Below are positions 1 through 64,000 of a stretch of DNA of 64,000 nt, one piece after another. The DNA is taken from assembly GCF_000955905.1 (NCBI RefSeq), contig NZ_CP011097.1, positions 1,018,582 to 1,082,581 of the forward strand, written 5' to 3'. The notes beneath the pieces were generated by a model, which did no database searches, had not been told where the DNA came from, and saw only the letters and a program-made list of their open reading frames with translations. How positions within the stretch are numbered: position 1 is the stretch's first letter; every line of letters starts with the position of its first letter. The position numbers were made by a program, and so were the translations under genes. Source of the stretch: Candidatus Nitrosotenuis cloacae (GTDB lineage: Archaea; Thermoproteota; Nitrososphaeria; Nitrososphaerales; Nitrosopumilaceae).

Positions 1-228
1 CGATTATACATGAGACCAAAAGGCGGCGAGACAGATTTCAAAGAACCATTAATCATTAGACGAAACTCTACAATTGAAGATGTCTGCAACAAATTGCATC
101 GAAGCTTGAAAAAAGAATTTCGCTATGGCTTGGTTTGGGGAAAGAGTGTCAAGTTTGGCGGACAACGAGTTGGATTACAGCATGTTCTACAAGATGAAGA
201 TGTGTTGACAATTATCAAGACAAGATAG
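1..228 (+). CDS. DRG-type GTPase, C-terminal TGS domain (5' truncated)
   Basis: The reading frame is open from the first base of the window, so only the last 75 or so codons of a longer gene are present. The visible part starts RLYMRPKGGE and contains GLVWGKSVKFGGQRVGLQH, then ends in DVLTIIKTR. This is the pattern of the TGS domain that closes archaeal/eukaryotic DRG GTPases, which act around the ribosome; the TGS domain usually mediates RNA or partner binding. The G domain lies outside the window, so GTPase motifs cannot be seen. A zinc-ribbon mini-gene follows after 5 bases. Confidence 0.85.
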   Translation, partial: RLYMRPKGGETDFKEPLIIRRNSTIEDVCNKLHRSLKKEFRYGLVWGKSVKFGGQRVGLQHVLQDEDVLTIIKTR

Positions 229-233
229 ATCAC

Positions 234-410
234 ATGGATCAAGAAACAGAAAACCGTTGGTGCAAATATTGTATGAGTAAAACAAAACAAGAGATTGTTT
301 TCATTGCAATTAATGCAACTTACAAGCGCAGAAGACAATACAAATGCACAATTTGCAATCACACAAGTTGGTTGCAAGGAAAAAGACCGTCAGCTGAAAG
401 TGTTTATTGA
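234..410 (+). CDS. 58-residue zinc-ribbon protein
   Basis: An ATG at 234 opens a 58-codon frame directly after the GTPase stop (5-base gap). Two CxxC knuckles are visible, WCKYC (Cys10, Cys13) and YKCTIC (Cys38, Cys41), separated by a basic stretch (YKRRRQYK), followed by a short tail. The spacing fits one zinc ribbon of the kind seen in small archaeal transcription- or ribosome-associated proteins. The tight spacing suggests co-transcription with the DRG-type GTPase; a link to translation is inference. Function is unknown. Confidence 0.7.
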   Translation: MDQETENRWCKYCMSKTKQEIVFIAINATYKRRRQYKCTICNHTSWLQGKRPSAESVY

Positions 411-525
411 AATTTTTGCGATCAGAAATTTTTTTGCAATAAAAAAATCGTGTACAATATGTAATCAGTTGGTGTAATTTTGTTTAGTATTACTATAGAA
501 AAACAAGCAATCAGCACTTTTTGTA

Positions 526-654
526 ATGGCTACTAAACGTAAAGCAGCAGCTAAACGTAAAGCACCAAAGCGAAAGGCAGCTTCAAAGAAGAAGGCAGCT
601 CCAAAACGCAAGGCAGCTAAGCGAAAGGCTCCAGCAAAAAAGCGACGACGATAA
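526..654 (+). CDS. Histone-H1-tail-like Lys/Arg/Ala-rich peptide (42 aa)
   Basis: ATG at 526 starts a 42-codon frame in which 23 residues are Lys or Arg and nearly all others are Ala or Pro. It is built of KRKA(A/P) repeats and ends KKRRR. It resembles the C-terminal tail of eukaryotic histone H1 and bacterial H1-like proteins, which bind and neutralise DNA through disordered basic tails. It could compact DNA or bind RNA. A strong hairpin terminator follows 11 bases after the stop, and an AT-rich 115-base promoter region precedes it, so it appears to be an independent, possibly highly expressed transcription unit. It is not like ribosomal L41e, the other very short basic archaeal protein. Confidence 0.75.
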   Translation: MATKRKAAAKRKAPKRKAASKKKAAPKRKAAKRKAPAKKRRR

Positions 655-665
655 GAAATCGCACC

Positions 666-687
666 GCGTCAATCTAATGATTGACGC
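666..687 (+). terminator. Perfect 9-bp hairpin followed by T-rich tract
   Basis: GCGTCAATC (666-674) and GATTGACGC (679-687) form a perfect 9-bp stem with a TAAT loop, followed by AAATTTACTTTTTC. It lies just after the H1-like gene and before the convergent gene ending at 725. The oligo-T side favours the plus strand, though it may serve both. Confidence 0.7.
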
Positions 688-724
688 AAATTTACTTTTT
701 CTAGATTAATTTCTAAACTAAATT

Positions 725-1009
725 TTAACTGAACATTTGACTTGGTGGTGGCGGTGATTGTTTATCTTTGAGACTTTTCTCAACTGAAAACTTTCTATCA
801 TTTGGTATGATAGATATCTTGACGGATGTATTGATTGCATAATGTGGGGTACCGTCTGGATTTCTATGATTGGTTGCAATGCCAACTCTATCCAGATCAA
901 CTTTTACCTTGACTAGTGCACCATCTTCCAGCTTGAATGCAACAAAGTCTCCGCCGACTCGCTCATAGTCAAGCATTTTAAAATCAATTTTATTTTTGGA
1001 TTCGCTCAT
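725..1009 (-). CDS. Conserved-type hypothetical protein (94 aa)
   Basis: No recognised family. The 94-residue product is soluble, with an alternating beta-type pattern (FVAFKLEDGALVKVKVDLD, then TSVKISIIPND) and a proline-rich end (SPPPPSQMFS). It starts 8 bases after the stop of the collagen-like gene on the same strand, so the two probably form an operon and may work together. No signal peptide, membrane segment or Cys motif is present. Confidence 0.65.
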   Translation of the reverse strand: MSESKNKIDFKMLDYERVGGDFVAFKLEDGALVKVKVDLDRVGIATNHRNPDGTPHYAINTSVKISIIPNDRKFSVEKSLKDKQSPPPPSQMFS

Positions 1010-1017
1010 TTTTCACT

Positions 1018-2604
1018 CTAGTATAGGTAGCTCATCAGTTTTATCTGCTCTTCAGTAGAGATGATGTTTTTTGCAGTGAGAACCTCAAGTAGTTCCTTGA
1101 AGAGTGCCTTTTGCTCATCAGACATGCCAGCTGCCCCCGGTGGACCTGGTGGACCTGGTGGACCCCTCGGACCCTTATCACCCGATGGACCCTGCGGACC
1201 TAGCGTTCCCTTATCACCCGAGGGACCCTTAGGACCTGCAGGACCACGCTCGCCTTGCGGGCCTTGGATTCCTTGAGGGCCTTGCGGGCCTTTCTCTCCG
1301 GGCAGTCCTTGTGGTCCTGGCTCGCCTTGCGGTCCTTGTGGACCAGATGGTCCTTTATCGCCAGGTGTGCCAGTAGGTCCTGTTAGTCCCTTTTCTCCAG
1401 CAGGGCCTTGAGGACCACGCGGACCACGCTCGCCTTGCGGGCCTGGAACCCCAGTTAATCCTTTTTCACCTGCTGGGCCTTGCGGACCTTGAGGACCTTT
1501 ATCACCAATATCGCCTTGTGGTCCCTTTGGACCTTTATCACCCGGTGCTCCCGGTGGGCCTAGTGGACCATTATCACCTGCAGGGCCCTGTGGTCCTCTT
1601 GGACCGCGCTCTCCGATCGGTCCTTGAATCCCTTTGTCGCCAGGTGGTCCGTTGGGGCCAGTAGGGCCCTTGTCACCAACAGGACCGGGCGGTCCGATTA
1701 CTCCTTTATCACCAATAATTCCTTGAATGCCAGTTGGTCCTTTCTCACCTTGCTGGCCTGGCGGACCAGTGACTCCTTTGTCGCCAGATTGTCCGATTGG
1801 GCCCTTGTCACCTTTATCACCAGGCGGTCCTGGTGGGCCCTTGTCGCCCTTGTCTCCTTTATCGCCAGTTAATCCTTTGTCACCCTTGTCACCTTTATCG
1901 CCAGGTGGGCCCTTGTCGCCTTTGTCTCCTTTATCGCCAGTTAATCCTTTGTCGCCTTTTTCTCCCTTGTCACCAGACGGGCCGATTGGGCCTCGGTCAC
2001 CTTTATCACCAGATGGTCCGGTTGGGCCTTTCTCTCCTTGTTCTCCTTGTTGTCCCATAGGACCCATTGGTCCTTTGTCGCCAGCAAATCCTTGTGGACC
2101 TACTGGTCCGGTTGGGCCTCGCTCACCTTGTGGTCCCATTGGACCAGATGGGCCTCGCTCACCTTGTGGTCCCGGTGCACCTCTGGTTCCGCGCTCCACT
2201 CTGGATGGTTTATCATCAGGAATTGAAACTTCTGGTTCGCGTCTTCGCTTTGGTGTGGGTTCTGGCGCATAGGTTGGTTCTGGTGCGGCTTCGGATGGCG
2301 CGCTGATTTGAACCTCAAATATTGTGTGTAATGATGAGAATTGATCGGCAACTATAATCCAAACAGAGGACAATCTAAAAGATGAATCAGGAATAGGATT
2401 TGTTTCGCTGCCAAGTGTTTGCGTGAACTTGGCATCCTTTACGTGTAAATGGAAATGGTCCTGCCAGATTGTGGAGAAGCGCTTTGAGACAATGTCTTCG
2501 GTGGATGGTCTTGAATCACAGATTGAGATTTGGACCTCATAGACACCAGACTGCTTGAATGGTGCAGATCCGGAGACCTCGATTCGCTTGACCTCGCTAG
2601 ACAT
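1018..2604 (-). CDS. Collagen-like Gly-X-Y repeat protein
   Basis: The ATG at 2604 ([10 protein letters not shown]) is preferred to a TTG seven codons upstream. The 528-residue product has three parts: an N-terminal globular domain of about 135 residues; roughly 115-120 uninterrupted Gly-X-Y triplets (about 1130-2190) rich in GPPG, GDKG, GERG and GPQG; and a helical 35-residue tail beginning [10 protein letters not shown]. This is classic bacterial/archaeal collagen-like architecture, expected to form a trimeric triple helix. GDKGDKGDK blocks repeat almost identically near the middle, showing internal duplication. There is no signal peptide or membrane segment, so it appears cytoplasmic, unlike most collagen-like surface proteins. 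Role unknown. Confidence 0.9.
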
Positions 2605-2714
2605 CAAACAGGTTGTAATCTGCAAGTATTTTTGTATTTTCTATGTTTTGTCTAGTTTTTTGCCTGCAAATGATCAGGATGGTATTTATGCGCAGTAAAT
2701 CCAAAAATGGCTAA

Positions 2715-3821
2715 ATGAAAAAGAATTTGGAGGACGCCGAAGAGAAAAACCTGCCAAAGCCAGTTGACGACAAGGAGACAAGCCTAGTAAAGGCAGACTA
2801 TCAACAAACAAAGCTATTCAAAAAAGGCATTCACTTGATGGCAGATGAGCGTCTTGAGGACGCAGTAAAGGTATTTGATCAAATTATACGAATTGAACCA
2901 AACAATACAGATGCTCTTCTAAAACTTGGATATTCCAAGTTTCACCTAGATGATTATGCAGGTGCTCTCAAGGCATATGATCGAATCTTAGAAATCGATG
3001 TTGCAAATTCAGAGGCTTGGAATCTCAAAAGCTTGGTTCACTATCAGCAAAAAAATTATGCAAAAGCCTTGGATTCGGTAGAAAAATCGATCGAGTCAGA
3101 CCCCACATTTGGAATGGCGTGGTACAACAAGGCATGTTATCTTTCAATGTTAAACGAGGTTCCAGACTCTATAGAATCACTAAAGCGCTCAATTGAGATT
3201 GATGTCAAAAACGCAAAACGTGCAGTTCGAGACAAGGACTTTGCAAATGTCAAAATCGAGGAAAGCTTTAGAAGAATTGTAGAGCTTGTTGTGTTCGAAT
3301 CCATAAGACAAGGCTATCACACAATTGGCGCAATTGTATGGACTACATTTATCAGTAAAATCGAAGTCGAAGACTCGCTCAAAAAACTTCTCGAAAAGGG
3401 CTTGATAGTCAAAAACGAAAAGCGACAGGGACTAAACAAAATCGATACCTACGATATAGAGCCAGAGCTTGCAGACAAGGTAGGTGTTGAAAAGAAAAGC
3501 CTCATTGGCACTACCAAAAAGCTGCCAAGCGCAATCAAATCCCTCAAGGGAATTAGCGATGCAATCCAGGTTACCAAAATTGCAATCGAAGAAGAAGACA
3601 TTGAGAAAATAATCAAGAGTTTTGACTCTTTCATTGACACTGACAAATTAGGTGGAATGATGATAGATCAGTTCCTAGAGGAGCACAGAGAGGTAAGGCT
3701 ACTCAAAGTCAGACTGGAAGATAAAGGACTTGACTATCTCAAAGAAAACAAGGAAAAGATTCTCACACTATTTGACAATCTGGAAGCAATAATTACCAAA
3801 AAGCTTCGCGGCCAAGTATAG
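2715..3821 (+). CDS. TPR protein with a winged-helix-like domain
   Basis: This 368-residue protein contains about four tetratricopeptide repeats in residues 25-165 (for example DAVKVFDQIIRIEPNN, ALKAYDRILEIDVAN, ALDSVEKSIESDP). A region around 190-250 reads like a winged helix (RIVELVVFESIRQGYHTIGA, then LKKLLEKGLIVK). The C-terminal 100 residues are charged and helical. TPRs mediate protein-protein contacts; the winged helix suggests a nucleic-acid or regulatory role. No signal peptide. It converges with and abuts the rhodanese gene (zero spacing). The precise function is unknown. Confidence 0.75.
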   Translation: MKKNLEDAEEKNLPKPVDDKETSLVKADYQQTKLFKKGIHLMADERLEDAVKVFDQIIRIEPNNTDALLKLGYSKFHLDDYAGALKAYDRILEIDVANSEAWNLKSLVHYQQKNYAKALDSVEKSIESDPTFGMAWYNKACYLSMLNEVPDSIESLKRSIEIDVKNAKRAVRDKDFANVKIEESFRRIVELVVFESIRQGYHTIGAIVWTTFISKIEVEDSLKKLLEKGLIVKNEKRQGLNKIDTYDIEPELADKVGVEKKSLIGTTKKLPSAIKSLKGISDAIQVTKIAIEEEDIEKIIKSFDSFIDTDKLGGMMIDQFLEEHREVRLLKVRLEDKGLDYLKENKEKILTLFDNLEAIITKKLRGQV

Positions 3822-4619
3822 TTATTCTGCAGACAAGTCCCAATAGTTTGCATTTTCCTGCTTTACTATTGGCTTGTTTAGGCCCTTCCATTCCTTGAAT
3901 GATCTGACGTATAGTTTGACATTTGGATAGTCAGCTGATTTTAGCGCATAATATGCAAGACCAGAAAGTGTTCCAACACTTCCACAGTATGTGATGATTT
4001 CAGAATCTTCGTTGATGTTTCTATTTTTGAGCAAGCGCTTGAGGTCATCCTTTTTTCTCAGGATTCTGTCCTCTGATGCCAAGGTTCGGTATGGAATGTT
4101 GATTGCACCAGGAATGTGTTGCTCCAAATAGTTTAGGCGCTCGCGATTATCAATCACTATGACATTTTTTCCTTCTTTTGCCGTTTCTAGATAGTCGGCA
4201 GTTGCCATTATCTCTGGATGCAAATTAACGGAGTGAGTCTTTGGAGATACGGTTGTCTCTGCAGAGTCTGTTTCCAATCCAAGTTCTTTCCATTGTGAAT
4301 ATGTCGTGTCTAATAGTGAGACATCAGAGTGGCCCAAATACTGCAAGGTCCAGGCTACGCGCGATGCCAGAGCGCCAAACGTATCATCATAAATGACAAC
4401 GGGGGTTTGATCATCGATTCCAAGGTTTTGTGCAATCTTTAGCACCTTTTCTGGCGAATCATCGGCAAGTAATTCTGCTAGGGGTAAATTGACAGACTTT
4501 GGGATGTGATCTTTTTTGTAGTCTTCTGCACGCCTTACATCGATTACTCGTACGCTGTTATCACGGAGCTGTCCTCGCAGACTATCAGAGTCTATTGTGG
4601 ATTTACTCAAGCTGCGCAT
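3822..4619 (-). CDS. Two-domain rhodanese (thiosulfate sulfurtransferase family)
   Basis: The 265-residue protein carries two rhodanese domains. The N-terminal one (1-115) has DVRRAEDY and GHIP-like DHIPKSVNLP but Asp78-Asp79 where the catalytic loop should be, so it is structural. The C-terminal one (135-255) has IDNRERLNYLEQHIPGAIN and the active-site loop YCGSVGT with catalytic Cys212. The family moves sulfane sulfur from thiosulfate or mercaptopyruvate to an acceptor. Its start overlaps the 3' end of the siroheme reductase gene by 13 bp on the same strand, implying translational coupling and a shared role in sulfur chemistry. Confidence 0.88.
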   Translation of the reverse strand: MRSLSKSTIDSDSLRGQLRDNSVRVIDVRRAEDYKKDHIPKSVNLPLAELLADDSPEKVLKIAQNLGIDDQTPVVIYDDTFGALASRVAWTLQYLGHSDVSLLDTTYSQWKELGLETDSAETTVSPKTHSVNLHPEIMATADYLETAKEGKNVIVIDNRERLNYLEQHIPGAINIPYRTLASEDRILRKKDDLKRLLKNRNINEDSEIITYCGSVGTLSGLAYYALKSADYPNVKLYVRSFKEWKGLNKPIVKQENANYWDLSAE

Positions 4620-6415
4620 TCTCCCTTGCCAGTTCTTGCGTGATAGTGAGAGTCGCTTCCATAGTCTGCATAAAAGTCCTTGTCTGCTTCAATTGATGGT
4701 GCCTCTGTAAACGGCAAGAGAATTTTTTTAATATCATCAAGTGACTTTACTGCCGAGTCTGCATGGCCAGTGACTACTTTGTGAATCCAAGACTTGAAGT
4801 CATCTCCTTGTTTTTTGTTTGCCTTGAATATCTCGATTAGTTTTAGTGTTGCCGGGATTACTCGCTTTGCTGGAATTCTAAGTAAGGTCAATCCAAGCAT
4901 TGTATCGCCATCGGATCGTCCTCCAAGCGACATTTGGTATATCGGGTACATGTCTTTGCCTGCGCGTCCTCCACCTCCAAAGAATCCCAGTGTTGCAATT
5001 TCATGCTGTCCACAAGAGTTGGGACATCCGCTGATCTTAATTGATGCCTCTCGGAGGTCTTCGTCCTCGTCTAGCTTTAGCTCAATGAACTTTCTTTGGA
5101 TTTCCTTTGCCAATCGGTGTGAGTTTGTTAGTGCCAAATTACACGATGTAGTGCCAGAGCATCCAATTGGGTGCACCATTGTAAGTGAGCCAGGGTTTGC
5201 AAGGCCTATTTCCAATAATTTAGAATATAGTCGCGGCAAATCAGATTCCGCAACCCATCTCAGATAGATGTCTTGCACGAATCCGGTTCGCGCATAGCCT
5301 TCTGCTGAGAACTCGCGCGAAATATCTGCAATTGCTCGAAGCTGACTTGCAGTGACGTCTCCAGCCTCCAGTGTTATTGATACAGAATAGTAACCGGCTT
5401 GTTTTTGTGCAAATGTGTTGCCCTTACGCCACCTTGAGAATCCATCTGGGATTGACTTGCCATCAAATCCCGAAATTCTCACATGTGGTTCTATTTTTTG
5501 TGGGTTTTGATCAATTGATAACTTTACTATAGCAGACTGGGTCATTCGGACTAGCGCTCTTTCCTTTAGAACCAAATTCTGGAATTTCTCCCATCCCATC
5601 TCATCCACCAAATATCGCATTCGGTTACGCGCCATGTTCTTTCTATCACCTAATCTATCAAAGATTCTAATTGTTGCAATCGATGTGTACAACAAGTCTT
5701 CTTCCGGAGTCCAGTCTTCCAGCTGGTGTCCAACAAACGACTTGTTGCCAAGGCCTCCACCCAAAAACACCTTGAAGCCTCTTTGCTCTTTGCCGTTTAT
5801 GATTTTGATTTGTGGAATCAATCCTACATCGACCATTCTTGCCATTCCGTGCTTTTCACAGCATGTGAAATTGAACTTGAATTTTCTTGGTAGTGATTGG
5901 TTTAGTGGATTTCTTAGGAAAAACTTGGCAGTGGCAATCGCATATGGGGTTACATCAAACTCTTCTGCATTACATACTCCGGCAAGTGGGCTGCACATTA
6001 CGTTTCTGACTGCATTTCCACATGCTTCTCTGGATGTTAATCCAACTTCGGCCAAGTTTCGCATTATCTCAGAGACATCTTCCAGTATGACCCAGTGCAA
6101 TTGCACATTTTGTCTAGTGGAAACGTGTGCACTTCCAATGGAATACTGCTCAGATAATGTGGCCAGTCGTTCTAATTGGTGCGGATAGACCTCACCTGCT
6201 GGAAGCTTTACTCGCACCATTGCATAATCATCAGTCATTCGAGTGCCATATGCGCCATGCTGTAGTCTGAATCGTCGGAACAAGTCAGCGTCTAGCTTGC
6301 CTTGTCGGAATTGCTTGACGGTATTTGCAAAGTGATCAGCCTCCTCTATTCGTGCCCAGTTTACCTTGGGCTTGCGGCCTTCCTTTGGCTTGTGTATTGT
6401 GGTACTCAAATTCAA
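4607..6415 (-). CDS. Siroheme-[4Fe-4S] nitrite/sulfite reductase (NirA/Sir family)
   Basis: A 602-residue soluble reductase with the duplicated ferredoxin-like half-domains of the family (STRQNVQLHWV in the first half, GFVQDIYLRWV in the second). The cofactor ligands are intact: CSGTTSC (C-x5-C) and CPNSC (C-x3-C) near residues 420-470. Such enzymes make the six-electron reduction of nitrite to ammonia or sulfite to sulfide using ferredoxin. Sequence alone does not settle the substrate: nitrosopumilales homologues are often called nirA, but the coupled rhodanese and absence of a nitrate/nitrite transporter nearby would also fit sulfite. Start is TTG at 6415, chosen because a TATA box lies just upstream. 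Confidence 0.88.
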   Translation of the reverse strand: MNLSTTIHKPKEGRKPKVNWARIEEADHFANTVKQFRQGKLDADLFRRFRLQHGAYGTRMTDDYAMVRVKLPAGEVYPHQLERLATLSEQYSIGSAHVSTRQNVQLHWVILEDVSEIMRNLAEVGLTSREACGNAVRNVMCSPLAGVCNAEEFDVTPYAIATAKFFLRNPLNQSLPRKFKFNFTCCEKHGMARMVDVGLIPQIKIINGKEQRGFKVFLGGGLGNKSFVGHQLEDWTPEEDLLYTSIATIRIFDRLGDRKNMARNRMRYLVDEMGWEKFQNLVLKERALVRMTQSAIVKLSIDQNPQKIEPHVRISGFDGKSIPDGFSRWRKGNTFAQKQAGYYSVSITLEAGDVTASQLRAIADISREFSAEGYARTGFVQDIYLRWVAESDLPRLYSKLLEIGLANPGSLTMVHPIGCSGTTSCNLALTNSHRLAKEIQRKFIELKLDEDEDLREASIKISGCPNSCGQHEIATLGFFGGGGRAGKDMYPIYQMSLGGRSDGDTMLGLTLLRIPAKRVIPATLKLIEIFKANKKQGDDFKSWIHKVVTGHADSAVKSLDDIKKILLPFTEAPSIEADKDFYADYGSDSHYHARTGKGECAA

Positions 6416-6433
6416 CTAACTTCCCTCAAAATT

Positions 6434-6443
6434 GGATATAAAT
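6434..6443 (-). promoter_or_regulatory. TATA box of the siroheme reductase gene
   Basis: Read on the minus strand the sequence is AATTTATATCCAAT, centred about 24 bases upstream of the TTG start at 6415. The spacing suits a leaderless transcript and supports that start. The other half of this 166-bp divergent intergenic region holds a short GCCGG/CCGGC inverted repeat (6482-6500) of unknown role and the AT-rich promoter region of thi4. Confidence 0.55.
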
Positions 6444-6581
6444 TTTTGATAAAAATTGGAATTTACCGACATAACAAAAATGCCGGTAATATTTTCCGGC
6501 TTGCATTAGTGTTACCTAATGTGAAAAGTTTGCGCATAATTGACAATAAACTATTAATGTCATTTAATTTGGGCTAAATTC

Positions 6582-7400
6582 GTGCAAAGCGCTCAAACAA
6601 AAGAAAAGACAAAAATTTTTGCAGATGTAAATGAGGCAAGAATCACAGCAGCAATTGCGGATGAGTTCTTTGCAGTCTTTAAAGAAAGAATAACATCGGA
6701 TGTCATAATTATTGGCGCAGGTCCTGCAGGGCTTACCGCAGGCAGAGAATTATCATTAATGGGCTACAAGGTCCTAATCATAGAGCAAAACAACTACCTT
6801 GGTGGCGGCTATTGGCTTGGCGGTTACATGATGAACCCAGTCACAGTTCGAGCACCAGCACAAAAGATCTGGGATGAGCTTGGCATTCCATACAAGCAGG
6901 CAGGAGATGGGCTATACATCACTGCAGGACCACACGCTGTATCCAAATTAATTGCAGCAACATGTGATGCTGGCGTGAAATTTTTGAATCTGACTAAATT
7001 TGATGATCTAATTTTGAAGTATGGTCGTGTATCAGGTTTGGTGGTAAACTGGATGCCAGTATCTGCCCTACCTAGAAACATCACATGTGTAGACCCAGTA
7101 GCACTGGAAGCAAAAATGGTAATTGATGCATCAGGTCATGACTCTGTTGCAGTAAAAAGACTGGTGGACAGAAAACTTGTAGAATGGAAGGGAATGAATC
7201 CAATGTGGGTAGAGGAAGGCGAAGACAAGGTAGTCGAGGCCACAGGTGAGGTCTATCCAGGGCTTGTGATTGCAGGTATGTCCGTTACCGAGACACATGG
7301 CTTGCCAAGAATGGGTCCAACTTTTGGCTCTATGCTATTTTCAGGAAAGAGAGCAGCAGAAATCACCGCCCAAAAGTTAAAAGAATTAAACCGAACTTAA
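6582..7400 (+). CDS. thi4: Thiamine thiazole synthase Thi4
   Basis: A 272-residue flavin-type enzyme that makes the thiazole phosphate moiety of thiamine from NAD and glycine. The dinucleotide fold has GAGPAG at 45-50, followed by IEQNNYLGGGYWLGG typical of Thi4, and the C-terminal GLPRMGPTFGSM loop is present. The key residue is Cys169 in ITCVDP: fungal and plant Thi4 donate sulfur from the Cys at this place (single turnover), whereas methanogen enzymes carry His and use sulfide. This protein therefore has the Cys type. Start is GTG at 6582; the next gene begins 4 bases after the stop. Confidence 0.92.
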   Translation: MQSAQTKEKTKIFADVNEARITAAIADEFFAVFKERITSDVIIIGAGPAGLTAGRELSLMGYKVLIIEQNNYLGGGYWLGGYMMNPVTVRAPAQKIWDELGIPYKQAGDGLYITAGPHAVSKLIAATCDAGVKFLNLTKFDDLILKYGRVSGLVVNWMPVSALPRNITCVDPVALEAKMVIDASGHDSVAVKRLVDRKLVEWKGMNPMWVEEGEDKVVEATGEVYPGLVIAGMSVTETHGLPRMGPTFGSMLFSGKRAAEITAQKLKELNRT

Positions 7401-7404
7401 TCGT

Positions 7405-8175
7405 GTGAAGATTTCTAAAATATTTCTCTACGACGAGCCATCCATACCAGAAATAAAACTAGGCGATCTTGCCATATTCTTAGAGCAAACATTTCACATA
7501 CCAGTGCAAAAAAGAAAAAATATTTTCCTAAATAACCACCAAATTGCCGAATCATTGGCATCAACTAGAATATTCAACTATAGGCAAGAATTCCAAAGAC
7601 ACGACCCAACACCAGAAGAAATACAATTTGAGCTGGACTCGTTTTTGGATTCATCAAAGACTGAGAACATTATTTTGTATGATGGATTTGAGTTCCACAA
7701 AGTTGTATCATCGCTGATCCCAAAAGAGGAATCAAATTTAGATAATTTCCATCTGGTATTTACAAACAAGCTGACCTGCACCTTTGATGATTCGGATTTT
7801 AGATATCATGGACGTGCGCTGATTGGCGCAAATCCATCAATCATATCCACTACCGGAATAATTGAGGCACCAGCCAAACCACGTCAATATTACATGGAGA
7901 TGATGGCAAACTATGGGATGGGCCTAAACATTGATTCCATCAAAGAAAAATACAAAGGCCAGTACCTAGAATATCACGATTCCAGGCTGGACAAAATAAT
8001 CCAAGGCTATGCAATGCAGGCAATATTTTATCACATTACTGGTGAGTCATTTTGCGAATTTTTGGATTGTAGACTATACAATGCGCACTGGCAAGCCGAT
8101 CTGTTGCATTCCCAACTAGAATTTGGCAAGCTCTGCCCAAGACACCAAAAAATAATTGACGACTGGTTGACTTAA
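7405..8175 (+). CDS. Hypothetical protein, possible DUF6775/archaemetzincin-like
   Basis: A 256-residue soluble protein starting with GTG 4 bases after thi4, so probably co-transcribed with it. The second half has FRYHGRALIGANPSIIS and a C-terminal segment with clustered His and Cys (YHITGESFCEFLDCRLYN, then FGKLCPRHQKII) that recalls the C-terminal Cys region of archaemetzincins. However, no HExxHxxGxxH zinc motif is present, so a protease activity is doubtful. The name DUF6775 is recalled rather than checked. The link with thiamine biosynthesis rests on position only. Confidence 0.6.
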   Translation: MKISKIFLYDEPSIPEIKLGDLAIFLEQTFHIPVQKRKNIFLNNHQIAESLASTRIFNYRQEFQRHDPTPEEIQFELDSFLDSSKTENIILYDGFEFHKVVSSLIPKEESNLDNFHLVFTNKLTCTFDDSDFRYHGRALIGANPSIISTTGIIEAPAKPRQYYMEMMANYGMGLNIDSIKEKYKGQYLEYHDSRLDKIIQGYAMQAIFYHITGESFCEFLDCRLYNAHWQADLLHSQLEFGKLCPRHQKIIDDWLT

Positions 8176-8200
8176 ATTATTCAAATAAGTAGGCACAAAC

Positions 8201-9190
8201 ATGATGTCCTCAGACGGCGGTTCTACCGTAATGATCGAAAAAGAGTTTCCAAAAACAGAGAAAAAGAAAACCAGATTTGATGTAATAATTATTGGCGCAG
8301 GTCCTGCAGGATATACTGCCGGGATTTATTGCTCTCGCGCAAGACATGACACTTTGATTTTATCTGGAATTTTGCCTGGCGGGCAGTTGGTCAACACCAC
8401 AGAAGTGGAGAACTATCCAGGATTTGAAAACGGGATAATGGGACCAGACCTAATGATTACAATGCGAAAACAAACAGAGCGAATGGGCACTACCATTATA
8501 GACGACGAGGTAATTGATGTTGATTTTCGACACAAGCCCTTCAAGATTCTCACATCATCCGAAGAATACGAGTGCAGGGCAGTGATCATTGCAACTGGCG
8601 CTACTCCAAGAAAGCTAGGACTGGCAGGGGAGCAGACCTTTGGCGGAAAAGGCGTATCATATTGCGCAACATGTGATGGGCCGTTCTTTAGAAACCAGGA
8701 GATAGTAGTAGTCGGCGGTGGAGACTCGGCAATCGAAGAGGCTACATTTCTGACCAAGTTTGCAAGCAAGGTTCATCTGGTTCACAGAAAGGAACAGCTC
8801 AGAGCAAGCAAGGTAATGCAAGAGCGAGCATTTTCAAATCAAAAGATCCAATTCCACTGGAATTCCGCAGTCACAGACATTATCGGTGAGCAAAAGGTAC
8901 AGACGGCAGTGCTCAGCGATATCAAGTCAGGCCAAAAGACCAACCTACCAGTAGGCGGAATCTTTGTAGCAATTGGACATGAGCCAAACACAAAGATCTT
9001 TGTCAACAGCATAGAACTAGATGAGAATGGCTACATCAAACTAAAGGACCATACCAAGACCAACATTCCTGGCGTGTTTGCTGCAGGCGACGTTCACGAT
9101 CACAGATACAGGCAAGCAATCACGGCAGCCGGCTTTGGTTGTATGGCAGCAATCGATGTAGACAAGTACCTAACTGAGAACAAATCCTAG
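8201..9190 (+). CDS. trxB: Thioredoxin reductase
   Basis: A 329-residue FAD/NADPH pyridine nucleotide disulfide oxidoreductase. FAD motif GAGPAG at 32-37, redox-active CATC at 155-158, NADPH motif GGGDSAIEEA near 170, and the C-terminal FAD motif GVFAAGDVHDHRYRQA are all intact. It passes electrons from NADPH to thioredoxin. The first 25 residues precede the usual start of the fold; ATGs at codons 1, 2 and 11 are possible starts. It follows the thi4 pair by 25 bases on the same strand. Confidence 0.93.
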   Translation: MMSSDGGSTVMIEKEFPKTEKKKTRFDVIIIGAGPAGYTAGIYCSRARHDTLILSGILPGGQLVNTTEVENYPGFENGIMGPDLMITMRKQTERMGTTIIDDEVIDVDFRHKPFKILTSSEEYECRAVIIATGATPRKLGLAGEQTFGGKGVSYCATCDGPFFRNQEIVVVGGGDSAIEEATFLTKFASKVHLVHRKEQLRASKVMQERAFSNQKIQFHWNSAVTDIIGEQKVQTAVLSDIKSGQKTNLPVGGIFVAIGHEPNTKIFVNSIELDENGYIKLKDHTKTNIPGVFAAGDVHDHRYRQAITAAGFGCMAAIDVDKYLTENKS

Positions 9191-9193
9191 TTC

Positions 9194-9214
9194 GTTCGAT
9201 TCAAACAAACAATT
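9194..9214 (+). promoter_or_regulatory. Repeated intergenic motif, copy 1
   Basis: GTTCGATTCAAAC followed by AAACAATT. The last 17 bases match copy 2 at 14938-14954 except for one pyrimidine change. The core is a near palindrome (GTTYGA-T-TCAAAC). It lies between trxB and the histidine kinase gene, so it may be an operator or part of the kinase promoter; no regulator is known from the sequence. Confidence 0.35.
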
Positions 9215-9254
9215 ACAGAAACCATCCGCATTCCAGTTTTAGATGTAAGAAATA

Positions 9255-10670
9255 TTGTTTGAGAAGACCAGTCTGAAACTTAGTGGAACCGTTGGAATCA
9301 TCATATTGTTGTTAGGTGTCACTATACTGTTTGGAACATTTCAGATGTCAAAGGTCAGCTCTGAAATTATAATTTTATCAGAAGCATACAAGCCACTCCA
9401 AACAAGCCTGAACAAAATTGAACTATACCATGCCAGTCAGGTGGACAGCTTTGAGAGGCTGATCATAGCACAACAAAACAATTTGGATTCAGATAATGTA
9501 AAGGAGGAGTTCTGGTCAAGCATTATACTGATACAATCTGAAATAGAACAGGCAAAAAAAATCACGCAGAGCGGGTTTTCTGTTGCGCCAGACCCAACCC
9601 AAGCAAACTTTAGGCTAGTGCATCAAATGTTCGTAGATATTGAACAGTCATCCATAGAATATGAGGAGCTTGCAAAATCAGCTCTGCAAACACCAGACAA
9701 TGCCATTTTACTAAAGCAAATTGCTACAAAGAATGTACAAATCCAAGACAAGATAAAATCTGCAACAAACGAGATTGACTCGTTTAATGAGCAATCAATT
9801 TACGCAATTGAAGAACATGAGCGAGGATGGCTTATTGTGCAAATAGGAATCATAATTACAGTTGGGGTTATCGCAATGACACTACGCCACTTTTTTGGAC
9901 AGATAAACTCGGAGCTCAAAAAAGAAATTGAAAGTAAAACCCACGAGTTATCCGAGGCAAACAAAAAGCTCCAAGACCTAGATAAGATGAAAAACGAATT
10001 CATCAGCATTGCGTCACATGAGCTAAAAAGCCCGATTCAGCCAATCTTTGGATTTGCTGAGCTTGCGCAATCTGGGGATATTGACCAAAAAGAGGCATGG
10101 GATGGCGTAACGATGCTTGCCAAAAAGCTCCAAGACTTGGCAAACGATGTTCTAGATGTAACTAGAATCGAGAGTAGTCGACTCGCGCTATATGCTGAAA
10201 AAATATCACTAAATGAAACTATACATGAGGCTACTCGCATGGCGCAAACTGGCATGACAAAACCAATCAAGATACTAGAAGAGTTGGACTCGGATGTAAC
10301 AATCGAGGCAGACCGTACAAGATTGGATCAAGTATTGCGAAACATAATCAATAATTCAATCAAGTTCACCGATGCAGGTTACATCAAGGTAAAGACAATC
10401 ACAAACAAAAACGAGGCAATCATATCAATATCAGATACAGGCCTTGGCATCCCAGAAGACATTTTACCAAAGATATTTGGCAAGTTTGCAACCAAGGGCC
10501 ACGAGCGGGAAAACCAGTCAGGAAACGGACTTGGATTGTTTTTGTGCAAGGGCATAATCGATGCACACGGCGGCAAGATCTCAGCTAGGAATAACCAAGA
10601 CGGCGGTGCAACATTTGAGTTCTCGTTGCCCATCACACCAAAGAACACCATAGATACAATAGCAAACTAG
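9255..10670 (+). CDS. Membrane sensor histidine kinase
   Basis: A 471-residue two-component sensor starting with TTG. A transmembrane helix at about 11-30 and a second at 191-211 flank an extracytoplasmic helical sensor domain of about 160 residues. The cytoplasmic part has a HisKA domain with phospho-acceptor His255 (SHELKSPIQP), an N box (NIINNSIKF), G1 (SDTGLGIPED), F box (FGKFATKG) and G2 (GNGLGLFLCKG). The ligand is unknown. The response regulator lies 56 bases downstream on the same strand and is the obvious partner. Confidence 0.93.
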   Translation: MFEKTSLKLSGTVGIIILLLGVTILFGTFQMSKVSSEIIILSEAYKPLQTSLNKIELYHASQVDSFERLIIAQQNNLDSDNVKEEFWSSIILIQSEIEQAKKITQSGFSVAPDPTQANFRLVHQMFVDIEQSSIEYEELAKSALQTPDNAILLKQIATKNVQIQDKIKSATNEIDSFNEQSIYAIEEHERGWLIVQIGIIITVGVIAMTLRHFFGQINSELKKEIESKTHELSEANKKLQDLDKMKNEFISIASHELKSPIQPIFGFAELAQSGDIDQKEAWDGVTMLAKKLQDLANDVLDVTRIESSRLALYAEKISLNETIHEATRMAQTGMTKPIKILEELDSDVTIEADRTRLDQVLRNIINNSIKFTDAGYIKVKTITNKNEAIISISDTGLGIPEDILPKIFGKFATKGHERENQSGNGLGLFLCKGIIDAHGGKISARNNQDGGATFEFSLPITPKNTIDTIAN

Positions 10671-10686
10671 TTCGTGCTAAACGAAC
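10670..10686. repeat. Short inverted repeat between kinase and regulator genes
   Basis: GTTCGT (10670-10675) and ACGAAC (10681-10686) with a GCTAA spacer, beginning at the last base of the kinase stop codon. Could be an operator or a weak hairpin; no T tract follows, so it is a poor terminator. Confidence 0.3.
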
Positions 10687-10726
10687 AGACGCGCACTCAA
10701 GTATTGAATTTGCAAAAATCCAATCA

Positions 10727-11110
10727 ATGAGTCTCAAGATTTTGGTGGCAGAAGACAATGCGTTTACTGCGACCCAGTACACCAAGGTGCTGCAAAAAAA
10801 CGGCCACAGGGTAATAGTAACTAGGGACGGCGAGGAATGTCTGCAGATTTACGAAAACGCACTATCCGAATTTGACTCACTAGACCAGAATCCATTTGAT
10901 GTCATTTTACTAGATAATAACATGCCAAAGAAAAGCGGAGTCGAGGTGGCAAAGGAGATTCTAGACAAGCGACCAAACCAGAGAATAATCTTTGCATCAG
11001 CATACGATATCAATTCACTGATTAAATCGCCTGGAATTGTACCGGATTCAGTAGAAATCTTGGAAAAACCATTCTCACTAAATACAATGGTAAACAGAGT
11101 TCAGGCCTAA
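10727..11110 (+). CDS. CheY-like response regulator receiver protein
   Basis: A 127-residue single receiver domain. Acidic pair Glu9-Asp10, phospho-acceptor Asp63 (ILLDNNMP), Ser91 of the switch position and Lys114 (EKPFS) are all present. There is no output domain, so it would act by protein contact or as a phosphorelay intermediate, probably with the kinase directly upstream. It converges on cysK with a 4-base overlap. Confidence 0.92.
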   Translation: MSLKILVAEDNAFTATQYTKVLQKNGHRVIVTRDGEECLQIYENALSEFDSLDQNPFDVILLDNNMPKKSGVEVAKEILDKRPNQRIIFASAYDINSLIKSPGIVPDSVEILEKPFSLNTMVNRVQA

Positions 11111-12102
11111 AGATACGCTATCTTTGATAGGTTTTTTGCTTGCTTTAGATTTGCATCAAATTCCTCTTCGCTAAAGATCTTTTGCTGAGCATATAGTGAC
11201 TTGAATTTTCTGCCATCATCTGCAAAGATTCCAACTACTATACCCTCATCGATGTGATAGTTCTTCATTCCCGCATATACTGCAGCTGAAGACGGTGAGA
11301 CCAACATCTTTTCTTTTGCAAAGATCTCCCTTACTGCCGCAAACGCAGTCTCGTTGTTAATGGTAATCCAGTCATCAACTGTCTTTTCTCGTCGCAAAAA
11401 TAAATCAGGCTTGGCAGACTCTTCAAAGTTTCTCAGTCCCTGAATCAGATGGTTTTGCTGTGGCTGAACACCAATTGTCTTTAGCTTGGGGTTTTGCTCT
11501 TTGAGAAACGTCGAGATTCCAGTAACCGTACCGCCGGTTCCAACGCCGGTAAAGAAATGAGTCACCTTTCCTTCTGTTTGTTTCCAGATTTCAGGGCCTG
11601 TTCCCTTGTAGTGACCCATAAAGTTTGCCTCATTTGCATATTGGTTTGGAGAATAATACTTGTCAGGACGCGATGATGCGATGGATGTGGCAAGCGCAAT
11701 GCTCTGATCAGTTCCAGCACCTACCTTTGGGCAGAGATCATCACTTGTTTCGTATAGCTTGGCGCCAAGTTTTGCAATGATTTTCTTTGTTTCCTCGGAT
11801 GCTTTTTCTGGAATTACAATTTCCACCTCATAGCCCAATAGACTAGCAATGCCAGTCAGTGCAATTCCCGTATTGCCAGACGTTGGCTCGATTATTATGG
11901 TGTGGTTTCGCTTTAGCTTGCCTTTTTCCTCGGCATCTTTTATCATCCAGTATGCTGCCCTGTCCTTGACTGAGCCAAATGGGTTGTGGCCCTCTAGTTT
12001 TGCAAAATACTGAACTTTACTATTTGATAATGATTCTAGTTTTACTAGTGGAGTATTGCCAATTCGGTCTAGTGTGTCTGCATCAAGTACAACTTTGGCC
12101 AG
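11107..12102 (-). CDS. cysK: Cysteine synthase family (PLP-dependent, CysK/CysM) with non-canonical start
   Basis: Fold-type II PLP enzyme making cysteine from O-acetylserine (or O-phosphoserine) and sulfide. Conserved signatures run far upstream of the only in-frame ATG (11946): RIGNTPLVKLE, then GHNPFGSVKDRAAYW with the PLP lysine at codon 46, so the real start must lie before them. The frame is open back to the TAA of tusA (12106-12108) and contains no ATG, GTG or TTG there; CTG at 12102 is the most likely start (331 aa, family length). Downstream PTSGNTGIAL and GTGGTVTG motifs bind PLP phosphate and substrate. tusA sits immediately upstream in the same frame. Confidence 0.88.
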   Translation of the reverse strand: MAKVVLDADTLDRIGNTPLVKLESLSNSKVQYFAKLEGHNPFGSVKDRAAYWMIKDAEEKGKLKRNHTIIIEPTSGNTGIALTGIASLLGYEVEIVIPEKASEETKKIIAKLGAKLYETSDDLCPKVGAGTDQSIALATSIASSRPDKYYSPNQYANEANFMGHYKGTGPEIWKQTEGKVTHFFTGVGTGGTVTGISTFLKEQNPKLKTIGVQPQQNHLIQGLRNFEESAKPDLFLRREKTVDDWITINNETAFAAVREIFAKEKMLVSPSSAAVYAGMKNYHIDEGIVVGIFADDGRKFKSLYAQQKIFSEEEFDANLKQAKNLSKIAYL

Positions 12103-12105
12103 AGA

Positions 12106-12339
12106 TTATTTCACCTTTTTTATGGAAAACTCGAGTTCAGCGTCTTTTTTTTGTAATGATAATAGTTCGTGTCCGTTTCGCTTGACCCAACGTGAGATGT
12201 CTTCTTCTGCGTTTGGATCATCAGCTAGAACAGTAAGTGTTTCCCCTACTTGCATTCGCTCGACTTCGATTTTTGTTCTAAATACCGGCTCTGGGCAGAA
12301 CAATCCGCGAGCATCTAGCTTTTTTGTTGTAGCGCTCAT
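12106..12339 (-). CDS. tusA: TusA/SirA-type sulfur carrier protein
   Basis: A 77-residue sulfurtransferase of the TusA fold with the hallmark CPxP motif (Cys15 in LFCPEPVF) that carries a persulfide. It ends with TAA immediately before, and in the same frame as, the cysteine synthase coding region. Physical coupling with cysK suggests sulfur trafficking linked to cysteine formation. A TATA-like TTTTAATATG lies about 30 bases upstream of the ATG on the minus strand. Confidence 0.92.
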   Translation of the reverse strand: MSATTKKLDARGLFCPEPVFRTKIEVERMQVGETLTVLADDPNAEEDISRWVKRNGHELLSLQKKDAELEFSIKKVK

Positions 12340-12483
12340 TAGTATTTCTCAAAGGTCGATTTGTCATATTAAAATCTATTTAGGAATTTTACAAGATTTA
12401 GTTTTAGCTAAGCTCAAAAAATCACATCAAAACTGGGATCATTATGCAAAAAATCCGTCGTATTTTCCTATAATCTTATTAGT

Positions 12484-12759
12484 GTGAGTGACCCTACTAT
12501 TCTCAAGATGGGAATCATAAGAATTGGCGGTAGAGGAACATCAAGAAGAGTAGCTGACAAAGAAGAGGACAATTGGTCCGGAACTGCATTCAAAAAGTAC
12601 AGTGAAGAACAAAAAGAGGCCGCAAAGGACAGATACATCTCAATGGGTCGAGGCACTGCAAAAATAAAGTTCAGTGATGTGACAAGCACAGAGACAAAAT
12701 CATCCAAAGGAATGTGGGTCGGAACAGGTCGCGGAACTGGCAGAAGAAAGCTAGACTAG
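12484..12759 (+). CDS. Small basic Gly/Arg-rich hypothetical protein (91 aa)
   Basis: GTG at 12484 starts a 91-residue protein with IGGRGTSRRVADKEED near the start and a matching basic end (MWVGTGRGTGRRKLD). The two RG-rich patches could bind nucleic acid. A TATA-like CCTATAATC sits about 18-26 bases upstream, consistent with a leaderless mRNA from this start; an ATG nine codons in is an alternative. No family recognised. Confidence 0.55.
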   Translation: MSDPTILKMGIIRIGGRGTSRRVADKEEDNWSGTAFKKYSEEQKEAAKDRYISMGRGTAKIKFSDVTSTETKSSKGMWVGTGRGTGRRKLD

Positions 12760-12799
12760 CCTACCAATAATAAAAATCAAAAATAAGAAAAGAACAGGA

Positions 12800-13147
12800 C
12801 TATCTAAAAGTCCTTACCTTATTTACTACTTTTTTGTGATCATACGCAGAAGTTGTTGTGATAAAGAACAGGTGATTCTTTCCTGCAGGCATTGTGATTC
12901 TTTTCACATTACCATATTCTGCCACCACATACTTGCATGCGCCAAGCTTACGTTCTAGCTTTTTTCTTACCTTCCATGCACGGGCTGCGGATTGTAGCGA
13001 CATTCTGCTTTCCTGTTTTGAGAGAAGCAATTTGACGCGACGTGAACGCTCTGTAAAGAGCACCTTTCCGTTCAGATCACAGATAGTTACAACTCGAATT
13101 GATGGACTGAGAGACATTAGTCGCTCAGCTGCTTGTTGAACTTCCAT
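12800..13147 (-). CDS. Small Roadblock/LC7-like protein
   Basis: A 115-residue soluble protein. The pattern SIRVVTICDLNGKVLFTE, a long basic helix, and YVVAEYGNVKRITMPAG followed by LFFITTTS resembles the profilin-like Roadblock/LC7 fold that binds small GTPases or dimerises. The match is by pattern only. It is a monocistronic-looking gene between the 12484 gene (convergent) and the PHP gene upstream. Confidence 0.55.
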   Translation of the reverse strand: MEVQQAAERLMSLSPSIRVVTICDLNGKVLFTERSRRVKLLLSKQESRMSLQSAARAWKVRKKLERKLGACKYVVAEYGNVKRITMPAGKNHLFFITTTSAYDHKKVVNKVRTFR

Positions 13148-13186
13148 TGGATAAACAGATGGTTAATGATTGATAAAGATTCTGTA

Positions 13187-14104
13187 TTAGATTGCCATTC
13201 TTAGCATTGTTGCCAAGTTTCTGTCATGAAGTTTTGATGCATCATATCCTCGGGTGTTGATTTTGTTCGAGATTCTCTTCATCAAAAATACTGCCAGTTT
13301 ATACAAAATGGACCACATGTAGCTGTTTTGGTTTAGGTCGTACATTTTCAATAATAACGACATCATCCACTGTGAATTTGGATAGTGTTCCCGAATGTAT
13401 TCTGCCAAGTAATCCTTGGAATTGTTTATTTTGTATTTGATGTGCTCTAGTGTTTCTTGCTCTCTTGCATAACCGGTTTGGTGGATTGATAGTTTGCCAT
13501 GTTTCATTGCGTGCAAGGCATCGTCCAAGGTGTTCTCGGATTCTATGATGTTGACGCATCGTCCCAGTGTAGATAATACGTGCGAGTCGCTGCCTGCAAC
13601 TCCTATTTTGTTATGCTGAATTGAGAATTGCGTTGCCTTGGCATTTGATATGACGTCGACATTATTGCTGTTAAAGACCTCTATCATGTCACATTTTTTT
13701 GCCTCATCTCTTAGCGCATCAAGCAGGCTAAATGGGTGCGGTGCGCACGAAATTGCGTCCTGCTTTCGTATCTCATCCACTATCTGATCTAGTGGTAGTC
13801 CTGCCTTGATTTCCTTGTGAATTCCATATGCTATGACGTGTGCTCCAGTGTCTGTTGTGATTTCTTCTGCCTGAAATACTTGGATTTTTTTGTATTTGGT
13901 GTGATCATTTTTGTATTGTAAAATTTGTGAATAGCCATCTAATGTGTTGTGATTTGTAACAAAGATTGCCTCAAGGCCTAGTGCATGAGCACGCTCTAGC
14001 TGTTGTGGTATTGTAATATCGCAATCATATGGCGCATCATCTTCACCCACATGAAAGTTTGAAAATGAATTATGGCAGTGCAGTTCTGCTTTGATGTACC
14101 CCAA
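13187..14104 (-). CDS. PHP-domain metal-dependent phosphoesterase
   Basis: A 305-residue PHP protein. Metal-binding motifs are visible: ELHCHNSFSN near the start, FVTNHNTLDG around residue 50, CAPHPFSL around 120 and GSDSHVLSTLG around 170. The last 100 residues form a helical tail not typical of the core domain. PHP proteins hydrolyse phosphoesters (for example histidinol phosphate, nucleotides); the substrate here cannot be assigned. It precedes the cofE gene on the same strand with a 44-base gap. Confidence 0.85.
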   Translation of the reverse strand: MGYIKAELHCHNSFSNFHVGEDDAPYDCDITIPQQLERAHALGLEAIFVTNHNTLDGYSQILQYKNDHTKYKKIQVFQAEEITTDTGAHVIAYGIHKEIKAGLPLDQIVDEIRKQDAISCAPHPFSLLDALRDEAKKCDMIEVFNSNNVDVISNAKATQFSIQHNKIGVAGSDSHVLSTLGRCVNIIESENTLDDALHAMKHGKLSIHQTGYAREQETLEHIKYKINNSKDYLAEYIREHYPNSQWMMSLLLKMYDLNQNSYMWSILYKLAVFLMKRISNKINTRGYDASKLHDRNLATMLRMAI

Positions 14105-14148
14105 ACCAACTCAAATTTTTAGTGCAATGATTATAATCTTTTGTTGGA

Positions 14149-14883
14149 TTATCGGAACAAGTCGGTTTGTTTTGATCGTATGATTTGCGATATTGTGCCA
14201 GATGAGGATTCAAAGGAATAATTCCTAATTACTGCAAATGGGCAGTTTGCAGTCTTTTTCATTACAAGTTCTGCTGCGCCACAAAGCTCATCGGTTTGTG
14301 CAATTGCCGTAACTCGCAGGATTCTGCCATGGGTATCCTTTTTGCCTTCATAATTCTCAATTGGCAAAATGCCAAAAACACCTATTGCAACATTTGTCTG
14401 GCCTTCCCGGAATGGCCTGCCAAAGGTATCAGATATTATGACTGCGACTTTTTTGTGTGATTTCTCCATGATTCCCTGCGCAAAATCTGATGCAGATTTG
14501 TCAGGATTTTGCGGAAGCATTGTGGCAAAACCCGGCTTGAGGTTACTCTCATCAACTCCGGAATTTGCGCAGACAAAGCCATGCTTTGTTTCGGTTATTA
14601 TTATTCCAGATTCCAATCGAACTATTCGGTTTGCCTCAGACAGTATGACTTCGATTAACTTTGGGTCCCGGTTATACTCTGATGCCAGCCCTACAGACAA
14701 CATGGATGGGATTACCTGAGCAAGCTCGACTTGGCGCCCTTCCTGCTTTGAGATTACTTTTTGGGCAATTACGATAATATCGCCATCCTGAATATCCTTG
14801 AATGCAGAGACAAAGAGCCCTACCAAGTCATCGCCCTTTTGGACCTCTTTTTTTATTGGTACGGGAATGACTTGAAGCGACAT
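14149..14883 (-). CDS. cofE: Coenzyme F420-0:L-glutamate ligase
   Basis: A 244-residue CofE-family protein, which adds gamma-linked glutamates to F420-0 using GTP. Recognisable segments are DIIVIAQKVISKQEGR, GFVCANSGVDESN, IISDTFGRPFREGQTNVAIG and the end ELVMKKTANCPFAVIRN. Together with cofD and cofC 39 kb further on, it indicates that the organism makes polyglutamylated F420. It is not part of their operon. Confidence 0.93.
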   Translation of the reverse strand: MSLQVIPVPIKKEVQKGDDLVGLFVSAFKDIQDGDIIVIAQKVISKQEGRQVELAQVIPSMLSVGLASEYNRDPKLIEVILSEANRIVRLESGIIITETKHGFVCANSGVDESNLKPGFATMLPQNPDKSASDFAQGIMEKSHKKVAVIISDTFGRPFREGQTNVAIGVFGILPIENYEGKKDTHGRILRVTAIAQTDELCGAAELVMKKTANCPFAVIRNYSFESSSGTISQIIRSKQTDLFR

Positions 14884-14933
14884 GGTGTGAGTTGTGGCAA
14901 TTCTAATTTAACTTCTAGTTTTGTACCGAGTGC

Positions 14934-14954
14934 GTTTGATTCAAACAAATAATT
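14934..14954 (+). promoter_or_regulatory. Repeated intergenic motif, copy 2
   Basis: GTTTGATTCAAAC (a palindrome around a central T) followed by AAATAATT, matching copy 1 at 9194-9214. It lies between the divergent cofE and the 57-residue gene starting at 14995, about 40-60 bases upstream of the latter, where a promoter or operator is expected. Confidence 0.35.
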
Positions 14955-14994
14955 TTCCAAGATCCTTAGATGATCCTACACCAATACACAATAC

Positions 14995-15168
14995 ATGATG
15001 CCAGCAAACCTAAACGAAGAGTCCCTTCAGCATGTCCAGGAACAAATCTATGGTCATGCTAAGACAGATTCGCCGATTTGCGTTCAGCTAGAAAAGCTAG
15101 ACCGCTACATTCAGGCAAACAGAAAGGGCTTCAAGCCAGACACATTTGATACATTCCAGTATGCATAG
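14995..15168 (+). CDS. Small hypothetical protein (57 aa)
   Basis: ATGATG at 14995-15000 opens a 57-codon frame. The product is hydrophilic (NEESLQHVQEQIYGHAK, then CVQLEKLDRYIQANRKGF) and likely helical, with one Cys and no membrane segment. Supporting evidence is a complete frame in an otherwise empty 300-base interval, codon use like the neighbours, and the motif upstream. It converges with serB after 15 bases. Function unknown. Confidence 0.6.
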   Translation: MMPANLNEESLQHVQEQIYGHAKTDSPICVQLEKLDRYIQANRKGFKPDTFDTFQYA

Positions 15169-15183
15169 AGTATGATTTTGGAA

Positions 15184-15834
15184 TTACGCTACAGTCTGTA
15201 ATTCTAAATTAAGATTATACTTTTTGTTGATAATTGGAATTAGGTTGGTAAGATTCTTTTCTTCTATGGTGACATTTGCCTTGTCTTTTACAATATCCTG
15301 TGCTCTAAATGCAACGCCCAGTCCGCAAATATCAAACAGTGTGAGATCATTTGCGCCATCCACTGTAACCACGATATCATCCTTGCTTTCCTTCCATTCA
15401 CCTATTTTGACTCGGGCAGACTTTGCCTTGTCTGATGTGACATGGATGTTGACTCCGTCCAGTTTTCCGTCCTTGAATAATAGTTCGTTAGAATAAACAT
15501 AGTCCAATCCCAACTCTTCTTTTAGTCTGTCAGTCATTATTGTAAATCCTCCAGAGACTGCCATTATCTTCCAGCCGGCTGCCTTTAGCACTCGGCATGT
15601 CTCTTTTGCGCCGGTCATGATTGGTAATTCGTCTGCTACTTCCTTGCAGGTTTCGTAGCTTAGGCCCCTTAGTGCCTCGACTCGGGTTCGCAAGCCATCC
15701 TCCCAGTTTATCAAACCCTGGATTCCTTTTTTGGTGATTGCCCAGATTTCGTCTTGCTTGTTAATTTTTTCGGCAAGAATCGGCAGATATTCTGCATCAA
15801 ATAGAACTCCTTCCACATCAAAAATGGCAAGCAA
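15184..15834 (-). CDS. serB: Phosphoserine phosphatase-like HAD hydrolase
   Basis: A 216-residue HAD-superfamily protein with SerB layout. Motif I is FDVEGVLFD (nucleophile Asp6, but Glu8 where most SerB have Asp), motif II is the Ser of AVSGGF, motif III the Lys of SDKAKSA, and motif IV TVDGANDLTLF. It would release serine from phosphoserine, feeding cysteine synthesis by the nearby CysK, though the Glu in motif I makes substrate and activity less certain. TATA-like TTTTATATTG about 30 bases upstream on the minus strand. Confidence 0.75.
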   Translation of the reverse strand: MLAIFDVEGVLFDAEYLPILAEKINKQDEIWAITKKGIQGLINWEDGLRTRVEALRGLSYETCKEVADELPIMTGAKETCRVLKAAGWKIMAVSGGFTIMTDRLKEELGLDYVYSNELLFKDGKLDGVNIHVTSDKAKSARVKIGEWKESKDDIVVTVDGANDLTLFDICGLGVAFRAQDIVKDKANVTIEEKNLTNLIPIINKKYNLNLELQTVA

Positions 15835-15888
15835 TTTTTTCTGTTTTTTGCACGAAAACCTATCAATATAAAAGTTGAAGTCAGTTGC

Positions 15889-16227
15889 ATGATCGCAAAC
15901 GTTAGTGTTAAATCATGGTACACAAAACTGCAGTCAATGGATGAGCTTGAACACAAATATGAAGTAGAAGTCAAAGTAGCTGAAAAAACTCAAAAGCTTG
16001 GTGATGAGATCAAGTCCGAGCTAAAGGCATCCGGAATGATGGATGACAAGGGCAAGCTCAAGCTCAAAGGAGTCAGCCCAAAGATGCTCAAGCGAATGAA
16101 GCAAGAATATGTCAGCTGTCCAGTCATAAAGGCAGATGCAGGATTCATCCAGTGCTTTGTGTGTCCCAATTTCCAGAGCAGGGTAATGGGCAAGGTCCTC
16201 TGCAAGGGCGCACCGCTCAAAAAATAA
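15889..16227 (+). CDS. Hypothetical protein with C-terminal Cys cluster (112 aa)
   Basis: Not recognised. A coiled-coil-like charged region (LEHKYEVEVKVAEKTQKLGDE shortened here) is followed by a C-terminal part with four Cys, SCPVIKADAG, QCFVCPNF and VLCKG, which could bind a metal or FeS cluster. The ATG at 15889 is used; an ATG at 15937 would give 96 residues and starts just at the conserved-looking part. A TATA-like element at 15867-15873 may serve this gene or serB. It is convergent with the secreted protein gene 15 bases on. Confidence 0.55.
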   Translation: MIANVSVKSWYTKLQSMDELEHKYEVEVKVAEKTQKLGDEIKSELKASGMMDDKGKLKLKGVSPKMLKRMKQEYVSCPVIKADAGFIQCFVCPNFQSRVMGKVLCKGAPLKK

Positions 16228-16242
16228 ATTAAAAAAGAGAAA

Positions 16243-17457
16243 TTATTGTGGTCTGGTTCCCCAGCCAAGTTGTACTAGTCTTTCTGCAGTTGCTGATGTT
16301 ACACATGCTGGTGAGCCGGTAGACTTTTTCATGATTAATTCCATGTCTCCGCTGCATTCAACTTCCTCTGGTGCTACACCAGATTCTACTTGTTTTAGTG
16401 GAGCCACTACATCATGTTCTTCTTCGTGCTCGTCCTCATGTTCTTCCATTGGAAGTAAGCTTTCTGCGGTTTCCAGTTTTTCTAGGATTGCATCAACTTG
16501 TGAGTTGATTTCGTCTGCTGGAGCGCCTGCCTTTATCATATCGCGTAGTTCCTCGCGCATCATGACTTCAATTTCTTCCATGAGTGCATCATCTTGCTGA
16601 GAAATTGGTGCCTCTAGGAATTCATAGTTGTCCAAGTATGCTTTGGTTGCATGTGATAGTGCTGCATCGGAATCACCATCAGCATAAGTCTCTTTGACCT
16701 CTGATAGGTGGTACTCGACTCCTTCAAAGTATGCGTGTAGTCCTCCTTCTTCGGACTCCTCGCCAATTACCTCTTCTAGCTCACGGATGATACCATTTGC
16801 CAGAGTGGCAACCTCGGATGGATCTGCCTTGTTATCATATGCGGTCCATAGATCTTCGTATAGTTCTGCGATTTCATCTGCCTCATGTTCTGGAAGATCA
16901 GCGCGTATCTCTTCAAAGACCTGCTGAGTTCTCCATACAAATGCAGAGCCATCTTGGAATTCTGCCATCATTTCGACTTGGCCGTTCTTGACACCTTCTT
17001 CGTATTCCGCAACTGATGTGGTTAACAATCCAATTACGAGTTTTGCCTTAAAGTTGGTGTCATTGCTCAGCTCATCGCCTACTACGATGGTTCTTGCTTC
17101 TGCTATGATTTCTTTGGCTTCGTCTATTGCCATTTGTGCATCTTCTCTTGAAACATCAGAGCCAGTCTTTGCGCCCAAATCCAGTAATGTTTTCTGGACC
17201 TTTTCATCAAATTCCGGGTTTGCCTCTTTTAGCTCAGGCTTCATGGAATCATACAATTCTGCAATTGGATGAGTTGCATGGACCAGTGCTAGTTCGGCAT
17301 TGTTGTCATCAAGATTTTGCTCGATTGCCCAAAAGTGTCCCAGAGTTTCCTCAAGGGAGCCTGCAAAAGACAATTTCTCGTCTTCTTCTGCATGTGCAAA
17401 AGAAAACGCGCCTGCAAAAAGTATTGCTGCAAAAAACGCAGTAATTACTTGATTCAT
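16243..17457 (-). CDS. Secreted acidic helical protein with C-terminal Cys module
   Basis: The ATG at 17457 gives a signal peptide (MNQVITAFFAAILFAGAFSF, cleavage after AHA). The mature part is strongly acidic and helical with two related halves (HFWAIEQNLDDNNAELALVHATHP versus HLSEVKETYADGDSDAALSHAT), a pattern that recalls the extracytoplasmic regions of iron/FTR1-type systems, though that is only suggestive. A His/Glu-rich linker (EEHEDEHEEEHD) leads to a C-terminal module with CSGDMELIMKK and PACV, ending LVQLGWGTRPQ, which recurs in the protein at 37063-37671. Probably extracellular. Confidence 0.75.
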   Translation of the reverse strand: MNQVITAFFAAILFAGAFSFAHAEEDEKLSFAGSLEETLGHFWAIEQNLDDNNAELALVHATHPIAELYDSMKPELKEANPEFDEKVQKTLLDLGAKTGSDVSREDAQMAIDEAKEIIAEARTIVVGDELSNDTNFKAKLVIGLLTTSVAEYEEGVKNGQVEMMAEFQDGSAFVWRTQQVFEEIRADLPEHEADEIAELYEDLWTAYDNKADPSEVATLANGIIRELEEVIGEESEEGGLHAYFEGVEYHLSEVKETYADGDSDAALSHATKAYLDNYEFLEAPISQQDDALMEEIEVMMREELRDMIKAGAPADEINSQVDAILEKLETAESLLPMEEHEDEHEEEHDVVAPLKQVESGVAPEEVECSGDMELIMKKSTGSPACVTSATAERLVQLGWGTRPQ

Positions 17458-17571
17458 GTAAGGGCAAGCTAAGCCATGTGATTTAAACGGATTAACCATT
17501 CTAGAATCCTAGAACATGGATTTGGGACATCTAAGAAACGCTCATTTAGTATTAGTCAAAAATTGCTATAG

Positions 17572-19014
17572 TTGAGCAAGGAAAGCCCAGGCATTACAGT
17601 ATCAAAGAACAAGGATTTTTCGGAATGGTACACCCAAGTGGTACTAAAGGCAGAGCTTGCAGACTATGCGCCAGTCAAGGGACTCATTGTACTCAGGCCT
17701 GATGGCTATGCCATATGGGAGTCCATTAGGGAAACATTAGACAAGAAATTCAAATCCACTGGACACAAAAACGGATTCTTGCCAGTTTTGATTCCCGAGT
17801 CATTATTGGCAAAAGAATCAGACCACTTTGCAGGATTTAATCCGGAGGTATTCTGGGTAACGCATTCCGGTGAGAATGAAATCGGCGACAGACTAGCATT
17901 GCGTCCAACATCTGAAACCCTGGCATATTCAATGTATTCCAAATGGATTCAATCATGGAGGGACTTGCCACTAAAGATCAATTTCTGGAACACTGCACTG
18001 CGAGCCGAAATAAAGGCAACAAAACCATTTCTGAGAACATCCGAATTTTTATGGCAGGAGGGCCACACCGTCCACGCAACGCAAGAAGAGGCAGAAAAAG
18101 AGGTCATGGATATTTTAGAGATTTACAAAAAAACAGTACAAGAAGAGCTTGCCATTCCGGTTATTACCGGCAAAAAAAGCGACAAGGAAAAGTTTGTCGG
18201 AGCAGTCTACACCACGACAATGGAATCCATAATGCCTGATGGAAAGGCACTGCAAATGGGAACGTCACATTTTCTTGGACAAAACTTTTCAAAACCATTT
18301 GAGGTAAAGTATCTTGATAAAAATAATGCCGAGACGTTTGCATGGCAGACGTCCTGGGGCGTATCATGGAGACTGATTGGTGCAATGATCATGGTACATG
18401 GAGACGACAAGGGCTTGGTCTTGCCGCCAAGGGTTGCTCCAATCCAGATTGTGATAGTTCCGATTTACTATAATGACAAGGATGCTGACAGGGTAAACGC
18501 AGAGGCAGACAAGGTAGAGAAAATGCTCAAAGACAAGGGCTTGCGAGTTCATGTAGATAGGCGCGACCAGCTAACACCTGGCTTCAAGTATAATGAATGG
18601 GAGATGCGTGGCGTTCCACTACGAATAGAGATCGGACCTAAAGATTTGGATAAGAACAAGGTAATGTATGCAACGCGCCACATCAAGCAGAAACTAGACC
18701 TGCCAATGGACAAAATTGAATCCGAAATTGATCACATCTTGGAGAAAATCCAAAGTGAGATGTTTGAGGCTGCAAAGAAAATGCTTGCAGACAAGACAAC
18801 CCAGACATCTGAATACTCTGAATTTAGAGTGGCATTAGAGAAGGGCTGCTTTGTTGATGCAGGATGGTGTGGTAAAAAGGAATGCGAGGAGAAAATAAAA
18901 GAGGACACGATGGCAGACATCCGAGTCATACCGTTTGGTGCTGGAAACTCGGGCAAGTGTGTTTATTGCAAAGGCTCTAGTATTACAAATGCGATATTTG
19001 GCCGTGCCTACTAA
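17572..19014 (+). CDS. proS: Prolyl-tRNA synthetase (archaeal/eukaryotic type)
   Basis: A 480-residue class II synthetase that charges tRNA-Pro. Typical segments are RPTSETLAYSMYSKWIQSWRDLP (motif 2 region, abridged), FLWQEGHTVHAT, and MVHGDDKGLVLPPRVAPIQ (motif 3 region). The anticodon-binding domain follows (RVHVDRRDQLTPGFKYNEWE), then the C-terminal zinc domain with CGKKECEEK and CVYCKG, characteristic of the archaeal form. No bacterial editing insertion. Start is TTG at 17572. The cognate tRNA-Pro(UGG) gene is at the far end of the window. Confidence 0.96.
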   Translation: MSKESPGITVSKNKDFSEWYTQVVLKAELADYAPVKGLIVLRPDGYAIWESIRETLDKKFKSTGHKNGFLPVLIPESLLAKESDHFAGFNPEVFWVTHSGENEIGDRLALRPTSETLAYSMYSKWIQSWRDLPLKINFWNTALRAEIKATKPFLRTSEFLWQEGHTVHATQEEAEKEVMDILEIYKKTVQEELAIPVITGKKSDKEKFVGAVYTTTMESIMPDGKALQMGTSHFLGQNFSKPFEVKYLDKNNAETFAWQTSWGVSWRLIGAMIMVHGDDKGLVLPPRVAPIQIVIVPIYYNDKDADRVNAEADKVEKMLKDKGLRVHVDRRDQLTPGFKYNEWEMRGVPLRIEIGPKDLDKNKVMYATRHIKQKLDLPMDKIESEIDHILEKIQSEMFEAAKKMLADKTTQTSEYSEFRVALEKGCFVDAGWCGKKECEEKIKEDTMADIRVIPFGAGNSGKCVYCKGSSITNAIFGRAY

Positions 19015-19047
19015 TTGATATACTGATTTTGCATCTTAGTATAGTAA

Positions 19048-19878
19048 TTGAGTGAAATCCTACAAGTAGAGAGTCTCAAAAAATATTACACAAAAAAGAA
19101 TTTCTTTGGAAAAGAGATCTCGCTGGTAAGGGCAGTAGATGGTGTTTCTTTTGGAATAGAAGAAGGGCAGACATTGGTGCTGGCTGGGGAATCCGGTTCC
19201 GGCAAGTCCACGATTGCAAAACTGGTTTTGCATTCCATACCAGTAGATTCGGGCAAAATAATCTTTGATAGTATGGAAATTACTGATAAAAAAGAGGATC
19301 TCAAAAAAATCAGGATGGGCATACAGATGGTGTATCAGGACCCATATGACTCCATAAACCCGCAAATGAAAATCAAAGACATCATATCAGAGCCACTAGA
19401 GATTCACAAAATAGGCAACTCTAAAGAAAGAGCAGAATTGGTTCGCCAAGTCCTGCATGAAGTAAAGCTAGAACCAGCCAATGACATCATGGAAAAATAC
19501 CCCCACATGTTGTCTGGCGGTCAAAGACAGAGAATTGTTCTTGCGCGTGCCCTGATACTAAAGCCAAAGATGATCATAGCTGATGAACCAGTTTCCATGC
19601 TGGATGTATCAATTCGCGCAGAAATCTTGGAATTAATGGAGGGCTTGAGGCAAAAACATCACATCTCGTTTTTGTACATAACACATGATCTGGCAACTGC
19701 TAGATACTTTGGGCAAAAAATTGCCATCCTATATCATGGAAAGATAGTAGAAATTGGACCAATTGAGGAAGTCTTGTTCTCACCAAAGCACCCCCATACC
19801 CAGGCACTAATCAATGCAATATCAGAGCCGGATCCTACCAATCTCACCAGAGAAAAGACGATTCGCACCAATTACTAG
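19048..19878 (+). CDS. Oligopeptide-type ABC transporter ATPase (OppF/DppF-like)
   Basis: A 276-residue ABC ATPase with Walker A GESGSGKST (47-55), Q-loop in MVYQDPYDSINPQM, signature LSGGQRQR, Walker B IIADEPVSMLD, and the C-terminal PHTQALINA/EPDPTN segment of Opp/Dpp subunits. It energises peptide or nickel-type uptake. No permease gene or second ATPase is adjacent; a family-5 binding protein lies 25 kb away (44482-46932) and might belong to the same system. TTG start 33 bases after proS. Confidence 0.88.
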   Translation: MSEILQVESLKKYYTKKNFFGKEISLVRAVDGVSFGIEEGQTLVLAGESGSGKSTIAKLVLHSIPVDSGKIIFDSMEITDKKEDLKKIRMGIQMVYQDPYDSINPQMKIKDIISEPLEIHKIGNSKERAELVRQVLHEVKLEPANDIMEKYPHMLSGGQRQRIVLARALILKPKMIIADEPVSMLDVSIRAEILELMEGLRQKHHISFLYITHDLATARYFGQKIAILYHGKIVEIGPIEEVLFSPKHPHTQALINAISEPDPTNLTREKTIRTNY

Positions 19879-19884
19879 ACAGAA

Positions 19885-22800
19885 CTAGCCCGTAATGGAC
19901 GGCATGCGCTTGTCCTTGTATGTCACAACATGTGAGACACCATTCTTTGGAAAGACACCATAGATGAGTTTGGCCTTTTGCACAACAGAATCCTTCAATG
20001 ACACCATGATGAACTGGTTTCCTTCAGAGCGTTGCTCAATGATTTTTGCCAGCTTTTCCGAGTTTGGAGCATCCAAGTGTGCATCAACCTCATCAAACAG
20101 ATAGAACACGGATGGTTTCAGCTTTTGCAGGGCCAACACAAATACGATTGCCGCAAGTGTCTTTTCCCCACCAGATATCGAGGTGGACTCTCTTTTTGGC
20201 TTGTTTGGGAACTGGATCAGATAGGATATACCAGAATTGAAAATATCGTCTTCGTTTTGCAGCTCCAACCAGGCCTCACCGCCAGTCATTGTGTGGAATG
20301 CCTCGCGAATCTCTTTATCCACTCTATCAAATGCCTCCAAGAATGTCTGGCGCTTGTCCCTGTCAATTTCCTCAATGAATCTTACAATGGCATTTCGCTC
20401 CTCTTCCAGTTCGTTCTTTCTGTCCGACATTGAGCGATACCCAGTTGATATTTCCACAAAAGTTTGAGGAGCAGTCGCGTTTAGCTTGGATGCCAGTGCG
20501 TTTACTTCGGATTCCAGTGGAGCAAGCATGGTATCGACCTCAAATGTCTCGGTTATTTCCTGATAGCCATACTTTTCTAGGACCTTGTGGATTTTTACCT
20601 CATTTTCTATAATATCTCGAATGTCGCGCGACAGTGAATCCGATTGACGCTCCAGTGCGTTAATCTCGCGTGTCACTAATCGTTCTTGCTCGTTTAGCTG
20701 TGATAGTCGATCATCAAACTCTTGTAGTTTTGATATAGAGGTGCCGGATGTGGCAATTAGATTCTGTTCTTTTTCTCTTAGTTTTATTAGATTTTCATTT
20801 GCTTGCTCTTTGTCTTTTGCCAGCTGGTTTAGTCTAGATTCGATCTCGTGTTTTTCATGATTCAGTGAGGATTGCTCCTCTCGGAGGTTTTGCATTTTGG
20901 TCTTCTCGCCCAATTCCTGCGCAGACAAAGTGGCAAGCTGGGATTCTTTTTCCCTCAGATCATTGATTATGGAAGACTGGCTTGCCATTAGTGCGGAGCG
21001 TTTCTCGTTTAATCGGTTTAATTCTGATGCTATGCGATGGTTTTCTCCATCTGCATAGTTTTCATGCATTAGTGTGATTCGCTCATCCAGTGATGCAATA
21101 AGAGATTCTTCCTTTGCGTGTTCCATTGTGATTTTTTCAATGTGCTTGTTTAGTTGGGAAATTCTAGATTCCAGTTGCGATTTTGTTCTGTCGATTGTAG
21201 AGATCTTTAGTTTCAGATCGGAATAGCTGGCATCAGCGTTTGCAAGGCCAGTCTCGGATATTGATAGGCGTTCCCTATAGTTTTGTATGATTCCATCAAC
21301 TTTTTTGATGGAGAGTCTCTTTTTGAGAACGTATTTTCTGAGCAGTGAGATGGACTGGTTGAGGCCCTCAACTGAGGTGCTCATTGATATGATTTTTGTG
21401 ACCTTGGAGATTTTTGAGTTGATATCAATTATTACGGCAGTCGCCTTTGCCTCAAAGAACTCGCCATCGATGGTGACAGTCTTGTAGCCTGACTTTGATA
21501 GTCGGAGTGCGGCATCTTGGGTTTTTACCAACAAGACATTGCCAAACAGAAAAGTAGCAAGCGGTGCATATCGAGCATCACATCGGACATAGTCTGACAA
21601 AACCCCCAGAACATCCGAGTCGTTTGGTACGGTTAGTGAGAATTTTGGTATTGCCTCTAATGGAATTATCTTTAGTTTTGGAAGTTTTTTTGCGCGTGCA
21701 ACTTCAGCCAGACTCAACAAGGTTCCAAAGTCTTTTACCACAAATGCCTTAATCCAGTCCGAGCCTGCAGCCAGAATTGCTCGCTCGTATTCCTTGTCCC
21801 ACGACATCATCTCATATGATAGTCCTTCTATTCCAAGCTCCTCTCGGTGCTCTTTGAGATTTGCTATGGTGTAATCTTCGTGCATGATACTTTTTACAAT
21901 TTTGATTTTCGCATCATACTGAGCAGCTGCCTTTGCGGCCTTTTCTAGTATGATATTCAGCTCATCCATGTCATGCTCTATTTTTCCATGTCGGCCTGTC
22001 TGCTCTGCAATTCTTCCGCGCAATTCTGATATTGCATCTTTGTGATTTGTGAGGATCGATTCTAATCTTGACTTGAATGTGTGAAGCTTGGATGATTCTT
22101 CTATGATTTCCAACAGTCGTTTTGTGTTGGATTCGATTTTTGATTTTGAATCATTAATTTCGGATTCCAGTTTTGCAAATTCCACTTTGGCGTGGTTTAG
22201 CTTTTGTGTCAGCCCCTGAATTTTTCCATCAATTTCCTTTCTCTGAGATATGACCTGTGATTGCTGTTTGTATACGACAGATAATTCCGATTCTACTGAT
22301 TTTATCTGCTCATAGATCTGGTTTTTGTCATCTCGAATTTTGGATAGGGTTCCGCGCTGCTCTGCAGTCTGAGATTCGATTAGCAGTCGGGCTTGGTGTA
22401 GTTGTTCCAGATCAGATGTGATTTGCGGCAGTCGTGAATTGATTTGTTCGACCCGCCTTGATTTGGTTATGGTTTCAGTATTTGCAGATTCATACACCTG
22501 CATTGCAGCAGACAATTCGGTGTCGATGGTTGCCTTTGCCTGGTTGTAGGCATTTGCCTCTGCCATGAATGTGAATTTTTGAGATTCCAGCTCCGAGATC
22601 TCTTTTTTTAGTGATATTCGCTCCTCGTCTAGCTTTTTTGATTCTGAAACTAGCGAGTGCATAGAGCGCTCTTTTGATATCTTTTCTGTCTGGATTGCCT
22701 TCATCTTATTGGAAGCAGAAATGGCATGCAATCGTCCCAGCTCAAAATGGATAAATTCGTGCCTGAGTTTTTGGTTGCGCTCTACTTCCAGCTCATCGAT

Positions 22801-23409
22801 TCTCTTTTTTATTTCATCCATTCTTGCCAGCGCAATTTCCAGTCTCCTATCCGCATCCTCTAGCTGCTTTATGGACTCGGATTTTTTCTCATCGAAATAT
22901 GCTAATCCGATCAAGTCCTCAATTACGGTTCTTTTTTCTTCTGCAGTAAACTCGGAAATCCTAGTAACTGTTCCCTGCTGGACTGCGTTTAGCTGGTTCA
23001 GGCTGGCATTTGCAACTTCGAGTAAATCCAGGATTTGGTTTCGGTTTGTCTGCTTTTGGTTTAGATAGTAAACATTTTCACCATCCTCTGCCATCTCGCG
23101 GGTTATCACAACGGCATTGGAGTCAACTGGAATCTTTCTATCAGAATTATCAAAGTGTAATGAAACGCGAGCCATCTTTGTTCCACGTCTGTTTCCTTCT
23201 ATGTCGTGGATCAGAGAACGAAGCTTGTCAACCCTCATTATTTTTGGCTTGTTCTCACCCAGTGCAAAAATGATCGCATCCAAAATGTTGCTCTTGCCGG
23301 ATCCGTTCGGTCCAGATATTGAAACCAATCCTGGCTCAAAATTTACCGTAGTATTTGTAAATCCAAACGACTTGAATCCAAAGATCTCGACTTTTTTGAT
23401 ATGGACCAA
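19885..23409 (-). CDS. smc: Chromosome segregation protein SMC
   Basis: The TTG at 23409 (MVHIKKVEIFGFKSF) is chosen over a TTG at 23442 because the latter overlaps the TATA box TCTATATTTG. The 1174-residue ATPase has Walker A GPNGSGKSN at the N-terminus, two long coiled coils, a hinge domain around residues 520-660, and at the C-terminus the ABC signature SISGGEKTL and Walker B FYLFDEVDAHLDAPN. SMC dimers extrude and hold DNA loops in chromosome organisation. Kleisin and ScpB partners are not in the window. Convergent with the ABC ATPase gene after 6 bases. Confidence 0.95.
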   Translation of the reverse strand: MVHIKKVEIFGFKSFGFTNTTVNFEPGLVSISGPNGSGKSNILDAIIFALGENKPKIMRVDKLRSLIHDIEGNRRGTKMARVSLHFDNSDRKIPVDSNAVVITREMAEDGENVYYLNQKQTNRNQILDLLEVANASLNQLNAVQQGTVTRISEFTAEEKRTVIEDLIGLAYFDEKKSESIKQLEDADRRLEIALARMDEIKKRIDELEVERNQKLRHEFIHFELGRLHAISASNKMKAIQTEKISKERSMHSLVSESKKLDEERISLKKEISELESQKFTFMAEANAYNQAKATIDTELSAAMQVYESANTETITKSRRVEQINSRLPQITSDLEQLHQARLLIESQTAEQRGTLSKIRDDKNQIYEQIKSVESELSVVYKQQSQVISQRKEIDGKIQGLTQKLNHAKVEFAKLESEINDSKSKIESNTKRLLEIIEESSKLHTFKSRLESILTNHKDAISELRGRIAEQTGRHGKIEHDMDELNIILEKAAKAAAQYDAKIKIVKSIMHEDYTIANLKEHREELGIEGLSYEMMSWDKEYERAILAAGSDWIKAFVVKDFGTLLSLAEVARAKKLPKLKIIPLEAIPKFSLTVPNDSDVLGVLSDYVRCDARYAPLATFLFGNVLLVKTQDAALRLSKSGYKTVTIDGEFFEAKATAVIIDINSKISKVTKIISMSTSVEGLNQSISLLRKYVLKKRLSIKKVDGIIQNYRERLSISETGLANADASYSDLKLKISTIDRTKSQLESRISQLNKHIEKITMEHAKEESLIASLDERITLMHENYADGENHRIASELNRLNEKRSALMASQSSIINDLREKESQLATLSAQELGEKTKMQNLREEQSSLNHEKHEIESRLNQLAKDKEQANENLIKLREKEQNLIATSGTSISKLQEFDDRLSQLNEQERLVTREINALERQSDSLSRDIRDIIENEVKIHKVLEKYGYQEITETFEVDTMLAPLESEVNALASKLNATAPQTFVEISTGYRSMSDRKNELEEERNAIVRFIEEIDRDKRQTFLEAFDRVDKEIREAFHTMTGGEAWLELQNEDDIFNSGISYLIQFPNKPKRESTSISGGEKTLAAIVFVLALQKLKPSVFYLFDEVDAHLDAPNSEKLAKIIEQRSEGNQFIMVSLKDSVVQKAKLIYGVFPKNGVSHVVTYKDKRMPSITG

Positions 23410-23546
23410 TAGATTTGTTTGCCGGATTGGTTTGTTAATCAAATATAGACAAGTTTAGTTGACATGCAAACAAAATTCTTGTAATGCTATGAAAAATTTT
23501 GTACCATTAATACTTGGCTTAAATTTGGTCATTATACCACACCATC

Positions 23547-24287
23547 ATGATCAAGCTAGGCATTGGCCAAACCATACAATACCAGTCCAATGAGCAGGGG
23601 ATCACGCAGGTCTCAAAACTATTGGAGCGTCTAGGCAAAAATGAGGCTCAAGTGGTGTGCCTGCCTGAGCAATACCTGCCCGATAACAAAATCGATGATT
23701 TTGAGGCTACACTTGCACCCTTTGCAAAAATAGCAAAACAATACTCCATGTGCGTAATACCAGGCGCATTTTACACAAAATCAGGCACAAAGCAGACCAT
23801 CTCAGCTCCTGTAATTGATGAATCTGGCCAATTCATTGGAGTGCAGGATAAAATTCACCCATTTGATTACGAGCGAGATTTGATAAAGCCGGGAACAGAG
23901 ACAAAAGTCTTTTCTGCCAAGTCCTGCAAGTTTGGCGTAATAATCTGCTATGACATGGTGTTTGCAGATGTTGCCGAGTCCATGGTCAAAAAAGGCGCCC
24001 AAGTTATCTTCTCACCATCTCGAATAGTCAGACATGGAATACACCCATGGCATATTTACTGCCAGACTAGAGCGCTTGAAAACCGAGTACCAATACTTGG
24101 CGCAAACATGCAAAATTCCAAGTTTGGCGGAAAAAGTATCATTGTGGATTTGGTAGAAGATGAGGGAGTCATACTGCCAAGAACAAAGATCACCATAGGT
24201 GAGGGAATCAGACTAGAGTCATTTGATTTATCAAAGTATGATCAGTCCCGCAAAACCAGATATTCAGATCACAAAAAGTTTTCCTAG
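23547..24287 (+). CDS. Carbon-nitrogen hydrolase (nitrilase superfamily)
   Basis: A 246-residue amidase-type protein with the catalytic triad Glu41 (CLPEQYLP), Lys102 (VQDKIHPFDYE) and Cys134 (IICYDMVF). Members hydrolyse amides or nitriles such as omega-amides or N-carbamoyl compounds. The substrate cannot be read from sequence and no pathway neighbours help. It overlaps the convergent zinc-finger gene by 4 bases. Confidence 0.9.
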   Translation: MIKLGIGQTIQYQSNEQGITQVSKLLERLGKNEAQVVCLPEQYLPDNKIDDFEATLAPFAKIAKQYSMCVIPGAFYTKSGTKQTISAPVIDESGQFIGVQDKIHPFDYERDLIKPGTETKVFSAKSCKFGVIICYDMVFADVAESMVKKGAQVIFSPSRIVRHGIHPWHIYCQTRALENRVPILGANMQNSKFGGKSIIVDLVEDEGVILPRTKITIGEGIRLESFDLSKYDQSRKTRYSDHKKFS

Positions 24288-24448
24288 TCGTATTCTTTGG
24301 AGTGATACGCCATGATGTGGGCCTCAAGGCTCCTTACTGCGATGATCTTAGAGCAAAAACCGCATTCAACCTCAAAGCGTTCTGCCTCCTCTGGTGTGAT
24401 GTCTTGTGAGGCCATTATGCAAAATTTGTCTTGCTGTTGTAATGCCAT
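24284..24448 (-). CDS. Small single zinc-finger protein
   Basis: The ATG at 24448 gives a 54-residue protein whose C-terminal part is a C2H2-like finger: VECGFCSKIIAVRSLEAHIM then AYHSKEYD, that is C-x2-C-x12-H-x4-H. Alternative starts are TTG at 24505 (73 aa) and ATG at 24412 (42 aa, beginning just before the finger). Short one-finger proteins are frequent in this phylum and are presumed nucleic-acid or protein binders. Its 3' end overlaps the nitrilase gene by 4 bases. Confidence 0.6.
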   Translation of the reverse strand: MALQQQDKFCIMASQDITPEEAERFEVECGFCSKIIAVRSLEAHIMAYHSKEYD

Positions 24449-24505
24449 TTCCTTGCCAGTTTTCAGACTTGGATTAGCTTGATAAGCTTTGTCCTTCAAT
24501 ACCAA

Positions 24506-24827
24506 ATTTGGAAACAGTTAAGGTGTCAAGATGGTAGGACCATCCTACTATTTTTGTCCCCTATGTGAGGGATAGCAACCAAAACAAATGCAAAAAAGAC
24601 AAAGTCCAGAGTATGCACCATGCAAACCCAAATAGCTCCAAAAAAGACATTTCCAAAAACATGTTCAAAATTCTGCACAGAACCAGTTTTTGTCAGTACA
24701 ACCCAAGATCCATAGAATCTAACCCACAAACAACAGCCACACAATGACCATTACCATTACCAAATCAGAGCATTATTCAAAACCAAATAGACAAAGTATA
24801 TGAGTAATTTTTGGGCAAAAAGGAACA
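24506..24827. other. Intergenic region of about 320 bp with a hairpin
   Basis: No convincing gene. GTAGGA (24534-24539), loop CCA, TCCTAC (24543-24548) then TATTTTTG looks like a plus-strand terminator, but no plus-strand gene ends just before it, so a small RNA ending there is possible. The rest is A/C-rich simple sequence. A TATA box (TATATGA, 24797-24803) about 29 bases before the ATG at 24828 drives the next gene. Confidence 0.4.
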
Positions 24828-25544
24828 ATGCTGCCAAAGTTGTGGGTCAAGGAAACCAAGCCAATCAGCATAGATGGTGGCTATATCATTGATGGATTCC
24901 CATCGGTGGGATTCACCAGTGCCATTGCAAGTGAGTCCCTAATGCATGGCAACAAGTATGACTTGGTGGGCTTTGTGGATTCTGCTGATTTTCCTACCGT
25001 ATCCATACTAAAGGACGGCATACCAAACTACGCCACTCGAATCTATGTAAATTCGGATCTAAAGGTCGGAGTTTTTTCCTCATTTCTAACTGTAAATGAG
25101 CCATATCCTAGGGCAATTGCAAAGATGATGCTTCTTTGGGCAAAAAAACACAAGTGCTCTCTGATAGTCAGCTCATCCCCAATGAAATTAGCAGAAGATG
25201 ACAAAAAGCAAATCATTGCAGCCGGCAGCACAAAAGAAGCTCGCGAGAAAATAAAACAAGCTGGCATGTTGGTCTTGCAAAACGGAACCATACCAGGCAT
25301 ACCAGGAGAATTACTAAACCAAGGAATGCTGCACAATCAAAATGTGATAGTCATTTTGATTAATGTGGACGAGTCAGGTCCGGACTTTAGCTCAAGTGTG
25401 GACTTGTGCATGGCAATGTCAAAAATATTGCCTGGTGTTTCCTGTGATCTTAACATGATGAGAAAGCAAGCCGAGGTGGCCGAAAAACAGATCAAGGAAA
25501 CCGAAAAGGAAACAAGGGTACTCCGCGACTCGATGTACGGCTAG
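24828..25544 (+). CDS. PAC2-family protein (proteasome assembly chaperone-like)
   Basis: A 238-residue PAC2-fold protein: GGYIIDGFPSVGFTSAIASE near the start, FPTVSILKDGIP, and GTIPGIPGELLNQG in the middle, followed by a helical C-terminal tail (AEVAEKQIKETEKETRVLRD). Archaeal homologues assist proteasome assembly or act as ATP-independent chaperone scaffolds. TATA box 29 bases upstream. The LysE gene starts immediately after its stop codon, so they share a transcript. Confidence 0.85.
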   Translation: MLPKLWVKETKPISIDGGYIIDGFPSVGFTSAIASESLMHGNKYDLVGFVDSADFPTVSILKDGIPNYATRIYVNSDLKVGVFSSFLTVNEPYPRAIAKMMLLWAKKHKCSLIVSSSPMKLAEDDKKQIIAAGSTKEAREKIKQAGMLVLQNGTIPGIPGELLNQGMLHNQNVIVILINVDESGPDFSSSVDLCMAMSKILPGVSCDLNMMRKQAEVAEKQIKETEKETRVLRDSMYG

Positions 25545-26153
25545 ATGGAAGAATTTTTTGCGTTTTTTGCAGCAGTGATTATAGTTTCAGCATCAGGCGT
25601 TATGGCGCCAGGCCCATTATTTGCCTCAACCATAGCAAGCGGCGCAAAACAAAGGCTAGCTGGACTCAAGATTGCCATTGGTCACACCATAATAGAATTG
25701 CCACTCGTACTTGGAATAGGCCTTGGCGTATTATCGCTGGAGGAATTCCCCCAGTTTCGAACCATAATTGCAGTACTTGGGGCTGCAAGTATTTTCGGGT
25801 TTGCTATATTGCAAATTCGCTCCACCATGCATGGCACGCCCATAAAGAACGCACGGTATGGCCCATATCTTACCGGAATATTGCTAACAGGACTGAACCC
25901 GTTCTTTTTGGTTTGGTGGCTAAGCATTGGAATCAAGCTGATATCAGACGCAATGGTATTCTGGTCGGTTTGGGGAATTTTGATAATGTTTGTAATTCAT
26001 ATCTGGATGGACTTTGTCTGGCTTGGGTTTGTTTCTATGATATCATCTAAAGGAACCAAACTTCTTTCCGCAAAATCCTACAAAATATTCATGCTTGGAA
26101 TTAATGGTGCTATGATCTACTTTGGAGTATCGTTTTTGTTTGATGTGCTCTAG
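25545..26153 (+). CDS. LysE-type translocator
   Basis: A 202-residue membrane protein with about six transmembrane helices. The N-terminal VSASGVMAPGPLFASTIASG is the LysE/RhtB family motif (PGP), and the family exports amino acids or small metabolites. The ATG follows the preceding TAG without a gap. It overlaps the convergent gene at 26150 by 4 bases. Substrate unknown. Confidence 0.85.
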   Translation: MEEFFAFFAAVIIVSASGVMAPGPLFASTIASGAKQRLAGLKIAIGHTIIELPLVLGIGLGVLSLEEFPQFRTIIAVLGAASIFGFAILQIRSTMHGTPIKNARYGPYLTGILLTGLNPFFLVWWLSIGIKLISDAMVFWSVWGILIMFVIHIWMDFVWLGFVSMISSKGTKLLSAKSYKIFMLGINGAMIYFGVSFLFDVL

Positions 26154-26389
26154 CCGCACTGGATTGTTTCCAGGTTTGATGGACATTCCGCATTTAATGT
26201 CTGGATTTTCTCTGCCAAGGAAACACACGTTGAATAGTCCAGACTCTGCTCGTATTGTATTATTTCATCTATTATGGAGAATTGGCGGGCAGGGCACGAG
26301 TTGAAATTCTGAAACAAAATCAATGCGGATATGATAACTATTCCGCACATTACGGAGATTTTGTAGTAATTACTCCTTTGAAATATCAA
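26150..26389 (-). CDS. Small membrane-anchored Cys protein (79 aa)
   Basis: One N-terminal hydrophobic helix (ISVMCGIVIISALILFQNF) followed by a soluble domain with four Cys (FNSCPAR, DYSTCVSL, NAECPSN, IQCG), likely exported and disulfide-bonded. The start overlaps the 3' end of alba by 20 bases on the same strand, which indicates coupling. No known family. Confidence 0.6.
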   Translation of the reverse strand: MIFQRSNYYKISVMCGIVIISALILFQNFNSCPARQFSIIDEIIQYEQSLDYSTCVSLAEKIQTLNAECPSNLETIQCG

Positions 26390-26729
26390 TTTCTATTGTG
26401 GATACGTTTCGAGTCTTTCCGTCCTGAGATAGCAGTGAATCAGATGCAATTCTGACATCTTTGATGATGTATCCTACTGTATTCATTCGCTTGACTATCA
26501 TTTGGGACACATCGACTGCCTGCGTGATTCTCTGTCCACGCGCCTTTATGGTAACAAATGGTTGATTGGAAAGCTGAGTCAGAGTTGCGGTAACATAGGT
26601 CATGATTGGTTTTGTTCCAACAAATATCACATCGCGTAGCTTTTTTTCGCCTTCTTCGTCTGTGTGTTTTAGTTTTTGCGATTCTTCTAAAATTTCTTGT
26701 GCGTCTGTTGGCTTGTCGGATTCACTCAT
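26370..26729 (-). CDS. albA: Alba-family DNA/RNA-binding protein
   Basis: A 119-residue chromatin protein. After a 35-residue charged N-terminal extension comes the Alba fold: VIFVGTKPIMTYVTATLTQL, VTIKARGQRITQAVDVSQM, and RIASDSLLSQDGKTRNVSTI. Alba dimers coat DNA or RNA in archaea. With the H1-like peptide at 526 and SMC it forms part of the chromatin complement seen here. Confidence 0.92.
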   Translation of the reverse strand: MSESDKPTDAQEILEESQKLKHTDEEGEKKLRDVIFVGTKPIMTYVTATLTQLSNQPFVTIKARGQRITQAVDVSQMIVKRMNTVGYIIKDVRIASDSLLSQDGKTRNVSTIEIDISKE

Positions 26730-26758
26730 GATTTGTTTGACTTGGTTCCCTTTTGCTT

Positions 26759-27007
26759 TTATTTAATGCTTGATGTCTTTGAGAGATAATCTTCAATTAT
26801 TTTTTCAATCTCATCGGGATTCTTGCATTCCTTGACGGCATCGACTATTTCTTGTTCTTCTATTTCATAGCAGTTCAGAAATTGTTGCTCGTCTTTGTAT
26901 ACGAGCATGACTTTTTTGTTGTGATAGCAATAATACATTTTTTCTGGCTCCATTTCTTCTGCGATTATTTTGATTCCTTTTTCGTCTGGAATCAGAGGAT
27001 ATCCCAT
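26759..27007 (-). CDS. Hypothetical acidic protein (82 aa)
   Basis: Unrecognised soluble protein beginning MGYPLIPDEKGIKIIAEEM, with YYCYHNKKVMLVYKDEQQF in the middle and an acidic helical end (IEKIIEDYLSK). It lies 29 bases upstream of alba on the same strand, probably the same operon. Confidence 0.6.
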   Translation of the reverse strand: MGYPLIPDEKGIKIIAEEMEPEKMYYCYHNKKVMLVYKDEQQFLNCYEIEEQEIVDAVKECKNPDEIEKIIEDYLSKTSSIK

Positions 27008-27084
27008 GTTTGGTATGATAAAATTGTGTTATTTAGACTAAAGTCCCGATATTGTAATAAGGATTTTTTGCCTATCAAAAACCA

Positions 27085-28173
27085 TTGAGGATAATATTCC
27101 ATATCGATTTTGACTATTTTTTTGCCCAGTGTGAAGAGATTCGAAATCACACCCTAAAGACAAAGCCAGTATGCGTTTGCATATTCTCAGACAGAGGAGG
27201 CGATAGCGGAGCAATAGCTACTTCCAACTATATTGCAAGAAAATATGGTGTCAAATCTGGCATGCCAATAAAATTTGCCAAGGCACGACTCAAAGATATT
27301 CCAGAATCGGCGTTCTTGCCGGCAGACTTTCCATATTATTCCGAGATATCGCAAAAGGCAATGGAGATTATGAAAAACTACGCAGACATATTCGAGTATG
27401 TGGGAAGAGATGAGGCATACTTGGATGTCACAAAGAGAACAGAAGTCAAGTTTTCAAATGCCACACATTTGGCACAGCAGCTAAAAAACCAGATTCGTAC
27501 CGAGATAAAGATGACATGTACCGTTGGCATATCTGGCAACAAACTGGTATCAAAGATTGCATCCGGATTCAAAAAACCAGACGGGTTGACCGTGGTCGAG
27601 CCGGAAAATGTCGAGACATTTCTTGGCCAATTAAAGGTAGGCGATATTCCCGGAATAGGCAAGGTAACTGAGGAAAAGTTTGCAGAGATGAATCTCAGGA
27701 CAATTGCAGATCTTAGAAAACTAGACATTTTTACTCTGAACAAAATGTTTGGCAGAAAAATATCATCATACATGTACAATGCTGCCCGTGGAATTGATGA
27801 CGATCCAGTAGCCGAGCGCGCAGACACCATACAATATTCTAGAATCGTAACACTCAAGCAGGATTCCAAAGACTTTGGATTTTTATCAGAAGCAATTGAT
27901 GAGATTTGCTCTGACTTACACCAAACCATACTAAAGCACAAAAAAATGTTCAGAACAGTTACAATCCAGTTTGTCCAATCTGATCTTACCAACAAGACAA
28001 AATCAAAGACGCTCAGAAACCCCACTTCCAGTCTGGATGAACTAAAAAAAGCATCCATCATACTGCTCCAAGAAGCATTGGTTGATCAGACAAACAATGT
28101 TCGAAGGCTTGGCGTCAAGGTATCGGAATTATCAGACATGGAAGGACAAAGCTCGATTACGAACTTCTTTTAG
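27085..28173 (+). CDS. dinB: Y-family DNA polymerase IV (Dpo4/Dbh type)
   Basis: A 362-residue translesion polymerase. Catalytic Asp8 (HIDFDYFFAQ, with Tyr11 as steric gate), Asp109-Glu110 (VGRDEAYLDV), the helix-hairpin-helix GDIPGIGKVTEEKF, and a little-finger domain follow. The protein ends in GQSSITNFF, a PCNA-interacting (PIP) box. It bypasses DNA lesions with low fidelity. TTG start at 27085. It overlaps the convergent sortase gene by 4 bases. Confidence 0.94.
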   Translation: MRIIFHIDFDYFFAQCEEIRNHTLKTKPVCVCIFSDRGGDSGAIATSNYIARKYGVKSGMPIKFAKARLKDIPESAFLPADFPYYSEISQKAMEIMKNYADIFEYVGRDEAYLDVTKRTEVKFSNATHLAQQLKNQIRTEIKMTCTVGISGNKLVSKIASGFKKPDGLTVVEPENVETFLGQLKVGDIPGIGKVTEEKFAEMNLRTIADLRKLDIFTLNKMFGRKISSYMYNAARGIDDDPVAERADTIQYSRIVTLKQDSKDFGFLSEAIDEICSDLHQTILKHKKMFRTVTIQFVQSDLTNKTKSKTLRNPTSSLDELKKASIILLQEALVDQTNNVRRLGVKVSELSDMEGQSSITNFF

Positions 28174-29087
28174 GCAGACAATTTCTTGATGCGCCTAGTC
28201 TCTATTGCAGTTACTGCAAACAAGAACGCAAAGAGCCACGGCAAGAACATTATCTCGCCTGCGATTCCGTGAAATTCCTCAAATTCAACCGGATTTGTTG
28301 AGACCTTGAGCACAAACAGAGACAGCGAGAATATTCTAATCATGTTGACACCTATGGTTCCGGCAATACCTATTGCAAAGTACATTGCCTTGCGCCTTGG
28401 GGCAATGTTCATCTTTAGCAAAAATGCCATCATCACCAAGGAATAGATGATAACGCTGTGAACTCCAGCAGAAGGCCAAAACACTTGCAGTGCCATTGAA
28501 CCATGCTCACCTTTTAGGAACATCAGGTTGTTTCTGGCTATTGCGGTCCCAAGATCAAAGAAATTGATTATTCCAACATTTGCCTTGACAAAATATGGCA
28601 CAATGTATTGTAGAGGCCCTAGCGTATCATATGGGAAAAACGCATCCAAGGATAGTATGATGGCGCTTCCGCACAAAAAGATTGGACCAGCTGGTGCGAT
28701 TCTAATCCATCTTTTGCCAAATAGTATGGTTACGGCAGCAATCACAAAGGTTGCCATTACAACAAAGTCCCACATCCAAGTCCAGGAGTGAATCAGGTTT
28801 ACATTGTATGATTTTGCGCCTTCCTGGATGTATTCTCTTAATCCAAAGTCAAGCGATATCAAATAAGCAAAGACAGCTACAGCAAATGGAATCGTCATTA
28901 GAACTCTTTTTTGTGACACTATGGTTTTGATGCCAATTAATTCTGCTGCAACAAATGCCATTGCAAACAAAAATCCTCCCCTTCCTTGGTTCCAGCTCAG
29001 AGAAAACGAGTCAGGATAATAGGCAAGGGCAAACAGTACAGGACTGACTATAATTATAATGGCAAATGTAATGGAACGATTTTGCAA
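28170..29087 (-). CDS. Archaeosortase/exosortase-like membrane protein
   Basis: A 305-residue protein with about eight transmembrane helices. Three conserved sites line up with the exosortase/archaeosortase active site: WPSAGVHS with Ser206 where most family members have Cys, NMIRI with Arg251, and EFHGIAGE with His273. The family cleaves C-terminal sorting signals (PEFG-CTERM in Thaumarchaeota) from exported proteins. I recall that thaumarchaeal members carry Ser at the Cys site, but have not checked it. No PEFG-tailed substrate is visible in the window. It starts 35 bases after the tubulin-partner gene on the same strand. Confidence 0.75.
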   Translation of the reverse strand: MQNRSITFAIIIIVSPVLFALAYYPDSFSLSWNQGRGGFLFAMAFVAAELIGIKTIVSQKRVLMTIPFAVAVFAYLISLDFGLREYIQEGAKSYNVNLIHSWTWMWDFVVMATFVIAAVTILFGKRWIRIAPAGPIFLCGSAIILSLDAFFPYDTLGPLQYIVPYFVKANVGIINFFDLGTAIARNNLMFLKGEHGSMALQVFWPSAGVHSVIIYSLVMMAFLLKMNIAPRRKAMYFAIGIAGTIGVNMIRIFSLSLFVLKVSTNPVEFEEFHGIAGEIMFLPWLFAFLFAVTAIETRRIKKLSA

Positions 29088-29122
29088 CGCTTGGAGTTAT
29101 TCCAGTATGAATAAAAACTAAA

Positions 29123-29668
29123 TTATTTTTTCTTGATGGTGAGTGTTTTTTGAATTTCACTCATTGAACTGATGAATTTTTGTTTTGCCTCGTATTCATT
29201 TGTCACTTTGACTATTATTTCGGTTGATGATAGCAAGACATCCTTTACCACGAGTGGTGCAGATAGCCCCAGAATCTCTGACAGTAAATCAAACAGATTT
29301 GGGAATTTAGTTTGGTTCTTGTACTGGTATTGGACTCGACCATCCTTGAATGTTGGCTTTGGGTCCAATGGAATGACCAATTCAGGCGAGGTCATATCAT
29401 TGATGAATTTTGCAGTGTCGTTTTTGATTGATGTGGATAGTTCCTCGCGCTTTGCCTCTAAGTTTGCCTTGGTTGTTTCTAGTGTGGCTTGCTGATCATC
29501 ATATTGAGTTCCAATCATTTTTGCAAATGCAGATTCAGTTGGTTTTGTTAGCGGGATTTCGTGTAGCTTCATGTTTACGACTTTAAGTTCTTCTTCGAGT
29601 TGGACCAGATATTTGCGGTTTGCCTTAACTTGGCCGGCCAATTCTTCAAGATAGGCAAAATCAGACAT
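29123..29668 (-). CDS. Coiled-coil protein encoded directly after artubulin
   Basis: A 181-residue protein of unknown family. Residues 5-35 and 60-95 form charged heptad-like helices (YLEELAGQVKANRKYLVQL; ATLETTKANLEAKREEL), and residues 100-181 form a beta/alpha domain containing DPKPTFKDGRVQYQYKNQTK and ending in a basic TIKKK. No signal peptide or membrane helix. The start codon lies 5 bases after the artubulin stop, so the two proteins are surely co-expressed and may interact, for example as regulator, cap or linker of filaments (inference). Confidence 0.75.
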   Translation of the reverse strand: MSDFAYLEELAGQVKANRKYLVQLEEELKVVNMKLHEIPLTKPTESAFAKMIGTQYDDQQATLETTKANLEAKREELSTSIKNDTAKFINDMTSPELVIPLDPKPTFKDGRVQYQYKNQTKFPNLFDLLSEILGLSAPLVVKDVLLSSTEIIVKVTNEYEAKQKFISSMSEIQKTLTIKKK

Positions 29669-29673
29669 GGTTT

Positions 29674-31065
29674 CTAACTAAACTGGTGCACTACATCCAT
29701 GAGTGACTGCTTGAAATCTTCAGTTGTAAGGCCCCATCTGCCATACTCATCTTTGTATCCATCCCAGGCCTCTTCTGCCTCTCTTGCAATCTCCAATATC
29801 TTGGGGCCTACCGCCTTGGTATTGACCAGTATGGTGATGTTTGCCTGCTCTTTGTCCATGATTGGGATCTTGATGAATATCATTCTGGAATCCTCAATGT
29901 TGAATCGCTCTTTGATCAATCTCTTTAGAATCTCTCGCTCTTTGATGTCAAATTCTCCCTTTACCTTTACTAGTGCACAGCAAGAGTCCTTTGGTCCGCC
30001 GTGGTTTCTAATGTCGGTCTCATCAATATCAAACAGTATTGCGTCCTGCTTTTTGTTGATATTATCAATGATACTATCCATGGTGTTGTGCTTGTTGCCA
30101 GATAAGGTGTTGAGATTCCACTGGTCCTCATCAGGTAGGATTGGTATGACCCATGGGATTGCAAACTTGGGACGCTTGGTTGCAAGCCATGTCCTATAGT
30201 TTGACATGTCCCATTCTGTTTCTCTTGCAAATGATGATATGAACATGGAAATTGCGTTTGCTGCAATCAGATTCATTCCCTTGTAGTCCTTCCATCCGAC
30301 TTCGTGCTCTTTTGGTAGATCATCAATGATGGATGGAATCTTTTCTACTCGTTTTTCGTACTTGTGCGCAACCTCTCGTAGTCTTTTGTTTGCAAACAAA
30401 ATAGAGCAATCAGAATACTTGATTTGGTATTCCAAATTCATCACAATGTTGATGGCAGCTGCTTCTAGGATTACTGGATCCCATCCAAATTCCGGCAACA
30501 GTCCCAGTGTGGCAATTGTTGCGTGTTCTTTGGTGTTGCTTTTGATAAATTCAATAAAAGAGCAGGCAAATGAGCTTCCAGTTCCACCACCCATCGCAAA
30601 TGGCACCGTATAACCTCGGACCGGCTCTGGAGATAATGCGGATAGTTGCTTTGCAAAGTCCCACTTTTGGGTCACCTCGTTTTTGAATCTGGAGCGTCCT
30701 TCTGCCCAGTTTCTTGCAGCACCCCCAGCGCCATGAATTACATGCTTGTCTCGCAGAGCGAACAAGTCAGGATATGATTGTAAGATTAGATTTGCGGCCC
30801 TTGGGTCCAAATCAACTAGCAATGCTCTTGGAATTAGTGGTGTTTCTCCACCAGTATATGCGCCTGGGAATCTCAGAATTGTACTGCCATATCGCTTTAG
30901 AATTCTAGACTCGTCTTTTGTGTCCTTTAGAACCGGCTTTAGTGGGTCTGCGCCAACATCAAGCAGTAACCTACGGTAGGATTCTGCTCCAAGACCTATT
31001 CCACAGTGACCAAAACAGGTCATTAGTACTGGTGCTGGTGGTAATGGAGCGTTAGGTTGCGACAT
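29674..31065 (-). CDS. Artubulin: archaeal tubulin homologue
   Basis: A 463-residue tubulin-superfamily GTPase that is closer to tubulin than FtsZ. Matching sites: FGHCGIGLG (18-26; tubulin GQCGNQIG), PRALLVDLDP (79-88; tubulin PRAVLVDLEP), GAGGAARNWAEG (112-123; tubulin GAGNNWAKG), the G-box GGGTGSS (159-165), and guanine-contact Asn226 and Asn265. Length matches tubulin (about 450), not FtsZ (about 350-400), and the acidic-helical C-terminus follows tubulin helices H11-H12. The T7 loop (ETEWDMSNYR, 282-291) lacks the GxLN...D pattern, so filament GTP hydrolysis may differ. Such artubulins were reported from Nitrosoarchaeum. The first 12 residues are Pro-rich. Confidence 0.92.
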   Translation of the reverse strand: MSQPNAPLPPAPVLMTCFGHCGIGLGAESYRRLLLDVGADPLKPVLKDTKDESRILKRYGSTILRFPGAYTGGETPLIPRALLVDLDPRAANLILQSYPDLFALRDKHVIHGAGGAARNWAEGRSRFKNEVTQKWDFAKQLSALSPEPVRGYTVPFAMGGGTGSSFACSFIEFIKSNTKEHATIATLGLLPEFGWDPVILEAAAINIVMNLEYQIKYSDCSILFANKRLREVAHKYEKRVEKIPSIIDDLPKEHEVGWKDYKGMNLIAANAISMFISSFARETEWDMSNYRTWLATKRPKFAIPWVIPILPDEDQWNLNTLSGNKHNTMDSIIDNINKKQDAILFDIDETDIRNHGGPKDSCCALVKVKGEFDIKEREILKRLIKERFNIEDSRMIFIKIPIMDKEQANITILVNTKAVGPKILEIAREAEEAWDGYKDEYGRWGLTTEDFKQSLMDVVHQFS

Positions 31066-31216
31066 GCCTAGATGTGTTTCCCTTGGAGTTTAACTTGGCT
31101 GACTAAACAAAATCGAGTGACTGCTTGATCGTTGTAGACATGCTTCATGAGAATGACATCGCCTGAATGAATTTAACCATTAAGTAGGAATTATCTGTAG
31201 TATACGAAGTGTAGAA

Positions 31217-32443
31217 TCAGAAATAATCCGTGATGGTTTTTTGCTTTAGCATTTTTAGAATTGTTCCCTTTGAGAGCCACTCATTTTTGCTAATGCTCAT
31301 CTGTTTGCATGCCAGATTGATTCCTTGGTCTAATGAATCTACCAGAATTGGTATTTTGTTCATTGCCGCTCGAATTGCCTCCCTTACCTGCCACACCCCG
31401 ACTGGTACCGCATAGTCTGGCCTGATCTCCCTTAGAATCAAGACACCAGCTTGTTTCTTTTTTCTTGCCAAATATTCTGCAACTCCAAGCTTTGCCGCAT
31501 AGTACGCACCTGCAATGCTTGGATAGTGATCAATTCCGTTTGCGTCCTCGGCATCGGCTCCAAATCCTATCTCTCCCTTGTCTGTGTGCCAGGCTTCCTC
31601 CATCTCAAATATCCAGCGATGTGGAAACAACAAAACAGAGAATAGATTCCCCAGATGTTCGTGCGTAAAAACAAGAATCGAGTCCAGCTCTGAATAGTCC
31701 AGAATCTCTGAGACCAGATTATTTGATATAATATCATCTGTTGCGGTTATGCTCCATCGTGTCGGCACTAGCTTGCGCTGCTTGCCAAACATTCCAATGG
31801 AAAAGCATTTTTGGATTTTTGATATCTCTATTCCGGAATTGTACAGTTGTAGTACGGCATCCTCTGCTTTGAGGTCCGTATCATAGTATGTTTTCTCTAT
31901 TGGTTTGGATGTCGACATGCCAGAAAACTTGGCGGATTTTATCTCGCCTATTGGGCCAAACGGTGCAGATTCACCATCAATTGACGTGATTGGTGCAGTA
32001 TTTTTGTAGAATATGATATCTGAATCTGGTGTGTTTTGTGACATTGCCAACTCTTGTAGGTTTTCTATGTATCGCCCCTGTGGATTATTGACAGAAACAC
32101 TTTGAGTTCCACGAACCAATTTTAATCTGAAATTTACAATCTCCTCCAATGATTTGCCAAGCCATTTTTCTGGAGCATCCAATAAGCTTGTATCGCCATG
32201 GATTGGTGGCACCATTGGTCCGACTCCAACCTTTGGATAACCAAACGAGCCAACAAACACAGACGGTGGACTAGAGCCTGAAATAGAATTTGATGAGAAC
32301 AGATTGCCATATTTTGAGAGGTATTCATTCCAGTGTTTTTCCATGGATTTGCGAATTTCTGCAGCAGTTGACTCCATGGAATGATTCTGGGTTTTATCAT
32401 ATTTAGCGTCACTTGTTGATCGAGTGCTACGCAAAAATGACAT
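31217..32443 (-). CDS. nreA: Nre-family DNA repair protein
   Basis: A 408-residue archaeal Nre protein, linked to repair of DNA damage. Recognised segments are PPSVFVGSFGYPKVGVGPM, the PTRWSITATDD strand, FEMEEAWH, and REIRPDYAVPVGVWQVREA; it ends in QKTITDYF, a PCNA-interacting box like that of the Pol IV at 27085-28173. The N-terminal zinc site present in some family members is missing. An ATG at 32377 (MESTAAEIRK) is an alternative start that would leave more room for the divergent gene's promoter. A 151-base gap separates it from artubulin on the same strand. Confidence 0.88.
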   Translation of the reverse strand: MSFLRSTRSTSDAKYDKTQNHSMESTAAEIRKSMEKHWNEYLSKYGNLFSSNSISGSSPPSVFVGSFGYPKVGVGPMVPPIHGDTSLLDAPEKWLGKSLEEIVNFRLKLVRGTQSVSVNNPQGRYIENLQELAMSQNTPDSDIIFYKNTAPITSIDGESAPFGPIGEIKSAKFSGMSTSKPIEKTYYDTDLKAEDAVLQLYNSGIEISKIQKCFSIGMFGKQRKLVPTRWSITATDDIISNNLVSEILDYSELDSILVFTHEHLGNLFSVLLFPHRWIFEMEEAWHTDKGEIGFGADAEDANGIDHYPSIAGAYYAAKLGVAEYLARKKKQAGVLILREIRPDYAVPVGVWQVREAIRAAMNKIPILVDSLDQGINLACKQMSISKNEWLSKGTILKMLKQKTITDYF

Positions 32444-32469
32444 ATTATGGAATCAAGCAACAAAGTCAG

Positions 32470-33381
32470 ATGCGAATAATATCATTCCTTCCAAGCGCAA
32501 CAGAACTCGTCTTTGAGCTTGGTGCGGAAGAGAATCTGGTCGGTGTCACTCATGAATGCATTTACCCAGAACAGGCAAAACAGAAACCAAGAATCATCAA
32601 TTCGGTTTTTGATCCAGAGACAATGTCCTCACTGCAAATAGATGAAAAAATAACCGAGCTTGCAAGGACTGGACAACCAATTTTTCTAGTGCATGAAGAA
32701 AATATCAAAAAAGGGCGGCCAGACTTGATAATAGCACAGGGAACGTGCGCTGTTTGCTCTGCATATACCAATGAGGTAAACCGAGCACTAGAGATTTTAG
32801 AAAAAAGACCGCAAGTTGAAGTGCTAGACCCTCACAACATTGATGATGTTTTGTCCAGCGTTATGATAATTGCAAAAAGAATCGGAAAGGAAGCTCAAGG
32901 TGAAAAACTAGTTGAATCATTGCAAAAAAGAATCAACCACATAAAGACTGTAAATTACCAAAGTAGGCCAAAGATATTATGCATAGAATGGGTTGAGCCA
33001 TTTTTCACATCAGGTCATTGGGTTCCACAAATGGTAGAGATTGCCGGCGGCCAAAATCTAGTCAGTGCCATTGGTGAGCACTCTAGAAAAATGACAATTG
33101 ACGAGGTCATACTAGCAGATCCAGATATCATAATCATGATGCCATGTGGATTTGACACAAAGCGAACCATCACAGAATGCACACAGTCATTATCATCAAA
33201 CCCAAAATGGCAAAATCTGCGAGCGGTAAGAACCCACAATACATACGCAGTCGATGCCAACTCGTATTTTTCCAAGCCAAGCATTCGAACTATCACAGGA
33301 ATAGAGATTCTGGCAAAGATAATCCATCCAGAATGGTTTGCAACACTAAAGACACCAGATGGGGCATTTACAAAAATCTAG
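32470..33381 (+). CDS. BtuF-like corrinoid-binding protein without signal peptide
   Basis: The ATG at 32470 gives 303 residues beginning MRIISFLPSATELVFELG, the usual start of a periplasmic-binding fold of the cobalamin/iron-siderophore class. Other segments are VGVTHECIYP, FTSGHWVPQMVEIAGG and VDANSYFSKPS. No signal peptide or lipobox is present, so it is probably cytoplasmic, a form often annotated cobalamin-binding protein; corrinoid salvage or delivery is a plausible role in these cobalamin-producing archaea. It diverges from nreA with a 26-base gap. Confidence 0.82.
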   Translation: MRIISFLPSATELVFELGAEENLVGVTHECIYPEQAKQKPRIINSVFDPETMSSLQIDEKITELARTGQPIFLVHEENIKKGRPDLIIAQGTCAVCSAYTNEVNRALEILEKRPQVEVLDPHNIDDVLSSVMIIAKRIGKEAQGEKLVESLQKRINHIKTVNYQSRPKILCIEWVEPFFTSGHWVPQMVEIAGGQNLVSAIGEHSRKMTIDEVILADPDIIIMMPCGFDTKRTITECTQSLSSNPKWQNLRAVRTHNTYAVDANSYFSKPSIRTITGIEILAKIIHPEWFATLKTPDGAFTKI

Positions 33382-33458
33382 TCCCACTCAAAATCATCGG
33401 ACTCGTCTGAATCCAGCGTCTTTTTTGCAGGCCTTGTCGGCACAAACATTACCGTCAT
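33378..33458 (-). CDS. Possible 26-residue micro-protein
   Basis: ATG at 33458 opens a 26-codon frame with a basic middle (PTRPAKKT) and acidic end (DSDESDDFEWD). Its stop overlaps the stop of the gene above, as in many convergent pairs here. Only composition and position support it; it could be chance. Confidence 0.3.
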   Translation of the reverse strand: MTVMFVPTRPAKKTLDSDESDDFEWD

Positions 33459-33682
33459 GATTGTATGATTCCAAGCCGGATAATAGCAAATCCGGAGCAA
33501 AAAAATTCACTTGCAGTATGATTTTGTTTTCAAAATTATGGTATGATATTAACTCGAGGTTTGTGCAAATACAACACACAGCATCTGATATCATGCAGGT
33601 GCTATACCATACTAAGAAAGGCCTGAATCAATCTCCCTTTGGTCCTATCTCGTGGCTTCCTGTCTTCTAGGTTCAGGCAGTT
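33459..33682. other. Intergenic region with two inverted repeats
   Basis: CCGGAT (33476-33481) and ATCCGG (33490-33495) form one hairpin with an 8-base loop, followed by an A-rich run. GCCTGAA (33621-33627) and TTCAGGC (33672-33678) enclose 44 bases and could close a larger RNA structure or terminate the minus-strand gene ending at 33683. No protein-coding frame is convincing. Confidence 0.35.
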
Positions 33683-34159
33683 CTACTTTCTTATCTTACA
33701 CTCAGTGTTGAGTGATTTTGTGGTGGTGTAATACGCATAGCCAAGTATGCCAAGTGATACTATTCTCAATGGAATCTCGTATGCAGTCAAAAATGCCGTT
33801 GCCGTTCCGCCAACCGTTCCAAAGGTCGAAATTATTGAAAATCCTACAGGTCCACAACTGCATGCACCAGCAGATGCTCCAATCATCGAGCCCAAAAATC
33901 CGCCGCTGACTTTTTTTGCCTTTCTTATGGCCTTTAGCAAATAGACATTCATTGGTATGACCAACCCAGACAATGCCGACACTGCAACAATCAAAACAAA
34001 TCCCAGTATTCGATCGTCTGGCACATAGAAGACAAAATACGGCTCAAAGAACACAAACTCGGATAGTGTAGAGATCATCATGAACAATACAACAAACACT
34101 GCACATGCAATTCCAATGTATGAATAATTTGAGAATACCAGTCCGATAGTGCTTGCCAA
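33683..34159 (-). CDS. Four-helix membrane protein of unknown function
   Basis: A 158-residue integral membrane protein with four hydrophobic helices and a small-residue motif with two Cys (IGASAGACSCGPVGFSIIST) in the third. TTG start at 34159. Sits 42 bases downstream of a 29-residue CxxC peptide gene on the same strand. The Cys pair in a glycine-rich helix suggests metal or redox contact, but no function can be assigned. Confidence 0.65.
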   Translation of the reverse strand: MASTIGLVFSNYSYIGIACAVFVVLFMMISTLSEFVFFEPYFVFYVPDDRILGFVLIVAVSALSGLVIPMNVYLLKAIRKAKKVSGGFLGSMIGASAGACSCGPVGFSIISTFGTVGGTATAFLTAYEIPLRIVSLGILGYAYYTTTKSLNTECKIRK

Positions 34160-34201
34160 TTCTTGCTATCCCTTAAAACGAGTTAAAAAGATTGTTCTAG
34201 A

Positions 34202-34291
34202 TTATTTTCTCTTGAAGAGTTTTGCAATCATTTTTGGAATAGAGTCAAGCGGACACGATTCGCATGAGACCTTGTCGGATTTTTCTTCCAT
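34202..34291 (-). CDS. 29-residue CxxC micro-protein
   Basis: ATG at 34291 begins a 29-codon frame: acidic start, VSCESCPLDSIP with a CxxC pair, and a basic amphipathic end (MIAKLFKRK). A good TATA box (CTTATATCG on the minus strand, 34312-34320) lies about 25 bases upstream, as expected for a leaderless transcript, and it heads the small operon with the four-helix membrane protein, which also has a close Cys pair. Confidence 0.5.
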   Translation of the reverse strand: MEEKSDKVSCESCPLDSIPKMIAKLFKRK

Positions 34292-34369
34292 TGTATGATT
34301 ACACCACCATACGATATAAGAAATTCTCAGAAAAAGACAATCCTAAATATCAAATCTCATAAACCGAGT

Positions 34370-34648
34370 ATGATGTTTGATAAGATAATCACGGGATTCT
34401 TTGTTGGCATACTCGGTACGTTGTGGTTCTTCACAAGGCGCTGCGAGCTGCCACACAAACATACCATCATCATATACGACATGCTTGGAAAACAAGCAAA
34501 GCTGGATGGGTTGCGAACCAGCTTTAACACCAAGATAGTTGCAGTAAGCTTTGCCAAACACTATACCACAGTGTTTCCCCAGTACGAGTTTGTACTAGAA
34601 TCAAGCCTGCCAAACATCAGGCGCAGATTTTTGGTCTCTCAGAAATAA
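34370..34648 (+). CDS. Small membrane-anchored hypothetical protein (92 aa)
   Basis: ATG at 34370, 20-29 bases after TATA-like CCTAAATATC, gives an N-terminal hydrophobic helix (DKIITGFFVGILGTLWFFT) followed by a soluble domain (HKHTIIIYDMLGKQAKLDG, then YTTVFPQYEFVLESSLPN). No family recognised. It overlaps the convergent zinc-finger gene by 10 bases. Confidence 0.55.
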   Translation: MMFDKIITGFFVGILGTLWFFTRRCELPHKHTIIIYDMLGKQAKLDGLRTSFNTKIVAVSFAKHYTTVFPQYEFVLESSLPNIRRRFLVSQK

Positions 34649-35001
34649 TGCATCTTCATGTGGTTTTGCAACAAGACCTCATACGGTGTGACATAACCGC
34701 AATGACTACACGAAAACATTGAATTTGCAGGTTTTGCCTTTTGTAGTGGCTTCTCATGGAGTGCTTTTATCACAATAAACTCGTCTTTTGGCAATACGCC
34801 ATAGTTTGAGGTCTCACCAATTGAGGCAAAAAACTCCTTTATTGCCTTGACTACATGCTCAGGCTCTAATTTTGTGTCATCAAATTTGGATAATACAAAC
34901 TCGTGCAGCTTCATTGTAGGAATAGCCTCAAGCCAGTCAGATACGAACACTGCCAGATCATGCTTGAGGTGTTCTATTTCGCGGCAGTCAATTGTGATCA
35001 T
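34639..35001 (-). CDS. Protein with C-terminal C2H2 zinc finger (120 aa)
   Basis: Residues 1-90 form a helical domain (DLAVFVSDWLEAIPTMKLHE, KAIKEFFASIGE); residues 95-118 form a C2H2-type finger, FSCSHCGYVTPYEVLLQNHM then KMHYF (C-x2-C-x12-H-x4-H-like spacing). Probably a nucleic-acid-binding regulator; the target is unknown. Confidence 0.65.
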   Translation of the reverse strand: MITIDCREIEHLKHDLAVFVSDWLEAIPTMKLHEFVLSKFDDTKLEPEHVVKAIKEFFASIGETSNYGVLPKDEFIVIKALHEKPLQKAKPANSMFSCSHCGYVTPYEVLLQNHMKMHYF

Positions 35002-35121
35002 TACACCCAGTAACGATCGTCGCGTATTTTTAGATGTGGATTTGCCGTTTTCACAAACTTAAGGATTGCTGATGAGTCCTATCAAATCCCTAAATACAAA
35101 ATCAAACATCACGAGTATTCG

Positions 35122-35712
35122 ATGGCAAAAAATCTCGTCGTGTGTTCAATGCTGCTGAGCTTTTTTGTCATCATATCTACGATATTACCAAGCTTTGCGG
35201 ATGAGACCAAGGCAACTGATCAGATAAAAAAGAATCCTGCAATGATGGATATGCTAAAGAAAATAGAATTATCAAAAAAGATCCTATCTCAGATGCAAGA
35301 GGGAAAGAAAATAGACAATACCAAATCGCAACAAATGCAAGAGATACGAAACAAGGTCAAATCAAGCCTTGATGAGCAGGTAAACAGAATGAACAAGGAT
35401 TTTGAGGTGTATAATTCACAAAATGCATTTGCAAGGTTTGTCTCAAAAAAACCGGCTGAAATCCAGCCAATATACCAAGGAATGTTTGACTATCAGCAAG
35501 AAAAAATTAATTCTGCAAAAGCAGAGCGTGATAGAATCTTGGCAGGTGGAGGTAAATTCCAGGACGCCTGGGAAGCATATCACAAAATATCTGCAACAAA
35601 AAAGGTCAAGTTAGTGCAGCTAAACAAAGACTATAACATCAGATATGCGAACGCCAATATAGAAATACAAAATGCATTTGATGAGAAAGGCAAGCTGCCA
35701 AGAACAGACTAG
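35122..35712 (+). CDS. Exported helical protein (196 aa)
   Basis: A signal peptide (VVCSMLLSFFVIISTILPSF, cleavage after FADE region) precedes a highly charged, Lys- and Gln-rich helical protein with coiled-coil tendency (MLKKIELSKKILSQMQEGKK). No Cys in the mature part and no anchor, so it is likely released or cell-wall associated. Overlaps the MFS gene by 4 bases. No family assigned. Confidence 0.65.
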   Translation: MAKNLVVCSMLLSFFVIISTILPSFADETKATDQIKKNPAMMDMLKKIELSKKILSQMQEGKKIDNTKSQQMQEIRNKVKSSLDEQVNRMNKDFEVYNSQNAFARFVSKKPAEIQPIYQGMFDYQQEKINSAKAERDRILAGGGKFQDAWEAYHKISATKKVKLVQLNKDYNIRYANANIEIQNAFDEKGKLPRTD

Positions 35713-36989
35713 GACATTGCTTTTTCTGATAATCTGTGATGCGAATAAAACCTAAAGAGCACAATAGAGCCAACCAGGATAACTGAAGATGCTACAAATG
35801 TCGCCATGTAGTTCCAGTGTACTGTTATCACACCTGCAGTTAGAGCCCCTGCAAACACACCCATTCCAACCATTGAACTATTGACGCCCAAATACGTGCC
35901 CTCAAAGCCTTTTGGGATGGTCTTGAATAGCAAAACAGAGTTTGCGGTAGTAAATATGGAAAAGCCCACTACCATTAGGCACATGGACAACATGGCAAAT
36001 GCCAGCAATGCATAGCCAGAAAACAGACTAATCAAAAAGCCTGCAATCAGAACGCCCAAAATTCTTGGGATGTATGCCACCATGGTGGATTTTTCCTCAC
36101 CCACTCGTGAGATCAGCTTTGGTGCAACAAAGAAAATTGCCGCCATCATACAGGTCTGAATCAGGTATAGTGTGAATACTGTAGAGTCTGAAAGATGCAA
36201 GCTTTTGAAAAACGGAGTCAGGGCGGTAAAGTAGATGTTGCTTCCAAAATAAAACAATAGGTTTGCCAAAAACAAAAATCCTATTTCGTGTGACACTTTT
36301 CCCTTTAGGATTGATATGATGTGCTTGTAGTCGTGGATGTTTGGAATTTTTGGAAAAACAAAATGATGGTGCATCCTAAAATGGCTAAAGATGTGTTGTA
36401 TGCCGTATACCGAGTGAGCTATGGTGTGGCGCTCTATGTGGAAGTTGCTCTTGGTGATTTGTGAACTGATAGCCAGTGCTATTCCAGTCGATAGTGCGCA
36501 GATCATAAAGTATTGTCTACTATCAAAGTAAAGGCTCCACACTGCACCAATTAACATTGCACCAAGACTGCCAAACGTGGATAAAATTGAGGTTCTTGCG
36601 AATAATCGGCCCCATTCGTTGTTCTTGCTAGTCTCCATTACAAGCATCTGAGTTACCTGTCCCCGTGCAGTCAAAAAGAAACCAGCGATTGGAGATATGG
36701 CAAAGATTGGCTCGATGTCATTTACAAAATACAGCCATACACAGCAAAGCAGTATGACTGAAAATGACGATAACAGTACTGCCTTTTTTGCATGGTATCT
36801 ATCTAGGACCTTACCCCACACTATAGAGCCAAGAGCAGCTGCTCCATAATGAATGGCAATCATAATTGAGACTTCGCTTATGCCACCACCCAGATGAATC
36901 ACAAACAATGGAATTGCGGTGTGTAGTCCTTCGGCGGCAATGTTGATAGGCAGAATAAACCAAATCCATCTCTTGCTTTCTGAATCCAA
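35709..36989 (-). CDS. Major facilitator superfamily transporter
   Basis: A 426-residue protein with about 12 transmembrane helices. The loop after helix 2 (GSIVWGKVLDRYHAKKAV) is the MFS motif G-x-x-x-D-R-x-x-x-R/K. A His-rich stretch (HFRMHHHFVFPKIPNIHDYKH abbreviated) lies in the central cytoplasmic loop. Substrate unknown; drug or metabolite export is typical. Confidence 0.85.
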   Translation of the reverse strand: MDSESKRWIWFILPINIAAEGLHTAIPLFVIHLGGGISEVSIMIAIHYGAAALGSIVWGKVLDRYHAKKAVLLSSFSVILLCCVWLYFVNDIEPIFAISPIAGFFLTARGQVTQMLVMETSKNNEWGRLFARTSILSTFGSLGAMLIGAVWSLYFDSRQYFMICALSTGIALAISSQITKSNFHIERHTIAHSVYGIQHIFSHFRMHHHFVFPKIPNIHDYKHIISILKGKVSHEIGFLFLANLLFYFGSNIYFTALTPFFKSLHLSDSTVFTLYLIQTCMMAAIFFVAPKLISRVGEEKSTMVAYIPRILGVLIAGFLISLFSGYALLAFAMLSMCLMVVGFSIFTTANSVLLFKTIPKGFEGTYLGVNSSMVGMGVFAGALTAGVITVHWNYMATFVASSVILVGSIVLFRFYSHHRLSEKAMS

Positions 36990-37062
36990 TTCCCAGAATT
37001 AGGCCAGAACAGGCACTAATCTATGATGCATTAAAAATTCTTGTACAGAATAGTCGAATTGT

Positions 37063-37671
37063 TTAGTTTGCGCCCATTTCCATGGATTCGCTCAATTCAA
37101 TGGTGTGTGATTGTGGGGTTATCTCGGTTCCGTTTCCCATAGTAGAGTCTTCTTCCATTTCAATGTCTTCTTCCATTACAATTTCTTCATCTTCGGTTTC
37201 TTCGTCAGGTGTTTCTTCCGTAGTTTCTTCTGGTACTGGCAGTCCTGCAATCAGTCCAGATAGTTCCTCGTGTGATGGATCATGATCAGAGACCCAACCT
37301 CTTTGCAAGAGAACTTGGTAGCTAGATTCCTTGACACATGCAGGATGGAAATTGCTTGCCTTGAATACCAGTTGCATTCCATCGGCGCATTGAATTTCAT
37401 GTGGATCTGTGCCACTCACTAGCTGTTGTCTTGGTGATGCGACTTCTTCCATCATGGTTGTTTCCATTTCATCTTCCATGACTTCTTCTTCCGTGACATC
37501 GTCTCCTACTGCATCATCTTCCATTACCTCGCCTTCAGTCTCTTCTGTGACTTCTTCTTCGGTAATTTCCGCTTCAGGTGCTTCTGATTCTTGTGCAAAT
37601 ACCGCACCATCAAACGCAAAGATTGTAGATGCCGTGATTGCCAATAACAAAAGCAGGGCCAGATTCTGCAT
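37063..37671 (-). CDS. Secreted acidic protein with shared C-terminal Cys module
   Basis: A 202-residue exported protein: signal peptide (NLALLLLLAITASTIFAF), a Glu/Thr-rich low-complexity region (TEEEVTEETEGEVMEDD), a module with SPRQQLVSGTDPHEIQC, MQLVFKASNFHPACVK and LLQRGW, then another acidic tail. The module aligns residue by residue with the C-terminus of the protein at 16243-17457. Highly acidic linkers suggest extracellular metal or cation binding. Confidence 0.7.
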   Translation of the reverse strand: MQNLALLLLLAITASTIFAFDGAVFAQESEAPEAEITEEEVTEETEGEVMEDDAVGDDVTEEEVMEDEMETTMMEEVASPRQQLVSGTDPHEIQCADGMQLVFKASNFHPACVKESSYQVLLQRGWVSDHDPSHEELSGLIAGLPVPEETTEETPDEETEDEEIVMEEDIEMEEDSTMGNGTEITPQSHTIELSESMEMGAN

Positions 37672-37749
37672 TGATTAATCTGATTTGACTTAACATTTAA
37701 CCTTTTTCAAAGTCATAGAATAAGTGCCGAATTATTCAAATTCAACATT

Positions 37750-38136
37750 ATGAAGATGGATTCGGAAACATTTGGCATAGAAAAGGGTCATGGCCAAGAA
37801 GCAATAGAATGGCTAAACGAGGAAGCAAAAAAAGATAATCTAAAATTCGAGGCAAGGCTGTATGGCCAAGAAATAGAGACACAAAACTTTGGGGCCTTTG
37901 AGATGTTTTCATGGATTGGTGATGTCCAGACAGCAAGAAAGATGACAATCAAAGTAAGCAAACGATTTAAGATCAAAGTAATCGAAGGAGGCTACAAAAC
38001 CAAGGAAAAGATCTTCAAGCTCGCAAAACAAGACTATGGGGTAGTAAGAAAAGGAGACAAAGTCATTGGACATTTGGCGTTTTCTGCACCGGTGCTTGGT
38101 GGCAAGTGGAAGGTCTCAGAGGAAGAGCTTCGCTAA
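37750..38136 (+). CDS. Hypothetical protein (128 aa)
   Basis: Soluble alpha/beta protein: GQEAIEWLNEEAKKDNLKFE, then MFSWIGDVQTARKMTIKVSK and DKVIGHLAFSAPVLGGKWKV. No known motif. ATG at 37750 or 37756. It lies 32 bases upstream of the dehydrogenase gene on the same strand. Confidence 0.6.
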   Translation: MKMDSETFGIEKGHGQEAIEWLNEEAKKDNLKFEARLYGQEIETQNFGAFEMFSWIGDVQTARKMTIKVSKRFKIKVIEGGYKTKEKIFKLAKQDYGVVRKGDKVIGHLAFSAPVLGGKWKVSEEELR

Positions 38137-38168
38137 AGCACAAATAAGCAAGACTTGCAAATTTTTTC

Positions 38169-39044
38169 ATGAGAGTTGGAATTGTCGGAACTGGTTTGCT
38201 TGGCAATGCTGTAGGATTGAATTTGCTAAAGCGAGGCCATACCCTAACAGCATACAATCGAACCAGATCAAAGACTGCCGAACTAGAACAAAACGGTGCA
38301 AAAATAGTCAATTCCCCAAAACAAGTGTCTGAGAGTTCGGATGTTGTATTTACCATAGTAAAAAATGCAGATGCCGTAAGAAAGGTTTCATTTGGTGATG
38401 ACTGTGTTGCGTGCGGAAAGCACGATGGATTGATAGTGTGTGATATGAGTACAATAAATCCTATTTCCTCAAAAGAAATTGCATCAGAGTTTGCAAGTAG
38501 AGGGGTTGCATTTTTGGACACGCCAGTAATGGGTGGGCCAAATGTTGCAATAACAGGGGAGCTTGTAATGATGGTCGGAGGAGACAAGAATACATTTGAG
38601 AAATGCAAGGGCCTGCTTGATGATATAGCAAACAAGGTTTTTCATTTGGGTCCAAACGGAACTGCACATTCTGTAAAGCTTGCAATGAATCTACAAATTG
38701 CAATGCTATCGCTTGCATTATCAGAGGGAATTACGCTTGCAAGAGGGGCAAAAATAGAGCCCGAGGTGTTTTTGCAAATCCTAAACTCTACTTATTTCAA
38801 GACAGGCATGAGTGAAAACAAGGCGTACAAGATGATAAAAGGCGAGTTTGCCCCAACTTTTACTCTGGCAAACCTAAGAAAGGATTTGGACACAATAAAC
38901 GAGGCAGCAGAATCATTTGGCCTGAATCTGCCAATGGCTACAAAGGCAAACCAAGTGTACCAGGATGCGGAAGAAAACGGATTTGGCCAGCTGGATTACA
39001 CTGCCATACTGCAGTATTTGGAAAAACACGCAAAATCAAAATGA
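38169..39044 (+). CDS. NAD(P)-dependent beta-hydroxyacid dehydrogenase family
   Basis: A 291-residue 3-hydroxyisobutyrate-dehydrogenase-like enzyme. N-terminal Rossmann motif VGIVGTGLLGNAVG, substrate-binding DTPVMGGPNVAITGELVMM, catalytic Lys in GTAHSVKLAMNLQIA, and the C-terminal KDLDTINEAAESFGLNLPM are typical. It may reduce succinic or glyoxylic semialdehydes or oxidise a hydroxyacid; a role in the 3-hydroxypropionate/4-hydroxybutyrate carbon cycle is conceivable but not shown. Confidence 0.87.
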   Translation: MRVGIVGTGLLGNAVGLNLLKRGHTLTAYNRTRSKTAELEQNGAKIVNSPKQVSESSDVVFTIVKNADAVRKVSFGDDCVACGKHDGLIVCDMSTINPISSKEIASEFASRGVAFLDTPVMGGPNVAITGELVMMVGGDKNTFEKCKGLLDDIANKVFHLGPNGTAHSVKLAMNLQIAMLSLALSEGITLARGAKIEPEVFLQILNSTYFKTGMSENKAYKMIKGEFAPTFTLANLRKDLDTINEAAESFGLNLPMATKANQVYQDAEENGFGQLDYTAILQYLEKHAKSK

Positions 39045-39158
39045 GGGATCTGCTCTTTTCTTGCGAATATACACACGGTATGATAACCCAACTATAACAA
39101 ATAGCACACCTGTAACTGCAGACCATGCAACAAATGGAGCAAACTGAAGCTCGGCCAT
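39036..39158 (-). CDS. Single-helix small membrane protein (40 aa)
   Basis: ATG at 39158 gives 40 residues: a transmembrane helix (VAWSAVTGVLFVIVGLSY) and a basic tail (YIRKKRADPSF). Overlaps the dehydrogenase gene end by 9 bases. The ATG is preceded by ATCATACA, a start-site context seen also at 34291 (AATCATACA). Function unknown. Confidence 0.55.
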   Translation of the reverse strand: MAELQFAPFVAWSAVTGVLFVIVGLSYRVYIRKKRADPSF

Positions 39159-39210
39159 TGTATGATCATACCGCACAATAAATAAATAGATTTGATGATT
39201 GAGCAGCTAC

Positions 39211-39417
39211 ATGCCAGAGATAATCTGCCAAGACTGTGGAGCAAAGTTATTCCATGAGAACGAGGAGACACTCAAAATCGAGGACGCAATCCACAAAAAG
39301 TTTTGCAGAAAAAAGATAGGCGAAACACACAGCTACATGCATCGCGATTCTGGACACATGTCCACATTTGATCCAGAGCGAGCAGCAGACCAGAAAGGCA
39401 AAGCACTACTCAAGTAA
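39211..39417 (+). CDS. Small zinc-ribbon protein (68 aa)
   Basis: ATG at 39211 (MPEIICQDCGAKLF) is preferred to TTG at 39199. CxxC at residues 6-9 and a later HKKFCRKK provide possible zinc ligands, followed by a His-rich stretch (THSYMHRDSGHM). The TPR gene begins at the base after the stop, so translation is coupled. Confidence 0.65.
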   Translation: MPEIICQDCGAKLFHENEETLKIEDAIHKKFCRKKIGETHSYMHRDSGHMSTFDPERAADQKGKALLK

Positions 39418-39900
39418 ATGAGTGAGATTTTCGACTCGGCCATAACAGAATTCAATTTAGGCAATTACAAAAAGGCGCTAGTTCTGTTTGATCAAACCCT
39501 AGCAATAGAACCACTCCACATTATGGCACTAATCAAAAAGGGCAACATTTTGGGCAAATTTGCAAAATATTCAGATGCCATCACATGCTATGATATTGTA
39601 CTAGGTATAGAGCCTCAAAACAGGCTGGCACTCGTAAACAAGGGCCTTGCCCTCCATTACCTGCAAAGATACGATGACGCAATTGTTTGTTATAATATGA
39701 TACTAGAAACAAAGCCAGACAGTGCCATCACACTATACAACAAGGCATCCAGCCTAGTAAGAAAGGGGGAGACAAAACAAGGACTGGAGGTTTTGCAAGC
39801 GGCAATTGACGTTGATTTTTCCTGCAAATACAAGGCCAGAACAGACATTGATTTTGAGTCAATCCAGAAAACAAACGAATTCAAGAAACTGGTTTTGTAA
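39418..39900 (+). CDS. TPR repeat protein (160 aa)
   Basis: Three to four tetratricopeptide repeats cover most of the protein (KALVLFDQTLAIEPLHIMAL, DAITCYDIVLGIEPQN, DAIVCYNMILETKPDS), ending with a short divergent repeat. Acts presumably as an adaptor; partner may be the zinc-ribbon protein encoded immediately upstream. Confidence 0.8.
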   Translation: MSEIFDSAITEFNLGNYKKALVLFDQTLAIEPLHIMALIKKGNILGKFAKYSDAITCYDIVLGIEPQNRLALVNKGLALHYLQRYDDAIVCYNMILETKPDSAITLYNKASSLVRKGETKQGLEVLQAAIDVDFSCKYKARTDIDFESIQKTNEFKKLVL

Positions 39901-39933
39901 AAATATAATACGATATCATAATTGCAAATCATA

Positions 39934-41148
39934 GTGACTCAAGAGCTAAGCTATGACATAGTTGTGGTTGGTGCAGGGCCTGCAGGCTCGTCTGCGGCAT
40001 TTTCTGCAGCCAAGCTAGGGCATCGAGTGGCACTAGTAGAAAAAGAAGAAACAGTTGCACAGACAGTTCGAACAAGCGGTGTTACGTGGATGGACTCTAT
40101 AAAAGAGTTTGAGATTCCCGAGTATTGCTACAATCCGGTGAAAAACTATGGGTTTTGCTCTCCAAACAACGAGGTTGTGATATCAGGGAAAATTGCAATG
40201 GCCGCAGTGTTGGATGTAAGAAAGACATACCGATGGCTTGCAGAAAAGGCGCAAAAGCAAGACGTAGAACTATTCCTAAACACGACAATTACTGGTGCTG
40301 CAAGAGACCAGCACGGAATCACACTATCTGCGACATCTCCAAACGGTGAGATCTCATTTCACTGTAAGATAGTAATTGATGCAAGCGGGTTTCAAACTAT
40401 TGTTGGAAAATCCCTGGGCCTAACAACACAGTGGAAGCGATTTGGTGCCGGTGCAGAATATGAGGTAGAGGCAGAAAATGCAGACCCAGACACCTGGTGG
40501 CTAATGGTAGGACAAGATTATTCACCTGCAGGCTATGCGTGGATTTTCCCATTGGGTGGAAAAATTGTCAGAATTGGCGTCGGTGTAGGAAAACCAGAAT
40601 CCCCACTAGACCCAACTGAGCGGCTAAAAGAGATAATTGAGAAAAAGCTTGGACCAATTGCAAAGCTTGGCAAGATAACACCAATTGAATTCCATTATGG
40701 CTTGATTCCAAATGACGGCCTCTCCAGAAAGACAGTTTATGATAATTTGATTTTGGTTGGAGACACTGCAGGTCAGGCAAATCCGCTGGTACTGGAAGGA
40801 ATTAGATACGCAATTAGATTTGGGCGAGTGGCAGGGGAGACTGCAGCAAATGCAATTCATAGGGGCGATCTATCAGAGAAATCCCTCATATCATACGAGG
40901 AGAACTGGAAAAAAGCAATCCAGTCCAAGATAAACTCTGCATCAAAGGTCCAAGCGCGATGGATTGGACTCTCTGATCAGGAGTGGGACAAGGAACTGGA
41001 CATAATCAGGGAGCTAAGCATTGATGAGTTTTTGGACTTTATCAAGGCAGACTTTGGACTTGCAAGCATAGTAAAGATGGCAGTCAGCCACCCAAAACTA
41101 GCAGTACGTCAATTATTCAATATTGTTAAAGGCGCGACAGGAAAATAG
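39934..41148 (+). CDS. Geranylgeranyl reductase-family flavoprotein
   Basis: GTG at 39934 is chosen because TATA box AATATAAT (39902-39909) lies about 28 bases upstream; a TTG at 39922 is the alternative. The 404-residue protein has FAD motif VVVGAGPAGSSAAF, the family motif DASGFQTIVGK, and GDTAGQANPLVLEGIRYAI. Family members reduce isoprenoid chains of archaeal lipids or related polyprenyl groups; digeranylgeranylglycerophospholipid reductase is one possibility, but several paralogues with other substrates exist in these archaea. Confidence 0.82.
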   Translation: MTQELSYDIVVVGAGPAGSSAAFSAAKLGHRVALVEKEETVAQTVRTSGVTWMDSIKEFEIPEYCYNPVKNYGFCSPNNEVVISGKIAMAAVLDVRKTYRWLAEKAQKQDVELFLNTTITGAARDQHGITLSATSPNGEISFHCKIVIDASGFQTIVGKSLGLTTQWKRFGAGAEYEVEAENADPDTWWLMVGQDYSPAGYAWIFPLGGKIVRIGVGVGKPESPLDPTERLKEIIEKKLGPIAKLGKITPIEFHYGLIPNDGLSRKTVYDNLILVGDTAGQANPLVLEGIRYAIRFGRVAGETAANAIHRGDLSEKSLISYEENWKKAIQSKINSASKVQARWIGLSDQEWDKELDIIRELSIDEFLDFIKADFGLASIVKMAVSHPKLAVRQLFNIVKGATGK

Positions 41149-41152
41149 AATT

Positions 41153-44146
41153 TTATTCTATTCTAAAGAAATCCGACACTATCAGATCATGATACTCTAG
41201 CTGCGCTACATACACTCCAGGACCATACGATTTTGACAGGACCTGATTAAAGTGTCCAGACGCATTGTCCTTTAGTGGTATTTCGTCTATTCGCTCGCCG
41301 CTCTGATCAAAGATATCAACGTAAATGTCCTCAGGGAACGCCACTGTTTTGTATATGGCGCCAGACAAATACAATTTTCCATCATCCACATATGCATCCA
41401 GTATTCCTATCTTTGAGCGGCTAGGCAGGTATCGCTCTATCATGGACTGTAACTCGGATATCTTGGATTTTGCAGATGATGTGTCTCTGTCATGCAATGA
41501 ATTTTTGATATCAGAGATAACTCCATCAAACTTTTCCTTGTTTGCATTGTATCCAGTTTTTCCAAATGTCTCAATAAAGTTCTGTAAATCCTCAAACTGT
41601 CTGGCCAAGTCCACATTTTGCGTATAGCCCTTTGATGGTGGAGGAGTCTTGGCAGTAATAGTTGGCTTTTCTGCAATGTCGATAATTTGCGAGCCGATGG
41701 CGTTTCTCCACTGTAGCTTCACCACATACAATCCAGGCTCGGTTGGTGCAAACCACTGGGTGTAGAAATCTCCATCTTTGGTATCAGAGAACTTTAGTGT
41801 GCTGTGCTGGCTTCCCTGCATGTCATATACTGTAAGGTAGAGATTTTCACGTCTATCAAATAGTTCCTTGTCTACTGCGCCATTCATTACCCAGATTTGT
41901 GATTCTGGATTGTATGAAATATCAAATAGTATTTTTTTGTGATTGTCTTCTAGTTCGTCGGATACAAAGTTACGGATCTCTTGTAGCTTCTTTTCTGCAT
42001 CATCCCAGTTTCCATAATCTACCAGCTCATACGCATCTTCTGTTAGAGTGAGAAATTCCTGTGAGTGAGAGTCAAATCCTGCATTGTAGAATGTATTTAC
42101 AAAGCCAGAGATCTGTTCCAGTTTTTTGCGATACTCGATTCTCTTTATCTCATCAAGAGAATAGCCCTCCTCTGAGCCAAACGGATCCTCTGAATATTTC
42201 TCAGAGACCTCTCGCCACTCATCAAATAGCGCCCGAACTTGGTTGTCTGCGGAATCAAGGTCTTTTTTGACCACCAAGTCTCGTGCCTCATCTAGGCGTA
42301 TTTTCATAGAATCAGTAAAGTCAAGATATCCTGGCAGGAACTTGTTGTGTCGCTCGCCAAGTAAAATGAGATTTTCAATTGATTTTGCGCGCTGTAGAAT
42401 TTCGGATGCACGAATCTTGTACGCGTCCTTTGTGTAAGAGTCAAGCTTTGCACGAATTATCGAGCCTTGTGTACTGTAATAGTTTAGGAGGACTTCGATT
42501 TTGTCGATTTTGTTTATTGTTGGATTTCCTTTTTCGATTTCTATTGCGGTTTCTATGACCTTTAGCGCGTTTGTTATAGTATTGAGACTCTCATAGTCAG
42601 ATTGCAACTCCGCCTTTGATCGTAGTTTTTCATAGTCAAACTTTAGAACAGACAACGGGCTGCGCTTTTCCCTTAGATCATTAATTGATGCCTCATAATC
42701 AGATACAATATCGAGTATCTCGTTTAGTGTTTGCGCATCCTTTACCTTGTCCAGTAAAATCTGGAACGAGTCAATCATGGACTCGTTTCCGGAATTATTA
42801 TTTTTGGCAAACGTTATGGTGCTTGATATTCGAGATGAAATTTCTATGACATTTTTCATGTCAATGATTTCCTGCTGTGAGTCGATGATGTCTTGTGGTG
42901 AGGTTGCACTGGAGAGCTTGCTCATCAGCGAATCCAGTCTTGGCTGAATTAGTATTGCAAGTTCGGAATTATCTGTGCTGTTTGAGGATACGAATCTGTC
43001 TACTTTGTCCAGATGTCTCAAAAGTAGTGCAGCCTCGTGCAGCTTGTCGACCTTTGGTTTTGTCTCTAGGAACTTTGCCAGAGTTTCCTTGCCAAGCAAT
43101 GATTCACGCAGCTGACTCCATTCGGTTCTGACCAGTCTTGATAGGTTGTCGTCTTTTTTGAGTGTGCCATCAAGTAGTCTTGCTTCGGTTAAGAGATTCA
43201 CCAAGTCGTTTAGCTCCTCGGTGTAGACTGGTCCCGTGCCTCGTGCAAAGATAAAGCCGATTTCCTCTTTGACCAGCCTGTTCATTATGGATTGGGATTT
43301 TGTCATCAGGTTTAGCAATAATTGGTTCAGCTCTGAGTAGCTAAGTTGTTTTTCCTGTGGTGCCTTTTGTGGGTCCACATTTGTTATGGAAACATAAATG
43401 TCGCTTAGCTCCTTTATTGCGGACTTGTCATCACCAATTCCAGAGTAAAACACAATTCCGGCAGTCTGCCTGTCGATTTTTTTTGCCTCATCGACATCCA
43501 GTTTTGATTCTGTGACTAGTGATTTTGTGGTTGCAAATGCGGTTTCCACTGCAGGTCGGATTCTGTAATCCAAATCCAGTATGTCTGCTTCTGCAGAATA
43601 TTCCAAGAATAGATCAACGTAGAGATCCTTTAGCTTGGAAAGATCAGTAGTTGTTTGTAGCTCAGAAAATCTTGCCTCATAATCACTTGATATGGTGGAA
43701 GATTTTTTGACTGATGAGATTTTTGATTCTATTAATGAAACTGCAGATCCCAGATAGTCCTTGCCGGATTTTTCTTGGAGTTTTTCGTTTTTGACAGTAA
43801 ATGAGCTTGATGCGGTGTAATCACCATAAAATATTCTAACATCGTATTTTCCTGTCAGCCCACAAATCTTGCCGGTAAGCGGAATCGGGTCTGTTACAAA
43901 ATTGCCATTTGATAGGGGCTTTAGCTGCTGAATCTGGCAGAGATCCCCATTTGGGTTTATTATTTGAGTTACAACATACAAGTCTGGTGAGACCTGTGCC
44001 AACTCTCCAAAGACAAAGACGTTTTCGCCCTTTTTGTAATCACCAAAAGTATCAAGTAGAATGATTCTGGATGAGCTTTGCGAGAATGCATTGGTTGGAA
44101 TCAGCAGCATAGCCAATAGTACCACTACTGTACCAACTTTACGCAT
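41153..44146 (-). CDS. Large exported coiled-coil/Ig-like surface protein (997 aa)
   Basis: Signal peptide (KVGTVVVLLAMLLIPTNAF), an N-terminal beta domain (residues 28-125, with Cys pair CQIQQ/KICGL), a central helical region of about 600 residues with many charged helices, and two C-terminal beta-sandwich domains with similar endings (GLYVVKLQWR and GVYVAQLEYH). No C-terminal anchor or PEFG signal. The architecture suggests a long stalk on the cell surface. No catalytic motif seen. Confidence 0.75.
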   Translation of the reverse strand: MRKVGTVVVLLAMLLIPTNAFSQSSSRIILLDTFGDYKKGENVFVFGELAQVSPDLYVVTQIINPNGDLCQIQQLKPLSNGNFVTDPIPLTGKICGLTGKYDVRIFYGDYTASSSFTVKNEKLQEKSGKDYLGSAVSLIESKISSVKKSSTISSDYEARFSELQTTTDLSKLKDLYVDLFLEYSAEADILDLDYRIRPAVETAFATTKSLVTESKLDVDEAKKIDRQTAGIVFYSGIGDDKSAIKELSDIYVSITNVDPQKAPQEKQLSYSELNQLLLNLMTKSQSIMNRLVKEEIGFIFARGTGPVYTEELNDLVNLLTEARLLDGTLKKDDNLSRLVRTEWSQLRESLLGKETLAKFLETKPKVDKLHEAALLLRHLDKVDRFVSSNSTDNSELAILIQPRLDSLMSKLSSATSPQDIIDSQQEIIDMKNVIEISSRISSTITFAKNNNSGNESMIDSFQILLDKVKDAQTLNEILDIVSDYEASINDLREKRSPLSVLKFDYEKLRSKAELQSDYESLNTITNALKVIETAIEIEKGNPTINKIDKIEVLLNYYSTQGSIIRAKLDSYTKDAYKIRASEILQRAKSIENLILLGERHNKFLPGYLDFTDSMKIRLDEARDLVVKKDLDSADNQVRALFDEWREVSEKYSEDPFGSEEGYSLDEIKRIEYRKKLEQISGFVNTFYNAGFDSHSQEFLTLTEDAYELVDYGNWDDAEKKLQEIRNFVSDELEDNHKKILFDISYNPESQIWVMNGAVDKELFDRRENLYLTVYDMQGSQHSTLKFSDTKDGDFYTQWFAPTEPGLYVVKLQWRNAIGSQIIDIAEKPTITAKTPPPSKGYTQNVDLARQFEDLQNFIETFGKTGYNANKEKFDGVISDIKNSLHDRDTSSAKSKISELQSMIERYLPSRSKIGILDAYVDDGKLYLSGAIYKTVAFPEDIYVDIFDQSGERIDEIPLKDNASGHFNQVLSKSYGPGVYVAQLEYHDLIVSDFFRIE

Positions 44147-44197
44147 AGATGAGATCAGGTCGGAAAAGACTACTTAAGCCTTAGGTATGATTTCTCC

Positions 44198-44413
44198 TTA
44201 GGCTACAAGAATCTGTTTTTGGAATATTCCTTTTGGGAGAGTCATCGGCTCTTCAATTTTTGGAATCTCGGCCATAAAGCACAAGGCATGTACCTGTTCT
44301 TGGGTCCGCCTGCCACATTGTATGCACACAAGGCTGACTGCGCTTTTGCATTCGGCACAAATGGTGCATTTTCGTAGCATTCCGCCACAGTTTCTGCATG
44401 ATTCGTCTGGCAT
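44198..44413 (-). CDS. Small double zinc-ribbon protein (71 aa)
   Basis: Eight Cys (6, 9, 16, 19, 22, 30, 33, 45) in CRNCG, CTICAEC, CIQCG and ALCF, enough for two zinc sites. The remainder is short and unstructured. Lies between two large surface-protein genes on the same strand. Role unknown. Confidence 0.65.
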   Translation of the reverse strand: MPDESCRNCGGMLRKCTICAECKSAVSLVCIQCGRRTQEQVHALCFMAEIPKIEEPMTLPKGIFQKQILVA

Positions 44414-44481
44414 TTTGTTCTCAGAGGTGCTTTTTGATATTTTGGATATAAGATTGTGGTAGAAATTCTATGTACGATTCA

Positions 44482-46932
44482 TCAGTGGATTAGGCGTCTC
44501 TTTCTTGATTTTCTAACATACAGTACGGTGCCAACTATAATCAAACCCAATATGATAAAAATCGGACCATAGTCAAGCTGGGCTTTAGTTTTTTCCTGTG
44601 ATAGTATAGTCTCTTCAAATTCATCATCAATTGAATCCAAAACAGAAAAGCTTGTAGTGTAAATGTCTGGCTTTAGTACAGAATCCGAAATGGCATAGAC
44701 TTTGAGATCATTACCACCATCCATGGATGAGGTTATTTCCGGCGATAGGAGAATCTGTGCAAAATCATTTTGGATTGGAATTATCCCGCTTGTTACCTCA
44801 GCGCCAGTCCCATCATTTACAAAATAGTACAGGTCTGTTGCATGAACTGTTGTAATTGGAATATCCAGTGTGATGCCTTTTGCAATTTTCTCAGGAACCG
44901 AGATATCCGTTATTTGCGGCAAGCTGACATCCTCGAATTTGCTCCAATATCCTGCAGGATATGGATATGTAGGATCATCAAATGATTTGATGGTGATTGT
45001 TCTTGCCTCAGGTGAATAACTATCAAGGTAGAACGGACCATTGCTAATTACAGCATGGTTTTTTTGCTCTATCCACAGTATGGTGCCAGCGTATCTGGAA
45101 TTTGCATCATTCTCAAAGCCCTGCAAAGACTTTGGCACCACGCCAGATGCAGAAAACTCTTCGAGGTATTGCCGAACCAGTTGTGCATCACGCGGAATGA
45201 TTAATGAAAACCAGTTCAGGCTTTTTGCCTGAGCATCGGTTCTTGAAAAAGAGGCCTTGCCATCAAGCACTGCCTGCTCCATTGCAGTCATTACCTCCCA
45301 AGGCATGGTAACCCAGACTCCACCCCAATCAGCAATTTCTGATTCATCAAAATGCCAAAAATCAACATAAACTTCTATTGTGTCATCATCGATTGGCCTG
45401 ACTGCAATTAGGGTTTTTGCGGATTGGCTTGCAGTCGGAGTGTATTCAGGATCAAATGTTTTGTCATCTGGGGTTTGCGCAGAGCCCCATTCCTGTGCAA
45501 AATAAATCGAATACAGCACATCATTCATGTCCATTTTCTGGCCGTTGTGCCAGTTCGACCAGACCAGATCATACGTTACTTTGCTTATTGCCTTTTTGCC
45601 ATTTGAGGAGACCCATTTTTGCAGTGTAGGATCCCAACTGATGGCATCAGAAGGCACATCCAGTTTTTGGTTTGGGCCCGCAGTTTCCACCTTCCAGTCT
45701 TGACGGACTGGAAAGTTTTGACCGGAATAAGGATTCTTGAACATGCCGGGATCATACAAAGTGTCCCAGATGTTTTTGGAATATGCATCTGCCAGTCCGC
45801 GCACCGGGTTCCATGCGCCTTGATAGATTTGCTTGACTCCGATTTTTAATGTGGGTTCATCAGACCTAGAGTTGATTGGCGTAAATCTGGTTTGGATTCC
45901 GCCACCAAAATCATTGATCACGCCTTTAATGTCCTTGTTTACTACAAACGGATCAATCTTTGCTGCCAAAAATATTCTGACTGACTCGTTTACTCCTAGC
46001 GTGGTTGCCTCTCGGATTAGTACTGCTCGCTGCTCATATGAGGTGTAATTACTGGAATAGATCTTCTGTGTGACACCATCCAGTTGTGGATTTTTGTAAT
46101 TCCAGTATTGTGGATTGTTAAAGCCCGGCATGTTAGAGTACCATGGCGCATACATTTGCGCAAGGCCTAGCGGATCATACTTGACAAATGCAGACCTTCC
46201 GGCATATCCTTCGGTGTAAAGACTCCAGGCAAGGTCTGCAGGATCAGAGCCATACACCAAAACATATGCCTTGTTGAGATCCCCAAAGTCCTTTTTGACG
46301 GTAAACCCTATTTTTTCCAATTCCGATGATATCACCTCGCCAATTGAGTTTCGAACAGGATCATCATTTCTAATGAAAAACGTGACTGTGATTGGCTCAT
46401 TACCATACATCCATTTGCCGTCGATTTTCTGAGCCCCAGCCTCAACTAGTCCCTGTGTGATCATGGAGTTTGCAAGCTCGGGATTGTATCTAAAATGAAA
46501 TTTCTCAATCTCTGATACTATGAGCAAAAAGTCCGGATCATATGGCCCATAATTTGATGACATTACCACGCCATAGCCAGACATGAGCTCATCCACTATC
46601 AGTTTTCTGTCAATCAGATAGTTTAGTGCAAATCGTATCTTTTGTATGGAAAATGGGTTGAATTTTTCTCCCTCTGCAGGATTTACCAGTATGCTAAAAG
46701 AGCCGCCAGTAGTATAATGAATTTGCAGATTTTGCGTATCAGTATCTTGAATTAGCTCGGCCGGAATTCTGGAATAATAGATATCAAGATTTTTCTTTTT
46801 TACCTCTTCTATTGCCGTGCTCTCATCCAGATACTGGATGAACTGGATGGTATCAACAAATGTTCCCTTTTCCGCAAACGCCAGATTCACCCCAAACAAA
46901 AATACAAAAACAAAGACAACTAGAATCTTCAC
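44482..46932 (-). CDS. Family 5 (peptide-type) ABC solute-binding protein, membrane anchored
   Basis: An 816-residue exported binding protein: signal peptide (ILVVFVFVFLFGVNLAF), two-lobed SBP_bac_5 domain with FNPFSIQKIRFALNYLIDRK and YDLVWSNWHNGQKMDMNDVL, a beta domain around 690-760, and a C-terminal transmembrane helix (IFIILGLIIVGTVLYV) followed by a basic anchor (RKSRKRRLIH). Binds peptides or similar ligands outside the cell. No permease genes adjoin; the Opp-type ATPase at 19048-19878 is a candidate partner. Confidence 0.87.
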   Translation of the reverse strand: MKILVVFVFVFLFGVNLAFAEKGTFVDTIQFIQYLDESTAIEEVKKKNLDIYYSRIPAELIQDTDTQNLQIHYTTGGSFSILVNPAEGEKFNPFSIQKIRFALNYLIDRKLIVDELMSGYGVVMSSNYGPYDPDFLLIVSEIEKFHFRYNPELANSMITQGLVEAGAQKIDGKWMYGNEPITVTFFIRNDDPVRNSIGEVISSELEKIGFTVKKDFGDLNKAYVLVYGSDPADLAWSLYTEGYAGRSAFVKYDPLGLAQMYAPWYSNMPGFNNPQYWNYKNPQLDGVTQKIYSSNYTSYEQRAVLIREATTLGVNESVRIFLAAKIDPFVVNKDIKGVINDFGGGIQTRFTPINSRSDEPTLKIGVKQIYQGAWNPVRGLADAYSKNIWDTLYDPGMFKNPYSGQNFPVRQDWKVETAGPNQKLDVPSDAISWDPTLQKWVSSNGKKAISKVTYDLVWSNWHNGQKMDMNDVLYSIYFAQEWGSAQTPDDKTFDPEYTPTASQSAKTLIAVRPIDDDTIEVYVDFWHFDESEIADWGGVWVTMPWEVMTAMEQAVLDGKASFSRTDAQAKSLNWFSLIIPRDAQLVRQYLEEFSASGVVPKSLQGFENDANSRYAGTILWIEQKNHAVISNGPFYLDSYSPEARTITIKSFDDPTYPYPAGYWSKFEDVSLPQITDISVPEKIAKGITLDIPITTVHATDLYYFVNDGTGAEVTSGIIPIQNDFAQILLSPEITSSMDGGNDLKVYAISDSVLKPDIYTTSFSVLDSIDDEFEETILSQEKTKAQLDYGPIFIILGLIIVGTVLYVRKSRKRRLIH

Positions 46933-47045
46933 ATGTATGGTATTGGATTGATCTAATTTAAAGCTCCAATGTGTTTTATGTCATACCAGATCTGGTGCAG
47001 ATCATATGCAATGCTTTTAATTCATAAAAACAAAAGCCAATCCAG

Positions 47046-47684
47046 TTGAGCTCTAAATTATGGCTTGATGGAATAAGAGGAGTAATTCCTGGCGGAATTT
47101 CAATTGAGGATTTTGCCCAAGTAGCAAACACCGACAAAACCACTGCAAAAAGAATGTTGCAAGAGCTTGCCGCAAATAGTATTGGCAAGATGAATGACGG
47201 CATAATAGAATTTGAGGAAGGCGACAAGCTTCGGGCAACCATACTGGCACTGGGCAAGGGCGTTCTGATAGATGAAATAGCAAAGAATCTGGATTGGCGA
47301 GACTTTGAAGGTTTGGCAGCTCAAATACTGGAAAGCCGGGATTGTGCCACAATTCGAAACTATATCATGACAAATCCCCGCATGGAAATAGACGTGGTTG
47401 GCATACGACTGGGTGTTGCCATGTTAATTGATTGCAAGCACTGGAAAAAGACCACGCCATCCGCACTACAGGATATAGTGGAAAAGCAAGTAGAGCGCAC
47501 CAAAAACTATGTCGCAAAGACCAATGGTGCAATTGCAGCACCAGTAATAGTAACACTATACCAGGACAAGGTCAGCTTTGTAGGCAAGGTTCCAATTGTT
47601 CCAATATTTCAGCTTGCTACCTTTGTGGACGAGTTTTACGGAAATTTAGAAAACATAGAGACTATAGAAAAAGAGAGCCAATAA
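47046..47684 (+). CDS. Mrr-like PD-(D/E)XK nuclease with N-terminal winged helix
   Basis: A 212-residue protein. Residues 1-60 look like a winged-helix DNA-binding domain (SIEDFAQVANTDKTTAKRML). The C-terminal domain has the restriction-endonuclease-like core: Glu88 (WRDFEGLAAQIL), MEIDVVG with Asp116, and IDCKHWK with Asp129 and Lys131, close to the Mrr D...(Q/D)xK signature. It may cleave DNA in repair or defence; no methylase or other defence gene is adjacent. TTG start; 23-base overlap with the convergent DUF2070 gene. Confidence 0.75.
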   Translation: MSSKLWLDGIRGVIPGGISIEDFAQVANTDKTTAKRMLQELAANSIGKMNDGIIEFEEGDKLRATILALGKGVLIDEIAKNLDWRDFEGLAAQILESRDCATIRNYIMTNPRMEIDVVGIRLGVAMLIDCKHWKKTTPSALQDIVEKQVERTKNYVAKTNGAIAAPVIVTLYQDKVSFVGKVPIVPIFQLATFVDEFYGNLENIETIEKESQ

Positions 47685-49404
47685 AGAGCAAAAAGCTGCC
47701 AATGGCAAATCCTTTGGTTAATCGCAGCGAGTTGTCCAGGGCGCGTGAAAAGTCCTCAATTACTGCAGTTCCCATTACTCGAACTTCTGCCTTGTGCTCT
47801 AGGATTTCAAATGAGGTGGGCTCTAGTTTCTTTTCTGCCTGCTTTGCTATGGTGTAGTACCACTCCGATATGGTATCAGGTGTTGATATTTTGCCAAATG
47901 GGTAATAGCCAGTTCTAGTCCTTACTACGACTGAGCTGAAATGAGTATCAGATGTGCAGAGTTCAACTAGAGTCATGCCATTTTTTGCAAAATGATTTAC
48001 AATGTGCTCGCGCAATCCATTTTCCATATTGTTTGAATCAGACCAACCAAGAAAATATTTGGCGCCATTAATCTTCAAGCACAAGACGCCCAATCCGCCA
48101 GGCCCAAGATCTGGCGTGCTCAAGTTCATTCCATCAGAGTTTGCGTATCCAAATTCTAGAGGGTGTGATTCCTTTGTGACTAGTGTTTCAAGTGTAGCTT
48201 TTGCTGCCTTGAGCATGTCTTGCGAGTCAACCTCACCAATTTCCTCACCCATCGCATTATGGCAATCCACCACTAAGATTCTCTCAAAGTGTCGATTGCT
48301 GCCAAGCTGCTCTATTTCTTTTTTCATGTGACTTGGGACATCCTCCATTCCGTGTGGAGACAACGACAAGAACAAGACTGCGGTTTTATCAAACAACATG
48401 CCGATAACGCGTGCCTTGTTTACCTGAACCGTTACTGGTTCTGTGCAGATTGCGCCTTTTTTGAGAACCGAGTTGTTTGCAAATGTTCCGAGGTAGCTGT
48501 TCACTGCGGTTTGTGACGGTAGGTTTAGCGTATGATCAGATACGCTGTGCATTACCATTGCAGAAGAGTTTAGCGTCTTGAATATTCTATATGTGATGTT
48601 GCTGCCACCAATTGGGTGGTATGGTCCTGGATGTACCTCTGGTAGAACCATGCGAAAATCATTGTTGTTTGATTGGAATCTAATCTGTGATGTTATGACA
48701 CTAGATGGCTTTGAGCGTGACTCTATGATGGACTCTACTTCCTCATAGTTTTGCTTTCCGCGGGATGCCAGATATGCTTGGATTAGCTCATGTGTGCTTC
48801 TAACACCTGGACGTCCTGCCCTGTCTGTAAGATATGACCAAATCGATGAGATTGCTAGAAATGTTGCACCGATTCCCAAAACCAGTGGGTCAGTTAGTGA
48901 TGGTATCCATTGTTCTTGTGGTGTCAAAACCAGATACATTGCCATTGGTTGGATAAAGCAAATCGCCCAAGCCTTTCTCATTGATGCACCAAGCGTTGTG
49001 GTTAGTATGCCAAGTCTAAAGCTCGTAAAGATCAGCATTCCTTCTGTGACATATAGTGTAGAGAGTTCAGGCTTTGATAGTATTGCAGCTGCTCCCACTC
49101 CTGCCAGAATTATGGCAAGCCAGGACAGATTACCAAAAAGCGACATGTGCAGTGCTTTGGAATATTCCTTGTTTCGAATTAATCTCGAGTCAATTATCTG
49201 CGTGATTAATAGTACAATGATCAAGGCTGAAAGTCTTGGGATTAACTCGGCCTGGTTTCCATAGTATGTGGTCAGTATGATAAATCCGGTGATTGCTGCA
49301 ACTACTGCAGAAAACAATAGTGAGTGATATTTTGATGATGGGGTAAGCAGGGTCAGCGAATAACGCTTGTGTATTTTAGATACATCATCGTATGATTCAG
49401 TCAT
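47662..49404 (-). CDS. DUF2070 family membrane protein
   Basis: A 580-residue archaeal DUF2070 protein: about six transmembrane helices in residues 25-200, a large soluble domain containing MVLPEVHPGPYHPIGGSN, LSLSPHGMEDVP and VVDCHNAMG, and a C-terminal helix. The conserved His/Asp-rich segments look like a hydrolase core, but no activity is established. It lies 7 bases downstream of the Sec61-beta gene on the same strand. Confidence 0.85.
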   Translation of the reverse strand: MTESYDDVSKIHKRYSLTLLTPSSKYHSLLFSAVVAAITGFIILTTYYGNQAELIPRLSALIIVLLITQIIDSRLIRNKEYSKALHMSLFGNLSWLAIILAGVGAAAILSKPELSTLYVTEGMLIFTSFRLGILTTTLGASMRKAWAICFIQPMAMYLVLTPQEQWIPSLTDPLVLGIGATFLAISSIWSYLTDRAGRPGVRSTHELIQAYLASRGKQNYEEVESIIESRSKPSSVITSQIRFQSNNNDFRMVLPEVHPGPYHPIGGSNITYRIFKTLNSSAMVMHSVSDHTLNLPSQTAVNSYLGTFANNSVLKKGAICTEPVTVQVNKARVIGMLFDKTAVLFLSLSPHGMEDVPSHMKKEIEQLGSNRHFERILVVDCHNAMGEEIGEVDSQDMLKAAKATLETLVTKESHPLEFGYANSDGMNLSTPDLGPGGLGVLCLKINGAKYFLGWSDSNNMENGLREHIVNHFAKNGMTLVELCTSDTHFSSVVVRTRTGYYPFGKISTPDTISEWYYTIAKQAEKKLEPTSFEILEHKAEVRVMGTAVIEDFSRALDNSLRLTKGFAIGSFLLFIGSLFL

Positions 49405-49411
49405 TTTTGAT

Positions 49412-49588
49412 CTATTTTACAACTAATAATAGGTCAAGTAACCAAGAGACTACAATCAAGCCGATTGGTATAGAGACTACAATTCTTGGATCCAATCGGT
49501 ATCCTTTGGTCTCATCTTCAAAGAAACGCAATAAACCTGCAGATGATGCTGGTAGTGGTGCGCTTTTCTTTTTGCTACTGCTGCTCAT
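49412..49588 (-). CDS. secG: Protein translocase subunit Sec61-beta (SecG equivalent)
   Basis: A 58-residue tail-anchored protein. The conserved cytosolic segment PLPASSAGLLRFFEDETKG is followed by one transmembrane helix (VVSIPIGLIVVSWLLDLLLV), exactly the archaeal Sec61-beta pattern. It is the accessory subunit of the SecYE channel. ATG at 49588 with a TATA-like TTTTTATCTTAA about 25-30 bases upstream. Confidence 0.93.
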   Translation of the reverse strand: MSSSSKKKSAPLPASSAGLLRFFEDETKGYRLDPRIVVSIPIGLIVVSWLLDLLLVVK

Positions 49589-49720
49589 TTAATGGTGAAG
49601 CTAGGAAATTAAGATAAAAACTTTATCATTTGTGGCTCTGTTTCGTTGTCGGTTGATTTTATGCCTGTTACCTTCGGTTGGTAAAATAGTTCTTTTAAAC
49701 AGGTAAAGAATTCATGGAAT

Positions 49721-50194
49721 GTGGTTTATGATTATTCAGGTATTGCAATCGTACTTTCAATCATAGGTATTGCTGTCGCTACATTGAGTTTTTTCCTGAC
49801 CTACTTACAAACTAAGGCACAGCGATTGTCAAGTGAGAGTCAATTTATCGCAGATATACAAAAAGAGATTGATACCACAGGATCTAGAATACTTGAATTA
49901 AAGACAAAAAACGAATGTCTTGATTATGTTTGGGAAATTCTAAATACGCTTGATCGGTTATGTTATTTTGAAACGAAGGGGCGTTTACAAGACGACATTA
50001 TAAAATATTTCATAAATTATCTTGAATTAGGATTGAAATATTATAACTGGTTAATCAAAGTGAAATATCAGGATGAGAAAACCATGTTGAAAAGTTTTCC
50101 ATACATCCTACAAACATGTACAAAACACTCGATTAATGAAGATAACCGTACAGTCACTTTCATGTTGACCTATGACACAATGCCACTAGTCTAG
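49721..50194 (+). CDS. Orphan membrane-anchored hypothetical protein in AT-rich islet
   Basis: GTG at 49721 gives 157 residues: one N-terminal transmembrane helix (GIAIVLSIIGIAVATLSFFL), a coiled-coil-like stretch and a helical domain with four Cys spread singly. The coding sequence is clearly more AT-rich than its neighbours and lies beside a decayed transposase, with which it shares overlapping stop codons. It was probably brought in by transfer. No family recognised. Confidence 0.55.
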   Translation: MVYDYSGIAIVLSIIGIAVATLSFFLTYLQTKAQRLSSESQFIADIQKEIDTTGSRILELKTKNECLDYVWEILNTLDRLCYFETKGRLQDDIIKYFINYLELGLKYYNWLIKVKYQDEKTMLKSFPYILQTCTKHSINEDNRTVTFMLTYDTMPLV

Positions 50195-50367
50195 TATGAT
50201 TGGGAAGTACTCGCATTTTGGATTAATGTCAACCATTTATCATTTCCATTAATTTTAATTCCACATTTTTTAGATGGTGTTTTATTCTCTAATGCAGAGT
50301 GTGGTCTTACGTAGTTATGATAGATCTGATAGCCTGAAATCAAAGGCGAATCTTTCTTTTTCAGGTG
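50191..50367 (-). pseudogene. Remnant of a DDE transposase (C-terminal 58 residues)
   Basis: The minus-strand frame between stop codons encodes ISGYQIYHNYVRPHSALENK followed by TPSKKCGIKINGNDKWLTLI and QNAS. The YNY-RPH-AL...KTP...GI pattern is the C-terminal end of DDE/integrase-core transposases of the type widespread in Nitrososphaerota. There is no start codon and no catalytic DDE region, so the element is a decayed fragment. No terminal repeats or target duplication could be seen. Confidence 0.8.
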
Positions 50368-50691
50368 TTATTTCTGTGCCTTTTGTATGGTCTCCAAAAG
50401 CGAGTTTATTGATTTTAGTATCTGCTGCTGACGCTCCAAGTCTTTTTCCGATTCTAGTTGTTTTGCAAGATCCTCTAGCTTTTTGTTTAGCGAATCTATG
50501 AGTGGGCTTGTCTTCTGATCCGTTTTTTGCGGTTCTATCACAGTTTGATCCGGTTCTTTACCACAGCTAACACATAATGCATTTCCATCCTTCATCACAC
50601 GAACCCCCTTACAGTATGGACAGGGCTCTGCAAGCAGTGTAGCTCCTTTTAGCAACATTTCCGCTGCCTTTTTTCGCACATCCTGTGACAT
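50368..50691 (-). CDS. SSSCA1/autoantigen p27-family zinc-ribbon protein
   Basis: The ATG at 50691 gives MSQDVRKKAAEMLLKGATLL, the typical start of this archaeal/eukaryotic family, followed by a zinc ribbon (PCPYCKG ... LCVSCGKE) and a C-terminal coiled coil (KKLEDLAKQLESEKDLERQQ). Function is not established. Its stop codon abuts the transposase remnant, which continues in the same frame beyond it, so the insertion landed at the very end of this gene. Confidence 0.85.
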   Translation of the reverse strand: MSQDVRKKAAEMLLKGATLLAEPCPYCKGVRVMKDGNALCVSCGKEPDQTVIEPQKTDQKTSPLIDSLNKKLEDLAKQLESEKDLERQQQILKSINSLLETIQKAQK

Positions 50692-50780
50692 GATATTTTT
50701 GCGCAAATGCGTTGTAAAAACTTTGTAAGAAAATCCAATAAGGCTTAATAGTTGGCTCAAAGATAGTTCTGTAGTAACTA

Positions 50781-51089
50781 ATGGCAGTAATTTGCAACAC
50801 ATGTGGACTACCTGAAGATTTGTGTGCTTGTGGCGATCTAAACAAAGAATCAAACAAAATTGTTATTCGACTAGAAGAACGACGATTCAAGAAAAAGGGA
50901 ACCATGATCGAAGGCTTGGACTCCAAGCTAAATGATCTGGACGGCACATTAAGTGATCTTAAAAGAAAATACGCATGTGGCGGCACGACAAAGGATAATT
51001 ACATTTTCCTGCAAGGCGATCATCGCGACACCATGAAAGAGACCCTAGTCAAATTGGGATTCTCAGAGTCCAGCATCGAAGTCCACTAA
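50781..51089 (+). CDS. Translation initiation factor aIF1 (SUI1)
   Basis: A 102-residue SUI1-domain protein that guards start-codon selection on the small ribosomal subunit. The N-terminus carries a Cys motif (CNTCGLPEDLCAC) seen in archaeal aIF1, and the core has IVIRLEERRFKKKGTMIEGL, YACGGTTKDNYIFLQGDHRD. The next gene's ATG overlaps its stop by one base. Confidence 0.95.
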   Translation: MAVICNTCGLPEDLCACGDLNKESNKIVIRLEERRFKKKGTMIEGLDSKLNDLDGTLSDLKRKYACGGTTKDNYIFLQGDHRDTMKETLVKLGFSESSIEVH

Positions 51090-52081
51090 TGCAAGACCAC
51101 AAAATCCTACAAGGCATAGCAATCCCATATTCAGCACTAATTTCGGTAGTTTTTGGGCTGATGATACTATCATTCCCAATTGGTGCATACCTGTTCTTTA
51201 ACTCGCAAATTGGAAAAAGCATCGACTATGGATTACCAGTAACTGAGCTAGACTGGGCAAAGCAGGTTGATCTGAGTGCGTTTTCCTGGCTTGGAATCGG
51301 CGATGTCTTTATGGTGGTGTGGGCGACTTTTCTGATTTTGTTTGTAATAGCAAGCATGGGTCCAAAAAAGAACTTTTTGCGGGTTTTATCCCCGATTATG
51401 TCAGGCTCGTACGAATCCCAGACAGGCAACTATTTGGTGCATACCATAAAGTGGTTCTCAATTGTTATCGTATTGTCCGGTACGATTGATGTAATACAGC
51501 AAGGATTTGGAATCACCATAACACCGTCAGTCTTTGAGAATGACTTGGTGCAGTTTTTTGACATCACACTAGCCCCACTAGTCGAGGAGCTTGGCTTTAG
51601 AATAATACTGATTGGCATTCCGCTCTTTTTGCTTTACTCACATAGGGCATCTGCCAGACTTTTCTTCAAATCATTGTGGAATCCATCTGATAATCTCCCA
51701 ATCACCAACTCAAAGAGGGCAATCATTCTGATTGTTTTGGTTGGTGTGATCTTTGGCGCGGCCCATGTTCTATCTGACCAGTGGAGCTCAGGCAAGTTTG
51801 CGCAAGCAGCAATGTCTGGGATAATAATTGGCTGGGTCTATTACAGGTACGGCTTTGTTGCAGCTTTGCTAATCCACTGGGCAACAAACTATGTCGTGTT
51901 TTCGTATGGTTATTTGGTGTCTAGCATAAATGAAACAAGAATCATGGACTCGTTCTCACATTCTTTGGTTCAGACAATAGAGATAATTCTGGTAATTACG
52001 GGTGTGCTTGCCATCACACTAATGGTACTAGAGTACAGAAAATCCAGAGTCACTACAATAAAAGATTCTAGTCTAGGATGA
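51089..52081 (+). CDS. CPBP-family intramembrane metalloprotease
   Basis: A 330-residue protein with about eight transmembrane helices. The CPBP (CAAX protease/bacteriocin-processing) motifs are present: EELGFR (166-171), FGAAHVLSD with His227, and HWATNY with His264 and Asn268. Such proteins cleave peptides or prenylated substrates inside the membrane. Translationally coupled to aIF1; it overlaps the convergent surface-protein gene by 9 bases. Confidence 0.88.
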   Translation: MQDHKILQGIAIPYSALISVVFGLMILSFPIGAYLFFNSQIGKSIDYGLPVTELDWAKQVDLSAFSWLGIGDVFMVVWATFLILFVIASMGPKKNFLRVLSPIMSGSYESQTGNYLVHTIKWFSIVIVLSGTIDVIQQGFGITITPSVFENDLVQFFDITLAPLVEELGFRIILIGIPLFLLYSHRASARLFFKSLWNPSDNLPITNSKRAIILIVLVGVIFGAAHVLSDQWSSGKFAQAAMSGIIIGWVYYRYGFVAALLIHWATNYVVFSYGYLVSSINETRIMDSFSHSLVQTIEIILVITGVLAITLMVLEYRKSRVTTIKDSSLG

Positions 52082-53377
52082 TGGCTTCCAGTCTTTTGGC
52101 ATAGAGCCACGATTGGAGCTTGGCTTTGGTTCTTCCTTTGGCTGCTCATATCCTGCTGGAAGTGAGCCGCGTGTAGAGCCTTGGTCATAGACGCTTTCAT
52201 GTTGTTTGTGGCTTGCATCATCAGAGATTAGTTCTGCCTCACCTCTGTTGGTCTTGTATCCACCAGATGCTTCGCTGGTATCTACTCCTCTGAGGTATTT
52301 TGGATCAATTCCTGTCTGGATGTATTCAGAGTCCTTCTTTGCTTTCTTGTTGCTCCACCAGAAAAATCCAACCGCACCGACTGCTGCCATGCCAGCCATT
52401 CCGTATATGATGAATATTGGGAAAGAACCAGATGATGTCTGCGCACCTGTCGATGGTGCCTCTGGTGATACTCCTACGACTTCGCCTCCGCCTAGTTTGT
52501 CAGGGGATGCATAGCCTGCAAGGAAAATGTTTCCCGAGTCACCAGACTCGATTGTTCTAATTGTATAAGTTTTATCAGAAGTAAATGTCGCATCAAATTC
52601 TTTTTCTTTGATTTGTCCCTCTCTGAAGCTGCTCTCACCCATTGTAAATGACGAAACTACAACTTTTGCGCCAGAGAATCCGTATTTGCTAGTCTCTGCA
52701 ACTATGCCAGTTGGGTCTGCCAAAAAGTGCCAGCTGCCAATGTCCAGTGCGCCAATTCCAGACGCATCAATTAGTGGCATGCTCATTACATCTCTTGCCT
52801 CGCCAGTTATCTGTGATGCAATTTCTGGATAGTTCATTTCATAAAATGATATAGGCATGTTAATTTCGACTGGGCCAAACTCCTCAGTTGTTATTGTGAC
52901 TGGTCCATTAACTGCAAGTCCCCGCCACAGCACATCAAAGAGTGCTGGTGAGCCTTGTGTGTACGGCTTGATTAGATAACCATCTATGGTTGGAATTAGT
53001 ATGATCCTATAGTCGACTGATGCGTTCTCGCCTCTTCCAGTCATGGATGCATGATAATCGATTGTAAGTCCGGTTACGCGTGCAGAGCTTTTGCGTTCTG
53101 CCAGATTATCATTAATTTTCTCAATTAGTTCAGCAACACCAGGGGTTGTCGAGTCTGCAGAAAATTCTACTGTTGTATCGTGTCCACGTAATGCATCTGC
53201 AATTGCACCGCCTTCTTCATATTCGATATATGCGGTTCTTTGAAACTTGAATTTTGGTACTTCGGCAGTCTCTGGAGTCTTTGCATCCCAGTTTAGCTGA
53301 GCTGCAAGTGCTGGAGAAACAGAACCAATAACTAAAACTGATAAAACGAATAATGCTAAAAGAGGAGCCCTATTCAC
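52073..53377 (-). CDS. Exported single-pass surface protein with cytoplasmic tail
   Basis: A 434-residue protein: signal peptide (PLLALFVLSVLVIGSVSPAL), an extracytoplasmic beta-rich domain of about 290 residues, a transmembrane helix (FPIFIIYGMAGMAAVGAVGF) at about 320-345, and a hydrophilic tail of about 90 residues containing two RGS(L/M)P motifs. A conserved thaumarchaeal-type surface protein by look; function unknown. Confidence 0.7.
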   Translation of the reverse strand: MNRAPLLALFVLSVLVIGSVSPALAAQLNWDAKTPETAEVPKFKFQRTAYIEYEEGGAIADALRGHDTTVEFSADSTTPGVAELIEKINDNLAERKSSARVTGLTIDYHASMTGRGENASVDYRIILIPTIDGYLIKPYTQGSPALFDVLWRGLAVNGPVTITTEEFGPVEINMPISFYEMNYPEIASQITGEARDVMSMPLIDASGIGALDIGSWHFLADPTGIVAETSKYGFSGAKVVVSSFTMGESSFREGQIKEKEFDATFTSDKTYTIRTIESGDSGNIFLAGYASPDKLGGGEVVGVSPEAPSTGAQTSSGSFPIFIIYGMAGMAAVGAVGFFWWSNKKAKKDSEYIQTGIDPKYLRGVDTSEASGGYKTNRGEAELISDDASHKQHESVYDQGSTRGSLPAGYEQPKEEPKPSSNRGSMPKDWKPSS

Positions 53378-53555
53378 GCAGGGTTTCCGATCCGGCGCAG
53401 TAATAAATCTTGTCTTGAAGTATGAAAATCGAACAAAATAATTTTACAAACCAAAGTTTACTTGGAATTTTTACAATTTTTGTTTGCAGTTTTTGTTTTT
53501 GTATGATTTATTGAAAAGGTAATATTGATCTGAGGCTTCATACAAAAAGGGTTTT

Positions 53556-54473
53556 ATGATAACAATTCTTGCAGGCGGCACAGGTTCTGTTAAATTTGTC
53601 CGGGGCTTGATCTCCCAATCAAAGGACGTCAATGTGATTTGCAATGTCGGCGACAACTATTGGCTGTACGGCTTGTATGTGTGTCCAGACATTGACACCA
53701 TAATTTACGGACTGGCAGACATTTTAGATTATGAAAAGGGTTGGGGAATTCGCAAGGACACATTTGGCTTTCTAAGACAGATGGAGATCTTTGGGGAAGA
53801 GACTTGGTTTAGAATTGGTGATAGAGATGCAGCAACTCACCTCATTAGAACAAACATGCTCAAAAACGGCAAGAACTTGGGCGATATCACAAAATGGATG
53901 TGCGAAAAATTTGCAATCGAAGTCAAGGTAATGCCGGTAACAGACAATACCATAGAGACAAGGATCACCACGGGAAAAGGCGAGATGCATCTCCAAGAGT
54001 TTTGGGTAAAATACAAGGGCAAGGACAAAGTCGAAGGTATCCAGTATATTGGTGCGGATAAAGCTAGGCCAAACCCAGAAGCAGTAAACGCCATTCACGA
54101 TTCTGAAATGGTAATAATTGCTCCAGGTAACCCCCTTACTAGCATAGGCCCAATGCTTCAGATCAAGGGAATCCGAAAGGAGCTCTCAAAGAATAGACGC
54201 AAGGTAGTTGCAGTTAGTCCAATTATTGGCAACAAGGCATTCTCTGGTCCTGCTGCAGAATACATGGCAGCTGCAGGAATTGATGTATCACCATATGGTG
54301 TTGCACAAATGTACTCTGATGTATGCGGAGGAATTGTAATTGATTCCAAAGACAGACTGCTCACAAAGAAAATTCAAAACCTAGACATGAAAGTGTATGA
54401 TACCAGCATCAAGATGACTAACAAAATAGCAGAGGATGCGCTGGCATCATTTGTTTTAAAGAACGCGCGCTAG
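53556..54473 (+). CDS. cofD: 2-phospho-L-lactate transferase (F420 biosynthesis)
   Basis: A 305-residue CofD protein, which joins the phospholactate-type unit to FO to make F420-0. Typical segments are ITILAGGTGSVKFVRGL, VGDNYWLYGLYVCPDIDTI, GDRDAATHLIRT and IAPGNPLTSIGPML. cofC starts after one base, forming an operon for making and transferring the activated side chain; cofE is at 14149-14883. Confidence 0.95.
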   Translation: MITILAGGTGSVKFVRGLISQSKDVNVICNVGDNYWLYGLYVCPDIDTIIYGLADILDYEKGWGIRKDTFGFLRQMEIFGEETWFRIGDRDAATHLIRTNMLKNGKNLGDITKWMCEKFAIEVKVMPVTDNTIETRITTGKGEMHLQEFWVKYKGKDKVEGIQYIGADKARPNPEAVNAIHDSEMVIIAPGNPLTSIGPMLQIKGIRKELSKNRRKVVAVSPIIGNKAFSGPAAEYMAAAGIDVSPYGVAQMYSDVCGGIVIDSKDRLLTKKIQNLDMKVYDTSIKMTNKIAEDALASFVLKNAR

Positions 54474-54474
54474 A

Positions 54475-55098
54475 TTGCAAATAGCATCAGTCATTCCAGT
54501 CAAGACATTCTCAAAGGCAAAAAGCCGACTAGGATTATCCCAAGACAAAACACAACAACTCTGCAAAATAATGCTAGAGGAAGTATTATCCGCAATATCG
54601 CAATCCCAGGCAAACAAGACCATCATAGTATCAAGGGATGAAGAGGCCTTTGAGATAGCAAGAAAATACAATGCCGTTGAGATCTTTGAGGAAAAAGAAA
54701 ACGGTGTAAATGCCGCAGTAGCATTATCAGAAAAATATCTCAAAGAGAACGGTTTTGATGCATCCATAGTGTTCCCCCAAGACATACCATTAATCAGACC
54801 GCAAGACATCGATGCCCTGATACAGTTCCAAAAAACCGCCCAATCGCTCCTTGTGGTGCCATCGCGCAAGTTTGATGGTACAAACGCCCTGCTAAGAAGT
54901 CCATTTGATGTAATGGAGACGCATTATGATGAGGACAGCTACAAGATTCATCTTACTACTGGTAAATCCCGTAACATTCCAACTTCGTTTGTCTTGATTA
55001 ACAGAATGATGTGGGATGTTGATGATAGGTCTGATCTAGAATTTATCATGCGTAATATTGAAAAGCCAGATCTGTCAGAAAAGCTCAGAAATCTATGA
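54475..55098 (+). CDS. cofC: 2-phospho-L-lactate guanylyltransferase
   Basis: A 207-residue nucleotidyltransferase-fold CofC. VIPVKTFSKAKSRLGLS is the nucleotide-binding start, followed by FPQDIPLIRPQDID and SRKFDGTNALLRSP. It activates phospholactate (or phosphoenolpyruvate) with GTP for CofD. TTG start one base after cofD; its stop overlaps the next ATG by 4 bases. Confidence 0.92.
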   Translation: MQIASVIPVKTFSKAKSRLGLSQDKTQQLCKIMLEEVLSAISQSQANKTIIVSRDEEAFEIARKYNAVEIFEEKENGVNAAVALSEKYLKENGFDASIVFPQDIPLIRPQDIDALIQFQKTAQSLLVVPSRKFDGTNALLRSPFDVMETHYDEDSYKIHLTTGKSRNIPTSFVLINRMMWDVDDRSDLEFIMRNIEKPDLSEKLRNL

Positions 55099-55829
55099 TA
55101 CCATTAATTGGAATATTTCTGGCAGTAACACTCCAGGCAAGTACAGTTTTGGTGCCGGGTGGAACTGTCACGTTTTATGTCCACGATGATGATCTGAACA
55201 CCAGTCACAGGGGAATTGATGAAGTGTCCACATCCGGACTATTCGAATTCAAATTAGCTGGCACCACAATATCTGGGCCATCCACAATATACGAAACCGG
55301 CGTGGACTCGGGCGTATTTGTTGGCAAGATTTCAATTCCTAATACCATAAACGGCAGGACAGTAACACAGGGCGATGTTTTGGTCATAACATACAATGAC
55401 GAGTCCGATGCATCAGGTAATTCACAATCAGTATCAAAGTCAGTTGCTGCCAAAAAATCAACCACCGCGCTTGAAACATCTGCAAAAAACATTCGTATCG
55501 GCCAAACCTTCCAGGTGAGAATTTACGATCCGGACTTTAATTTTGATTCAAGGACTGCAGATAATATTTCGCTAAGCCTAATCGAGTTCAAGGGCTCTAA
55601 TGGAATTAAAACCACGCTTGCAAATTCAGCATTTGATGCCAAGACCGCATCATTGCGCGAAACAGGTGAGAACACCAACCAGTTTGTAGTGTCATTAAAG
55701 ATGCCAAAGGAAATTGATGGCAAGCGGGTCAAAATAGGCTCTACTGCCCAGCTCAAATTCACAGATACTACATCACCATCTGGAACCACGGAAACCCTCA
55801 AGACAAACATCAAGATTGGTATAAAATAA
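55095..55829 (+). CDS. Exported protein with two Ig-like repeats
   Basis: A 244-residue protein with a short hydrophobic N-terminus (IPLIGIFLAVTLQASTVLV) and two homologous beta domains of about 105 residues: VTFYVHDDDLNTSHRG ... ETGVDSGVFVGKI and FQVRIYDPDFNFDSRT ... ETGENTNQFVVSL. The D-x-D-x-N turn may bind calcium. Its ATG overlaps the cofC stop, but a functional link to F420 is doubtful. Confidence 0.7.
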   Translation: MIPLIGIFLAVTLQASTVLVPGGTVTFYVHDDDLNTSHRGIDEVSTSGLFEFKLAGTTISGPSTIYETGVDSGVFVGKISIPNTINGRTVTQGDVLVITYNDESDASGNSQSVSKSVAAKKSTTALETSAKNIRIGQTFQVRIYDPDFNFDSRTADNISLSLIEFKGSNGIKTTLANSAFDAKTASLRETGENTNQFVVSLKMPKEIDGKRVKIGSTAQLKFTDTTSPSGTTETLKTNIKIGIK

Positions 55830-55830
55830 G

Positions 55831-56113
55831 TGCGTGCTGGCCGTAACCCTCCTTCTGTTTGTAAACGACATTTCGCTTTGCAGCCTACCTGAACTATAGG
55901 TGCAGATCCAAGTTCTGTTTGGCTTTTCTCTGTATGGGACAGACTTTTCATTCCTATTTGCTGGAAAGCTCAGGGGATTGCCCATCATGGTGCTCCAACT
56001 CGGATTTTTTCTGTTCTGTTGCCTGCCATCTCTGGCTTTGCGTCACCGCAACACACATCTGCATTGAGGGAGGAGTTTCCTCTGCTTTCGCAGTAATCGT
56101 CCACCAGCTCGCA
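55831..56113 (-). ncRNA. rnpB: RNase P RNA
   Basis: No protein frame fits this 310-base gap, but on the minus strand the RNase P RNA signatures appear: helix P1 GCGAGCTGG near 56112 pairing with CCAGCACGC near 55832, the CR-I-like GAGGAAACTCCTCC, and the CR-V-like ACAGAAGGAGGGTTAC just before the 3' strand of P1. Archaeal-type size of about 280 nt. It removes 5' leaders from pre-tRNAs. Ends are inferred from P1 and may be off by a few bases. AT-rich promoter lies between it and the permease gene. Confidence 0.85.
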
Positions 56114-56142
56114 TCAAATAGTAAGATTACGAGTTATTTACA

Positions 56143-58497
56143 CTATTGTTTGAGCTTGGAATCAAAGTATTCCTCATCGTATCGTCCCTTGGCACGTCTT
56201 TCCTTTATGGAATATCCCATATGTGCAATGTCGACATAGATTTTGTAAAGATGCCTGTTTTCTCGCATCCTAGATGAGACTATTCTCCAGAATCTTCTTG
56301 CATGGAATTCAGAGAACTGGTGATCACGAATTACAAAGATTGATTTTTTTGTCTTGTCTACCACTTCGAGTGTTTTTGGAGAAAACGCAGAATCTGCCTG
56401 GTTGCCTGCACCCAATATGACAGTCTCGTCTTGGACTTTGTCAAAGCTTTCCAGTAGCGTTGGGGCGACATTTTTTGTCTTTGGGTACACCTTTTCGAAT
56501 TGGATCTTTTTCATGTCAAGATCAAACATTATCTCGTTTATTCTGTTCATTATCTCGATTTCAGTTTCCGGCTTTTCCACCACACCTCGAACTATTCTGA
56601 TTCTGCTGGAATAGACCTTGGATACTGCGTGCGCTATTCGAAGTCCAAGATCAGAGTGGCGCCCCTTGTCATAGGACACGACCAAGTTTGCCAAGTCTTG
56701 CTCAAAGTTCTTGCCCAGTCTTACTCCAACAAAGTCACATGTGGAAAGCGAGAGTAGTTTTCTATTGTTGCGCAAAAACGAAAAGTCAATTATGACCAGG
56801 TTGATTCCCTGCTCTTCTACGGTAGATAAAATGGCGTCGGTTTCATCGTGCGAGACTCTGACCAAATATCGGTGCCTGATGGATTGTGGGATCTCTTTTT
56901 TTAGTTCGTTGAATTCTTCTATTTCTGATTCCGCTACTTTGTTTGTAGCATCAAGCGGCAGATGTACTGGAATTTTTACCACACTCAGAAAGGATATCTC
57001 GCCTAGTTTTTCTTGCGTTATGGCATTTGCTATTTTGTAATAGTCGGTGACATATTTTGGATGGTAAATTATTAAGACTCGGTATTCTTTGCGCTCCTTT
57101 GGCCCCTGGTTATACACAAGCGGTGCATAGTGCTCTATTTCCTTTTTTGATGTGTAGGACTTGTATATGATAAAGCCAGCAACAATCCAAATTATTGCAA
57201 TCACCCAAGATATTGGCTCGGTAAAAAGCAAGTACACCGATAATCCAATGGCAGACAAAATTCCAAGTGTTGGAATTATTGGAAAAAACGGAGTCTTGAA
57301 TGCATAATCTAGCTTTTTGCCATAGAGTCGTCGAATTGTGATTGCGGCATAGTTTACCTGTGCAAACAAAAACAAAAACATTACACTTGCAGCAAATGCA
57401 AGGCCTGTAAGATCTAGTGTCATTGCCATTACAAGCATTATGATTCCAGATGCAATAGTAGAGATTACAGGGGTCTTGTATTTTGGATGAATCTTTCCAA
57501 AAAAGTGCGGCAGATTATAGTGCGTGCCCATCGCGTAGGATACACGGCTGGATGAATACGAAGTTGCATTAAGGGCTGCAAGTGTGGATACGAATCCGCC
57601 TGCTAAAACAATCAGTGCACCAAATGGCATAAAGTTCTTGGCTGCCTCTATTATTCCAAGCTCGCCAAAGCTTCCAATGAACTCCCATGACGGCTGACCT
57701 ACCTTATCAGACGATAGACCGCCAATAAATGAAAACGTAAAGAGAATGTAGATTGCAATCACAACTAATAATGAAATGAATATCGCACGCGGGATATTCT
57801 TTTTTGGGTTTCTTAGCTCGTTTCCGGTTTGGGCAATTACTTCGTATCCTTCAAATGCAATAAAGGTAAGACCCATTGCAATTACCAAGCCAGAAACGCC
57901 ATTTGGGAAAAACTCGGAGAAATTGTCCGGCCAATTAGGATTGGTAAATGCCATTGCAGAAAGCGCCACTACTATTAGGAGTCCAATTATTGTGATTTGA
58001 GTAATGGTGATTGCATTGCCAACCTTGCTGGTCGGTGCCGTCCCACGGACATTGATAAAAGTAAAGATGATTATTGCAGCTGCGGCAAATCCCTTTTCTA
58101 GGAAAATAGAGGATTCCATTATTCCAGTAGTATCCAAAAGATGTGTGAAAAACGAGGCAAATGCCACGGCGTAAAGACTGCCGGCTATAGTATGGGCAAA
58201 CCAGGACATCCATCCACTCAAAAAGGCATTTGGCCTTGGCATGCCCTCTCTAACCCAGCGATATCCACCGCCAGTATCAGGCAAGGCAGAGCTCAGTTCT
58301 GCATAGGTAAACGCGGTAAATATTGTAATTATACCATTTATCAAAAAGGCAATCATTAGTGCAGGACCTGCTTCGCCCATCCCAGGACCGACCAGAACAA
58401 AGATTGCGCCGCCAATCATTGCGGCAACACCCACCATTACCACATCAAGTAGGCCTAGATTTCGCGCAAATCCAGGATTTTGAGCGTCGGTGACCAT
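56143..58497 (-). CDS. APC-family amino-acid permease with C-terminal USP-like domains
   Basis: A 784-residue protein. Residues 15-470 hold about 12 transmembrane helices with the APC signature GVAAMIGGAIFVLVGPG and ELSSALPDTGGGYRWVRE. The cytoplasmic tail of about 310 residues has two universal-stress-like halves (YRVLIIYHPKYVTDYYKIA; GLRIAHAVSKVYSSRIRIV). Such fusions occur in prokaryotic amino-acid transporters where the tail may sense nucleotide. Substrate unknown. Confidence 0.88.
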   Translation of the reverse strand: MVTDAQNPGFARNLGLLDVVMVGVAAMIGGAIFVLVGPGMGEAGPALMIAFLINGIITIFTAFTYAELSSALPDTGGGYRWVREGMPRPNAFLSGWMSWFAHTIAGSLYAVAFASFFTHLLDTTGIMESSIFLEKGFAAAAIIIFTFINVRGTAPTSKVGNAITITQITIIGLLIVVALSAMAFTNPNWPDNFSEFFPNGVSGLVIAMGLTFIAFEGYEVIAQTGNELRNPKKNIPRAIFISLLVVIAIYILFTFSFIGGLSSDKVGQPSWEFIGSFGELGIIEAAKNFMPFGALIVLAGGFVSTLAALNATSYSSSRVSYAMGTHYNLPHFFGKIHPKYKTPVISTIASGIIMLVMAMTLDLTGLAFAASVMFLFLFAQVNYAAITIRRLYGKKLDYAFKTPFFPIIPTLGILSAIGLSVYLLFTEPISWVIAIIWIVAGFIIYKSYTSKKEIEHYAPLVYNQGPKERKEYRVLIIYHPKYVTDYYKIANAITQEKLGEISFLSVVKIPVHLPLDATNKVAESEIEEFNELKKEIPQSIRHRYLVRVSHDETDAILSTVEEQGINLVIIDFSFLRNNRKLLSLSTCDFVGVRLGKNFEQDLANLVVSYDKGRHSDLGLRIAHAVSKVYSSRIRIVRGVVEKPETEIEIMNRINEIMFDLDMKKIQFEKVYPKTKNVAPTLLESFDKVQDETVILGAGNQADSAFSPKTLEVVDKTKKSIFVIRDHQFSEFHARRFWRIVSSRMRENRHLYKIYVDIAHMGYSIKERRAKGRYDEEYFDSKLKQ

Positions 58498-58560
58498 GTT
58501 TATCTACCGCTCCCAAAGGGTGTTTGAATAAATCTTTACTCTGAATAGCTTATTTGCTAC

Positions 58561-59067
58561 TCAGTCAATATTTTGTACAATTCCGTATTCTGCAAGCAGT
58601 GGTGGGATCTGCTCCTCAAGTTCTAATTTAGAATAGTCCTGTAACAGATCTGCATTTAGCTCGTAAAAGGTGTGACCCCAGTTGAATTTGGATAATAGTT
58701 GGTGTGCCAGATCCTCATATCCCAAAATAAAGACAGCACCAGCAATTGCCTCAACGGTAGTAAGCTTGCCAAGCTTGGAATAATTCACGGGATTGCCGGC
58801 CAACAATGGCGGGAGCTTTCTTGGAATGCCGCCAAATCTTTTGGTAAAGGTATTCTCTGCCAGATTCCAGGAGCAATCAATTCCGGTAATAGAGTCAGCA
58901 ATTTTGGAATCGTGTCGGAGCAGGGTTTGTTTTGCAAAAGGATCCAAAATTATGGTCCCAGGATTGGTCCTAGTTACGCTTTTTGCCAGATTGAATTTCA
59001 CTAGTTTTGCTGCAGTGCATTTTTTGGGGTCGTCTTGGCGAAACATCAAGACCTGAACATTCATCAT
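58561..59067 (-). CDS. tsr3: Tsr3-family rRNA aminocarboxypropyltransferase
   Basis: A 168-residue Tsr3 (DUF367) protein: VLMFRQDDPKKCTAAKLVKF, TGIDCSWNLAE and GGIPRKLPPLLAGNPVNYS followed by TTVEAIAGA. It transfers an aminocarboxypropyl group from S-adenosylmethionine to small-subunit rRNA during ribosome maturation. Confidence 0.9.
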   Translation of the reverse strand: MMNVQVLMFRQDDPKKCTAAKLVKFNLAKSVTRTNPGTIILDPFAKQTLLRHDSKIADSITGIDCSWNLAENTFTKRFGGIPRKLPPLLAGNPVNYSKLGKLTTVEAIAGAVFILGYEDLAHQLLSKFNWGHTFYELNADLLQDYSKLELEEQIPPLLAEYGIVQNID

Positions 59068-59095
59068 GTAATTATGAAAACAGTGGAATATCTTC

Positions 59096-62000
59096 TTACT
59101 GGATTTGTCTGTACACTATCTCATAGTATAGCTTAGTTGATGGCGTGTGTCCATCGACTTGGATAATCCAAGTAGAGTCTGGGATAATGTCTTCATCCAG
59201 TTCTGGAGATATAGAGAATTTCTCCAAGATTTGCTCAGAGCCGGAATATGTAACCTTGTATGATAGTCCTGCCACCTTGACTAGCTTGTATGCAAGGCCT
59301 TTTTCCTTTGTTGGTCCTGAAATCAAACATAACTCGTCTTGGCCTATTATGCAGGTCCCATCATCTGCCATTATGGTAATGTTTACTGTTTTCTCTGATC
59401 CCCTTGGAGATACCAAAGAGCCCTGAACCATGCTTGGAGCAACCAGTACGTCATCCTTTGTCTGCTCAAATAGTCCGACTTCGACTATAGCATCGGTTAT
59501 GCGGTTGAACTTCTCAGAGATTTTATTGGCACCGCTTGTCTTTTTGGCAAGCTTGTCTACTACTTCAAAGGTTGTCTTGAATGTTCCAAATTCAGTATCC
59601 GCAATTACCTCGTATGTACCAAGTGCAGAGTTTGCTGGAATTTTGTAATCATAGGAATAGAATCCATTCTCATAGCTTCGAGAAATGTCGACTTTTTTGT
59701 TTCCCAGTCCGCAATAGAATGTCCCACAGTCAATTTTGTCATCCTTTTTGTGTTCAACTAAAAGATCAAGTTTTGCCAGATACAAAATCTTGTTTGTAGA
59801 ACCGGTTATGTGAACAGTATCGCCTGATAGGTATTGTTTTTTGTCAGTTTCTATGGCCAGTGTTGTCTTGGCATCTGTTCCAAGTGGAATGTTGTTTTTG
59901 ATTTCAAATGTAGTGTCTGCTCGCAGTCTTTCGTATGTTGCAACTACTTTGTATTTTCCTTCCTTGAATATTGTCAATGGTAAATCATATGTTGATTTGA
60001 ATGCTCCACCGCTGTCCAGATCCAAATTAGAATTAAAGAGGACTTTATTTGACATTGTTCGAATTTCCACTCCGACTCTGCCTTTGATTGTACCAAGTGA
60101 GGTGTCTATGTTTTCCTGTCGTTTTATGGCAGCACCAGTGACTAGTAGTTTTTCTCCAGCACGGTATATTGTCTTGTCTGTTTTTACCTCCAGTGGTTTT
60201 ATCTCCAGAGTATCATTTTCTGGATCCTTTGATATCTTGAAGAAAATGTCTGCACGCTCTGATGTTGCAATAACGGAGATCTTGTAAACACCAAACACGG
60301 TAGGCCTTGCCTGTCGTGGGTCACGAATGTCGGCTAGATCATAGTCTTTTTGAGGGGCAGTCCAACTCCAAGTGAATCTGCTATTGTCCAGCTTTGCACC
60401 ATAGTTGCCTATTTTGCCATCAGGCCTAGTCAGAACTATTTTGACTGCAGACTGACCACTTACCAGTGTTCCTTCCAGGTTTATGGCCTCACCTAGGCCA
60501 TAGATTTGCTTGTCAGTCTTTGCTATAATATTACGATTAGACACATCAATGTCGCTATTTACCACAAACGTGGCGTCTGCGAGTCGCTTGTCATAGCTTG
60601 CCCGCACTGTATAGACACCAGGAGTGAACGATGATGGATTTATCTTAAAGTCCAGCTTGAAGTTTCCCGCAGCGTCAGGAATAGATGTAAACGAATAGGT
60701 AGCACTCTTTGTCACAACTTTGTCTTGGACAAGCTGCTTGTTTGAGACCTGCGATGCCATTTTGATCTGCTTTCCCTGATCATCCATTACTGTGACATAT
60801 ACTGGAACTACCTCAAAGCTGCTTCTCTCTTTTAGATCCACATGTCCACTCACATTGACGGTATCACCTGCAACGTATTGCTCCTTGTCCACTTTGACTA
60901 GGTATTTTGCGGCTGCAACATAGTCTTCGGGGTTTTCTACAATCCAGAATTGCGTTGTCGCCTTGCCAAACTCTTTTGATACTGTAACTTGGAATGTGCC
61001 CATGTTTGCCTGGCCTGCTGGGACTTTGAGCTCGTACCGGAATGTGCTATCTCCTGCCAGTTTTACTTGGTCCTTGATTTTGTAAATATTATTGACTGTT
61101 TTTCCAATAGAGCCACTTCCTGTTTGGACTACTTCCAAGTCCAGTGCAACAACATACTTGTTGCTCCTACCAGAAATCACAATTGGCTCGCCTGACGCAT
61201 ATGCATTTTTGTCGGTAACTAGAATGATTTTCTCGGCATCCTTGATGTCTTTGGCAAGCTCAAACGATGTCTCGGCATGTTGTGTACCATAATCTGCAAT
61301 AATATCCAGTGTACCATAGACTGGCTTTGTTGGACTCATGTAGACATTGCCCGAAAATTCTCCTGCCTGGTTTGGAAATAGCTTGCCTGAGAAGATTTGG
61401 ATTCCATTTGCAGAATAGACGGCGTATTTTAGGCCCTCAGATGGAATTATTTTGCTTGTGCTTGCCGATATAAGCACGGTTTGGCCTGGAATGTAGGTTG
61501 CCTTGTCAGTTGAGATGCTAAGCTCTGTGACATCTTCTTGCTCAGATGCAATCTTTTTCTCACCTACTGAAAATATTGTATTATCACTTGCTGCACCATA
61601 ACTCACACTAACAGTATAGGTTCCGGCAACGGCACCCAAGACTTTGTCCAGCTTTATCTGGGTCTTGTATTGTAAATTCAAGTCAGGATAAATTGTGATG
61701 GTTCGCTGGAATTTTCCGGGGCCGTTCACATCAATGAATAGCTGGGTTTGTGAGAAGAATGGTTTTTCCTGATAGACTCGCTTTGATACGTTTCCGGAAA
61801 TTATTGCGGTTTCATCAAAGACATAGTTTTTCTTGTCCGCCTTTGCAAACACTATAAGCTCGCCAGACTCAATGCCAGAGATAGGCAGCTTGCCGTTTGA
61901 GGATCCTGCAGAAGCAGTCTTGAAGATCCAGGTGTTTGAATCAGACACTACTCCGTCGTATTTTCGCTGCCATGATTGAAAGTCATTTTTCTGATCAGTG

Positions 62001-62377
62001 ATTACTTGGGTTTCATCAACAAGATTGCCTTCCTTGTCTTTTAGCTGAACTTTTTCAGAGACATCAGTAAACCACAAACTTTGATATGAATAAACTTGGA
62101 ACTGGCCCGCCTTTAGTATGGTTCCAGCAGGAAGTATCAGTGTCTTTTTTGTAACGGTGGTGGATGCAATTTTCCATCCTCCAATGTTCACATCTTGTGT
62201 GGTGGGATTGAACAGCTCGACCCATTCAGATACGGACTTGGAATCATCGCCTGCAGGGTTTGTGTCAATTTCATTAATCACCACATGGTCTGCCAGATCG
62301 TCGGCACCATAAGATACGCCAAATACACCAATGAATAGTAAAGCTGCAAATACGCCAGCTAGGGGCAAAGTCCTCAT
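59096..62377 (-). CDS. Large exported protein with lamin-tail domain and Ig-like repeats (1093 aa)
   Basis: After a signal peptide (LAGVFAALLFIGVFGVSYGA) comes a lamin-tail (LTD) domain at about 28-160 (HVVINEIDTNPAGD, EWVELFNP, IGGWKIAS). Then at least seven macroglobulin/Ig-like repeats follow, each opening with a TDKxxYxxGexVxIsG pattern (for example TDKATYIPGQTVLISAS, TDKQIYGLGEAINLEG, TDKKQYLSGDTVHITG). No membrane anchor is seen. It likely forms long fibres or an S-layer-associated structure. Confidence 0.8.
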   Translation of the reverse strand: MRTLPLAGVFAALLFIGVFGVSYGADDLADHVVINEIDTNPAGDDSKSVSEWVELFNPTTQDVNIGGWKIASTTVTKKTLILPAGTILKAGQFQVYSYQSLWFTDVSEKVQLKDKEGNLVDETQVITDQKNDFQSWQRKYDGVVSDSNTWIFKTASAGSSNGKLPISGIESGELIVFAKADKKNYVFDETAIISGNVSKRVYQEKPFFSQTQLFIDVNGPGKFQRTITIYPDLNLQYKTQIKLDKVLGAVAGTYTVSVSYGAASDNTIFSVGEKKIASEQEDVTELSISTDKATYIPGQTVLISASTSKIIPSEGLKYAVYSANGIQIFSGKLFPNQAGEFSGNVYMSPTKPVYGTLDIIADYGTQHAETSFELAKDIKDAEKIILVTDKNAYASGEPIVISGRSNKYVVALDLEVVQTGSGSIGKTVNNIYKIKDQVKLAGDSTFRYELKVPAGQANMGTFQVTVSKEFGKATTQFWIVENPEDYVAAAKYLVKVDKEQYVAGDTVNVSGHVDLKERSSFEVVPVYVTVMDDQGKQIKMASQVSNKQLVQDKVVTKSATYSFTSIPDAAGNFKLDFKINPSSFTPGVYTVRASYDKRLADATFVVNSDIDVSNRNIIAKTDKQIYGLGEAINLEGTLVSGQSAVKIVLTRPDGKIGNYGAKLDNSRFTWSWTAPQKDYDLADIRDPRQARPTVFGVYKISVIATSERADIFFKISKDPENDTLEIKPLEVKTDKTIYRAGEKLLVTGAAIKRQENIDTSLGTIKGRVGVEIRTMSNKVLFNSNLDLDSGGAFKSTYDLPLTIFKEGKYKVVATYERLRADTTFEIKNNIPLGTDAKTTLAIETDKKQYLSGDTVHITGSTNKILYLAKLDLLVEHKKDDKIDCGTFYCGLGNKKVDISRSYENGFYSYDYKIPANSALGTYEVIADTEFGTFKTTFEVVDKLAKKTSGANKISEKFNRITDAIVEVGLFEQTKDDVLVAPSMVQGSLVSPRGSEKTVNITIMADDGTCIIGQDELCLISGPTKEKGLAYKLVKVAGLSYKVTYSGSEQILEKFSISPELDEDIIPDSTWIIQVDGHTPSTKLYYEIVYRQIQ

Positions 62378-62510
62378 TTTTTCTACCTAAGTAATTTGGC
62401 TCCAGATATCATTTTAGATCTAAATTGAGCAAAAGTTGAGCAAGTTGTGAATTGGGGATGCATTTTACACAAATTTGCCTCCAATTGCTAAAAAAGAGTG
62501 CGTATGATTT

Positions 62511-62753
62511 CTATTTGATACCATCGCAGTTTGGGCATTTTGCGTCTTCGATTTTTGCACCACAGTGAATGCAGATTCCCTCGGGGATTTCCTTTGTTAT
62601 TTTGCGCTGGCGTCGGCCCACATAGACTTTGACTGCGACATAGATTCCGACTGCAAATATCACGGAATAGATCAAGGCAAGGCCTGCACCCAAAAGCCCA
62701 ATCATGAAAAGCAAAATTCCGGCAATTAGAATCCACTCGCGCTTGGCACTCAA
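62511..62753 (-). CDS. Membrane protein with C-terminal zinc ribbon (80 aa)
   Basis: TTG at 62753 starts a protein with two transmembrane helices (WILIAGILLFMIGLLGAG; LIYSVIFAVGIYVAVKVYV), a basic linker (GRRQRKITK) and a cytosolic zinc ribbon (CIHCGAK ... CPNCDG). Common domain arrangement in archaea, function unknown. Confidence 0.7.
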   Translation of the reverse strand: MSAKREWILIAGILLFMIGLLGAGLALIYSVIFAVGIYVAVKVYVGRRQRKITKEIPEGICIHCGAKIEDAKCPNCDGIK

Positions 62754-62802
62754 TCATACCACAGCCACTCCAGTCGATTAAAAATCATTAGATTAGTAAA
62801 AG

Positions 62803-62876
62803 TGGGATCGGCCGGATTCGAACCGACGACCTCAGGTACCCAAAACCCGAATCATACCAAGCTAGACCACGATCCC
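62803..62876 (-). tRNA. tRNA-Pro (anticodon UGG)
   Basis: A full cloverleaf can be drawn on the minus strand: acceptor GGGATCG/CGATCCC with discriminator A, anticodon stem CGGGT/ACCTG around loop TTTGGGT (anticodon TGG), and T arm GTCGG-TTCGAAT-CCGGC. No intron, CCA not encoded. It overlaps no gene if map starts at 62950. Confidence 0.95.
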
Positions 62877-62917
62877 GATGTGTCTGCAGATTTTTTGCCC
62901 CAATTTAAGCTTGCATA

Positions 62918-62927
62918 TTTTAAATAA
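62918..62927 (+). promoter_or_regulatory. TATA box of map
   Basis: TTTTAAATAA centred 27 bases before the TTG at 62950. It supports that start over the in-frame ATG at 62878, which would fall within two bases of the tRNA gene and upstream of this promoter. Confidence 0.6.
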
Positions 62928-62949
62928 CTATTCTAGTCCAACTCCACCA

Positions 62950-63840
62950 TTGCAAATAGATGACTACATCAAGGCAGGCAAAATAGCATCTGAGGTTCGC
63001 GAGCTTGCAAGAAAAAAAGATTGGATAGGAAAGACACTTTATGAAATCTGCGAGACTGTAGAATCTGAAATAAAGAACCGTGGCGGAAAATGCGCATTTC
63101 CAGTAAATGCCAGTCTAAATGAAATTGCAGCTCACTATACTGCTGAGCCAAACGATCCCAAGGTCTTGAGTAGTTCTGATCTTATCAAAATAGATCTTGG
63201 AGTGCAGATCAATGGATACATTGCAGACACTGCCGTATCGGTCTCGTATGATCCAGAGTCTGCTATACTAGTAGATACTGCAGAAGAGGCACTAAAGGCT
63301 GCAATGTCAATGGTAAAAGAGGGAACAAAATCCAGCGACATTGGACGAACCATACAAAAGACAATAATGCAGTACAACCTCAAGCCGATTGCAAATCTCT
63401 CAGGTCATTCCTTAGAACAATATACCATTCACGCAGGCAAGTCAATTCCAAACATGTGGTCAATTGGCTCATTTTCGCTCTCCACAAAGGAGGCATACGC
63501 ATGCGAGCCATTTGTTACCACATCAAAGGGGTTGGGATTTGTACGGGACGGCAAGACAAAAAACATCTTTGGTCTTGTGTCCCGCAAAAAGACAAAAAAC
63601 GAAAAGGCAAACAAGCTAGTCGACTACATCTGGGATAATTTCAACACGCTACCATTTGCACTGCGATGGCTCACAAAAGACAATGAGGAAAAAGAGGCCA
63701 GAACACTACTTGAGGAATTGATCAAAAACAAAATAGTCCGCGCATATCCAGTTCTTAATGAGGCAAACGGTCAGCGAGTAGCGCAGGCAGAACACACATT
63801 CATTCCAACAGAGAATGGTGCAGTAATCACTACTCTATAG
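62950..63840 (+). CDS. map: Methionine aminopeptidase, type II
   Basis: The TTG at 62950 gives 296 residues, the normal archaeal length. Metal ligands are visible in order: two Asp in IDLGVQINGYIADTAV, His in LSGHSLEQY, Glu in ACEPFVTT and Glu in AEHTFIPT. The type II insertion is present in the C-terminal half (NTLPFALRWL). It removes initiator methionine from nascent proteins. Confidence 0.94.
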   Translation: MQIDDYIKAGKIASEVRELARKKDWIGKTLYEICETVESEIKNRGGKCAFPVNASLNEIAAHYTAEPNDPKVLSSSDLIKIDLGVQINGYIADTAVSVSYDPESAILVDTAEEALKAAMSMVKEGTKSSDIGRTIQKTIMQYNLKPIANLSGHSLEQYTIHAGKSIPNMWSIGSFSLSTKEAYACEPFVTTSKGLGFVRDGKTKNIFGLVSRKKTKNEKANKLVDYIWDNFNTLPFALRWLTKDNEEKEARTLLEELIKNKIVRAYPVLNEANGQRVAQAEHTFIPTENGAVITTL

Positions 63841-64000
63841 GCTGCCCAAATATCTTTGAGATTCTACTTTGTCCTTTGCAGGAACTGCATTCAGTACCTG
63901 CCGCAAAAAGACAATCGCCTTCCTTGAATTTTCTTTGTGATTCCTTGCCGCAGGATTGACATTTTTCTATCGTATGTGCGATGATGGTTTTTTCTTTTTT
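63830..64000 (-). CDS. Cys-rich zinc-binding protein, C-terminal part (gene runs off the window)
   Basis: An open minus-strand frame of 56 codons enters from the right edge and stops at 63830, overlapping map by 11 bases. It contains KCQSCGKES and DCLFAAGTECSSCKG, which look like zinc-ribbon knuckles, and ends SKIFGQPIE. The start lies outside the window. Confidence 0.6.
   Translation of the reverse strand, partial: KKEKTIIAHTIEKCQSCGKESQRKFKEGDCLFAAGTECSSCKGQSRISKIFGQPIE

Follow-up and report, generated by a model that had tools for sequence, protein, structure and literature searches.

A conserved artubulin of Candidatus Nitrosotenuis cloacae with a constant coiled-coil partner gene and an asparagine at the T7 catalytic position

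The window (the whole 64,000-nucleotide stretch of Candidatus Nitrosotenuis cloacae DNA that was analysed) contains a gene for an artubulin, an archaeal tubulin that is followed throughout the family by a gene for one coiled-coil protein and that carries asparagine where the T7 loop of α-tubulin has its catalytic glutamate. Judged by its residues and gene context, the protein is best explained, with a probability of roughly 0.6, as a dispensable protein that binds GTP, forms filaments with only weak self-activated GTPase activity and works together with this partner. No functional assay of an artubulin was found in the literature since 2012, and the fixed partner provides a concrete interaction with which to probe what these proteins do, while the T7 asparagine yields a sharp prediction for the GTPase.

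Identity and conservation of the artubulin gene

The gene was delineated as follows:
29674–31065, minus strand: artubulin gene, 463 residues, an open reading frame with an ATG start, supported by Pfam, PDB matches, hhalign and tree

The host genome is a single complete contig of 1,620,156 bases, in which archaeal amoA is present. The artubulin matched the Pfam Tubulin family (PF00091) over residues 18–233 with an E-value of 6.8e-14 and a score of 53 bits (cut-off 33 bits). Open reading frame, Pfam match and tree all agree with the first-pass annotation, which had described a bona fide archaeal tubulin of 463 residues. Identity was ~79% with the orthologues of the Nitrosarchaeum lineage and, over the full length, ~76–80% with the artubulins of the Nitrosarchaeum and Nitrosotalea loci, which identifies the gene as the Nitrosarchaeum orthologue. 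Relatives with 73–99% identity were present on 57 named genome contigs, comprising Nitrosotenuis, Nitrosotalea, Nitrosarchaeum, some Nitrosopumilus and related metagenome-assembled genomes. Artubulins were named in 2012 from Nitrosarchaeum limnia and koreensis (Yutin and Koonin, PMC3349469), and in 2013 one was reported in Nitrosotenuis uzonensis, also with 79% identity to Nitrosarchaeum (PMC3835317); the gene is a member of an already known protein family and is not itself new.

All the tubulin signatures listed in the first-pass annotation were found, and the key residues are invariant in 79 distinct full-length artubulins, namely G19, H20, G22, R80, D85, D87, P88, the segment GGAARNWAEG (residues 114–123), G160–G163, N226 and N265. 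Ratios of dN/dS against close relatives were ~0.02–0.03, which indicates strong purifying selection; the values are rough because dS is near saturation. The N. chungbukensis artubulin is 92% identical, compared with 65–82% for the other nearby genes.

Placement among tubulins

The best 60 PDB sequence matches listed were all tubulins, with FtsZ and CetZ absent among them, and ranked Asgard tubulins before γ-tubulin and the remaining tubulins. With hhalign, residues 13–454 were aligned to residues 4–414 of α-, β- and γ-tubulin over 382 columns at a probability of 98.6%. This nearly full-length alignment and the PDB matches bear out the earlier claim that the protein is neither FtsZ nor CetZ. 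In the maximum-likelihood tree, artubulins were grouped with eukaryotic and Asgard tubulins at a support of 100/99, and approximately unbiased (AU) tests rejected a grouping with CetZ (p 7e-5) or with FtsZ (p 5e-4), the placement that had been named beforehand as evidence to the contrary. An MAFFT L-INS-i alignment of artubulins with α-, β- and γ-tubulin, CetZ and FtsZ, which is independent of hhalign, showed tubulin-only motifs in T1, T3 and the NWAxG region, together with a G-box and an H7 asparagine of tubulin type, except for the last G-box glycine. The human α- and β-tubulin and Methanocaldococcus jannaschii FtsZ reference sequences are identical to PDB chains; the CetZ rows were taken from PDB matches, the Asgard rows are limited to the GTPase domain, and the γ-tubulin row was partly checked.

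The first-pass annotation noted that artubulins are discussed as relatives of the ancestor of eukaryotic tubulin; their position near the root of the tubulin tree has been described as "never fully resolved" (PMC13394414). In our small tree, with few and partly incomplete rows, a group of eukaryotic and Asgard tubulins excluded the artubulins at 94/94. Addition of the diverged artubulins of two further family-level groups (f4 and f9, described below) to the profile improved the Asgard tubulin match from an E-value of 1e-17 to 6e-22. The AlphaFold model was poor (pLDDT 42; shallow alignment of 41 near-identical sequences), with its last helices, 416–442 and 448–462, at the position expected for H11–H12. 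The 50 Foldseek matches listed for this poor model were all tubulins, but with TM-scores of ~0.3.

Convergence or long-branch attraction could in principle give a strongly diverged FtsZ or CetZ paralogue a tubulin-like appearance, as the long branch between artubulins and tubulins (~1.5 changes per site) and the confinement of single-sequence matches to the GTPase domain might suggest. The 100/99 tubulin clade, the AU rejection of both alternative groupings and the presence in T1, T3 and the NWAxG region of motifs that only tubulins have make this very improbable. Lower still stands the idea of a degenerate relic without function, which we regard as practically refuted: the gene has been lost in several lineages, but its dN/dS ratio and its better conservation relative to its neighbours reveal selection.

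Nucleotide site and T7 loop

The following features, all of the artubulin gene on the minus strand, were assigned:
30988–31011, minus strand: T1 loop GHCGIGLG, residues 19–26 (GQCGNQIG in tubulin), from alignment and family conservation
30802–30819, minus strand: T3-region motif LVDLDP, residues 83–88 (LVDLEP in tubulin), from alignment and family conservation
30571–30591, minus strand: T4 G-box GGGTGSS, residues 159–165 (GGGTGSG in tubulin), from family conservation
30388–30390, minus strand: N226, the guanine-contact asparagine of tubulin (DNEAL-type motif), from alignment and family conservation
30271–30273, minus strand: N265, the H7 asparagine (DLN/NLN in tubulin), from alignment and family conservation
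30184–30225, minus strand: T7/H8 stretch RETEWDMSNYRTWL, residues 281–294, from hhalign, MAFFT L-INS-i and family conservation

The proposed replacement of the last G-box glycine by serine was confirmed across the family, position 165 being serine in 76 of 79 artubulins and alanine in the other three. The T7 loop had been described as lacking the GxLN...D pattern, which held for the glycine and asparagine of GxLN, both gone, but not for the aspartate, which is kept as D286. Both hhalign and MAFFT L-INS-i superposed artubulin E284-W285-D286-M287-S288-N289 on α-tubulin N249-V-D251-L-T-E254. At the position of the catalytic E254, artubulins have asparagine (N289; 78/79) or serine (1/79) and never an acidic residue. 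The 79 proteins do not vary at D286, at E284 or in the G-box core, E282 is near-invariant (one aspartate), and the stretch RETEWDMSNYRTWL remains near-invariant even at 52% overall artubulin identity.

The equivalent residue is lysine in β-tubulin, glycine in γ-tubulin and acidic in FtsZ and CetZ; because of the β- and γ-tubulin residues, an acid in T7 is not required for membership of the tubulin family. In α-tubulin, E254 is the catalytic residue, and the lysines found there in β-tubulin (K254) and AtubA (K248) do not support hydrolysis (PMC13394414). As read from the alignments, the T7 change that would matter is that from E254 to N289 and not a loss of the aspartate. Since the catalytic acid is replaced by asparagine, artubulin homopolymers would be expected to show slow GTP hydrolysis or none, unless E282 or E284 substitutes for it. 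In the main texts of the papers searched, no earlier description of this asparagine was found.

The coiled-coil partner gene

Two features define the partner:
29123–29668, minus strand: artubulin partner gene, 181 residues, starting 5 bp after the artubulin stop codon
29393–29659, minus strand: N-terminal helices of the partner, residues 4–92, largely absent in artubulin-less Nitrososphaeraceae-like homologues

Within a 400-genome sample of the class, the partner was present in all 86 genomes with artubulin, and it lay adjacent to artubulin on the same strand with a gap of 5–31 bp in 85 of 89 loci; comparison with the matching named contigs showed the remaining four to be cut by contig ends. 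The protein had no relative in Pfam, NCBIfam or PDB. Its predicted model was good (pLDDT 87) and consists of a helical hairpin followed by an α/β domain, for which the comparison with PDB folds gave no convincing match (best E-value 0.07). One genome of group f5 (G111; loci L103 and L104) possesses two complete artubulin–partner cassettes in different surroundings, with artubulins 85% and partners 62% identical, and these two artubulins could be a heteropolymer pair.

Partner homologues also occur in two families without artubulin. In group f2 (L110–L115), they are full-length and directly follow a radical SAM gene, whereas in the Nitrososphaeraceae-like group f3 (L116–L121 and L126–L129), where no artubulin was found, they comprise 112–158 residues and lack the N-terminal hairpin; several of the latter (e.g. 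L116–L119) sit between EMG1/Nep1-like and Rpr2-like genes. These occurrences imply that part of the partner has an artubulin-independent role, and the N-terminal hairpin would be the best candidate for the artubulin-binding part. A hidden divergent tubulin beside the f2 and f3 homologues was sought and discarded, the neighbours being the radical SAM, EMG1/Nep1 and Rpr2 genes, and the tubulin-superfamily genes of f2 are FtsZ-like. In one f2 locus (L110), the partner homologue is found near archaellum genes.

Coiled-coil genes are known to lie near archaeal tubulin-like genes in general (PMC9871819), and among artubulin neighbours only a "conserved hypothetical protein" was listed in PMC3349469. 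An earlier description of the constant downstream partner was not found in the main texts of the papers searched. The partner is apparently obligate for artubulin and constitutes a new lead.

Distribution and natural losses

Diverged artubulin–partner pairs were detected in two further family-level groups, f4 and f9, with artubulin identities of 52–57%; archaeal amoA was not found in the 14 genomes of these groups that were searched. The main texts of the papers searched contained no earlier report of the pair in amoA-less lineages. These sequences should help to break the long branch that hampers tubulin-origin trees. The artubulin tree follows the family-level groups, as would be expected if the gene had been inherited vertically within the order and lost repeatedly. 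Outside the class Nitrososphaeria, no artubulin was found in a 398-genome sample of the phylum, and viral contigs gave no clear artubulin, with two weak matches of 25–30% only.

Three losses were recognised from the gene order. In G107, which retains the Nitrosarchaeum-type order of deaminase, CdvB, [artubulin–partner] and next gene, artubulin is gone and fragments of the partner total ~75 residues. The Nitrosotalea-type G086 has kept the TPR gene but has lost the artubulin behind it, and ~40 partner codons are left. The f9 genome G195 has also lost artubulin, and its partner gene carries a frameshift, a break that could be a sequencing or assembly error. Artubulin is therefore dispensable, as is its module with the partner, and the partner was not kept without it in three lineages. 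No earlier report of this joint decay was found in the papers searched.

A contig titled Gammaproteobacteria bacterium BBSC-SA02 (L002) carries a Nitrosotenuis artubulin region with the gene order kept and an artubulin of 96% identity; this record is probably mislabelled or contaminated.

Gene surroundings

The artubulin–partner pair is constant, and the rest of its surroundings changes completely between genera: NreA and thaumarchaeosortase in Nitrosotenuis, a TPR gene in Nitrosotalea, CdvB in the Nitrosarchaeum-like group and other genes in f4 and f9. Each Nitrosarchaeum-like (g3) locus examined has a CdvB-family gene 74–231 bp upstream of artubulin and on its strand. All the other artubulin loci examined, those of Nitrosotenuis, Nitrosotalea, f4, f5 and f9, lack this neighbour, as had already been noted for N. 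uzonensis (PMC3835317). The CdvB paralogues of the N. cloacae genome lie elsewhere, none beside artubulin. Adjacency to Snf7/CdvB is a trait of one genus-level lineage and not of the artubulin family. Neither this confinement nor the retention of CdvB after artubulin loss was found described in the papers searched.

In the window, a thaumarchaeosortase gene (28170–29087, minus strand; TIGR04297, E-value 1e-151) follows the partner gene at a distance of 35 bp and may be co-transcribed with the pair in Nitrosotenuis; it is not linked in other genera. Most f4 loci (L094–L102) have a conserved gene of 311–325 residues, with no family assigned, after the pair; it was checked as a distant CdvB and is not one. 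In one of these loci (L099), a VWA-like gene lies upstream of the pair on the opposite strand.

Proposed function and alternatives

Under the preferred reading, that of a non-essential, weakly self-activated filament GTPase, artubulin would most likely bind GTP and form head-to-tail protofilaments in the manner of tubulin, with a T7 loop that probably cannot present the adjoining subunit's nucleotide with the usual catalytic acid. Filaments formed by self-assembly would then probably be GTP-stable or slow to hydrolyse, as is the α-tubulin site kept unhydrolysed by β-tubulin K254. Artubulin and the downstream coiled-coil protein (29123–29668) would form a two-gene module, accessory rather than essential, in which the partner may bind to artubulin, or to the filament, and regulate it, cross-link it or help it to assemble. 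A bolder version is put forward tentatively: an obligate cytoskeletal module of two components that is independent of ammonia oxidation and may be older than it in the order. One component would be a tubulin that has become GTP-stable through losing the T7 acid, the other a dedicated coiled-coil filament controller that might supply the hydrolysis switch in trans.

Artubulin might instead hydrolyse GTP normally and form dynamic filaments, with E284 or E282 in place of α-tubulin E254. Both glutamates are near the kept D286, the former invariant and the latter nearly so, but the position that is acidic in α-tubulin, FtsZ and CetZ is asparagine in both alignments, and we consider this rather doubtful. 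Unlikely, and slightly more so, is a cell-division protein cooperating with ESCRT-III (CdvB), as proposed by Yutin and Koonin on the basis of an adjoining Snf7 gene (PMC3349469). The upstream CdvB-family gene of all g3 loci examined agrees with their proposal; against it, this neighbour is missing at all non-g3 artubulin loci examined, and the majority of the genomes sampled from the class have no artubulin, among them many complete genomes of its own family. The inference of a joint role in division is weakened because CdvB stays in G107, where artubulin was deleted, and because the adjacency exists only in the Nitrosarchaeum-like group.

Likeness to known systems

Asgard AtubA/B (24rt, 9f6t) and OdinTubulin (7evb) share the tubulin GTPase motifs with artubulin; AtubB was the best PDB match (E-value 6e-22 with the widened profile), and OdinTubulin matched at 2e-13. 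In the AtubA/AtubB gene pair both members are tubulins; in the artubulin pair only one is. Eukaryotic γ-tubulin, the best eukaryotic match, likewise lacks an acid at the E254 position. Nitrosarchaeum artubulins have identical tubulin-specific residues, but theirs are flanked by CdvB/Snf7 and the N. cloacae gene is not. Bacterial BtubA/B of Prosthecobacter is accompanied by a TPR protein, and Nitrosotalea artubulin loci also carry an upstream TPR gene, ~0.45 kb from artubulin with a 99-residue gene in between (L026:8731–9841); no TPR gene was observed next to artubulin in other lineages, and the likeness is probably coincidental.

The N. cloacae genome also encodes an FtsZ-like protein of its own, of 319 residues (L058:1021–1980, ~528 kb), with a degenerate G-box, AGKSGCA. 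Close homologues of this protein occur in other Nitrosopumilaceae.
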